In this document: positions 1 to 64,000 of the stretch, piece by piece | How the letters are laid out: each line of letters starts with the position of its first letter | Numbering within the stretch: position 1 is the first letter of the stretch | Origin: Volvox africanus | Lineage: Eukaryota > Chlorophyta > Chlorophyceae > Chlamydomonadales > Volvocaceae | Reading direction: 5' to 3' | NCBI GenBank assembly: GCA_030268105.1 | Contig: BSDZ01000078.1 | Coordinates: 3,895,001 to 3,959,000 of the forward strand | DNA: 64,000 nucleotides | Position numbers and translations under genes: made by a program | The notes under the pieces: generated by a model | Seen by the model: only the letters and a program-made list of their open reading frames with translations | What the model was told of the DNA's origin: nothing | Database searches by the model: none

Positions 1-2432
1 AGAGAGGGCAGCACGGCATCGTCTACTAGCGTTCACAGCCTGGATCCCTTCCCATCTTTGGTGCCCAGTGCCGCATCGACATCCTCGGCATGCGGCAGTG
101 AGGTTCCGCCCACGTCGACGGGTGTGCCCTCACTACCTGGCTTGTCATGGAAAGCCAAATTGCAACAAAACTCCACCAGTGCTAGTGCTGCTTCTACGGG
201 GAATGGCGGTGGCACTTCAGCGGGACACAAGTCGCCGTCCTCTCTGCCGAACGGGCTTGCGGGGGGCAATAGTCCACCAGGCATTGTGCGCGGTTTGAGT
301 CCACACAGCACTTTGAATAGCAACGTGGCGCTGGCCAGTAGCCTGTCTGATTCAGCTATTGCAAACAGTAGCAGTGGGGGCGGCGGCAGCAATAGTGGAA
401 CTCTGGTAGTGACAGTAGCAGCGCCGCTACTGCGGCCGCCCGGCAACCGGCCTACTGGATCGGCGCTTCTTTCTGGGGCGCCGACGCAGCTGATCGGCAG
501 CCTCTCGCTGTCCCCACCTGGTGCCAGCAGTGGCGTCGGGCTCGTGTACCACCCCGGTGTAACCGGCCAGTCGCGGAACCTGCAGTTCGTGCGCGGCCTG
601 CAAAACCTAGGTGGCCAGCACAATTGTTTTCTGAACGTGATCATTCAGTCACTATGGCACCTCCGCAGCTTCCGTGAGGCCGTGCTGCAGCTCAGCGTGG
701 ACGAGGTGGCTGCGCGCGGCGCTGCTGTGGCGGATATTACCGTGCTCCGCGCGCTCGTTGGTGTATTCCGGGCGATGGCGGCACCGCTTGCATCGGCTAC
801 ATCAGTTCAATTGCCCACGCCTGCTGGATCGCCGTCGTGGGTAGTGTCCCCGTTGGAGCTGCGCGAGGCGTTGAGCGTGCTGGAGACGGGGCAGGCGGTG
901 GTACGGCTAGACCTGAGCGAGATGCATGATGCATTTGAGGTGCTGCTAGTGCTGCTCACCTGTATGCACCGTGCTGAGGCAGGCAGTGGTGCGTCGCAGG
1001 GCCAGGACCCCCAGCTACCCCGCAGGGTAAGGGTACGGGAGATACCTGCGGTCATGGTGGCTGGCATTACAACCACTAAAAATGCCGCTAACGGGCACTG
1101 CCACTCAACTCCGCCAGCGGTGGCCACCGGCTACGCTGCAGCTGTTGCAGGGAAGGCGTTGAAGGCAGCTGCGCCTGCAGACTCAGCGACGGCCGTTCCC
1201 TCCACTGTTGCACACAGCCTCTTTGGTATTGAAGTGCAGGTCCCGTGTATCGTTGATGAAGATACTACGAGCTGCAGCAGCAATGGCAGCGCTGGAGGTA
1301 TCACATGGAGGGACCGCCAACAGCAGCAGTACCACCGTACACGGCGCGAATCAGTCGGTAGCAGCGTTGCGGCAGTCGAGTTGCCGACCCCAGCCGTTGC
1401 CCCGGCTGCCTGTGCTCTGCAGCTGGCGCACAACATCCACATTGGCAATCGCCAGTCTGTGGACGACGTTCTAACGACGGAGGTGGAGGTGTATACAAAG
1501 TATTTCCACCTGGTCCATGCGCAGGCTCTCCGCAAGGCTTTCTCCGCACTGGACGGCTCAGATAGTGGCGCCTACTTTGAGGACGTGTTGTGCGCTGCAG
1601 AGGCTGCTGGTGCAGGCGCGGCCGCCGGGCCACTGGTGCTTCCTGCTGCAAATGGCAGGCGGGCTGTAGCGGCCGGCGTTGGAAATGGTCATGCCCTAGC
1701 GCCTGGCTGGGCGCCTGGTGCCACGGCCGCGGCGCACCCGCTCGCCACGCTGCTACGTTTCCCGACGGTGTTCACGCTTGCGATAGTGTGGGAGAGCCTT
1801 CAAGCGCCACTAGATGCTCTACGTGGCACCCTGGAGGCTCTTGGTCCGCGTGTGGATCTGGCGTTGCTCTTCCGCTGCACCGGATCAGCGCCTGGGGGGA
1901 TGCACCCGCCCACGGCCCCGTGCGACCTGCGCTCTGTCATCTGTTATTTCGGACATCACTATCTGGTGAGGACTGGGATTAGAGTGGATAGGTGTTGTGC
2001 AAGCTAGTTTGGCGGTGGGGCTGCCCTAGGCTGGCCCCGTGTTGGGAACTCGGGATACCTGTATACTGGGACGGTACTAGACAGCAACTCGCTTTCTCGA
2101 TTAAGTAAGGCTTGCTGGTAGGTTGTCCATGGCTGTTCGACGTGATGGGCATAGGCAAATGGTGAATGCAAGGGGGCCAGTGGTGTGCCTGCAATTTCCA
2201 GCATCTATACTTGTCGATTTACATCGGGTTGGTCGGCACTGCCCCGCTGCCTTTGGCGCGCTTTATGCAGGTGTTTGCACTCAGCGAGGAGCTGGGGTTA
2301 TGGCTGATGATCGACGATGCAAACATCCATCTGGTTGGGCAATGGAGTGACGTTCTGAAGGCGATGTGCACGAAGCGCTTACAGCCATCGCTGCTATTCT
2401 ACGAAGCGGCAGGACATGGGCAGCACGTCTAG
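1..2432 (+). CDS. Ubiquitin-specific protease, plant DUF627/DUF629-associated type (5' partial)
   Basis: Exons 1..1965 and 2271..2432 join in phase 0 (donor GTGAGG, acceptor TTATGCAG); frame 1 is open to the window edge, so the true start lies upstream. The first ~190 codons are low complexity (Ser/Gly/Pro/Ala). The Cys box NCFLNVIIQSLWHL places the candidate nucleophile Cys at codon 209. The His box YFGHHYLVF spans the splice junction (His near codon 653), followed by MIDDANIHLVG and LQPSLLFYEA, as in Arabidopsis ubiquitin hydrolase-related proteins such as At3g47910 and, less closely, human USP53/54. The roughly 440 residues between the Cys and His boxes are full of Ala-rich insertions. Both catalytic boxes are present, so activity as a cysteine deubiquitinase is plausible, but this family includes inactive members. 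The last exon ends 15 nt before a TGTAA, a possible Chlamydomonas-type polyadenylation signal. Confidence 0.85.
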
Positions 2433-5400
2433 GGACTGGCTGCTGATGTAAGGGTTATGGTTTGGAGACCATTTCTAGTAGTTGCAAACGGTTATGTTAG
2501 CTGCGAACGTTTGGTGGGAGGAGTCTGGACTGCTCTAGTTAGTGGAAAAAGAGTGGCATTGGTTGTAGAAAATATTATGCCTGAAAGGTGGTGCAGACAT
2601 GCACAGTTTCAGGGCCAAATGTTCAGGGCCAAAGTCGTCGTGATGCGTGCTTGCAAGTGCGTATATTGGGTCAGGTTGACCCATGTCCCCCTAAAAAGAT
2701 TGCCATCGCGGGATGGTTTGGGTTAAGCCGAGCAACAGTAATGTGTGCTCCGTGTGGTCGTGGCCGTTACTTGGGGCGAGCAACCATTATGGCGTTTCCT
2801 GCTGCGTTTCACCTTGCGCGCAAATGAGCACAGGGCCTCTGCGACATCTCCACGTCCTTGATTTGCCCCGAGAACTCACCTGAGAACTTAGGAGCTGGTG
2901 GTAAGGGCAAGGGCGGTAGTTTACGGCTGCGTTTCTCAATCAGATGAAAAATAGGCTCGTCTTTTCTTCCATTGGTCAGTGGATGCTATGTTAGTTAACG
3001 TATCGTAGCTGTTCGTCACGTTTGAAGCTGCTAGCCATAGTAAAAGAGGCGGCGCCATGTTGGGGCAGGCCGTTTTATTGCTTGGGGAGACTCTTGGTTA
3101 GAGGTGATGTTTTGTTTTTCAATTCGGGTGAGGGGCCATCTGAAGCACTGGGGAAGCTGGTTTTGTGAGGACTTCTAGCCCGCCTGAAGTCATTCGACGG
3201 TGCTGCAAGGTTCTGCACAGGACCCAGTTAGTGGGCAGACGGTGCATTACTAGTCTGCAAGTTCAGGCTGCCTTTGGAGGCCTTGCATGGTGGTTGTGTT
3301 CGGCTGTAGCCATGCTTCTGCCTCTTGGTTCGCTTTGTGAAGCCACCTGTCAGATGGCTGCGGGTAATGAAAGTGCCGGCGGTATCAGGAAGGACGGTGA
3401 GGATGTTGACATAGGGCTGGGTGTCCAGCACCCGCTGGGGTCGTCCAAGGGCTAACTCCTGTATGGAGCTTACTGCGGTCATTGCAGGACGCCCAAGGGC
3501 TCGTACAATATGGGACTACAGCAATGCTGTACCTTGTGTCTGCGTACACGTGAGCGTCACAAACAAGTCGCAAGTGGCGATTGGGATTATGCGATCCGCA
3601 GTCATGCACATGCAGCCAACACCGGGCTGCAGTACCAACCAACGTACTGCACTGCAGGTCGGGAAGGGTGCCCAGGGAATCTGTCGTGAAACCTGAGCTG
3701 CGCTCTTGCACGCTGGCATGGAGGTCAAGGGCTGATATTTGAAGTGGGCTTGGCGTTTCTGAACGATGGCGGTTAAGATGGCGCACGGGAAGTCCAAAAC
3801 AGAGGAATGTGAGGAGGTGTACTGTAAACGCGTCCGAGGGCTGCACAACTCAACAAAGGTGCGCACGTGTACTTTGTGCGTAGAGTTACAGTTTGGGTGT
3901 GTTCAAGACTGCACCTGGTCCTCGTCAGAGCTGGCGACGGCTTACGGGACTACGTTTGAGAGGAGTTGCGTGGGTATGCGTTGTGGACTTCAGGTGGCCG
4001 CGTCGTAGCGACGGCATGGGGTCAGGGTTGAGCGAGGCAATGCGCTCGGCAGCAATTCGGGGCTGTGAGGGGGCAATGGCTGAGCCGCGAGATGAGAGAC
4101 AAGTGGGGAGAGTACGTGAGGTTGTAGGGCCAGAACCTTGCATGGCTACAGGGTTTGGTGATGCATTACGTTTGGTGATGCAGGTGATAGAGTTTGGTGG
4201 CGGTTAGCCATGATGCCATTGGCTGCGCCATTAATCTGTGCTCTGAAGTTAGCAGCCCAATTAGAATTTGCATGTGAGTCATTTGAAGGGTTAGAACGTG
4301 GGGGCTGAGGGGAGAATGGACCGTGCGCAGCTGCTTGCCCTACCAGATCTGCGATATGCGTCGATGTTCCTTGCGGGAGCCTGACGTGCGTCCCTCGTAA
4401 CCCACATGGTTTCCCGTTGTGCGTTTTGGCCTAGTATGATTTTTGTGATGGTCTGTATGTGCTTCCCCTAAACGGGAGAAAATGTATGTGCAGCGCCGAT
4501 TACGTATCGGGTCTCGCAGGCAGTCTGGCAGTCTGGCGGCTGGTCAATAGCGCGGTCATAGTGGCGATGCGCCGGAGCAGAGATTTTGCCATCCAGGACG
4601 TCGACAGAATCAAGCCTTGGGTCGACATTTGGAGGCGAATAAGGCACCATGGATGTGTCAACTTGCTTGATCTTCCGAGAATTACCGTGGGCCTGAAACG
4701 TGGGTGATGGTCGTGAGTCTTGTAGTTCTCGTCTAACACTTTTCCTCTGAAGTCTTTCCATTCAGTCAAGCGTCCTTAGCAACAACGCGTAGGTTTACCT
4801 TCTCGTTCGGCACGTACTTCGGGGGCTTTCACCGTAAACCCTGACGGATTTTCACTAAGGTGAATTCATGATGTTGGTAACTCAGTGTTTTCGCCCAAAG
4901 TCCATACAGTCCACTTTCATTACTACTGGCATGGAGCAAAAGCAGCAGCATAAGCGGACCCCGGGGCTGTTACCTTGTGGTACACAGAAAAACGCGGCAT
5001 TTGTAACAGACCCGCAAGCAGCATGTTGTCCGCCATGGTATTTACGTTCACACGTGCCCCCGCCAACATGGACAGCACCAACAAGGCATTGTGAGGAGTA
5101 AGGAAAGGTAATTACTTCGGAATCTTTGAGGGGCACAGGACAACATGAATGATTCGACAACATGGATCAGGAACTTTCAATGCCCCAGTAATCGGTATCA
5201 CCAAGAAAGTGGCGCATGTTCGTCTCTCTTTATTTGGTCGTTCTTTCGAAGCCTCTGGTTCATGCGTCAGCCACGTTCTTAATCACCTTGAGTGGATGCT
5301 GATGCCCGCCAACAGAACCTATGGACAGATGTCCATCGGCAATACCTCCATGAGAGTGTGGATAGGCATCATCATCCCCCCGGCATAGGTGCAGCGTGCA

Positions 5401-5911
5401 TACGCCATGCCCTTTTAAATTTGGCGGTTATTAGATATTCCAGCTACTACCCGTTGTGGAGCACACGTAGGCACGTTATGCGGTCTTAACTAGACTTGAA
5501 GTGGCCAACATTTGTGTCCCTGCCTCACCGTGCGGCCTAATCTGCAGGGCATGCCCCCGTCTATCCCTTATGTCAATGCCAGGTAATAACGTGAATGGGC
5601 AGAACATTAGCATCCTGGGAGCACGCATCCTGCGTATTCCAAAAGTACAACCCAGAGCCCTTGCGGAATACGGGCCACTACACGTCATCCAGCCCCAACT
5701 GATTACACTGGGGTCTTGGTGCTGCCATGTCTCAGTATGCGTCATCATGCTGGCGAAACATTGTGTATAGAAGTCTCTCAAATAGGACAAAATAATAGTT
5801 GCCAAGTCCCCCAGACCGTACGACACTTAATCATAGGATATACGTAAGCATAGATCCGAGCATTTCAGTAAATTACATTGCAATGGATCAGCTACTAAAA
5901 CTTCTTGAAAA
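2433..5911. other. Intergenic region, no supported gene
   Basis: About 3.5 kb between the protease stop and the cofactor A start. Open frames here are short, carry no recognisable motif and do not chain by splice sites. A TGTAA at 2447 may end the protease transcript. I see no RNA gene and no long repeat. Confidence 0.5.
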
Positions 5912-6393
5912 ATGTCCGCAGCCGAGCTTTTGAAGCAATGCAAAGTAAAGACGAGCAGCGTAAAACGGCTTTATAAGGAGTTAGGATACTATGAAAGGGA
6001 GCGCGATAAGGAGCAGTCACGGGTGGATAAAATGAAGGCAGACGGAGCTGATGCTAGCGATACCAAGCAAGCGGTAAGAGTGCGCACCCGCGGGCTCTTT
6101 GAACTGAAGCCCTGGAGACCGATGGCCTTTCACATTGGTGTCAGGAAAACGTACTTCAAGAGTCTGCCATGATGATTCCCCAAACTCGACAACGGTTGGA
6201 AGCAGCCCTGGCGGAACTTCAATCCTTTGTGGTGAGTCAGGAGCGCCCAACCTATAATGGGGTTTTCGATATCCTTAGAGCTCTTTTTGACTTGATCTGC
6301 CTTCAGGCCGAAAACGAGGAGGACATTAAGGATACCGAGGAGCTTCAGGTTGCGAGGGACACGCTCAGTGAAATTGAGAAGCTCTTCAAATAA
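5912..6393 (+). CDS. TBCA: Tubulin-folding cofactor A
   Basis: Three exons, 5912..6073, 6145..6231 and 6307..6393, all joined in phase 0 (donors GTAAGA and GTGAGT; acceptors GTCAG and TTCAG). They give 111 residues, the usual length of the family. Cofactor A captures beta-tubulin released from the CCT chaperonin and hands it on in the cytosolic tubulin-folding pathway; it is a three-helix bundle. The product shows KTSSVKRLYKELGYYE, then ENVLQESAMMIPQTRQRLE (the ESxMMIPxxxxRLExA signature), and ends AENEEDIKDTEELQVAR followed by a short acidic tail, as in plant and animal homologues. The ATG at 5912 is the first in frame and starts the conserved helix directly. Nothing looks broken. Confidence 0.93.
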
Positions 6394-7392
6394 TGGATGA
6401 GGGCACCTGTGAGCTGATCTTTCCCGAGTGGCGGGCAAGATGGCGTCCATCACTACCGCCCTGGTCAGGATGTTCTAAGCAGGAAGGAGTGACGGCTTTT
6501 CGGTTGGAATGTGACTGGATGTGTTGGCGGCCAAAATTGTTGGGAAGCAACGGCAAAGCGTTTGCGCTGCACACGTCTGTCTTCATTAGGGCCGTACATA
6601 CATGTTAGGGCTGCTTTAGTAATCAATCTGTTGGGGGATCTGTTGGGGATCATCTGTTGTGGGTTGTCGAACCTACGGTGATACGCCAAAACAGTCGATA
6701 AGTAACATCTGAGCAACATTGCAAAGTGCCCCGTCCCTGGCGTGGAAGTTATGCTTTACCGGGTGACATGAGTCCCGCCGCAGCGATTAGCAGCTAGCAT
6801 AGATAGCAGCGTATGCACGAATGTCGGATGCACATTTATCCTCGCCTGTTAGCATCCAGTGATTGGACTGGTATCTGGAACTTTGGCGCCTGGTGCATAT
6901 TTGTTGTCGAAGCAGCACATCGTGACAGGTTCCATGCGGCAGTCCTCGGTCATCAAACCTTTCAGCCGCCGGTAAGAATGTAGTGAGATGCCTATGTATG
7001 AGCCGACTTCAAATTTTAGTACAAATAATTTTAACTGGACAGACATTAAATTTATGGTCGATCGGCTTCATCGGGAAATTAGCGCCTCGTAAAGCCGGGA
7101 GCATCTCTCGGACACACGGAGGAAGACGCTCTTCGAGCTCCCTGAAGGGCAAGTGCTTGTTTCCAGCACTGTCATGTCCAATTGGACCGCGCATTCGACG
7201 TGTATGTCGCGCAAAGCGGATCAATTCGCCAAAAACGGGAAAACGGGAAACGCAGACATGATGGAGTGTACGATGCACCTTACGTCAATAATGTCGGACG
7301 ACGAAGCCCAGCGAGTACTTAAAACGAGTTCGTAATCGAGATTCCGTAACGCTCTCTCCAAACAGACTTCTCACTTTCTTATACTTTTGTAC
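6394..7392. other. Intergenic region between cofactor A and HHE genes
   Basis: About 1 kb holding the 3' untranslated part of cofactor A and the 5' part of the hemerythrin gene. No open frame with family motifs and no repeat was noticed. Confidence 0.5.
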
Positions 7393-10300
7393 ATGTCGCG
7401 TGCCCTGAGCCAGAGGACAAGCGGTCTGCTCAAGCAAGGCTACCCTGTTGCCACACAAGTCCTTGTGGCCTCGTCTCCTCGGATTCGCGGAATGGCAGCC
7501 AGCGACGTCCAAACGGGGCCCTCCGTTATCAGTATGATCAACGAGGTACGCTGCGAGGGGAACCTCAGGGCGACGGGGCATTGTGCAGAGCTCTCCCGCC
7601 CTACACCTCCTTGCTTGTGTTAGAAACAGCGGAAACAGCGTGCCACTCTTCTACCCGCACGCATTTTTGGTGTTTGATGTTTCCTTCACATGCCTTAGCA
7701 ATTTAATAGCGAGGACTCAAAAGGCCAAGCCGGGAAAATTGCCACGCAACTGCTTGTTTTGTGGTTGTGATAGAGGTGACCTGTCTGCGCTGCTGTCCTC
7801 GGCTCGCGCCCTCAAACGGCCCTGGTCTTTTCTACTAAAGGACCACCGCCTCTTCAAGCAGCTGTGGGACGAATACAACGGACCAAATATGAACGGCGAG
7901 ATGAAGCAGAAGCTGGTGCGTTAACGCAGGCTGCGGAGCTCTGTGAAGTCGAATTTCACTTTGCGATGTTTTGAAAATTTATGATTTTTATAGCCTTACC
8001 ATTACTAATATCATTAGTACTCCAATTTAAAGGATCATTCCTACATTAGGCCCTGACTCGCTTACGGTCATCTAAGAAAGTAGGGCAATGGTACTATGAG
8101 GTGAATACTTTTCTAGGCATGCATCTTTTCGTTTGGTGCTTGGCACAATTCCGCATTTACCATTGGTCCCCAATTCGCGCCGTCACCCGCCGCCATGCGT
8201 CCGCGGGCTTTTCCATTCCGCAAGTACATGTCTGTGAGCCTTCCGAGTCCAGTATTTTTTTCTGGTCGCGGACTGGATTTGGAAAGCTCACAGACATGTA
8301 CTTGTGGAATGGAAAAGCCCGCGGGCGCATGGGCGGCGGGTGACGGCGCGAATTGGGGGCCAATGGTAAATGCGGAGTTGTGCGCGCCAAGCGAACAGCG
8401 GAAAAGATCTGCACCTGCTGCTCCTCGCTGTTTTGGAAGAAGTGAAAGGGTGGGAAGTTGGCGCTGCGCGCACTGGCGAACAGGGCCATGGGTCTGTCTG
8501 TATAGTTGCCTGCTCCATTGCCCTCCCTTCCCCGCGCCATTCGTAAGCCGATCAGAACCGCTTGCAAATCACCACGTCGTACTATCGGTTTTCCTCTTGA
8601 GGCCTTTTTTCTGTCTTCTTAAAACCTTATCGCGTCCAACAGCACTGAACACTACTCGTTGGTGACCTATCCTCCTCGGCGGCTGCAGACGCCACCTACG
8701 CGGGCCCCTAACGCTCGACTTTGCACTGCCTGCCACTGCGTGAGGCTCCCGCCTACTGATTCCTGCATGGTGTATACCAAAATCGCCGCAAGCTCAAGCC
8801 GCTTCCGACCCCGCAGGGTTGGTCACTCATCCGGGCGATTGCAATGCACAGCGCTGCGGAGGAGGAGATCATGTACCCCGAGGTGGTGGTGGGGCCCAGA
8901 CGGAGCGGGGATCAGGAAAACGAGGACGGTCCTTCCCTTACGGTCCTTCCCTTACGGTCTCCGCGCGCAGTAGAGGGAGTGTGGGTGGGCGCCTCCATCG
9001 AGCACACCGCACAGAGGCTGATTTTGTTTGCTGCAGCCACGTATTCTGTGGCTTGTCGGGGCACTCCCGGTTTACTGCCCTGTTACAACCCTCTCCTCCT
9101 CCTAGACGTCGTCCTCCCAGCATCGCGGCTACTCGATACTTCTGCAGCGGTACGATGTCTCCTTATCGCTTACTCGTCTCCTTCTCGCCCCCTGCCTAGA
9201 TTCGGAAGCGCCTGGGCCCTGAGGCCGCGGATCATCTTTTGGGTGATGATGGCCACCAGGCGATCAAGAAGCTGCTCTTTGAGGTGGTTTGGCTTGCACA
9301 GAGGCAATTTGGGCGAGATATAATCGTCGTGGTGGCTGTGTGGTCCTGCCGGGGGTGTGAAATTCTTGCCGTATGGGGATTTGGAGTGCGGCGCGAGGAA
9401 AGCGGAAAAGGATTGTTTCGTTTGTTCAAGCAGCTCTGGTTTGTTCCACTGTTGAATCCAATGTGTGCTGGAGCGGCTGATCGCTGAGGGAGGGGGGAGG
9501 GATTCGGCGGGATAGGCAGTCTCGGCTCGGCTACACCCCTACGGAGGAAAGTACTACTACAGGTTATTTAATTTGGTGCTTCTTAGGCAGTTTACTTAGT
9601 CGAGTCGGGTAAAGGGAGAAACTCTGTCCTTGCTGGTCCCTGCCGCCGCGCGCCGCGCCTCCCACGTCTCATTAGCCTTCCTCCTTGCCCCTCCGCTGAC
9701 CCGATCCTGACCGCCAGGCGAATTACATGTCTGTAGAGAAGAACGGAGAGGCGGCTTACACAGCTAAGCTAAAGGAGGCAATGAAGGTCCGTACCGCATC
9801 CCGCAGGGGGTTGACGCGGTGTGCGGGGGTCAGTCCCATGGGTCAGTGTGCAGACTGGAGACAAGCCCGGTTTCCAAGTACGGCGGCCAACTACGTAATA
9901 TTAGGAAATAGTATTGGTCGTCCTCCGCTCCGCGCATTAATCTTTTTTATCTTTGTATTCGCGAATGTCTCTGCGATGGATCTGGGATGCTGCTGCTGAT
10001 CGTCGTCGCCGAAAGCTCAGCTCGGTTGGATCCTGAATCTGAAAATGGTTGACGTTCATATAAATAACCACAGCTAACACACTTATACTTACATAATATC
10101 GATTGGTGACGGCCGTGCCCTGAAGCGCTCGCTCAACAACTTACGACACCGTCCTCCGTCCCGGCCCGCACGCGGCCCGCCTGGGTCGCCACGTCACCGC
10201 CCCCTTCCCGCCATCTCAACCTCACCTGAAGGTGCTCTTCCATCACATCGAGGACGAGGAGACCCGGACGTGGCCGAGGTTTGAATCGCTCCCTGGAGTG

Positions 10301-10742
10301 GACGCCGACCTGCTGTCACACCTAGGCAGAAAGTTCGATGCTGCCAAACACCACGCAGTCACCCGGTAGGTGCGAAGGTCACTCGGGAAAGTTGGGGAAC
10401 GAGGCGCCGGGACACGAAGTCCCGTGGGACGTAGGGGGGATGGTAACCTGAGGGGAGTTCGTTGGCGGCGGTGCGTATCCTGACACCCGGAGGGTTTGCT
10501 GCCGGCAGCGGTAACGTGAACGGTATTTTTTCACAAAAACCGCCTCGCAAATGAGCATGCCGTTCCCTAACCCACCCCCGGCCCCGCCTCGTCCACTCCC
10601 CGGCCTCGCTGTCCCCCTCAGGCCGCACCCTTGGGCCCCCAACAAGCCGCCGCTCAACTTACTTGCAAACACCATGACGTCACCCTTGGACGGCGCTCTG
10701 GACATGTGGCGCTTCGGGGGCAACCCGCCGCGGTACTACTGA
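7393..10742 (+). CDS. Hemerythrin (HHE) cation-binding domain protein, probably organellar
   Basis: Seven exons: 7393..7545, 7841..7915, 8817..~8888, 9200..9283, 9718..9786, 10232..10365 and 10622..10742. All join in phase 0 except the last junction, where CG|G makes an Arg codon. The product is about 235 residues. The first ~35 residues are Arg/Ser/Ala-rich with no acidic residue, which suggests a mitochondrial or plastid transit peptide. The HHE four-helix bundle follows: DHRLFKQLWDEY, then MHSAAEEEIMYPEV (first HxxxE), DHLLGDDGHQAIKKLL, and HHIEDEETRTWPRFE (second HxxxE), giving the His and Glu set expected for a non-haem di-iron site. Homologues bind O2, NO or iron; which applies here cannot be read from sequence. 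The third-exon donor lies in a GTGGTGGTGG run and could shift by one or two codons. The C-terminus NPPRYY is not part of the core domain. Confidence 0.82.
8129..8394. repeat. Long near-perfect inverted repeat inside an HHE-gene intron
   Basis: The arms, about 8129..8252 and 8273..8394, are nearly complementary and separated by a loop of about 20 nt. Shared words include CCGCATTTACCATTGG, CAATTCGCGCCGTCACCCGC, GCGGGCTTTTCCATTCC and AAGTACATGTCTGTGAGC in the left arm, each matched by its complement on the right with only scattered mismatches. The element lies wholly in the second intron (7916..8816), so the pre-mRNA would fold into a ~120-bp stem. It could be a foldback/MITE-type element or a small-RNA precursor; Chlamydomonas miRNA precursors are often long intronic hairpins. 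Confidence 0.85.
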
Positions 10743-12210
10743 GCGTCCGCTGCAACAGCTGCTGCGCCAGGGACACTGACCCAGGGGTCAGTGTTGGCAA
10801 TCCTAACGCCGTACATGCGGTAGGATGTGGGATTTATGCCCGCCGCGCCTCAGGCTCTGTCATCCCTCTCAGGGCTGTTTGTCGTAGCAGTAGACCTGAA
10901 GTAGATCTATGCGCACAGCCATAGGGCCCTGCTTTCGTGTCACGTTTCTCAATTCCCCCGCATTATTGATGTGTGGCGGTGGGCGGGAGTTTGTGCGGGG
11001 AAGTCGCGGAGGAGGAGTTGTTAATGTGTGTTAGATCATCAGTTGCTTTGCTCTGGACCCACATCGTCAGGAAGTGGATGGAGTGGGGTACGACTTGCAC
11101 ATGCATGCTTTCGCTCAAGTTGTGAATTGCAGTAGGTGTAGTTGGATGGGCGGCAGAGAGGAAGAAAAATGTGTGGACATTGCTTGAGGCGCGATGGCGA
11201 CGAGGGGCCTTATCGTCTGCCTGAATACATGCTGCATTCGAGTTGTATAATATGGTTAGGTATGCAATGGTACGACGTTAAATTAACACTCCGCTCTTAA
11301 TACGATGGGGATTCGAAAGGTGACGTCCAGTTTTACATCGCCCTGTTGTTAAAACACAATTCAGGAAGGAAAGAATATGTCGTACACCGCGCCTCTGAAC
11401 TGAGGGCGGGAAGTTGAACGGGCATTCGAGCCGCAACACGTAGTAAAAATATGGGGAAAACGTTGATGCTGCGGAGGAACGCGGAAAAGCTGAATGGAGC
11501 CGCTAATACAACTTGCCACGCATGTATATCATCTTTCTGAATACTGCAGAAATACGCACCTCGAATGAAATACGGCATGGTTATGTCGTAGTGAGGGATT
11601 GTAAGAAACCGCAACACACATGTACGAATTCACCGCAGCAGTGAACGCCGACTGGCTCTTCCTTGTGCGGACTCGCTACTTCATCACAATAAATATGACC
11701 AAAGAAGCAGTTCCGGTTCACGACTTCCGGCTCACGGAGAAGAGCGGAATGACATACGCAGTGCCGTACAATGCCGTACGCAGTGCCGCAGCTGGACCTC
11801 AACCTCAACCTTTTATCCGCTCCTGCTATCCGGTTCCCAGTTTACCACTCCCTTACTCTGAGCCCTTGGATCATTCCTCTTCAGCAGCGCAACCAATCGA
11901 CTCAACTTCTCTTCTTCGTCGTCCAACGCCAGTGCATACTGAGGAAACGTGGTGCAGCTCCATGCATGGCGATTCGTGACTCCGAGGCCCGTTCCATATT
12001 CTTGCTGTACGAACAGACATATCCAAGCGACGTTGTACTGCACGTCAGGACCATCGCCTCCGGCGCCTCACCGCCACACAGCAGGCAACTTCCATTCGCT
12101 GATTCAACACAGTCGCTGGTTAGGCCAACCCACATGCAAAGCTTGAGTTCATCGCTTTCTCATCTTCCAGAGCTTCCATTAGATTTATCGCGTCCTCATA
12201 AGGCCTCACC

Positions 12211-12291
12211 CTTCTCTTCTTTCTTCTCCTCTTTCCCCTCCTCTTTCCCCTCCTCTTTCCCCTCCTCTTTCTTCTCCTCTTTCCCCTCTCC
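12211..12291. repeat. Pyrimidine minisatellite (CCTCTTTCC-type units)
   Basis: Tandem 10-15 bp units of the form CTCCTCTTTCCC repeat across about 80 bp with little divergence. The plus strand is all pyrimidine, so the region could form H-DNA, but no function is implied. Confidence 0.9.
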
Positions 12292-12722
12292 TACTAAAGC
12301 CAACTCGCTGGGGAACCTAAGCCGCTCGCACACGTCCACCGCGACGATGACGATTGCTGCGACGAGGTCGACGCGGTTCGGTGGCATATTGGCTTGCTCC
12401 TTACACATCAATCACTGCTGAGATCCGCCCTTACATAACACCCTTTGCGCTGTGTGATCCCTCCCGGTTACTTGTCGTACTCAAACCGCACGTGATCGTA
12501 TGAATCCTTTAATTGAAATATTCATCAAATCCATTATCTCCTTTCACACATCGCTTCCCGATATCAATGGCTTCCTCAGGAAAAGGCCCGGGGGCAGCAG
12601 CTGAGGCAGCGGCCACAGCGGCTGGGGCTATGTGAACTCGCCATGTGGCGCGTTCTGGATCTTGCTCCGAGGCCAGCCAGCGAACAAAAAGCCTTTCAGC
12701 CGCGTGCACACCCGAGCGACAG

Positions 12723-12723
<1 letters not shown>

Positions 12724-12752
<29 letters not shown>
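12724..12752. repeat. (CA)n microsatellite
   Basis: About 14 uninterrupted CA dinucleotides in intergenic DNA. Confidence 0.97.
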
Positions 12753-12754
<2 letters not shown>

Positions 12755-13037
12755 TCCGCACAAAGATGAGAGTAAGGCGGTCGTGTGTAACCCTCGTGCC
12801 ACACATTTACAGGGCCCCAAAGGTACGTATTTGGCAACTGAAAGATGGGTCGCCCTCGCCTCTCCCCTTCCGGACCGGAGCAGAAGCAAGCTCGGTCTTT
12901 CTCATCTCGCGTGGCCTTCAATAAATGGCCTACACAAGGCTGGAATCAATTCGAAATCAGCACGCGATGGAATCCACACGGAGGAAATCTCCAAAACCGG
13001 TCAGCGAAGGCACGACCGCGCTGCTCCAGGGCGAGCT

Positions 13038-13163
13038 ACACACACACACACACACACACACACTCGTATACATATATACGCACACGAACACACAAACACG
13101 CACTCGCGCGTGCATCTCCTTTCTCATAATAGAGCACACACACAGACACACATACATACAGAC
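13038..13163. repeat. Compound (CA)n microsatellite
   Basis: A pure CA run of about 13 units is followed by interrupted CA-rich stretches with CATA and CAGA variants to about 13163. Confidence 0.9.
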
Positions 13164-13747
13164 ACGGCTACAAACCCAAGCCATCATGATGACCTCCTCC
13201 CCTCGCACACAGTTTTGCTCTATAGCCTCTACGGCAACGCCACCGCGGCGCAGGGGTTTTAAGGGTGCTTAAAATTTCCACTCGCCCGTAGCGTCACCCG
13301 CACCCACATCGAATTTCAAAAAAATACCACCAATGCACCATCTCACATATCCATCACCAAACATAAAAAACAGAACACATCAAATAACTGACTGCCTGAC
13401 TCATATGGAGCATCAAGAGTTTTATACCCAGCTGTGATTTGCTAGCCCGTACAACGAGATAGGACGTATTTCCATATGAAACCTCGCAGGCACCCGCCAT
13501 CTGGGGGATATAGGCCCTTGAGGATTCCAGCTATTGCCGGTGCAGCATGCAAATGTCATCTCGTTTCCAAGAACCCTATCCAGGTTTCTGCCAGGGGTAT
13601 ACAGGCTTATGTTTCCGATACGCAAAGGCCTTCACGCGGGGAGGCAATCTTGCGCATGTTTGGAGCCCCAGCCAAGGGCCTAACTTCAAACTTCCATGGC
13701 AGCCACAAAGTGAGGTGGTGATGGCTGAAGTTTAATAATAAGGGCGA

Positions 13748-14878
13748 TTAGTTGCGTCCTTGCATACGGCCAGCAGTGCTTTCACTGCTGCTGCCGTCGC
13801 TGTACCCCCTGCCGTCGACCCCTCCAATTCCACCGCCGCCGCTGCCGCCGCCTTCCTCCGCAATCATTCTGAGCGGTCTGTTATGAGCCCAACCCATGCC
13901 GCCGCCGCCGCCGCCATCTCCATCACCGTCGCCGTCGCTGTTGCTGTCGCTTGGGCTGCTGCAATTGCCGTTGCAGGGGTCCGCACGTGCACCGCTGCCG
14001 CCGATAAGCCGAAGACGAGAGTGTGCGCCGCCTCCGCCACCATCACGGCTGGTGCCGAGCCGACTGCCGCCCCCATCGGACGCGGCCTTCCTCGGCCGCG
14101 TGCTTCCGCCGCCAGGAGCCCAACGCCGCCGGGATGTCCGCCCTGACATGAAGGATTCGTCGCCGCCAGTCGCCAGCTCCCCCGCTGCCATAGCGAAGTC
14201 CAGCATTGCTCTGAACTTGCGCTGTGCCACCTCGGCCGCTGTCGCGTCACCAGCTTCCGTTGGGGATAGCGGAGGTGATGCCGTTGGCACCGACGCTGGG
14301 GCCGGTGCCGCTCTCGGCGGTGCCGATGCGCCTTGTACGTGTATTCCGTCAGGGCGTGTCTTCCACCAATTTGCACCCCTTCGGCTAAAGCTGCCGCCAC
14401 CGCCCGAGCTACCCCCACTGCCACCGCCGTTGCCACCACCACCGCCACCACCACCACCCCCAGATGACAAAGCTGCCGTGCTGCCGGGCTCCTCCAGCGC
14501 CGGTGGGGGTACCCTGCGGAAGCTGCTGCGCATGGAGGCCCGCAGGCCGAGGATGCCCCGGCTGCTGTCGGAAACGCCGGCGACGGCCCCCGGCCGTACC
14601 AACATGGGCCCCCCATTCACTTGATCATCGGTGGGCGCTCCGTCTACATTCGATATTGTGCGGAGACCAGCGCCGTCGACGTCGAAAGCGGCGGCAGCAG
14701 TGGCGGTGCCCCCGGTGAGGACGCTGCCATCGCCGGTGCACGCCCAGGCCCCAGGCCGCAGGGAAGCCTGACGTGGCATGCTGCTTTGGGGACCCAGCAG
14801 GCGCCGCATGATGCCCATCGTACGGCTGGTTCCGGAGCCAAAGCGTGGTGTCGGCGCCAGGATGACATCATCCCCGGG

Positions 14879-14909
<31 letters not shown>

Positions 14910-17900
14910 GGATCCCCTGTTGGGTTTCCGCTGAGCCGTGACGCCAACATTGCGAGACCTCGGAGGGGACTCCAGGGAAGGAGCGGAGTCGGAGTCTGCT
15001 GCTGCTGCTGTCTTAGCGACTGTTGCGGCAGCAGCCGCGGACGGTGCGAGGGGTCCCGCTGCGATCCCCGCTGCTGGTGTTGCGCAGCGGCGGCGGCGGC
15101 GGCGGCGGCGGTGGCATCTGCCACCGCCGCCGTCAGTCCCGGGGGCACCAGGTTGGGGTTGAACCGCCAACGGAGCAAGGAGGCGGATGCCCCAAGGCTG
15201 AGCGCGTTGGCCGCGAGGGCCGGGGTGCTGATGAGCAGAGCGTCTCCGGAGATACGCGGCGTGGGCGCCATGGCGGCGGCCGCAGTGGTCCGAGGGTCCG
15301 CACCAGGAGCCGAGGTGGTACTCCGAGGCTTGACACCTTTCAGGCCCAAGCAACACGGGGTTGTAACGTGAGTGACCACGGCCAAGGATGAGATCGGTGT
15401 CAAGAGAAGTGAATGGTGGGAAGATTAACAGTCTACCCATCGTGAATACACACACAGACGCACACGCACCGTCCATCCTCCGGAACCTTTCCAGCCTATC
15501 CACAACGGACCCGCCCACCCGAGTCCCCAGACATCCCCAGACGGCGCTCGGCTAAGGGCTGCTTTTGATTGAGCAACTTCTAGTGCGCCAACTTCTGGCT
15601 CCAGGCCTGTGAGACACAGCCGCAGGAGAAAAAACTCTGTAGCCTAACAAGGCGAGAAACCACTTTACACAGAAAATCAATGTACACCCCTACCTGCCTT
15701 CTCTGCTGTCTCTAACCCTTGTTCCTGCTGTCTCCCCCGTCTCTGATTACCTTCCCTTCCCCACCCCCCTTCTCTGACTTCTCTGGCGTCTCTGATCAAG
15801 TTATGTTTCCGTTCTCCTCCTCCTCCCTTCTCTGCTGTCTCTGACCCTTTCCGTGCCGTCTCCCCCCCCTCTAATCGCCTCCCCTTTCCCATCCCTCTTC
15901 TCTGGCATTTCTGATTTCTCTGGCATCTCTGATTTCTCTGGCGTCTCGGACGTCTCTGGCGTCTCGGACGTCTCTGGCGTCTCGCGTCTGGCGACATCTC
16001 TGTCAGAGACATCAGAGGTTTCATTAATAATCACCCTGGGCGCCTGGGGGCGTGGTTGGCGGGTTTTCTTTGAGTAGATAACGGAGCAACTACAATTTCT
16101 AAGTGCTGCCTCACAGACACAATAGAACCACCAGAGACGCCAGAGACGCCAGAGACGCCTGTTGCATCGTAGGGCGGCCAGGATTGGTCAACGGTAGACC
16201 CTGCAGGTCAACAACTAACCCCCACAGGTTAACGGTCCTAACAGAGCTGGTTGAGTGCTTATCAACGGTCTAACTGCAGAAGCGTGAGACTTGTGACGAC
16301 AGGACGGTCGTGACACGGCTTCACGTGGAGACTATACGTTATGTATGCGACTGCGATATAAGGGGGGCCTTTACACCTCTGGTGAATTGGTCGTGACTCC
16401 AGTCGCTGGTAGTGGTTACAGAAGGTAGTGGTTACAGAAGGGTAGGGATACTGCGCGACCATGCATCCTGGCTTACCTGAGTAAGGGCTTCCTCTGGAAG
16501 TCAGGCTCCGGTTAGTTTACGCCATACAGTGGCGGGAGGCTGACGAGGTGGGCTCGCGGACAAGATCATCCCTAGGTGCCGACCTCCCTGGGATTCATCA
16601 CTCGCAGCTTTGGGCTACTAAATCTCGCTTACAAACTAACCGGTAGAAATTCTCACTAACATCACTTTGTGATTCTATCTTTCTTTATTCTTTTTGCCTT
16701 AGACATTTTCCTTTAACGTTTTGCTTCCGTTTAACGTACTAAAACAATGCCAGAGACACCAGAGGTGCCAGAGGTCTCTTTGAACATAATTATGGCACTG
16801 TGGAGGCTCTGGGGTAGCGTCCAGAGTAGCAGTTATCGTCATGGGAAAACATACAGGACTCCGGAGACTCTGGATAAGTGGCCAGAGTAGTAGCTTTATC
16901 CTCTTAAGACATTTTGAAGTAACGCTGACTCCATCATACCACATTCTCTGGTAGGAGTTACAATGTTTCTCTGAACCTGTCTCTGGATGATCTCCTAGCA
17001 TTGCTCCAGAGTGCACGTTTCTCCCACAGCCGTATGTGAGGCCTGTTTCTGCACCCACCTCTCTTCGAGGGTCTTCCCCAACACTGCAAGCAGCGCCCTT
17101 GGGCCTGACTGCTTCGACGAGATTGACCAACCCTTTCCCCATCGTAGGCCGAGCTGCTGCTATTGCTGCTAGTTGTTGTATCCGCCGAGGCCTCTTTGGT
17201 CGACGGAAAGGCCTCGAAACCTCCGGACTTAGGGGCATAACAGTATGGTATCATCCTGTTTTTAACTGACATCCGGTTAATACATTGCAACCGAATAATC
17301 AACTAAACTAACAAGGAAAAGTAACCGTTTCTTCCCTCGAGTCATTCGTGCCTCGGCCCCTGCCCCCCACATCTATTCCTCGCCTTCCCGTGACTCACCT
17401 CGGAAGGACTTGTCCACCAGCGCAGATGCCAGGGGCACATTCGCCGCTCCCCCCGTCCCCAAAGCCACCGACGTCTGGCTCTCCCTGGCCGCCTTCACCT
17501 CCGCCCCCACTCGCTCCCCCTCTCGTAGCAGAGCTTCAGCAACCAGCTGTGGCCCTGGCCCATCCAGAAGAGCCCTGTAATCGGGGACGTCACGACGTGC
17601 CTCCCGCCATGCGCGTTTTATCTTCAGCCTGTTCGCCCGGGACCGCGAGCGCCAGCGCCGCTGAATCAGCATGACGCTGAAGGCGACAGTGAAGCGCATC
17701 TGCTCATCCCTTTGAGAAGAGGTGGTGAGGTCCCGGAAAAAGGCCTCCACGAGACCGTCCATCTGGGTCTGTGGGCCGACGAGGAACGAGGAGTGGGCAG
17801 CGTGTAAGGCTTAGGATGGGGGGAGGGAGGGGAGGACGGCGAAGGGGTTGCAAGGGCCGTAGAGTTTTGGTGGTGGTGAGGAGGAGGACGCCATGATAGG

Positions 17901-20355
17901 ACGCCTTATCCTGGTCCTGGATACGTACCGGAAACGAAAACCCCAACCGGTAACGCAAATAGTTGCTCGGGTGCCGGGTGCATCGGAAAGCTTTCTACAC
18001 AGACTTGAATTTTCACAATACGCATTGTCACAAAGCGCACAATATCGGAATTAAGTGTAAGTGCCGCATAGGGCCCCCGAAACAATTACCCTTACCTACT
18101 GAGACAGAGGGAGCGAAAATGTTTGGGGCACCCCTACTGCTCAGTACTGGTCAGATCACAGCAAGCAGTCACAAAACCCACGGCAGGCTCCAAGCACACC
18201 GGGGGAGGCACCGGCGGGCTGCTTCTCTCCCCGCGTGGCTTTCCATCTACCTCGACGTGCCCTCCGGTTGCCACTCCTTGGTTTGTACACGAAGCCCGCT
18301 CCCCCGGACCCCTTCCCGCCTCACCTTCAGTTGGCCGTCCGGGATATCCGTCTTGCTGATCCGCTTAACCAGCTCGAAGGCCGTCTTGTGGAACGGCACG
18401 CGACCGCCGACCAGCGGGATGTCCAGATCGTACACGAACCTATACGGTGGTACGGTGGTACGACATTACGTGTCCAGAGGACAGAATCTTTGCTTGTCGT
18501 TGAACTGATGTGTAGATGCCCCGAACAACAACAACAACAACAATGGAGGCATCTCACGGAGCCGACATATCCGCATGTACATTCCCCCGCCATCGCTGCA
18601 ACGATACAACCGACATTAAGGCGCTAGCGTAACTGTTTTACAACAATTGGGGAAACGTCCGTACATCTCTAAACCATAAGGCCCCCTGAAAAGAACCCCA
18701 AAGCTCAAGCACACCCATGTAAACCCACCTGAGAACCTCCTTGTTGTCCGCATAAGGCCCCAGTCCTAGAGGGGGATCCAGCCTAAGCAGCAGCTGCTCC
18801 AGGGCTGTGGGGGAGATGGTTCCGGAGCCGTCATCGTACTCGCTCCACAGCATCACAAAGTCCTCCAGGTTCTGCACGGGGAGGAAGGGGAGGAGGACGG
18901 GGAGGAGACTCGCCGCTGACATCTTTCAGTACACCCGTGCAATTAGGCGGCATCTTCGACAGATACCTGCGTTTGCCTAAGAGAATCTTCAGGACCTACC
19001 TCCGGCCCTCACTCACTCACTCACGAGACCGACCCTCATTTTTCCCAATTTCCCGATTTCCTTTCCTTCCACGCGCTCCTCCACAGTACTGAACAGCTCG
19101 CTATCAACGGTTCCAAATTGGCCCATACGTAGATATCTTTTGACCCTCGCCCTCCTAAACCCTCCACGGCCGGGCTCCAGCCCCCTCCACCTTCGTTCTT
19201 AGGGTGCATGTGTGCGCACCCGCCCCCTGGACTGGATCAGGGCTCAAGCCGGCCCCCCCCCCAACCTCACCATCTGGAGTCCCGGTCCCGGTCCCACCCA
19301 CCTGGGGCGTCAGCCTCCACTCGTCCTGCTCGTGAGCCTTTTCGAAATTCTCAATAATGACCGCCGTGAAGAGGTTCAACATAATGATGGCGATCAACAA
19401 GAAAAATAAAAGAAAGTACGGCAGGGCTAGCCAGCCGCCGCAGTCACCGGCTGTCCGGGAGCAGTGGGGTGGCTGCGCGCGCGTGTGTGTGGGGTGGGTG
19501 GGTGGGTTAGAGGGGGGGGGGTAGAATGGGGGATCAACTGGGGGATTGGTTTGTAAGCGGTTTGGGAAGTCAACAGCATGGGAGTCAGCAAATAAGACTC
19601 CTGGCCGGGAGTTCACTTGTGCTGTTCCGATGAGGGCTCTCAAAATGCGGCAATTCGCTTGATACGGGCAATGCCCTTTCCCTCGCCCTTATGTGGGGCT
19701 GAGAGAGACATGACATCTATTTAACAATAACAAAATAAATCATATATTAATAAAATGATAATATACATCTGAAGAATATGACTGTTTAATATTTGTGTAA
19801 AGGCGCGAATATTTAATAAGGATCATTTTTGGGGTGGCGTGGCGTGGCGTGGTCTGTGGTGTGATGTAGGGGAAGGAGGACGCCAGTCCTCACCCCAGCC
19901 CAGCCCAAGACCAGCCCGCCAAGTAGTCAGGGCAGCTAGCCAGTCCTCCAGTCCTCCAGTCCCCCAGTCCTCCAGTCCCCCAGTCCTCCAGTCCCCCAGT
20001 CCTCCAGTCCCCCAGTCCTCCAGTCCCCCAGTCCTCCAGTCCCCCAGTCCCCCAGTCCTCCAGTCCTCCAGGCCAGCACCCACCTTAACCATGCACCCGT
20101 ACATGAGGTCCGTCCAGTTGTCCCCAGTGGCCACTCGCAGCAGCACAGACAGCGCGTTCCCGAAGTTCGCAAAATTGGCCGACGTGTTGATGGCTGAGTG
20201 GAGGTCATCTCTCCGCACCCGACCGAACAGCAGCACCCCGACGTACGACCACATGAAGAACATGAGGCCGATGAGGGCGCCCACGTTGCCGAAGGCCGGC
20301 AGCGACATCACCAGAGCTTGGAACAGCGTTCTGACACCCTGCGTGCGTGGAGGTG

Positions 20356-20411
<56 letters not shown>

Positions 20412-23400
20412 GGTGCTGGTAAGGAGAGCGGGTAATGAGGTGGACAAGAACAATACGTTGAGGTTAGCCGACAAGAGGGTACAACACTGGACTGAAAGAA
20501 GTGTCAGGCCCGTGAACGTTTCCGTACAAGAGTACAAAAATCCACACAGAACCCGAACGGACTTTCAGGTAAGTGGAGGCCAAGGGCGTGCAGGACTGAT
20601 GACGAGTGGACCAGTTGGCTAGTTGGCTTTTGCGGTTTTGGGGATCGAAGGAAAGCGGTCTAGTGCAGCCCGTGGTGCTTGTCTGTTGTGCCACGGCCTA
20701 AGGAAACGACTTCTTCCCGACTTCTTCCCATCAGATGACCTCATTGCCTCCCCCTCCCCGCGTCCCTCACCTTGCTCTTCCGCACGAGGCGAGTCACTCG
20801 AAGCAGCCTCTGCAACCGGAAGACCCGCAGCACTCGCACGTAACCGGTGTGCAGGAAGCTCAGCGCCACTTCCACCAACCCGGAGACAACAACCACAAAG
20901 TCAAATTTGTTCCAGGGGTCAGCGAAGTAGGTACGGCTGCCCAAGCCGTACAACTTGAGTACGGCCTCCAATGTGTAAATGCCAGTGAAGCCAATGTTGA
21001 GCTTCTCCTGTGCAAGTGTCGTGTAACGAATGGGGACAAACAAGGTGGGGAGTGTCGTACGGTTAGATTAGATTGCTAGGGGAGGTTGTGTACGGACATA
21101 ACATACTCTCCCTCCCTCGCTCCCTCTCCTCCCTCACCGAAATACCTTCTTGTATTTGGATGATGGCATATCGTTATGGGTACAGATTTGTTGCCTCGTG
21201 CTTCCTGGGCTTATGAATTGTTATGCGCAAACACAGCGCCCTCATAAACCTAGTAGGGTTTTACAGCTGCCGTACTGCTGTACCATTTTACCTGTATATC
21301 TTCAAATTGTTGTGACTCGCCGTACCAAGTTGCCGCCAGGACTGTCGTATTAGCTACAATTATTATTAACATTGCCCGTTCGAAGCCTGTCGACTGCGTC
21401 AGGCGCCGGGCAGGTAAGCGCAATTTTCCTCCTGGCGAACTGCCCTTGTCGGGCGGCCGCAGTCGGAATACCAATCTCGACATCTCCACCCATTCCTGTT
21501 GTTGGCTAGTCAGGAAGGCGGAGCCTGTCGTACTCATGTTCCGAATACGGGAGAACTGCGAGAAGATGACGCCCACATACAGGTTGAGCAGGGTGAAGGA
21601 CACCACCACCGTGAACCCCACGAACCTGGCGTTGAGAGGAGAGAATGAGACGGAAGTAGGGGTGGAAAGAAGAGGGGGCAATGGCTAATAATAAATAGAC
21701 CAACTCTCAGAGGAAAACGGCGATGGCGGGCAAATGACGGGAGGGGGGGGCGGGGGAAGCGGGAAAACGGGTCCCGCACCCTCCTTTTCATTATCTTTCC
21801 CCTTATCCCATATTTCCAATTGTCTCAAGGATGAAGCCATGCTGATAATATGCTCGTCAGGGTTTAGGGTTTAGGAGGTTTCAATGGTTTTGAAGGTATT
21901 CCCCGGAGGTTCATGCCCCGATCTTCACGTACCAAAAGAATGCTCCCGGATTGGCGTTGAGCCGGGGCTGATGGCCTCTCTTCGCGGGTGCACTCATGGT
22001 GGCGGTCATAAGGTCCGAGTAGCCGTTACACGAGGCCACAACAAAGCAGGCTAACAGCGCATTGCCCACTGCGCATTGCCGGGGAGAAGGGAGACATGGA
22101 TTTGGATTTGGAAAAACCAGTCTGGGGCCTCCAAGGGGATGCCGGGAAAGGGGTTGCGGAAAGAGCAATTATGGGCTGAGGTGTTAAGTGGTAAGTGTTC
22201 TGTTGTGTTTTGTAGTCACATGGGCTTATGGACTTATGGGGCTTATGTTTGTATAAAAATACGGGGTAGTCGGTCACCGATATGGAAAGGTGACGAAGTT
22301 GGGCCCTATACTGGAGAGCGCTCCCCGGTAAGTCTCCGGAGGAACGATACCCCGGATGCAAAGGTGTCCAAAACGTCGATATCTGCTCTTCTACAACTAT
22401 TTCCCTGCCCTGCCGTAACCCTGCCGTACGTACCGTTGTCGAAGTTGGGCCACATGTTGTCCCAAGTGCGCTCCAGGTTGGCCCCCGTGTCGGGATCCAG
22501 GAAGGAGCCCACGCACTGTGAGCGGTCTGGCAGGGATCGGTCGTTGCAGCTATGCCGGTGACGGAGGGGAGGGGGCCGGAAAAAGGGGAGGTAAAAAAGG
22601 GTTTGGAAGTATTAAGCCCAAACCGTACAACTTGCACTATAAACACACACGCGCTTACACTCACACACATTTGGACAATGCGGATGTACAAATCGTATTG
22701 CTGTAATTTCCGTACAACTTACTCCGCCGTACCTGTGAAGCTTGCCGCTGAACAATTGCACCCCTAGGATGGCGAAGATGACCAGGAACATGACGCAGAG
22801 CACGGAAACATGGGCCATCGCGCCTAGGCTCAGTACCACGCTTTTAAACACCAGCCTCATCCCCGCTGACCGGGTAAGCAGCCGCAGAGGCTTCAGGGCG
22901 CGGAGCACACGCAGCGCTGACATGGCCTGGCGGGGCCGCCGAGAGGCCGGTGGAGGGGGCGCGGGGAGCGGGTGATATGCTTTGACAGCTTAACGGAATG
23001 TATGGGAGGGGCTTCTGGTCCGTGGCTCTAGGTCTTGAGTTCACATTCCCAGGTACCTTCGGGCCTCCTCTCCCACGCGCCGCCCACCCTCCCATTCCTC
23101 TCTCACTCAACCCCCAACCCTACGCCGCGGCCCAGTTACACGTTACCTGCGTACTGGCATGTGTTAGGGCAAGATCCAGCAGCCCCGTAATCACCACCAC
23201 GAAATCCACCTGTGGCGTACAGTACGGCATGGTACCGAAATCAATCCGTGTAAAAGTTACCAAGGGGCTTTAGGTTGGCTCGCTATGGGGTGAGTGTCGA
23301 ACAATCTTGATCCCACTGTACATCGTCAACACACCCCTCACAACATCTCACCCGCTCTCTCCCGCCCCTTCAGTTCCTCCCTCCTCGGCGCGCTTCGGAC

Positions 23401-23810
23401 TCTTACCCTCTTCATCCGCCTCTCAGTTCCCATCTACCTTTCAGAGCCCCAGGTCCCTTGCCCCGCCCGGTTGGATCGGATACAATGTGAAAGCACCTTC
23501 AATTGTTGCCCCCTGTTATGTTACATCGTACACTCGGGACCGGATCCGTGGCCTCCAAAACCTGTTTCAAATTACCGCGACTGCCCCCTCGCTTGTGCTT
23601 ATCGTCCCCATTCATTCGCCGTTGGGTTTTAGGGTTCCCATCATTCCCGAACCCTCCAAATAAGGCCCTCCTCCCCCTCCTTACCTGGTTCGTCATATCC
23701 CTTATGTACCCGACAAATGTCCATGCGAACACTTTGACCAACAACTCCACCGCAAAGATGGAGGTGCACGCCTGCGGCGGGGAGGGAGGGCGGGAGGGGA
23801 CGTGGTTGGC

Positions 23811-23846
<36 letters not shown>

Positions 23847-23879
23847 GGACGGACGGACGAACGGACGGACGGACGGACG

Positions 23880-23961
<82 letters not shown>

Positions 23962-26900
23962 GCGCTGGATGCATCCACCGTCTGTGTTTATTCATTCCAC
24001 TGAAGCCCAGCCCTCTGCTACCCAGCCTTCGTGGGGTCCGCTGCTCTCCACCCGCCCGCTGCCGCATCTCGTACCCTTCCCCCCCAACACACACACAGCA
24101 GCTTCCCGTCCTCTCCTCACCGCGTTTCCCCAGTACAGCGCCAATCCCAGGAGTGAGCCCGAACGGACGGAGGGGCCTTCCAGCGTCATCATCCCGCAGT
24201 TTGCAATGATGACACAGAACAATACGTACTCGAAGGGTCTGCGGGAAGACCATATTGCCGTACAAGGGTTTGTGGTAGCGGATATATGCAGGGTGGGAAG
24301 AGCCGTGTGTGTTTTGAAGGGGGGAAGGGTCAGACAAACATCAATCCCCGAAGACAATGATTGACGCGCTCCAGGAAAGCACTCCAAATGCAACGGGCAC
24401 CAGCACTGTCACAGTCAAAGAAACAACCGCTTAGCCGAACTCCAAAACCTGCAGTACGAATATCCGATAGAGAATGAGCTCCCCCCGCATGAGTCATACC
24501 ACCACGTGCCGCTTAGCCCGCCCGGCGCTGCAAATGACCGGGTTTCCCCCCCCCCTTGCCCGCACGCACCTGCTGCCCACCAGACGGTACACCCGCTTAC
24601 GCAGCTGGTTATCCGGGCCCACCAGAAAGAGCACCTTGCCCTCCAGCGGGATACGGCCCGTACGGCGATGGCGCTGCTCCGTGGGCTTCGTCTCCCGTTG
24701 CCCGCTGCCACTCCGGCTGCCCACCATAGCGTCCAGGGAAGCGGAATCCACACGGCCGCTGCTGCGAGTATCACCGTAATCTAAACCTGTAAAGAGGCGG
24801 GAACAGCAGACGGGCAAACATTATTACGTACGGAGTCTATGACAAAAGGTGATGACTGATGCTTAGCGGTTAGCAGTTGGCGGTTGGCGGTTAGAGACCT
24901 TCCGCTGCTGTTGCAGTCCCAGCTTGATCTTGCGGGCCTCTGTGATATCCCCACACGCCCAGGCAGCAGGCTAAGCTGAGTTCTTTTTTAAAGACTTAGC
25001 AGTTGAGCTTCTGCTTAAAAATGTAAAGCTAAATTTGTGAATAAAACCTCTGTTAACATTGAATAAAGACTTTACTAATGTTCATCTTAAGCCCTCGTAT
25101 GCATGACACATCCTTCCCAAGTAAGGCGTCCCATCCCGCCACGGCTGCGTGTACGGTTGCCGTACCGTACGATACGTCTGTGCCGCGCCTGCCGTCCTGC
25201 CCTGGTCCCTGCACTGCCCCCTGCTGGGCCCCAGGATACAGCCCGGGGGGATCCGGGGGGATCTCCAGGCTGTCCGTCGACAGGTACGACAACAGGCCAC
25301 TCGAATCCCGCCGCTGCAGTGGCACCGTCGTTGAGCCATTGGCGGCTGTTGTGCCTCCGCCGCCACCGTATTCGCGCCGTGACTCTTCAACTTCTGGCGG
25401 CAGGTCAATACTTACGTGGGTACGTGTACGGCGGCGGCCCTGGCGGCTGCTGGTAAGGATTGACGTCGCGTCTCCAGCATCTGGGCGGCTGCCGAGGCTG
25501 CTGCGGCCGACGTCCTCCGGGAAATGACAATGGTACGGCAGCGGTGTCGGCGGCTGAGCCATGACGTCCGTTTTTTCATCTGACGGCGCCGCCATCGACG
25601 GCACCACGCCTTTGCAGCCGCCGTCAGCGGCCTCCCTTCCAGCCTTTTGCACTGCGCCGCAATCCTCAACCACGCGGCATACCGCCAGCACAGGTGCAAG
25701 TCCCAGGTCTGCAGGCACGTCATGGGGCTCGTACGATTCCGTAGCATCTTCCATACTATTTTGCCGTACAAACCTGCCGAAGCTCATCCTTGCCTTTTTC
25801 TGACGCTCCAAGGAAGCCAGTGAGCCATGGTGCTCGCAGCGCTTCCGGCCGCTGTCGCCGCTGTCGTCTCTGGCATTGGCGTCGGCGTCGGTGTCAGCTG
25901 GTTGCCGCGCCACAAGCAAGTCTTCCCTGTTTGATGACGCAATGGCCTCCAAGATGAGCTCCTCATCACCAGTGTCCAGATATCGCACCGCACCAACAGT
26001 GTCTTCACCGTTGCCGCCACCGCCACCGCTGCTGGCCATAGCCTCCGCCAGCACCGCCGCTCCCGCCTCTCCCTCCGCCGGCGCCAGCGCTGGCACGGCC
26101 GTCATGGACTCTGTACGGCTCAGGTCTAGGGAACTTGATAGCGATACGGGTGCCCGGTGCGGCCTTCGGAGCGAGGAGTGTGAGTTAACCTCGCCTCCGT
26201 TAGAATCCCCCGCAGCGGCCCCTGCCGCGTGTACGACCCGCGCAGTGCTAGAATTGGAGGAGCACCCGCGGCTCGCCCTATAGTCATTGCTGCTGCCGCT
26301 GCCGCTGCTACTGCTGTTGCTCTGGCGTTGGTCATAGCGCCCACCCTTGATAGGATCCGCGTTACAGGTGGTTTCAGTGCCGGCTGCAGTAGCGCCATTA
26401 TTGAGCACCCTCTGCTCGTCTTGGTCGTACTGCGGTTGGGGCCGCGGTGGAGGCGACGGCGGTGGAGGCAGTGGCGATTCCGGAGGCCGCCGCAACGACG
26501 CAACCGGTGACGGAGACGATGACGGAGGCCGCCGCAACGATGCAGCCGGTGGCGGAGACGATGACGGAGGCGACGGTGGAGGCAGAGATGCCGATGGTGG
26601 CGGAGGCGACGGCGGCGGCGGCAGTGGTGCAGGCGGTGGCGGAGGCGGCAGGGACAGCAGTTGAGAGACAGGTACACCGTCACCGCCATGATGACACATG
26701 GTTGTAGCAGTAGTCGTGACGGAGCTGACGGCTGCAGAGTTAGGGGGAAGGATCAAGGTGTCCGACATGCACATCATCTTCGGGCTCCATGCCGGTGACT
26801 GGTTGCTGGTGCTGAGGGCCAAATCCTTTCGCTCGCCCCGCTCGGGCCCCGTGCGGCTCTGGGTGATCTGTAGGTCCATCAGGCGGCTGCCGCCGCCGCC

Positions 26901-29900
26901 GCCGCCGCCGCTGCTGCCGCCGTCAGATGCAGCAGAGGCGCGCGCCGCTTGAAGGCTTCCCTGGATCGTCGTCGGCCCCAAGAAGACCTTTTCCGATGTT
27001 TGTCCCGCGGAGGTACCCGCCGCCGCCGCCGCCGCCGCCGCCGTCACCACCCCAGGAAACGATAGCAACAGCAATGACGGCTTCGCCGCCGCACCCACTC
27101 CCCAAGAAGCAGCGGCGTCGTTGGGGCCGGACACAGGCACTCCTTTGCACAGCGCTTGTGCCTCGACGGGTACCGTTGCACCGCATAAGGAGCTGCCAGC
27201 CTTGCACCTGGATCCGCAATCATCACAGTCACTGTCGAACACACTCACTCCCGCACGAGTAAAGGGTACGACGGGATTGGGACGGTTCATCTTCTCTGCG
27301 ACAGGTCCGGGTTGTCTTGCAGCTGGTGGGCTTGTCAACTGCACGCCAGGGCTGCCGTTGCCGCCTTCGCCGCCTTCGCCGCTGACGCCGTCGAATTCTC
27401 GAGCCACGCTGCTGACGCTATCATACCGCGACGGCGCCGTGATAACGTCACCGTGACGCTCTTGACAGCTGGTTCTTCGGGTCTTACTGCGAACCCTCCG
27501 AGCCGGCGGCGGATCGGCCACGCCGCCGTCACTCACTCTTTTGAGTGGCGCCGCCACCTCCGACATGGCGTCATTGCCCCTTCTTCTGCACCAGTCCTTC
27601 TCAAATTTCCCGTCAAAGTCCGCCTTCGCCGCTCTTAATGTCTCCGCTTGTCCATTTGCGCTTGAGGCAGATATGTCAGTAGCATAGCGGTCAACGGTCT
27701 GGTTGCGTTCATCGTTGCTGTACGAACGTACGACAACTGCAACCGAGAACGCCTTGGTCTCAGCATGGGCGCCCGTTCCGCTACCTTCTGGAACCCGTCC
27801 GTACCGTTGTGTTGCCGCATTTGCCACCGCAGCAGTGGCGGCAACGTCAGATACTGCATCAATGATACGTGCCGTACCGTTGTGTTGCTTCCGTTGACCG
27901 ACAATGGGGCTTTTAAACTCGTTGACAGTTGCGGTTGGCGTCGCAGCGTCATCCAATGACAATATCGAGTCCACTAGAGATGACTGCAGAGGTGATGGGT
28001 GACTGTCGCCGCGAGATGCACGGCGGACGGATCCAAATACGGATCCTACAGCGGAGTCCATAGCACTGCGCATTTTGCTGATCCAGCTGCTGCTGCCGCT
28101 CTGAGGGCCGGTTAGGGTTAGAGCATTAGGGTTTAGGGTTCTTATTTGTCCACACAGGATGTGGGGTCACATCGGTCACGAAGATAACAAAACATATCCG
28201 ATAATATTGCCATCCGTACATCAGTGTCGTACCTGCGAATCGTACTTGGCCTCAAACGCCTCGAGCGTGACGGCCAGGAAGAGAGTAAGCAGGATGTACT
28301 TTCCGACAACAATCCACGCTACGAAGAACAATGCGGAGCCGTAATTGGTTGTACGAATGGTTTCGTACATGTTGTTCTGGTAGTTCTCCAGCGTCAGAAC
28401 CTGCACGTGTGCACCAAAACACACACAGCGGGGCAGAAGCGGCAGCATCAGCAGCTGCAGCAGCAAATTTATTGAGTCCCTGCGTCCTATTTAGGCATCG
28501 TCACTTTCGCGTGAGTACAGTAGCGTGTGCATGGCAAGGCGTAAGCACCACCCACAATAGAAAGCCGCCCGCCATACAAACCGGTTCACGTGTCACCCGG
28601 ACATCTCGGGCATGTAAGACATGTACGACAACTCAGCACTTCAAAGAGGGCAGTCAGATCGATACAACACAAGATCGGGTATTTGATCCCTCAAGCCATG
28701 ATTTACACATATAGATATATACAAATACAAACGCACAGAAGGATCCGCGTCTCGTCTGCCCAACCTGTTCCCACGCCTGTTATCCCTCCTGATGCCCTAT
28801 CCGTTCCCTTTTGTACGGCATCCTCGCCCCCGGGTCCTGGTGGCTTGACACGTACATTGAAGGTAGTGACGAGTGCGTTCATGAAGGTGTCGAAGTTTGG
28901 GTAGGGGTCGTGGGCCAATTCGAGGCCACCAAACACGTGCAGGCCCATAATCGCGAAGACACCCCAGAACAGCGCGATGAGCACTGCCACTGCAGCGAAG
29001 GACGAGAACGAGGCCAGCAGTTTGGCGGCGATCTTCCGCAGCGAGCCCAGGTAGCGGAAGGCCTTCAGGAGGCGGAGAGCGCGAAAAGCCCGAAGTGCCG
29101 CCATGGCGCTGCGAGGGGACCAGGGAGACGAGTGAGGTGAGTTTGGGAAGGGGGACGGCGAGGGGTAAGGGGCTGGCGCGTTGTGCGTGAGCCATTTCGG
29201 GTCGGCATCGGAGCGACCGGCGCGTTGGTTGGTCCGGGAAAGGCAGCGGAGATCCTGTACTACAGTTTATATATCGGCCTTACATATAAGCGGCTGCCTT
29301 CCATAAAGACCATCGGCAGACGCACGGTGCCCCTCTTTGCCCCGGTATGCGAGGTTCAGTATGTGTGCCCGGCGAACATGGGGGCGCCGACGGGCCCAGT
29401 GCCAGGTGTACGGCTGCCCACACATATTGCGGGTAGACCTGGTATGTGCCAGTGTACGAGGTCGTAAGGGTACGTACTTCAGGTTCCCCGACGTCCCCAC
29501 ATAGGTCAGGATGATCTCCAGCCAGGATACGGCCACAATGAGGCCATCGAACACGTTGAAGCCGTCCTGAAAGGAAAGGGGAGAGGGAGGGGCCCGAGGT
29601 AAAGGGGCAAGAGAGGATAGGGGGAAGGGGAGGGGGAAGTGGGCAAGAGATGTGCAAGGGGATCCTGTACTTGCACGGCAGGGGGTATGGGGGGGGCGCT
29701 GGTGCGCCGCACCGTGTCGTATGCCTCTTTCGCCATTGGTGTGCGTGTGCGTGTGCGTGTGCGTGTGCGTGTGCGTGTGTGCGTGGGGGTGGAGGGTTCA
29801 ACCCGCTCACCCGACACGCACACACATGCAGAACTCGGGGTACCTTGGCCCAACGTACTCTCCCGCATAGTTTCATATCTTTCGTAAAATATCTCCCGCC

Positions 29901-32900
29901 CGTTGGACTTGACGTTCTAATATTCATGCCGTACCGTAATGTAATCCCAGAGGCCCATCCCAAACAGCTTGATGGCCATCTCAATCGTGAACAGCGCCGC
30001 GAATCCGTAATTGCAGCGAGTCTATCCGGAGGGGACGGGGGGCATGGTTTGGGAGAGGGGGAGAAAGGGGGAGAGCTCAACGAAGAAGGCACCCGCCAAG
30101 GGCAGAGCCAGCGGGCTGGGGGTAGCGAAGGCGCATAGATGAGCAACACGATGTTCAGGTCATGATGGGAGACCGTGTTGTATCATGACCTAAGAAAGAT
30201 CTCGCGAATTAAAGTCAGGATTAGATGTCCTAATCATTATCATGATACTACACAGGCCCTGCAGAAACACATATACACACACGTTCTGCATTCATTCAAT
30301 GTCACCCCCGTCAGTTTCGCCGATATCGAATTTCGTGCTTCCAGGACACGTCGTAGAGCAATCCTCATCAATGACCCCGCGGTCCCGTTAGTTCACGTGA
30401 CTTCGCTTCAAGATACTCTTTGCCCATGCATGGATGCAAATCTTGAGAGATCTCGACATATCATCACGTACGTAAAGGCTGAACCCTAGGAGCACCCTGC
30501 TGGGGCGGTCTCAGAAGCCTAGCCAACGATGAGCTTGACCTGATTATCACTTCCCATTGTTAGAGTGTAATCTTGCGGAGGAAGGGGGGGGGAGAAAGTG
30601 GATGGGGGGGACAGAGGGGACCTAGAAATACCCACCAGCGCCATCTGGTACGCTTCACTCATGCCGTCGTACTCCATGGCCAGTACGACGGTGTTTGTGA
30701 AGATGATTGCCAGCATGACGTACGAAAACCACGAAGACTCCACGAGCACCCGAGCTCGGAACATGGCTCGCAGCTTCAGACGGCGCAGGGTGGGCTCTCC
30801 CGCCACGAACTCATCAAACTCCTGCACGGAGGGTATGTGTATGTGAGCGTGTTGTAGCGGCGATTGCCATAACGGATCCAATAACGGACAGCGGCAAGTG
30901 GTAAAGAGAGGGCGCCGGATGTCGGGATCAATCTCTATCTCGACGAGTTGACGGCGAAGCAAACTCAGGCGCAGGAGGACGGGGAGTCTCAGTGAAGAAC
31001 CTGCAGCAGGCCAGGTAGCGCAGAAGGGGGAGGACGGGGAGGGAGATAACAGATCCACGGCAATAAGTCCACCTCAAAATCCCACTCACCACCGGGTCCA
31101 TCATCAGTGCCGCCATGGCTAGGTTTCCGCCCGCCAGCAGCTGCTGGGGATCTGATGGGAAGCTGGGGCACCCCGATGCGCCACGTGCGGGTCTGGAGGC
31201 GGAGGGCTGTGTTTGCAACGGGGTCGTGCCGGCACCCGCTGTCGCCTGGTTTGCGAATGACTCAGCACCACGGCCGGTGGCGGCGGCGGCGGCGGTGGTG
31301 AGGGCGGCATTGGCGTTGGCATTGCGCAGCGCCGACCTCGGTAAGGGGGAAAGCTGCTGCAGCATTGGCACCCGTGCACGTGGTGATGTAGAGGGAGAGA
31401 TGGCGAGCGGAGGGTTGTAGGCAGCCGGCGGCGGCGGAGGAGTTGGCGGCGGCAAGGGTACAACGGTATTGCGGCTAACGCGGGGCGCGCGACTTCCCAT
31501 TCGCTGCTGGTTTCGGAGTTCGCCGCTCAGTCGATGGGCCTTACTTTCCGTCACGGCGGCTGGGGTGGCGGCTGCGGTGGGGATTGCGCCAGGCTGTTGC
31601 ATTGGCAGCGGCGGTACCGCCTGATCGTCAAATCGTACATTCGGTGATGCGGCCCCCGTCATGACCCCCAAGCTTCCTCCAGCGGCGCTGCCCCCGCCGC
31701 CGCCGCCGCCGCCGCCGCTACCCTCGCCATGGATGCTGTTGCTGTTACTGTCACCGTCGCCGTCGCCGGGCTGTTTTTCATCTTTCTTGCAGTGCAGTGC
31801 ATCGCTTGCACCAGCTTCCTCAGGCGCCTCTGTCACCTCTGTCACCTCGGGCGTCTCCAGCACGTCTTGCGGTGGTAGCGGCGGCAACACGGGTCGGCCG
31901 ATGCTGTAGAACCTCCGATACGATGAGATGCCCGCGGGCAGTGGCCCTTGCACCTCGGTCCACACCGGGGCTGAGGTACGCCGGGTGCGACTGACTGCCT
32001 TGGCTTGCGGAGGGGGAGTGGGAACCCGCAGCGCAGCGACAAACTCTTGACCGCCGACCCGTGGGTCCAGCAGTACCAGGTTGCTGCTGCTGCTACTACG
32101 AGCGTTTCCGTCACTGCTGTTTGTACTGCGCCGCCGGCCGTCGTCTTTTCGAGCACCGCCATCGCCGGCGCCGCCGACGCCACCGCCACTGTCGCTGCCA
32201 TTCGTACATTTTTGCGGTGTCTGTAGGGGCCATGAAAGCTCGATGGAGTGGGGATTCGCCCGGCAAGAAGGTTGTCCCGCGCAGGCCGCTGCGGGATCTG
32301 CACCGCTGGTGCAAGTGCCGCTGGCGGTGGTCGTGGCTGCGGCTGTAGCTGCGGCGCCCATAATGGCATTGTCTGGCATAAGGCCCGATAACGACCCGTT
32401 GCTGTCTGTGTACTGCGACAGGCGGGCGGTGACGAGGCGGGCTATGCTGGTGTTGAGGCTATGGGACTGCGGAGGGACGGAGGGGCGGAGGGGCGGAGGG
32501 GCGGAGGGGCGGAAGGGGGAGAGCGCAACAGGGGCAAAAGATCCTTGTGAGATACGGGAAAGGGGTAAAATGCATAGGGACCACATAGACATCATGTCCA
32601 GATGCGCGGTGGCGGCATGTGTCATACAAGAGTCAATAAGGTGCCACCAGAGGCGGCATTGAGGCGGCATTGAGGCGGCATTGAGGCAAGGCGGATGAAA
32701 AATTGGGCATCATCGTCAGTAGCAGAAGCAGCAGCAGTAGCAGTAGCAGTAGCGGACGCGCTGCGTTCCGGCAGTCGACGCCCTCGGGGGGGATTCAGTG
32801 AATGGCAGCTGCAGCAGTCGTACCGGTAAGCTTGGGGAGGTGAAACCATTCCCCGGGTGAGCCCCACCGCTGTTCCCCACCCCCACCGCTCAGTCAATAC

Positions 32901-35900
32901 TTACAGCAGATCGTCGGGCGCTGAGCTCACTGAACCGGGACTTAGCCTTCACCAGCAGCGTCATCACACTATTGCGGCGGCTGCGATTGCGTCCCGTATT
33001 GCGCTGCGCAGAACAGGACGAAAACGAATCAGGGTGGTACAAAATCTGGACAGGACGGTAAGTTACGAACGGCTTTTCGCGTTGGTGAAAGACACAATCA
33101 CGCATTCACCACCTCCACCTGCACCTCCACCTCCACCACCTCCACCTGCACCTCCACCTCCACCACCTCCACCTCCACCTCCACCACCTCCACCTCCACC
33201 TCCACCTCCACTACCTCCACCTCCACCTCCACCTCCACCTCCACCACCTCCTTCAGATTCCGACTTACCGCGCGAAATGCCGTCTGCGCCTTTGCAAACT
33301 TAATCTTCAGCACCGCCAGAAAGAGGTTCACCTGCGGACGGTGTTGGGCGGAACAGGGCCAACGAGGGCTCAACAGGCTGGGGAACCCGCATAGCTACCT
33401 GAAATCCGCGAACCGAAAGAAGCAAGCCCCAAGGGGGCCCTCTGCGATCCACCACATTCCCCTTACCTGCCGTTCTTTGCACCACCTCACCAGGCTCCGA
33501 AACTGCCACATGTGATCAGCAGCCTATCCCTTCCCTTGTCGACCCTAAGCTCGGCGCCACATTGGGAACCAGAACCTCAACCCTTGCTCACCAGCACATA
33601 AGCCCCAATGCTGACCAGCAGAACGTAGTAGATTGCGGCTGCTGGATTGGTGTTGTCGATAGTGCGATACATTGCGAAGCTCCAGCCGGTGAGGGTGATG
33701 ACCTGGAACACACTTAGCAGGGAGAGACCCGTGTTGCTGAACCCTGCAATGTTGAGGGCATTGCTGTGAGCTGTGACCTGGGTAAGGGGGAATGGGGGGG
33801 GCGGCAGCAGGAGGGCAGGGGGCCAGGGGAGGGAGGAGAATCGGCAGGGAGGGGAGGGGAGGGAAGGGGAAGGAGGCCCGCCGGTATGGAGGGCGTTGGC
33901 GGCAGAGGACGGAATGGAGTAAGCGAGGGCCACATGTCCCGCCAAAGAAACGAGGTCTGGATCTCTGGTCTGGATAGGTCATAGTCTGAATCTAAATCTT
34001 TATCTGGATCTGGATCTGAATCACTCTCTAATCCCAATTCGGCGTTATGGACATTTCCCTGACCGACCCTGTCACCCTGCCCCCCATATCCTCTCCAACC
34101 GGCAACGAGTCGTGAAACCCGCTTGCCTTCACTTGTCAGCACTTCCCTTCAGCACCTAAAGCCTTAAAACCCTTAATATCCTCTTCAGCACCTGAACGAC
34201 CCTAACGACCACCTGATGGGACTCAGCGCTCAGCCCAGAGAGGCCCTCAGCGGCGGCCGCACCGTCGTCCCAAGTAAAGGGTCTGCGAACCCGCCCCTTC
34301 AAAGAAGACAGGTCGGAAGTTGCGGGGTGTCTGTGAATGCGTCCGCAGGTCCTGCCGCCCTCTCCACCTGTGCCCTTGGGTGCTGTAATCCGCAGAAACC
34401 CCTTCCCCCGTTTTCGCGACTCCCGCCCAGTTGCTAGTCCCTGTTTTTGTGGGCCTCCCCTTCACGCACCCTGCATGTGTAGTTCGCCGGGCAATGCCTC
34501 CAGCCCCCGCAGCCCAGCATGTCTGGGTCCTCCTCGCTCTCCTCGGGCAAGCCGCTGATGTTGGAGTAGCATTTTCGGTGGTATACGCCGTCGAACAGAA
34601 TGGTGCCGGCCACCGCGAATATGAGCATGAACAACAGCATAAGGCCCACTGCAGAACCCAGCAGTGGTACTGCCTGTAAGGTTCAAGGTGTCGGGTTTTG
34701 GGGCGGCACGTGGCATTAGCGAAGATATGTGAGACAGGGACAGGAGCAGAAAGGCGAATGTTGCAGATGATTGCTGCATTCAAAACTTTCGCGCTCTCTC
34801 TTGCTTTCACGTTTCTCTGCTAAGCATGGGGGGGGAGAGGACGATCGGGGTCGGGGTTTTGAGGTTGAGCAGATGCATAGGACGGGAGCAAGCAACGCGA
34901 TGGTGGCTTCGGGACCGCATACCTCGAGAAAACACACCACGATGGCCCGCAGCGACTCGAAGCGTGTGACGGTCCGCAGCGGCCTCAGCGCCCGCAGAGC
35001 GCGCAGAGCCCTCAGGCCGCTGGATGAGGGGCTGGAGCCCGTCGGGACGAAGGCGATGTAGCCCACCACCACCATGGCGCCATCGAATACATTCCAGGGG
35101 TGGCGTAGATAGGGTAATGGGCCTCCCAGCGCCATCATACGAAGCAGCATCTCGATAGTGAACAGACCATTGGAAGCCACCTCTGCGCTTCAGTGTGTTT
35201 CATACATATATTCCAACTTGACATGCGCGTTGGACCTTCATGTACGCTAAAGGTTGTCTGACTTGAACATTAGAAAGAAGACAGCAGGGCGTCATGCACT
35301 GTACATGGAGACACCCGCCACACTGACCACACTGACCACACTGACCACACTGACCACACTGACCACACTGACCACACTGACCACACTGACCTCCCAGCAA
35401 CACCCCCTCTCTGACTCTCTTGTACCTCACCTGCCCAGAACAACGCGCGGTTCCATTTCGAGCTGTCTTGCTCCGTGGGCCGGTACAGCGCCAGGGTCAC
35501 GGTGTTCACCAGGATGAGCAGAACCACACCCAGCTCGAAATCGGGGTGCGCGCACAGCCGTGCCGCCATCTGCCGAGGGCGCGAGAAGCTCTCGAACACT
35601 CGCTCGTCAAAGTCGTATGTGCTCTCTAAGCTAAGTTGCGATGCGCTCATTCCGTTGCCGATGCGACAGCTCTGTTGGCGTTGCTGCTGGGATGGCGACC
35701 GTTCCGGGGTGGCCGGGACCGACCTGGGCGATATCGCCAGTTTGGATGGTGGTAGAGGTGGTGGTGGTGGTGGTGGTGGTGGTGGCGAAGGCTGCGGCGC
35801 AATGGCGGCTTTTGAGGCCTTGGTAGGCTTGCTAGCTGACTCCATAATCGTTCTCCTCGGTCTCATGCTGGTGTTAATCGTCTGGACGGGCACTGCCTTC

Positions 35901-36804
35901 ATCATCACCAAGTCAAGCGGCAGAGGGGTTCGGGGCGATGGAGGCGACCTGGGCGGCTCGGAGCGGCCGTGATGGGTCAGCCCGTTCAAATCATTGTCAC
36001 CCTCATGCTGCTCCCGTCCTTGTGTTTCGCGCTGTGCCTCTGCCTCCGTTGCTTCTGTTATTGCAGCCGCTCGGGGCCCGGTAGCGCTCCCCCCGTGTGT
36101 CATGGTGCGAGCAGAGGCAGTGGCAACTAGATTTACTAGAGGCGCCGAGCCGGTGCCAGAGCACTCAGATACATTGCTTAGGGGGCGGTGGTGGTGATAT
36201 GGAGGGTCGAAGCAGGAAGAGGGGATGCCAAGGGGGTGTGACGCCCAAGTCGGTATCGCTCCGGCCGCCTCGTGGACCCCCGGTGTGATTTCCTCCGGCA
36301 TCGGGGTGTCGGACTTGTGGACCGGCCACCTCCAGATGGTAGATGCAGCTCGCGGCACCTCCCGATGAGCCGTTACATTTGCTGCTTCGGTTTGGCTACC
36401 TGAAGCACAGAGTGCACCATTATTGGCGATTTGATGACGCCAGAGAATCCAAATCAAAGTACATCGAGTTGTTAGTGGCAAAAGTACGCGCTGTGTGGCT
36501 GGAGGACAGATGGAAGGTGTGGAGGCCGCGGCGTCCAACTGGACTGACGCTGACACGTACCGAATCTTTGTCGCAACCTCTCGGCGAGGGCATTTGCATG
36601 GACCTGCTTATATAAGTCCTTTTGGATAACATCAAGACCAACATCAAGGGCTTCGTCTTCAGTCGCGTCCTTGAGTTGTGCTTGCAATAACGACCGGCGA
36701 AGCGCTGCTGGACGGGCAATAGTTTCGTGCTGGTTGGACGGCAAAGTCAATGCATCGCATCGATCGGATTGCCTTAGCGCTTTGTCAGCTGAGGCCGGGC
36801 CCAT
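13748..36804 (-). CDS. Giant four-domain voltage-gated cation channel (Cav/NALCN/Cch1 superfamily alpha subunit)
   Basis: Twenty-nine exons in coding order (left..right): 36561..36804, 35431..36399, 34923..35182, 34470..34673, 33592..33777, 33269..33331, 32905..33003, 31090..32466, 30636..30821, 29935..30021, 29478..29566, 28856..29108, 28233..28400, 25166..28100, 24570..24786, 24121..24238, 23685..23771, 23147..23209, 22733..22926, 22434..22549, 21933..22068, 21292..21625, 20771..21007, 20080..20338, 19302..19450, 18729..18871, 18325..18439, 17399..17768, 13748..15336. They sum to 11,247 nt, 3748 residues, with all phases agreeing. It is a plasma or ciliary membrane channel with four S1-S6 repeats at about 365-640, 1150-1395, 2450-2720 and 2760-3005. 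All four S4 segments keep regular Arg (e.g. GLRALRALRALRPLR; YVRVLRVFRLQRLLR). Pore residues are T589, E1344, N2653 and D2947, not EEEE. An EF-hand-like segment (WSEYDDGSGTISP, ~3011-3057) and an IQ-like helix (FTVAFSVMLIQRRWRSRSR) follow, then a ~530-residue poly-Pro/poly-Gly/Ser tail. The I-II linker (459 codons) and II-III linker (978 codons) are single low-complexity exons. Least certain: the first exon and start ATG (phase match only), the exon-14 donor and the exon-24 donor. Whether it is the orthologue of Chlamydomonas CAV2 cannot be decided here. Confidence 0.85.
15690..16160. repeat. Repeat cluster of GTCTCTGGC units in a 2-kb channel intron
   Basis: Two diverged ~130-bp direct repeats beginning CCTTCTCTGCTGTCTCT (about 15695 and 15825) are followed by tandem GTCTCTGGCGTCTCGGAC units at 15930-15990. 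The complementary motif CCAGAGACGCCAGAGACGCC occurs at 16130-16158, making an inverted arrangement. Further CCAGAG words recur at 16745-16890. All lie in the intron 15337..17398, the longest of the gene, and look like an inserted repetitive element of unknown class. Confidence 0.75.
19940..20071. repeat. Minisatellite of CCAGTCCTCCAGTCC units
   Basis: About nine near-identical 15-bp units, alternating CCAGTCCTCCAGTCC with CCCAGT variants, fill the 5' end of the intron between the repeat-IV pore exon and the S6 exon of the channel gene, starting about 10 nt from the splice donor. Confidence 0.92.
20357..20414. repeat. (GT)n microsatellite
   Basis: A pure GT run of about 22 units followed by GTGG units. 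It sits about 15 nt beyond the acceptor of the repeat-IV S5/pore exon and so forms part of that intron's 3' pyrimidine/CA tract on the coding strand. Confidence 0.95.
21858..21875. repeat. Interstitial telomere-like TTTAGGG motif
   Basis: Two consecutive TTTAGGG-type units in the channel intron 21626..21932. Plant-type telomeres use TTTAGGG, so this is a short interstitial match. Confidence 0.7.
23810..23961. repeat. (GACA)n/(GACG)n tetranucleotide microsatellite
   Basis: About 38 tetranucleotide units: AGAC repeats on both flanks with a central block of GGAC units (23844-23885). It lies in the intron before the repeat-III S2 exon of the channel gene. Long open frames across it (poly SVCL on the minus strand, poly RQTD on the plus) are repeat artefacts. 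Confidence 0.97.
28110..28140. repeat. Interstitial telomere-like TTAGGG/TTTAGGG motif
   Basis: GGTTAGGGTTAGAG is followed by ATTAGGGTTTAGGGTT in the channel intron 28101..28232, the second such cluster in this gene. Confidence 0.7.
29739..29782. repeat. (GTGTGC)n microsatellite
   Basis: About seven GTGTGC hexamers in the channel intron between the repeat-II S2 and S3 exons. Confidence 0.92.
32472..32520. repeat. (GGAGGGGC)n tandem repeat forming a polypyrimidine tract
   Basis: About five GGAGGGGC octamers on the plus strand. On the coding (minus) strand this is a C/T tract running directly into the CCGCAG acceptor of the 459-codon exon, so the repeat doubles as the splice polypyrimidine tract. 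Confidence 0.85.
33107..33250. repeat. (CCACCT)n hexanucleotide array
   Basis: About 24 hexamers of CCACCT/CCACCA/TGCACC type in the intron 33004..33268 of the channel gene. It ends about 18 nt short of the splice donor of the short exon encoding the end of repeat-I S6 (33269..33331). The poly-Pro frame across it is a repeat artefact. Confidence 0.93.
35320..35391. repeat. Perfect 9-bp tandem repeat (CACACTGAC)n
   Basis: About eight perfect 9-bp copies in the intron between the first two transmembrane exons of the channel (35183..35430). The perfection suggests recent expansion. Confidence 0.95.
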
Positions 36805-39800
36805 TCAGGGCCTGGCGTGCTGCCCCTAACAAGGTCCCCCTTCCTTCGGCTATAAGAAAACAGCCAGGTTCAATAGCATTTAATCCTAGTACTTTATTGT
36901 TCGCGACTCCACACTTTAGAAAGAGCATGCTCCGGCTTAAGAAGGTTTAGCTCGGAGCAATAATATAAAATCCACGAGTTCATGAAGTTTTCTAGGTATT
37001 TATTTAAACACTTGAGTATGTTATCATTTAAAGTATCGTAGAATCAGGAGACGCAGGGATGCCATAACAATCCGGTACGGAGCTTCGTGGGTTGTTGAAG
37101 GGATGCCCTCAAGTAGGATCGGGCAAAACTTTCAAGAACCATTAAAATGTAGTAGATACTGATTTGTCATGGGAAAACTTGCGCAATGAAGCTAAAGAGT
37201 CCCTTTCACGATGTACGGCATATGTGAAAACCGTCTTGTAACTACAAGTAGGAATAGCAGTTCTTGATCGGTTACCTTTAAACTTCTGTAGCAATATGTA
37301 AAATGGAAATGTTGCAACCTTACTTCACCTAAAAACGACGCAAATAATTTCCAACCAAAAAATGATACGGGATAACGTTTTACGTACTTGCCATATATGT
37401 GAAATGCGATTCCAATATCGCAAGATGCATCATGAATCACCATGCACCATCATGCAAATAAGTGTTAATGGTGAGGTTTGTAAGCAGTTTATGGGGCTGG
37501 CCGCGAATGAGCACATTCAGGGCACATCCATGACAACCCAGGACACAATGTTATTCTCTAGATGACAACCACCTATCCTGCAGCTGCTCCATGATGTAAA
37601 ATGCCCGGGTTGGCTGTGTACTTACAGTGAAGCGGCTGTGTTCCGACCTAAGTAACCATGTAATCAGGAGGGTATCAACAGGCCTCACATGCGCTTAAGC
37701 ACCTGACTATAGATATCGTTTTACTTATATCTAAATATATCAAACGGAGGGCCATGTATCTTAATAGCATGATTTCGAATCTATATTCGTTTAAGGGGGC
37801 CGGTCTGGATATCTAGATGCGACGAAAAGAATATCTAGATGTCGCTAATAAGGCTGAAGTCTGGATATCTTGATAAGAGTCACACGATATCTAGATGCGG
37901 CGAAAGGGGGGGTTCTTTGGTATCTCGATTCGCTTCTCGGTACCCAGATACAGCTAAGGAGGTCTGCCCAGATATCTAAGTGCCATTTGCTGAATATCTA
38001 GATGATACTTCTTTGTATCCAGAGGCACCTAACGGGCGCCCTGCTTAGGTATCTAGATATGGAAAGGTGTAAAGCCAGCCTCGACCTTCACAGCAGTAGG
38101 CAGGCATAACTGTGGATTTCGTGTACCCCGAAACCCTCCAGATGCAAGATGCAGTGAGTTTGTGATACCCTCCGTGGAGTCATTCCTGGAACTTGTACTG
38201 ATTGCCATACGTTCCGTCACTTGGAATCCTTTAAGTACAGCCAAGCGCATGGCAAAGGTGGCGCAAGCTAAGGATTTGGGCAGCAGGACCAGGACCGTAG
38301 GCCGAAGCACCCCCTAGCCTACATCTACAGGACAGTGAAGCCCGGACAGTTGGCGTGCAACGCCGAAGTGAACGCCTTCCGCAGAACACTGTGGGTCTTA
38401 TGCTTCCATGCATACTAGTTTCACTAGCCGGGGGCATCAACTCGTACACATATGAGTATACAGGACACAGGATGTTAGAAGCCTTGTTGAATCAGACTGC
38501 GACAAATAAATTTGTTACAACCATCATGCGTAAGGAAAAGGTGGTTCGTGGGTATACTACGTCAGCACCGATCTTGTCAATGGTAGCCAAGGTAATATGG
38601 GAAAGGCTAATCGCCAAAAGCTGTCTTTATGGATGTTTCCCCTAGGGAGGTGCCACATGCATGAAATGATGATTTGAAAGGTCCGGCAGTACACACTGTA
38701 CCGTCCGGCAGCGTAAGCCGCACCGAGAACTAGACTGAAAGCAAGATACTATATGGGAGTAAAAACTGCACGGCATAGGTATGTTGATTACGTGGACGAC
38801 TTGTCCTTGTTTCGGCTTGCACGATTGCTGTGCCCTTGGTTTGTAAAGGGGGTGCGAGTGCAAGTTGGCTCAAGCGATGTGGGTTGGAACGGAAACAGAG
38901 AAGAAATATCTATAAAGCAAGCACCATTAACTACATTAAGCTGCATCTTGCACTCATCAAGAATCCCGGCCCTCTTTTTCGTTTCAGTCCAGCACACGAT
39001 GTTTCAGTTCTGCACCCGTGTGCATTTCTGACAAACACGCACATACAGGAGCCAAGCCCAGGTCCGATTCCAGTAGCTCGCGTGATCAAAGGGTGATTGC
39101 GGAAGGGGTCACTTGGCGGCTGGACCCATATTACCGGGAACGCTACCTTGCTACTGAGCCAGCTATGGGAACTGAGCCCAACACAGTTTCCGCAATATAT
39201 CACAAGCCACTTCGAGGCTTAAGGGACGCTCTGAGACGAGCACCTCTTCCAATGAATGAACCGTGAGGAGGCCCCTTAATGAGCGCACGAAGAGGCGCAT
39301 ACGTGAGCAGACAAGACGGAGTCCCTTCCAGGTCTTCGTCGCTTTATTGAATTAGCAACTCATTCCGCAACCGCATTCAAAGGAAAACCAGGAGCGTCGA
39401 AAGAAATTCATATTCACAGGGATCAGATGTCAATCTAATTTGTGATACGCATTAAACACGCAGCCCATCGCCGAATTATGGGACACAAACTCACGCTATC
39501 ACCGCAGCCCAAGCTCGGCATACGACAGGCTCCATGCAACGAACAGCAGGGAAACAGAAGAGCAACGCCGAGTCATCAGTGGCATACATATGGGCACGTT
39601 ATAACGGCAGATGGACACCTACTTAGCGCCCATGCCGCCAACAATGGAACCCGAGCTACTGCTGGAGGGGCCATAGCTGGTTGGGCCATAGGGGGCTATA
39701 GCTGGGGCCATGTCACAATCCATCAGGTGCATCGGGCACATCAGGTGGTCGTCGTCGAAACAATCACTGTCTACAACCTTTGGCAGGGGGTAAATGATGT

Positions 39801-41072
39801 AATGAATCGCCAACATTTCCTGAGACCTGCAGTGTCAGGAACGTACTCCCCGTGTGGGCCGCATAACAGTTCCAAGCCGTGATGGACAACCAACTCTGCA
39901 CAACTGCATTCACACAAGGCCTTCATGAGGCACGGAGCGTGATGCGTGACCGCCTTTACTGCCCAAAGAGACCGCATGCTCGCACTCATACACACAAACG
40001 CCTACAAAATACCCGACGCGCGCTGTCTGCGTCTGCAGGATCACACTACGCTCCATATAATCATCGCTTCGTCTCCCGACGCGAAGAGCTATAAAAGGTT
40101 GGATCTCAGATACTCAACCATCGCCCCGACAGCGCAGAGGCGTGGAAGTATTTTACATGGCTCCGCGCGCGCAGTGGTATACGCTATGATGAAAGCCCCG
40201 TGGTGATTTCAGTGCGGCTCATTGCAGCAAATGTGCAAACCCAGCCATGTTCGGGGAGCACACTCCCAGATTCCCTGCCAAGGCAGGGCGCCACAAGGGT
40301 GCTGGGTCCCCACTTCGATGGAGACGACTAGGTATGCAATGCACGGTCAGGCTTGCATGGATAAGTACGTATCAACACCACTCGGTAAATGAAGATAACA
40401 AAACAAAAGGCACACATTAAACCCGTATGTGTGCTCAAAGAGGACTCCAAAAACCCCAAGCAACCCTTGTCACAAGACGTAGCCTCGGCAACGACCCAGG
40501 TCTGGCGTAGTTCATGGAGGCTATTCCACGCACTGACAACCCTTTGCGCCAGTCCAGGTTCCAAGGACGCAGCTGTATGCGCCTTCGTATACATCCATTC
40601 ATGTTCGGACCCACATGGCCTATTTCCCGATATGGGCCGCCAAGGAACCTTAACACCAGCACATTATTCTGAATTCTCAGGTGGTGTCCAAAACTCCACA
40701 GTCGAAAAATCCACAGCGATGCCTGCAACATGATAGCCTCCACCGCTCCGAGAAGCCGACCACATTCATCAGCGCCAAGCGCGCAAAAGCTAACCATTTC
40801 GCAAAGCCTTCACTGCAACTCACTTGGATGTGAACAAGATGAAGTCCACATGCCAAACTGGATTATTATTTGGATAATCGCCAGCCGCAGCACGCGACAT
40901 CCCCGCGGCAGGAACAGCAACCCCGTACCAGTTGCTACAAGCACGCAATAACCAAAACGCCAAGACATATGCTGATGCGTAAACTAGCCGCCCAGCTGCG
41001 ACCGCAAGGTCATTTCACCTGCGCGGATCTCTTCCGATCGCATCCCTGCCTTAACTCTTCGTACTTGGCCTT
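36805..41072. other. Intergenic region, AT-richer, with a degenerate repeat array
   Basis: About 4.3 kb between the channel start and the Tubby stop. It is visibly poorer in GC than the genes around it. It holds the TATCTAGATG array (listed separately). On the minus strand at 39619..39816 an open frame ends in Gly/Ser-rich residues and might be a C-terminal exon, but I could not chain exons to it. No transposase or reverse-transcriptase motif was recognised. Confidence 0.45.
37730..38065. repeat. Degenerate array of TATCTAGATG(C/T)-type repeats
   Basis: Roughly ten imperfect copies of a 25-30 bp unit, consensus near TATCTAGATGCGRCTAA, occur at about 37810, 37831, 37867, 37890, 37920, 37941, 37971, 37994, 38017 and 38050. 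Better copies read TATCTAGATGCGACGAA, TATCTAGATGTCGCTAA and TATCTAGATGCGGCGAA; poorer ones read TACCCAGATACAGCTAA and TATCCAGAGGCACCTAA. The core GATATCTAGAT is near-palindromic. Confidence 0.75.
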
Positions 41073-42224
41073 CTATAGCGCATAGCACAGCTTAGCATCT
41101 GTGCTGGCGAGCGCAATCCCAAATGCCTTCTGGAGTGTAAGGGGGTACGCGAAGTCCAGCGCAAAATCCTCACCGCGGTCGTCCAACTTGCCGAACTGCA
41201 ATACGATATCCGCACCCTTGCGGTCAGTGTTATGGTCCCAGTGCACCAGCTGGAAGTTCTTAACTGAAGACGCGCGCACGCGCCCATGGAAATCCAGCGT
41301 GTATGCCTTCAGAGCCGGGTCCCACTCCGGCGGCTTTGTCGCGAGCATGCAGAGCTGCCGCTCCAGTCGCGGGGGCAGCTCTCGTCTCCGCGCCGCGTCC
41401 AGGCAGCCGGCCAGCGAGTCCGAGCCGTTGTGTGCGGATGGAGCCCAGTTCGAGTCGGGTAGCGGCGTGGCGACCAACATGACCCGCGGGCCCCCTTTGG
41501 CTGTAAGCACCGTCTGCTTGTAATGCACCGCCAACTCCTCTCGGCAGAAGTGGCTCTGATGCTGTCGAGAAGAGCCGCCGCCGATGATTTCCACCGAAGC
41601 AGCTGGCGTGTCCTCATCAGGGCTCTCTGGTCGCACGGCGGCGCTGCCGCCCGCAGCCCCATTTCCAGGATGGGCCGGACTGCCTGCACTCCCCGGCCGT
41701 GGGGCAGCTGTGTTGCAGCTGCGGGACACAAGGGAGTACTCCGTGCCGACGAAGTTTGAATGCAACTTCGCGATTCGATGCTCTGAGTCACGTCCAAGAT
41801 CATCCTGGCTGGTTGACAGCACATAATTTGAGCTGGCCGACTTCTTGCGCTTGCGTGCCGCGAGCAGAAAGGTGTCCCCGCTGTCCAGAAACAGGTGGTA
41901 TGCTTGCGTCTGGCCCATAAAGTTCTTGAGACGTCGCAAGGTGCAGCGAATCATGCCCTCCGAGGGCGCGGCATACTGCACAGCGTCCTCGACGTGACCA
42001 GCCAGCAACAGCCGCTTAACCTCATCTTCCCACATCCGCACTACGTGGGGCGTGCCACCGCGTGCATGCGGCGAAACGAGCGCCCAGGGTGCGGCCACAA
42101 CCAAGGGTTCCACCTGGGCAGCGCCCTCCTCTCCAGCTTCAGTAGCTGTGGGATCCCTCTTGAGGTCAATATCGCGGGCGGCAATTTCCTCAACCTCTGT
42201 GACGTTTTTGGGCAGCTTCGACAT
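41073..42224 (-). CDS. Tubby-like protein
   Basis: A single uninterrupted exon of 383 residues starting at the ATG at 42224. Tubby C-terminal domains are 12-stranded barrels around a hydrophobic helix that bind phosphoinositides; family members work in plasma-membrane signalling and in trafficking of membrane proteins into cilia. Visible landmarks: IRCTLRRLKNFM at the domain start (~91), FLLAARKRKKSASSNYVLS (~120), KLHSNFVGTEYSLV, PPEWDPALKAYTLDFHGRV with SSVKNFQLV near the end, and the terminal FALDFAYPLTLQKAFGIAL. An insertion of about 70 residues rich in Gly/Ala/Ser separates the two halves of the domain, as in several plant and algal members. The N-terminal ~90 residues are acidic and lack an F-box. 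The family is certain; the exact role is not. Confidence 0.92.
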   Translation of the reverse strand: MSKLPKNVTEVEEIAARDIDLKRDPTATEAGEEGAAQVEPLVVAAPWALVSPHARGGTPHVVRMWEDEVKRLLLAGHVEDAVQYAAPSEGMIRCTLRRLKNFMGQTQAYHLFLDSGDTFLLAARKRKKSASSNYVLSTSQDDLGRDSEHRIAKLHSNFVGTEYSLVSRSCNTAAPRPGSAGSPAHPGNGAAGGSAAVRPESPDEDTPAASVEIIGGGSSRQHQSHFCREELAVHYKQTVLTAKGGPRVMLVATPLPDSNWAPSAHNGSDSLAGCLDAARRRELPPRLERQLCMLATKPPEWDPALKAYTLDFHGRVRASSVKNFQLVHWDHNTDRKGADIVLQFGKLDDRGEDFALDFAYPLTLQKAFGIALASTDAKLCYAL

Positions 42225-47990
<5,766 letters not shown>

Positions 47991-50712
47991 GCTTCGACGC
48001 GCCTTGGCCAAACCTTCTCTATGTAGCGGCAAAACCCTAAGCGAGCGTTGTTAGAAACCAACCGCCACGAAGTCGCTAGAAAAAACCCTGTTAATTATTA
48101 TACTGGAGAAACCTAAAGCCACATCCTTAAATTTCAGGATAACTTTATGGCTGGTTCTGCGTAGGATGGTCCTGGGCAGAAGAGTGCCTCATTGTCGTAA
48201 CGGTCGTTCAGCAGAATCCACTCCCTCTAAAACGTAGCGCCACTAAACGATGTAAACTTGAACGCGACATTGATTGATCCTTGTGCATATAGTGTGTTCG
48301 CCCGCTGCAGAAATCACGTACACCGACAGTGATAGGATCACAGGGATCATACACCCCGGGTAGGGCCGATGCTGACTGATAGGGCCTGACTCCGCGGGAC
48401 TCTCAGGCCCACCTGGCTTTACATTGGAGCGGGCGCAACTTCAGCATACAAAGTGTGCATGTGTCAGAAACAAACTTGGAAAAAAGATGAAATCGCTTAG
48501 CGCGACATATTTTGCCCTGCGCACTTTTCTAACCCCAAACAAACTACACACCCTGCCATACCAATAAACCAGCTTCGGCCTGCAGCCAGAACTGCAGTCC
48601 GGAAGCTTTGAGGCCGGCTCCTTACCGCCCCCTATTCCCAACCCTGCAGACTTTATTGATTTCGTTTGGCTCACAGGTAATTGCGGCCCTGAGAGGTACA
48701 CACCAAAGAGGCATAATCAGGTTACTGATCAATCGATATCAAATTGATTTTGCACGGGTAGGCGTACCTGGTTTCATCAACCGTGCGTGAGTCACGGATG
48801 CAAGATCGATTGGATTGAAAAGGCAGCCAAAACCGCGAACCTCACCAAGACAAAACGTAAAACCGCACGCCGTGATGACCACTGCATTGGGGTCACTTAG
48901 GAAATCAATTTCCTCGGGGCCCCTCTCCATAACGGTATTATATAACGCGGCCAAAGCTTGTTGTGCGAGCAGGAAGGGGGCTTCGGGGGCGCTGGGAAAC
49001 CTGACCCTTAACGCTCTGCCTGAAGTCCCACCACACCGCACATTCCCACAAGCTCCACACCGCCTTCTCGCCATTTTAAGCCCCGACCTGTAAACCGGGC
49101 AAGCCGACTGTGATTATTACTGGCGCCGTCGGCGCCACACGCCCTCCATTTCGCCATGGCCGTTGGGTCCTCGTTGTTATTTTAACGCCGCCGAGACCGC
49201 CACCACTAGGCTTCTCATCACTTTTATTTCAAATTTGAAACCCCGGCCAGGACGGTCAGGAACGCAGAAAACAAAACTTCCCAAGCAAGTCTGGCCAATC
49301 CAGCCCAACGGAGGGACGTGAACTAGACGCTTAACTATGGCCGCCAGAAGCAGTTCAGCCATCACTACTCTACACATTGTGGGCAATCACGCCACTTCAA
49401 TGCGATCAGAGTACGGATACTCAATCAATTATGACGTCCAGTCCGCATTCCTCTTCCGGCACTCCTCTCCCAGGCGTGGCACAATTGCACGAGGCCACCT
49501 TGCCCCGTGCGCCTTGCCCCGACTCCAAGACTGGAATGCTGGTCACCGATTTGGTCCCACAAAAACAGGTCGTAATCCTGCCGCGCCTGCCCTATCCTGA
49601 GATCACAAACTCGCCCCATGGATCAATCGCCCCATGGGTCAATCGACTCCAAACCGAATGTGATAGCTCGCTCCAATCCTAATCCCGGCTGATACGGGAT
49701 ACCCCGTGACGACTATTCGATCAATCTGCACCAGAGGCACCTTGACCTCCAGCAGGTCACCAAAATGCCTTATAGGTTCAGTTCCTGTCCCCTGCACCAC
49801 TGAATCCACGCAGCGGTATCCTGCCGTTTCCCCTACTACATTGGGGTACCCGGCATGTCCCTACGCGTCAGGTCACATTTCGATAGCCCATAACAGCCGT
49901 TGAAACGAACGGTATCACGATCCGGCTCCAGCCGTAAGCCTTCCATCCAACGCTTAATCGTAAGGACTATTATAATTGACCCACGCGGATCACTCCTGCC
50001 GTACACTGGACGACAGGCTAGACGCTCGTATCACTCAGGACGAATGAAGAGGAGAACGACGAAGATGAGACACCAAGACTAACTATGCAATCCCATGCAA
50101 TCCCTACCTTAAAGCTCCCCAATTGTAAAATCAGGAAATATAATGATATATCGGAAATGGGCTAAGTATACAAAATTCAAAACAAATTCAAAAAGATTTC
50201 GAACAGATGCGATGTACAACTCACTCCAAGCGAGGAGCAGCGCAAAGTCCGTGCGATGCAAAACCTGAGCCGGCCCACGGGGGTCATCCTACCTTTCCAT
50301 CCTTTTCTGGACAGCAGCTCCCCCCTGCGCTTAATGTCGGCCCTGTCGAGGTGGCGAGATAATGTATTCCACACCATCAAAAGGTTTGCGTCGTACATAT
50401 TGAATCCTAGGTCTGCGTCCTACTGATTGAAACGTCACCACCATCATACGAACAAGCGTGCAGCGACATCCTACAGTGATAGCGAAAATACGATACTACG
50501 AATAATATGAAGCTCGTACAGCAAGCGTGCAGCGACGTCGTACAAGAGATAATCGCAAGTAGATCATACAGAGAAAGAGCGCAAAATATAGCGAGCGTAT
50601 TCCTAAATACCCGACTTGCCACGGCCGTGGGCATGGCTGTCACTCCTTCAAGCACAGCACGCGCAGCACGGTCAGATCCCTTCCCAAGGGCCCTCACGCC
50701 GCCATCTCCTCC
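47991..50712. other. Intergenic region with one possible unassigned exon
   Basis: About 2.7 kb between ETFA and the kinase. On the minus strand near 48853-49024 a segment reads LLAQQALAALYNTVMERG followed by DFLSDPNAVVITACGFTFCL and a GTGAGG donor, and looks coding, but no partner exon or family could be fixed. A 16-bp word (CAAGCGTGCAGCGACR) is duplicated near 50453 and 50521. Nothing else stands out. Confidence 0.4.
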
Positions 50713-51665
50713 TCATGGCATGGGCGCAGAGAGCCAACCGCGCATCCACTGCCACCAACTACGACGGTTAACCGCCGCTTCCACAGGCACTGCCGGCACC
50801 GTCGCAACCGCCACCGCTGCGGTGCGCATTGCAGCATGCAGATCGGTCTGTCGCATACGTGTGTGGGCGTAGAGGACTGCGAAGCGTGGATTGAAGTTTT
50901 GCGCCGCAGATGGGCGAACAGCTCCCTCAAGCTGCATAAGGAAAGTCAGCAGTCATAGGCGGTGTCGGAAACTGTGTCACCAGGTCACAACTGAGGACTC
51001 TGATAAGCCGTTGATATCAGTACATAGCAGTGCAACAAAAAAATGCATAAATACAGCAAGTGAGGGAGGTCTCCGAGAACGCACCTTTGTCAGCTGACCG
51101 CACGTCGTCGGCAGTGTGTCCAGCTGCAGCCGCTGCAGGGCTTGCGCGGACAGAAGGAACAGCAGCACATCAGTCGCCCTCTCATACTCCGCCGCCGCAG
51201 TGGCGGTGTTGCCTAGCATTTCTTCATCCCCAGCGGCGCGAATGTGGCTGACGGCGACCTCCAGCAGAGAGTCCTGGGCGGCCGCGGGGTGCGGCCGCGG
51301 GGTGCGGCTAACGGCCGCCGAGGTCTGGCGCAATACGGGGCCTGATGCAGTACCGGGGGGTGTCCCGCAGCCTCTGGCGAATGACTGCAGGTGCAGAACG
51401 AAGGAGAGGAGAGGTGAGTATCAGTTCCGTCGAGAACGTCACACAGCAGTAGGATGATGACTAAGCAAACGTCGTCAAATCAAATCCAGGGCGGCGACGG
51501 CTGTGCGAGCGTAGCTTCAAATGAGTGGTCTTAATTGCTTCCAAACTGCAGCCTTCACACTCGTCCCTGTTTTCCAAAGGTCGTATGGTCGTAAAACGTA
51601 CGGACGAGAAATGTCAATGACGCCTGCCTGCCTCTCACCGCGTCGTTCACGGCAAAACAGGAGAA

Positions 51666-51714
<49 letters not shown>

Positions 51715-54700
51715 ACAAGGCAAAGTTTTCCCGTTTCAGTATATGAAAGAGCGGCAAGGTAATCGTGCAAGCCACGTCGCATGCGTTTGCAGGCAGGAGC
51801 CCGGAGGCCGCACAAAGCATCACACACAAGACATGGATGGATGGATTGTGCTTCGGAGCTGTGCTTTGACATGACCTGCCTGTTTGGACGAATAATCATA
51901 ATGGTCATTGATATGCTTTCCCAGCACCACGAGCATCGACTGGGCGTGGAGCCCCAGGGATGCGGACAGCTCCTGGTCGTCGCCCTCAGGCCCAGGGCCG
52001 CCCCCCACCGTGTCGCGGCTCCTCGAGGCCACCACCACCAGCCGATACGCCCACCGGCAACAGCTGACAGCCGCGGCCGCGGCCCTGGCGAGGTCAGCTG
52101 CCGCATGGCGCTTGCCGCCCGGACACTGACGTGCCAATACCTCAAGGTGCAGGAGCCCCAAATGAACCTTGCATGCGTAAGCCTGCAGCAGCGCCGCCAT
52201 CCGTCGAATCTGCAGCTGATATGTCTCTAAACTGCCTTTCGGAGAGGGGTCGCCACTGCCACTGCTGCACAGCTTGTAGATGCGCTCCGCCACGACTGCG
52301 GAATGGGTGACCAAGGAGGCGATGGCAAATCTGCCCTCTGCCCAGTTAATGGCCTCGGCGTCACCCCCGTAGTCGTCAGTGGCGTCGTCACCCGTAAAAT
52401 CGCTGGCGGTGCCCTCGGCGTCGCTGTCAGGCTCAGTGGCGTCGGCGGCATCACTGTCAACCTCACTGGTGGTGACGTCGGCAGCATCGCTAACAGACTC
52501 GGTGGCGTCGGCGTCATCAGTGGTATGACCCTCTACGTCGACAACAGCTGGGTCACTCAGAGACTCCACCACAGCAATAACTGCGTCGCTTTCCAACTCC
52601 GGCACATCTTGACACAGCGAGGCCATGCACTCCCAGCGAGAGCGCAACAGTCCCGGGGAAGAGGCCTCTTCTTCTTCTTCTTCCTCCTCCTCCTCTACAG
52701 TCTCCAGCGTATTTGAGCGCACCATCCACAAACACTCGCCGGACGACGGGTCAAGGAGCTCCTCCTGCTTCTCGTCTGATTCTGCGTCTGCGTCGTCATG
52801 GTCGTACTCCTTTTGCAGCTCGTCATCACACTGGCCGCACTCTTCTTCCACAGTTGCTGCCGGCGCGCTGGGGCCCATGAAATATGGGTGAATAATGAAC
52901 TCAGCGAACGACATCCGATCGGCCGGATTGCGCTGCAGCAGCCGGCCAAGCATATCCCTGCGGCGGTAGTGTCAAGAGCGCGATTAACCGCGTGTTCTCC
53001 AGCCCTGTCCAGCATTGACCTTAAAAGGTTCAAATCATCGCTGTCCCGACAGCGCCTCATCTTAAACGATCTGCCGGTTGCACGTCATAACCCAATCTCC
53101 GGTTGCTCCCCGGAGGACGCTCCCTTACCTGCAGGCCGGAGACAGCCGCTTGGCCACATCATCCGGCAGCTCAATGTTGTCGTTCCTAACGCTCTGCATC
53201 AAGTCGAAGTAATTATCGGCATTGAAAGGGTGGCGACCTGGCCAGGCAGGCCAGGCACAAGAGTGTTGCGGGGCGCATTGGAATTGAGATCGGGATGGGC
53301 CAAGAACGTGTTGTCCAGATGTGGAAGGAAGAGAGCCCGCAATTACCCATATTGGTATTACTTAAGAATAGTATGACTGCGGAGGAAGACTGAGCACGAA
53401 TCCTCCATCTGGGCGGGGAAAATGGGGGCTTAAACCCTTAACCCCACTCACCCACAAGCATGTCATACATTATCATGCCGACGCTCCAGAGGTCGACGTC
53501 CAGCCCGTGTGGGCCCGTCTCCATCTCTGAGAAGGCCATCGAGCCGGCGGGGGAAGGGCACCCGGATGTGAAGTCCGAACGGCTCCCATCGCAGCAGCAG
53601 CAACACAACAAATGCAATGTGCGTAACGCATAAACAGCCGGCATAGTAGTACTGCAGTGAACATCGGACAGAACCTCACACATGCAGCTGGCACGGCATG
53701 TCAAGCCAGCAGTTGTGCCGGATGAGTTGAGTCGCAAGTGCTGAGTGTTCATGGTGGGCATACAGTGATAGTTGCAAATCCGACGGCTGGTAACACCGCT
53801 CAGTGAACCCCTTCTCCAATTGCAGGACATTTGTACCTGGCGCTGCATACGGCACCGTGCCGCACTGCGAGGATGCTTTGCCCCGCAGTACATAGCCGAC
53901 GGGAGAAGGTACATAGCAGAAAGTGGAACACGTACGTCCATCCAGCAACCGGGCCAGGCCAAAATCGGCAATCTTAATCCGCGGTTGCTTTCCCTTGTCG
54001 CACAGGAGGATATTGCTTGGCTTCAGGTCCCGCTGCGGGTAACGGTGGGAAGAAGCGCAGAGTGGGAGGACATGTGAGCGAGGCCACCGACTTGGTAGGG
54101 AAGGGCAACTGCTATCACACGCCCAGTCCTGCAAAGCCGCCGACTTACATGGACCACGTTGCAGGCGCGCATGGCCTTGAGGCCCTCTGCCAGTTGAATC
54201 ATGATATCACGACAGCGAGCTTCATCCAACGAACCCTTTTCTTGCAGATAGTCGTGCAAGTCGCCGCCTTCGGACAGACAATATCGCAAGGGATGAAAAA
54301 AGTTTCAGGAATATGTGAAATCCGTGAACTTATTGTTAAAGCCAGGGTAAAGGCCTCAACACTTGGATGGGACTTGTTGGGACATGATTAACTCCAAATG
54401 AGCAAAGCCTACAAAATGCCCGACGTGCACTGCCGAAAAGGATGTACAATTACAGATTTGTCACATTGCGTACATAGCAAGGTTTAGCATACAAAGGTTT
54501 CAGACTCGGACCTGGGCCGACAGTGCGCCCGGTCGCCGTGCCCGGTCGTCTTCCTGGCTTACCCTGGCAATACTCCATTATAATGAACAGGGAGCCTTCG
54601 TGCTGTAAATACAAAATTAAAATTATGTCAATCCTAAGAAGTTCTTAAAACGGGGGTATTGCGGCGCCGAAATTGTGTCTCGACTCGACGACAGCTTTGG

Positions 54701-54962
54701 GGAAACCCACAGACGCACAGCACCTTCCTCTCACCACAACCCACTGCCGAAGCTGGACAATATTTGGTTTCCCTTGTAGCCGAAGCAGAGCGCCAACCTC
54801 GTTCGCGATGTCGTCGATGTTTCCGTCGCGCAGCTCAACTCTTTTCACAGCCTTACGAATTGGCAAAATAAGATGATTTGCTAGATACACGGCGCCATAT
54901 GAACCTTCGCCAATTAGTTTCTGAGGGCACCATATTCCCCCTAATCGGCGCGGAAGCTCCAT
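50713..54962 (-). CDS. Serine/threonine protein kinase with ATG1/ULK-like architecture
   Basis: Exons in coding order: 54735..54962, 54563..54602, 54149..54267, 53936..54032, 53837..53875, 53452..53526, 53129..53237, ~51820..52957, 51085..51384, 50713..50931. All phases agree except the 3' end of the eighth exon, which is unresolved. Kinase landmarks: GEGSYGAVYLA (Gly loop), KAVKRVEL (ATP-binding Lys), the hinge FIIMEYCQGGDLHDYL, VVHRDLKPSNILL (catalytic loop), IADFGLARLL (DFG), GTVPYAAPE, DVDLWSVGMIMYDML, and LLQRNPADRMSFAEFIIHPYF closing the domain at ~295. The rest (~500 residues) holds a glutamate run, an Asp/Ala/Thr-rich stretch and helical segments (QIRRMAALLQAYACKVHLG; AAAEYERATDVLLFLL) that resemble the C-terminal MIT-like region of ATG1/ULK autophagy kinases. 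Kinase identity is firm; ATG1 assignment is probable. Confidence 0.8.
51659..51712. repeat. (GA)n microsatellite
   Basis: About 25 GA dinucleotides with two AAA interruptions, in the kinase intron between the large eighth exon and the 51085..51384 exon. On the coding strand it is a (TC)n pyrimidine tract. Confidence 0.95.
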
Positions 54963-55599
54963 GACTGAAGACGTCTTCGAAAAACTATTTCATTAAGCTG
55001 AAGCTTGCAAAGGATGCTATGAATCTTATTGCAGTTTATTGCAAGCCGCCCTAGTTATGACATTAAACGCGTTCCTGATTCTGTTATGCGTCGGGTACGT
55101 CAGTACGCCGGGTACTTATCCTGCTCCAGAACCTAATATGTCTGATGACTCAATACACTTATTAAGATCCAAGTAATAGTGTAGATGCATAACATCGGCT
55201 TTCTTTCAATGCTGCATCAAATCATTTCGGTGTACGATTGAAGCATTTTGGGGGCACTCAGCAGAAAGCGCTGGAAGGTGAAACATGAAGGCACGACAAA
55301 AGAGCACTGAGCAAGACGTTAATGATTTACGTGTTCATGGATCCAAACACATTTGAACCCATGCAGGAGTAGCCATCCTAAGCCACCAGTTGTATTGGGG
55401 AAGGCTGTGGACGCACACCGCACACCTGGTGAACCATGCTCGTAGTTGTGTATCCCATGCCAAATGTAACCCAAAGGGCGTTCAAAGCCGGCGTCTTACC
55501 CACACGACCGCACCCATCTGGCACATTCAGGCACCAAACAGCCAACTGATCCTTAACCAATACAGACGAAGGCGCAATTACCAAGCATCAGCTGCCCCA
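54963..55599. other. Intergenic region upstream of the kinase
   Basis: About 640 bp that should carry the kinase promoter and 5' leader on the minus strand. No motif was recognised. Confidence 0.45.
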
Positions 55600-56085
55600 G
55601 GGCGCCGCTAGCCCCGCCGCGAATACCAAAATAGCCGCCACCCCACCGCCTGTACGACACGATATGCGGCGCAGGAGAGGGCCGAGCAGATCTGCATGGT
55701 ACAATACGTCTGCAGCCGTAATAACGTCTGGTTCAACACCCCTCAGAGGCGATGACGCCGGCGCCAGCGTGGCGGCCGTCACATTGGCCGGGCCACCCCC
55801 ACCACCACTCACGCTGCCGTTGCCATCGTGGGGCACAGCTGCTTCATCTGCTTTCGGAGGCGCGGCCGCGGGATCATCACCCCAGCGATACGAGCAGACG
55901 AAAGCTTGATGCAACCGCGGATCACAGTTCGCCGCGACGTTGGCTGCTGCCAGCGGTACCACATGCGGCAGGTCCGTTAGATATACCCTCGCCCCCGCCA
56001 ACGCCAATGCGATTCCCACCACCCCATTTCCCGTGCCCAAATTTATCACTGTCAACGACCGCCAGCCGCCGCCGCCGCCGCCGCT
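55600..56085 (-). pseudogene. Truncated direct duplicate of the neighbouring methyltransferase gene
   Basis: This ~485-bp segment is nearly identical to 57797..58321 in the intact gene, in the same orientation and about 2.2 kb away. It keeps an open frame from motif I to the DVLY motif but lacks the first ~150 and last ~85 codons. The right break falls inside a (CCG)n run; the left part carries deletions, including one of ~26 bp that changes the frame after ADLLGPLL. Motif I reads VINLGTGNGVVGI instead of VIDLGTGSGVVGI, so an Asp and a Ser have both become Asn. Read outward, an open frame with a unique start runs to about 56127. I treat it as a decaying partial copy; expression as a short protein cannot be excluded. 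Confidence 0.85.
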
Positions 56086-56127
56086 GACTACTACTACTCT
56101 CGCCAGCAGCGGTGATGCCAGCATCAT

Positions 56128-57540
56128 TGGGGAACACCGTCATGTTGCAAAGCTCCTTTCTCAACAAGCCAACCTGAGAGGCAGTAGGTGCATGAAGTGT
56201 GTGTTTCGATGTTATCTAAAATCCCATCAGCATGCTGGCTAAACAAACACTTGCAATAAGCGGTGTCTCACTCACACCACTCAAACGTCGTTAGGTGACG
56301 TTTCAAGGTCAAACCCAAGCGGTTCTAGCAGACCTTGGACCTTTGTAAATGGGCACAGCATTACGAAATCTTAACCAAGATGGTACAAATATCTTGTTCA
56401 AGATAGTTAAAGTCTACGTTTGTACTGTACGGATAGTCGCGTTGTTCGACCGCTAGCCCTGGCCAGCTGGGCCGTATCAATGGCTCCTGACGGCTTGCAT
56501 TTTCATTCGTTAACATCAGAATCCAGGATTGTGGGAAAATGCACGCCATGATACTTTTGGCCCCAGCGTGCCTTGGAAAGCGTCAGCTGTCGTCGTAATA
56601 CGGTAACCATGCGTCCAAAGGCCGCGCACCCTGTAAGTAAACGAACTCGAAGCAACACACGACAGGGGGATGCCATAGCTCTTAAATACCGACACATGCA
56701 TAAGTCTGTCAAGAATACGAAATGAAGGCAGAAGGCCTCTCATGCTGAAGACAGGAAGGTGGGGTTGGGAGGGGAAGACACAGGCGAACTTAAACGCATA
56801 TTCCTGCTCTCCATTTCACACGCACTTGAGCCTTGAATGAGTCTTATGTCCTTAAAACTTGACCTTCATGTTAACAGCGTGACTGGTGCTTTTGACAGAC
56901 CCTCACCTACTCCGAAACCAAACCTCTTCTCCCCTGCTCCGTCACTTTGATGTGGTCCAAGCATATGTGCTAAACAGTCCACGCCAAACAGATACATGAC
57001 ATTCGAGAAGGTTTGATAACTATTTTTCCAGTGCTCAATTTATTTAGTTTTAAGGTTAGGCGCTCCGTACTCCCAAAATGTAACCGTCCCTCAGTCAATC
57101 GCACACAGCTCCACCAGCACGTGGACCACATAGGCACCTGCAACAGCAGCAGCATACAGCAGCAGCTGCTGCGAAATATATCAATACTTCGCGCTGACGC
57201 TCTCCTCTTTCGCTCCACCAGCGTGCTCCGCCCCTCCCAGCCCCCGGACCCCCCCTTTTTCCCCAACATAGACAGAAAGAGGAGAAAACAAAGCCCCAAC
57301 GCAAGAAAGGCATGCAGTGTGAAGAGGTAGAGAGTGGTGAAAGTGGAGCGGGTGGTGTAGTCACTCACAACCCCCACAAACATCACGCAAGGGGCGGAGT
57401 GCCTTTAGAAGCCGCATTCCCCTTTATATCCGTCTGTTGATGTCCTAACCCGACACAACTCGAAGACGAATCAAGGAAGTAACAAATCGTTCGCGTGCTA
57501 TATGCTAAGCGCGGCAACTCTAGCGCAGCCGGTGGTTACG
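56128..57540. other. Intergenic region between duplicate and parent gene
   Basis: About 1.4 kb with no homology to the duplicated gene that I could see and no supported coding frame. It includes the 3' flank of the intact methyltransferase gene. Confidence 0.45.
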
Positions 57541-58776
57541 TCATACGCCATCCCGACGGCACAGACGCAGAATGCCGTACGTTCCTGGCGCCCAACGCTC
57601 TCTGCCGCCACATTCGACATCCAGCATCAGCTTCCTAAACCCGGTATCGTCATCATCTTCGTCATCACTGTCCAGGTTTCCAACCGCATCCACAAGCCCA
57701 ACGTGAAGCTCTCCCACACCCCTGGAGTCACGGCTACTGCGGCCACGGCACCGATACTCCTCATGCAACACGGATCTGGGCACTTCTTCAGCTGCAAAAC
57801 CTGCCGCCGCCGCCAATGCCAAAAACGCCGCCACCTCATCGCCTTGCCGTACCCTGTATGACACATACGACACGGTATGCGGCGCAGAAAGACGCCGCAG
57901 CGCCGTCATGAGCGGGCCGAGCAGATCTGCATGGTACAATACATCTGCAGCCGTAATAACGTCTGGTTCAACATCCCTCAAAGGCGATGACGCCGGCGCC
58001 AGCGTGGCGGCCGTCACATTGGCCGGGCCACCTCCACCACCATTCACGCTGCCGTTGCCATCGTGGGGCACTGCTACTTCATCTGCTTTCGGAGCCACGG
58101 CCGCGGGATCATCACCCCAGCGATACGAGCAGACGAAAGCTTGATGCGACCGCGGATCACAGTTCGCCGCGACGTTGGCTGCTGCCAGCGGTACCACATG
58201 CGGCAGGTCCGTTAGATATACCCTCGCCCCCGCCAACGCCAATGCGATTCCCACCACCCCACTTCCCGTGCCCAAATCTATCACTGTCAACGACCGCCAG
58301 CCGCCGCCGCCGCCGCCGCTGCCCCAGCCGCTATCACGGCGGCGTAGCATACATTCCGGCGCTTCACGCAGCAGAAAGTCCGCCAGCAGGAAGCCCGCCT
58401 GCCAGACCACCAGGCCCACGTTGGCAAGGCTACTCAGCGGAGGTCCAGCTGAGACCTGTTGACGATGTGGCCGCTGCTGCTGCCGTTCTTGACACTCTTG
58501 TGGTTGTGCAGATGGTGGTACACCAACAGGAGACCAGTCGCTGCCATTAGACGCTGCCGTAGCGGTAAGCGTGGACCTGTCCGTGGCTACTGCTGCTGCG
58601 GAGGCCCTGCCGTCATCGCCTGGCCCGGCTAGGGGCCTTAGTTGTGTCCCTGCCGCACCGCTGTGTGCCGGCCACTGGGTGAGCCGCAGGGTGATACCGC
58701 CAGGGAACTGAATAACGCGCTCGGCTGCGCGCTGGTCAGCCGCCGGTCCCGACACCCGGTACGGCACGAGCGCCAT
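57541..58776 (-). CDS. Family-16 (METTL21-like) protein lysine methyltransferase
   Basis: A single exon of 411 residues from the ATG at 58776 (the frame extends seven codons further only with a TTG). It is predicted to transfer a methyl group from S-adenosylmethionine to lysines of a protein substrate, probably in the cytosol or nucleus. The fold begins with GLVVWQAGFLLADFLL at ~120-140, the usual W-rich lead-in, then motif I VIDLGTGSGVVGIALAL (~168) and the acidic DLPHVVPLAAANVAAN. After a Gly/Pro/Ala-rich insertion come TAADVLYHADLLGPLMTAL, containing the DxxY-type motif of this family (DVLY), and VSYVSYRVRQGDE. A Gly-rich stretch precedes motif I. The C-terminal DDEDDDD stretch and the end GTYGILRLCRRDGV are less conserved. 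The substrate cannot be inferred. A broken copy lies just downstream. Confidence 0.85.
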   Translation of the reverse strand: MALVPYRVSGPAADQRAAERVIQFPGGITLRLTQWPAHSGAAGTQLRPLAGPGDDGRASAAAVATDRSTLTATAASNGSDWSPVGVPPSAQPQECQERQQQRPHRQQVSAGPPLSSLANVGLVVWQAGFLLADFLLREAPECMLRRRDSGWGSGGGGGGWRSLTVIDLGTGSGVVGIALALAGARVYLTDLPHVVPLAAANVAANCDPRSHQAFVCSYRWGDDPAAVAPKADEVAVPHDGNGSVNGGGGGPANVTAATLAPASSPLRDVEPDVITAADVLYHADLLGPLMTALRRLSAPHTVSYVSYRVRQGDEVAAFLALAAAAGFAAEEVPRSVLHEEYRCRGRSSRDSRGVGELHVGLVDAVGNLDSDDEDDDDTGFRKLMLDVECGGRERWAPGTYGILRLCRRDGV

Positions 58777-59062
58777 TTGCAGCTGAGCAGGATTCAAAGA
58801 CGTGCAGACAAGATGTCAAAGGTAATGATGCCACATGGACTGCGCAACATGGCTCGTGTATACAGTATATATTGCCGCTCACGTTCGGTCCAAAAAGGTA
58901 ATATTTCCTCTCTTATTTATGCTCCTCTCTTATTCCCTGAGCAGCTGTACACATACAAAGAGGTTTCCCACGCAGGGACTTGTGCCAGTCAGCTCGTGTC
59001 AGCTAAGGCCCGTCGTCTTTCCCCTAAGAGCCGTAGGAGCAGCGTTGCGATGCCTCTGGCCC

Positions 59063-60109
59063 TCAGATGCTGCTCGTACTGCTGACGCCAGCTACGCCCC
59101 CGTAATGGGAATGCAAGCCGGCATCTTGCTGCAGTACGTTGCTCCGTGCGCCGCCACCTAGCCCAGTGCCAGTACTGCTGCCACTGCCACCGCTGTTACC
59201 GCTCAAGCCTACCCCCGGCGCGCCACGGCCTGTCACACCGCCAACCTGCAGTGGCTTGTAGCCGTACGTGTTTCTGACGTCGAGGCCGCCCCAACGCGCT
59301 AGTGCACCTGAGTGTGGAATGAGCGACCGCAGGTCCTTTAGGCTGTTGCCGTACTGGCGCAGTATCCGTTGCCCGTATACCAGTCCGTGCTCAAGGTCTA
59401 CCACACGTGGTTCGGAGGAGAGACCCAGCAGGGATCGTACGGAGCCAAGGAACGTGGTTTTGGTACCAAGCGGTTGCGGCACCGGTGGCGTCAGCACTTG
59501 GCCGCAGCGGAGCTCGAAGATATATAGTCCGGCCGCACACACCAGCACGCCAAACGCATCCGCCGTAAGGTCCTTTGCGGAGAGGGCTCCTGGCCAAAGC
59601 TGGTGGAACAGGGTAGGGCATGTGCGCCCAGGGGGTGTTGGCAGTAAGATGGGGCCCGCTTGCTGTGAGAAGTGTGGCACAACAATTGACAAAGAGTACT
59701 CCTCACTCGGTAAGATTACATATGGAGGGGCTATGAGCGTAATCGCCGAGTGGCGACCGTTGCAAGTGACAACACTTAGAAGCCTGTACCTGCAGGTAGT
59801 CGCCGAGCTCCTTCAGCACCCCCACGATGAGCCCCGCGAGGATGCTGAACGTGAACCTGGCGCGATATGCCCAATATATTCGCCTAAAGACCAAGTAGGT
59901 CACGACCGTACAAAGACCCTGCATGGTAAAAGGCCCGCCGACTTAAGCATCCTCAGATCGGCCGAATGTCGACTCGTCTGCGGTGGATGAGACTCACGCA
60001 GAAAATGAAGTGCTCCAGCTTATCGATACCAAGCCAGTCGTCCGTTATTGTTTGGGGCCCTGGAGCCCCTTGCTGGGAGCCCCTTGCCGGGGCCAGTCTT
60101 CTCGAAAAC
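59063..60109 (-). CDS. YfiM/DUF2279-like membrane protein (N-terminus unresolved)
   Basis: Three exons in coding order, 59998..60109, 59790..59918 and 59063..59599, with matching phases. The first exon begins with one nucleotide of a split codon, so at least one upstream coding exon is missing from this model. The sequence TDDWLGIDKLEHFIFC, then TFSILAGLIVGVLKELGDYLQ and AKDLTADAFGVLVCAAGLYIF, matches the bacterial YfiM/DUF2279 pattern: a (D/H)K-x-x-H-F helix, a Gly-rich membrane helix ending KE, and a DxxADxxG helix. Two to three hydrophobic helices suggest an integral membrane protein. The ~110-residue tail is Gly/Ser/Thr-rich. No function is established for this family. The assignment is from memory of the pattern. 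Confidence 0.6.
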
Positions 60110-61164
60110 CTGCCAAGGTAGTCACCTTACTCCCTTCCTTGAAGTTATTGATGCGTGATTGAACGTGACAGGGCTAGATCTAAAAGAGAAAACTGCCAAA
60201 TCCGTCGCTCGAGTGGCCCAGATGCACGGCCTAGAACCATGTGCAAACAGAAGAACCTGAGTACTGAAGAAACGACAAAGAACACACGCCAAATACATCA
60301 TTAGATTTGTTGTAACATCGAATTTCTTCTTTGCGAATAGACGTCCTCACGCAATAACGCCGTACAAATTACTTGAACGAAGACCAAAAGTATTCATATT
60401 TCTTGCTTCCATTACGTGCTATGTAAAAGAGCTTTTTAAGACGTCTGGGCAGCTCGTCTGTGCAAATGTCTGAGCTGGCGTCCCGTTGGTCCGTTCTAGG
60501 AACGCAACTGCCGAACAGGCTTCAGGCACAAGCCACGACTAAGGAAAGTCCTTCGTCAATAGAAAGCACATCTCAGTTAACTCTTTATCCAGCGTTGGCG
60601 GTTGCCTTCTCGCGGCTTGCTCCGAAGGAGCTAGCGCTGTGTCGGGTTAGTGAGATTTGCAGCACCTGTTGCTATCGTATCTTGTAGAATCTCTTCGTGT
60701 GGCATTGCGCTACCAGCGCAATCGTGGGCTGCTTAACTCTGACACGGTTTCTTGCAACCCTAACGTATCAAGCGGGCTCATCTATCCAGTCGACATCGGC
60801 GGAACTCTCAAAGGTCATGAAATGATAGACATTTGCTGACACCGTTGCTACGCTTGCAGGCTGTATGTACCTTATGGCGCGAGGCCGCTTCGAGCACGGA
60901 GGTACGAAAGCCAGAAAGCGGTTGGCGTCGGTCAGTCTTACGCAACATCTATTTCCATTGTCAATCCTTCCTCAATCAATAGGGCCTCGGGTAATTGGAA
61001 ACGATGTTATGAAAACATGACCATCTCGACCATTGCTTCAAGACACACCACACCCAGTAACGCTATCATGCACTTTGGGACTTGAACGTTTTTGTCTTCC
61101 CGCTATTATCACTGTCATCTCGGGCGCTGCTGACACCACCCTGTGCTCCTCCGTCGCGGACGCA
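60110..61164. other. Intergenic region between divergent genes
   Basis: About 1 kb between the divergently read DUF2279-like gene and the LysM gene. It should include the missing first exon of the former and the promoters of both. The small plus-strand frame at 60460..60687 has no recognisable motif. Confidence 0.4.
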
Positions 61165-62671
61165 ATGACACAGGTTCGGCGTGCGGCGTTCATGCAGCAC
61201 TGGCGGCTCGCAGGACTGGTGGGGTCAGCCCGGAGCCCCACGATTCTGGACGTAAGTCTGATCTGCCTCTGATTGGAAGCTTTCCTTCGAATCGCATGTC
61301 TGCACCGTCTTCATGGCACGATGGGGCTGTCCCGCTTCGCAGACTGCTGCCCTGGGCCAGTTCGTCCGGCGCCATGTGGTGTGCCGCGGGGATACCCTGA
61401 CGGGTCTGGCGGTGCGCCACGGCTGCGAAGTGACCACCATAATGCGCCTCAACAACCTCATCTCCTATCACAGCCTGCACTCGAGGGAGAATGTCTTCCT
61501 GCCTGGTGAGGGGCCCGGGGTGACGACAAATTGTTGTGGGGGAGGGAAACACAGCCCCCTTGTGGCGGAGGGCCTTTCAGGCAACCTCTCCGCCTTGGGC
61601 CATTTGTGACGCCACAGCTTCAAACTCCCCAGGAGGCTATGCGGGCAGGCTGGAACCGTACTACTGGGTCGGGGTGTGGTCATCATGGAGCGGTGTTGTC
61701 AAGGTGCCGTTGCCGCAATGCGACGTCCATTTCGCGTCTGTTCGCGTCGCTTCGGCGGATTTCCAAACCTGGACATGTTACCACCCCTGCCTTCTTTGCG
61801 ATTTTGCCGCATCTCATCCCACCCTGCCGTGTCCTTACTCCGTGCCCGCTGCTCTCCTGTCCCGTATCTTGGCTGTCTGTCCACGAGCAGTCACATGTGC
61901 GTCGGAAGTAGCAGGCGGCCACGTGCTGTTCCATTACTGCCGAGTTGCATGTCGGGAGTTGCTAGTGCTGCTTAACGAAGCGGAGGCGCAGACTGCCCGG
62001 GCAGCAATCATAGACGCCGAGGCAAGGGCCGGCGGCGTGGGTAGCAGTGGACTGCGGAAGGCTGAGGTGCGTGTATACCTTTACAACAAGAACCGCCACG
62101 AGACCGGATCCGCTGCTTGCCTTCTTCTCCATTGCGCCTTATCCCTTTCCTCCATCTAGGCTGATGTGAAGCATGTTTGGGACCGTGTGCCGCTGAAGTA
62201 TGGCCACGTTGCACACGTGGTTGCGCTTGCGGGCCGCAGGAGGAAGCTTTGCAGGGGAAGCTGGTAGCGCTTCTCTGCCGTAGCAGGCAGCTGGATCACG
62301 CCACGGCGAGGTTCTACCTAGCTGAGACGGGCTGGTGCCTAAAAAAGGCCCTGGCGATGTACGGTGAGGCTGTGTTATTAGATTGAGTTTTACAAGCACT
62401 GCTACGGATGAGTGGATTAACGCAGATGGAGTGTTGCATCGTTCGTGGCTATGAGGGATGATGAGTTGAACGTGAGTTCAAGGACGGCACTTTTGCCAAG
62501 ACGGCGTATGATTCCCAACGCCTGACGTCTGACCTTGGCTTCATCTTGATATGCCTGCCTTTGTCCACACACACACCCTCCCGAGCTACAGAACAGGACC
62601 TCCAATGGGAATGCCGTTCGCCGGGCGGTCGCCGCCGCCGGCGGGCCCCACTGCAGCCGCTGCAGGACTGA
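61165..62671 (+). CDS. LysM-domain protein with C-terminal UBA-like helix
   Basis: Five exons, 61165..61251, 61343..61505, 61915..62066, 62240..62363 and 62592..62671, give 201 residues with all phases agreeing. Start is the first in-frame ATG (MTQVRRAAFMQHW). Residues ~35-85 form one LysM domain: RRHVVCRGDTLTGLAVRHGC then TTIMRLNNLI and the closing ENVFLPG. LysM domains bind N-acetylglucosamine polymers such as chitin or peptidoglycan. No signal peptide or membrane helix is visible, so the protein seems intracellular, like the eukaryotic LysM/F-box and LYSMD families. Near the C-terminus DHATARFYLAETGW with KKALAMYEQDLQWE reads as a UBA/TAP-C-like helical segment and is followed by an Arg/Pro-rich end. 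The link from the LysM exon to the third exon (LPG|GHVLFHYC) is the least certain junction. Function unknown. Confidence 0.78.
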
Positions 62672-64000
62672 GTGGAAGATATATTAGGAATTCAGGCCGG
62701 CGCTATTCAGGTCGCTATTCACTTGTACGTTCAGGAAGTCAGTTGTAGGTTCAGGGTGAGACAACGTGAAGGCGGGTTCAGGCTGCTATGACGTCATGCA
62801 TGTGTATGTGCGCTGTGTATGCACAGCTTGTTGGTTTAGCGGTCTGCTTGAGGCCCAGGTGCTGGTCCTCCGCTCTGCAGGAAGGCCTCTCAATCTGGCT
62901 TTCACTACTGCATGCATGGCCGGAGATTGCTCACCAAGCTGCCGCGGCCCCGCCATAGACAGTTCTAGCATTCAGCTGCTATGGGGCCCTTTACCGCGTC
63001 ATGATATTCGTAACTCCGCCTTACCCGCCGTTTTACTCGCGCACACACACATACACACACAAACCGGGTGCTGCTTCGGCGCAGTGATGCACGGATGCGG
63101 GCCGCTCACAACCTAGGTGATGTTCGTCTTCTTTTGGACATGGGCCGTCAGGGAACTCCACGCTGGATGGTTCCAACAAGGTCGTTAAGCGTTGATTGTC
63201 GGTTATTATTCATGACGCTGGCTTTTATTGTTAAGGCCGTACTAATCGGATGCAGGCATGGCGGCTCGAGGCACCCGAGCACTTTCTTGTCCACCTTTTT
63301 TGATGTGTTTTTGCACTTGGTAAACATTCTCGGCGGGACAAGGTAGGAAGCAGGTTGGGTCGCCGCTTCTTCATTGGCTTCTCCAAGGACACAGCTGCCC
63401 TTGCTTTTGGTGGGCAGCAGATGCGCGTGCAGGGTTTTGGCTTGGCAGGTTTGTGGTTATGCCGGGGCGGGTGGACGGATAAGCGCTTGGTACGTGGCCG
63501 TTACCGGCATGTCTGAGCCGGTGAAACGGGGCGAATGTTGACATCTTGCCATGATCGTCGTTTCCGCATCTGCATGTGCTCATGCACATGTGCTTGTGCG
63601 TGTGTGTATGCAGTAAGAGGAAGCAAACACTTAAGCGGAGAGTGAGGTTCTGACTTCTGAATACGCAAGCCAGTTTCACTGCAGGTGGAGCTACTCTAAT
63701 CGAGGGTTATGTCAACGTTGTCGTTTGGGTTTTGACAGGAGATCAGGAGTGCAGTGAGCGTGCTAGCCACGTGCCTCTCCAATGGGCGTGTTGTTGTGGC
63801 TCGATAACGGCATTCGTTCATTCGATTGGGATCCCAACGTCGGCCTCCGTGAACCGTTGCCATGAAGGGCGGGCGGGGCCAGCGGGGCCCTGTGGGGCAT
63901 GATGCAAGGACGTGTTGTGTGTTGTTGTAATTGCAGCGCTATACCTTGATCCTATTCGCGTATGAACCCTCGCCGCAAATGATCCAGAAGCCTTCCCCCC
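62672..64000. other. Right-end region without supported gene
   Basis: About 1.3 kb that includes the LysM gene's 3' untranslated part. It has a short (CA)n run near 63042-63062 and no open frame with recognisable motifs. A downstream gene may begin outside the window. Confidence 0.45.

Follow-up and report, generated by a model that had tools for sequence, protein, structure and literature searches.

The stretch of Volvox africanus DNA analysed here (64,000 nucleotides, hereafter the window) carries on its minus strand an intact four-repeat Ion_trans channel gene, in one frame, whose selectivity filter reads Thr, Glu, Asn and Asp (T/E/N/D) in repeats I to IV. The residues of its filter and voltage sensors suggest that the product is a voltage-gated cation channel of poor Ca2+ selectivity, passing monovalent cations or monovalent and divalent cations together, and we put the probability of this reading at roughly 0.55. 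Each unusual filter read in this genome had already been published, T/E/N/D in 2018, and the window gene is a further, functionally putative member of a known T/E/N/D kind. What is added here beyond the printed motif is a conserved pair of T/E/N/D genes, the residues that follow the filter positions (HFS+1), and a diagonal pattern of acidic residues that recurs elsewhere in the same genome.

Structure of the channel gene

The gene was assembled from the window as follows.

36804-13748, minus strand: the complete channel gene in 29 exons, encoding about 3670 aa; one open frame with 28 GT-AG introns.

Spliced together, the 29 exons yield a single frame whose sole stop is terminal, and 28 of 28 introns are GT-AG, with the exon boundaries, the start codon and exon 1 placed by eye from homology, without transcripts. 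The donor of the long exon encoding the II-III linker is ambiguous, giving a protein of 3672 aa (donor at 25412) or 3754 aa (donor at 25166) and leaving the pores unaffected. Searched singly by Pfam, repeats I to IV each match PF00520 (Ion_trans), at 182, 168.9, 176.4 and 199.4 bits, respectively.

The selectivity filter

The four filter positions lie in the following exons; the unnamed database proteins P0001, P0002 and P0005 and the paralogue on contig C15 are described below.

33592..33777, minus strand: pore exon of repeat I, encoding ITLTGW with its filter Thr at 33688-33690; from the splice, PDB alignment, P0005 and the C15 paralogue.
28233..28400, minus strand: pore exon of repeat II, encoding LTLENY with its filter Glu at 28386-28388 and Asn at HFS+1; from the splice, PDB alignment and the C15 paralogue.
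21933..22068, minus strand: pore exon of repeat III, encoding SCNGYS with its filter Asn at 22025-22027; from the splice, PDB alignment and the C15 paralogue.
20084..20338, minus strand: S5-pore exon of repeat IV, encoding ATGDNW with its filter Asp at 20120-20122 and Asn at HFS+1; from the splice, P0001, P0002 and the C15 paralogue.

Read along the minus strand, the filter codons are Thr ACC (33690-33688), Glu GAG (28388-28386), Asn AAC (22027-22025) and Asp GAC (20122-20120), and the 29-exon splice exactly reproduces the positions given for them in the preliminary description. When the repeats were aligned with solved structures (phmmer vs PDB), ITLTGW of repeat I fell opposite ITLEGW of Cav3.2 and Cav3.1, LTLENY of repeat II opposite LTGEDW of Cav1.2, and SCNGYS of repeat III opposite STFEGW of Cav1.2, in each case gapless at the filter, so that Thr, Glu and Asn fall on the sites that hold EEEE in animal Cav channels of known structure. 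The repeat IV filter (ATGDNW) was placed by alignment with the other channels of this genome. The best PDB match of repeat I is Cav3.2, and with repeats II-IV as the query the best 16 matches are all Cav, followed by Nav and, lower, by NALCN (best scores of 495 bits for Cav vs 265 for NALCN).

The HFS+1 residues of repeats I to IV are G/N/G/N. Asn thus follows the repeat II Glu where Cav1.2 has Asp, and both repeats II and IV carry Asn at the HFS+1 position where Asp would mark a Cav channel. The filter itself is neither the EEEE nor the EEDD of Ca2+-selective Cav channels, and it contains no Lys, unlike the DEKA or DKEA of the Nav type; its description as distinct from EEEE, EEDD, DEKA and NALCN filters is borne out by the T/E/N/D codons. 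An alternative pore exon had been named as one finding that would overturn the T/E/N/D assignment, and no alternative or fifth pore exon was found when both strands of 13748-36850 were scanned with a pore HMM. The scan recovered the four pores (repeat II as two exon pieces), whose matches are by construction because the HMM included the window's own pores, and everything else scored E 9 or worse.

A paralogue and database relatives

A second gene, on contig C15, shares with the window gene the T/E/N/D filter and the G/N/G/N residues at HFS+1. It is 56.4% identical to the window gene over 1157 columns, and in an unrooted tree of seven genes it is the sister of the window gene with a support of 1.000. 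Because all four residues recur in this paralogue, T/E/N/D goes beyond chance. Codon positions 1, 2 and 3 of the two genes differ 180, 114 and 301 times in 529 codons, a comparison restricted to alignments of at least 45% identity and hence biased toward conserved stretches, and this divergence is the pattern expected of a constrained protein.

Five unnamed database proteins were also found, three of which span a filter position: P0005 retains the Thr of repeat I, while P0001 and P0002 retain the Asp of repeat IV. P0003 and P0004 stop short of the filter. P0001 and P0005 are closer to the window gene, and P0002 is closer to the C15 gene. The other outcome that would have spoken for an error, orthologues all carrying EEEE, did not appear: the nearest relatives have Thr (repeat I) or Asp (repeat IV) at these positions, not Glu. 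The repeat III exon, used as the query in a protein search of other genomes, returned no candidate, so the evidence for the Asn of repeat III in another genome comes from the published motif.

Four-domain channels of the same genome

Besides the window and C15 genes, the genome examined (141 Mb, 126 contigs) contains five further four-domain genes, one with an E/E/E/E filter, two with S/E/S/E and two with D/D/D/D.

Contig C113, about 980-993 kb: E/E/E/E channel gene, read from exons.
Contig C113, about 959-973 kb and about 1096-1109 kb: two S/E/S/E channel genes, read from exons.
Contig C11, about 1236-1258 kb, and contig C28, about 54-77 kb: D/D/D/D channel genes, read from exons.

The total of seven is a lower bound, as further Ion_trans matches on other contigs were left unassembled. 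In two C113 genes and in those of C11 and C28, the aligned filter strings were wrong or blank where an intron interrupts a pore or where the alignment read on into an intron, and the filters were accordingly taken from exons; this read-through slightly weakens the seven-gene tree, which pairs the S/E/S/E genes with a support of 0.981 and the D/D/D/D and T/E/N/D genes with 1.000 each. The S/E/S/E pair is 70.8% identical and the D/D/D/D pair 54.6% identical across aligned columns, and the window gene is 37.6% identical to the E/E/E/E gene. On C113 (loci L020-L025), the E/E/E/E gene sits between the two S/E/S/E genes.

As read from their predicted proteins, two separate clades confine the acidic residues to repeats II and IV, with repeats I and III holding small polar ones. 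Since the genome has two T/E/N/D and two S/E/S/E genes, which fall into separate clades, it is conceivable, albeit doubtful, that green algae have more than once built such a diagonal filter, which would define a lysine-free, monovalent-permeable, voltage-gated type of channel. If so, an algal Nav-like depolarising current would have arisen by a route other than that of animals. The presence of E/E/E/E, D/D/D/D, S/E/S/E and T/E/N/D in one genome also offers a natural panel for testing what governs ion selectivity.

Relation to known channels

The preliminary description implied that the filter was novel, and this does not stand. An excerpt of Pozdnyakov et al. 2018 (PMC5824947) lists for Chlamydomonas reinhardtii an E/E/E/E filter plus unusual D/D/D/D and T/E/N/D filters, and a passage of PMC6259924, citing Verret et al. 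2010, names SESE and TEND as filters without a counterpart in animals. The C. reinhardtii T/E/N/D channel, from a seemingly related green alga, shares all four filter residues with the window channel and is likened to it here by the printed motif. The expectation that other volvocine genes would carry the same filter has been realised in the C15 gene and, at the level of the published motif, in C. reinhardtii. The E/E/E/E Ca2+ channel of C. reinhardtii (CAV2 in an excerpt of PMC11085791) is likewise four-domain, voltage-gated and algal. This genome too has an E/E/E/E gene, on C113, from which the window gene differs in the T and N of repeats I and III.

Among animal channels, Cav1-Cav3 offer the closest solved structures, gapless at the filter in repeats I-III, but they combine EEEE or EEDD with Asp at HFS+1 of repeat II, in contrast to the T/E/N/D and Asn of the window channel. 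Nav, NALCN and fungal Cch1 are four-domain channels too, some of them with non-EEEE filters, whereas the filter of the window channel is Lys-free. A literature search, which was not exhaustive, found no recordings from T/E/N/D or S/E/S/E channels.

Voltage sensors, III-IV linker and C-terminal part

The exons that bear on voltage sensing, inactivation and the C-terminal part are the following.

34923..35182, minus strand: repeat I S2-S4 exon with Arg-rich S4; from the splice and S4 count.
28856..29108, minus strand: repeat II S4-S5 exon with Arg-rich S4; from the splice and S4 count.
22733..22926, minus strand: repeat III S4-S5 exon with Arg-rich S4; from the splice and S4 count.
20771..21007, minus strand: repeat IV S2-S4 exon with Arg-rich S4; from the splice and S4 count.
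21292..21625, minus strand: exon with repeat III S6, the III-IV linker with AFLT, and repeat IV S1; from the sequence and the motif rule in an excerpt of PMC5824947.
17399..18871, minus strand: exons after repeat IV with a GPHH-like stretch and an IQ-like stretch (AFSVMLIQRRW); from Pfam, the IQ by eye.

The S4 stretches of repeats I to IV (27-28 residues) contain 7, 7, 6 and 9 Arg/Lys, in agreement with the earlier view that all four S4 segments are intact. NALCN and Cch channels, by contrast, have S4s poor in Arg/Lys (PMC5824947, in excerpt), and the window channel with its four Arg-rich S4s lacks this mark of NALCN and Cch1. In the III-IV linker, AFLT fits a resemblance to the inactivation-gate motif of Nav channels, its first residue, Ala, being a weak hydrophobic. 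Passages of PMC5824947 describe this gate motif as three hydrophobic residues plus T, widespread in protist channels, and as no guarantee of fast inactivation, for example in NALCN. Finally, the GPHH match after repeat IV scores 23 bits, below the cut-off of 26.8.

Ion selectivity and competing interpretations

Repeats I and III, and repeats II and IV, oppose each other across the pore of such channels. If the window channel is indeed poorly Ca2+-selective, depolarisation would move the S4s and open the pore, and a filter ring whose carboxylates are reduced to two, one each in the facing repeats II and IV, and which lacks Asp at HFS+1 would hold Ca2+ weakly; this weak hold would let monovalent cations pass, or monovalent and divalent cations together, before the III-IV linker closes the channel. 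Its role could be to supply a depolarising current alongside Ca2+ entry through the E/E/E/E relative, and, should the pore pass monovalent cations, mixed-cation or Na+ excitability would here be reached without a filter lysine and outside the animals. This reading is held to be the likeliest because two ring charges are lost and Asn stands at HFS+1 of repeats II and IV. Counting against it, fresh water is low in Na+, which leaves the identity of the current-carrying monovalent ion in doubt, and in repeats I and III the HFS+1 residue of the window channel is Gly. In excerpts of PMC10120453, Gly at HFS+1 is linked to calcium selectivity in one-domain channels, but a neutral non-glycine residue there is tied to sodium permeability, and a cnidarian Cav3 with Asn replacing the repeat II Asp is described as set up for sodium permeation. 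That selectivity is also set by parts of the pore outside the filter (PMC5824947, in excerpt) counts against the poorly Ca2+-selective reading as well. For its closing step, the weakly hydrophobic Ala of AFLT and the lack of a fixed tie between gate motif and fast inactivation weigh on the same side.

A less probable but credible alternative is that the channel is still Ca2+-permeable and moderately Ca2+-selective, with Glu of repeat II and Asp of repeat IV being enough to hold Ca2+ when helped by backbone carbonyls and by the side chains of Thr and Asn. The two remaining carboxylates, the same Gly residues of repeats I and III, the 16 top-scoring PDB entries for repeats II-IV, all of them Cav channels, and an ancestral channel argued to have been Ca2+-permeable (PMC5824947, in excerpt) would all suit such a pore, but two of the four ring charges are missing and the HFS+1 Asp of repeat II is replaced by Asn. 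It is improbable that the protein itself conducts little or nothing and serves as a voltage sensor or regulator, an idea with nothing direct in its favour, though the filter is unusual and the S4s are strong. Against it, all four pore loops keep the P-helix and its flanks (ITLTGW, NYQNNMY, NGYSDLM, GDNWTDLMY), matching Cav structures or the paralogue. Finally, decay of the gene or an assembly error is very unlikely because a 56%-identical paralogue has the same filter and the same next residues, G/N/G/N. An error of assembly, a wrong choice of exons or a pseudogene would also have to accommodate an open frame of 3672 codons with no fifth pore, the relatives P0001, P0002 and P0005, and the C. 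reinhardtii motif in print (PMC5824947, in excerpt), and this explanation was rejected on the intact splice, the C15 paralogue and the pore scan. The initial judgement that the gene is not decayed is thereby upheld by its open frame, its 28 GT-AG introns and a constrained T/E/N/D paralogue.

Genomic surroundings

Just upstream of the channel gene and on the same strand, a Tubby-family protein (PF01167, 205 bits) is encoded at window positions 41073-42224, minus strand. Tubby proteins often serve cilia, and a ciliary link of the channel through this neighbour is possible. On the minus strand, the introns at 19950-20079, adjoining the repeat IV pore exon, and at 23805-23960, within repeat III, contain simple repeats in tandem, visible by eye, with units such as ggactgga and ctgt. 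Elsewhere in the window, the ORF at 57541-58797 (minus strand) matches Methyltransf_16 at 75 bits, and the ORF at 58-2007 (plus strand) matches a UCH ubiquitin hydrolase at 38.8 bits.

In the genome at large, PF12499/DUF3707, the domain of the pherophorins found in volvocines and their relatives, has 160 matches, as compared with matches in 0 of 14 control genomes, the eight named controls being prokaryotes; the count is in keeping with a volvocine genome but is no proof of one. On contigs C91 (about 828-890 kb) and C16 (about 2288-2311 kb), the DUF3707 matches have near-identical scores and are regularly spaced at about 7.7-8 kb, as in tandem arrays.
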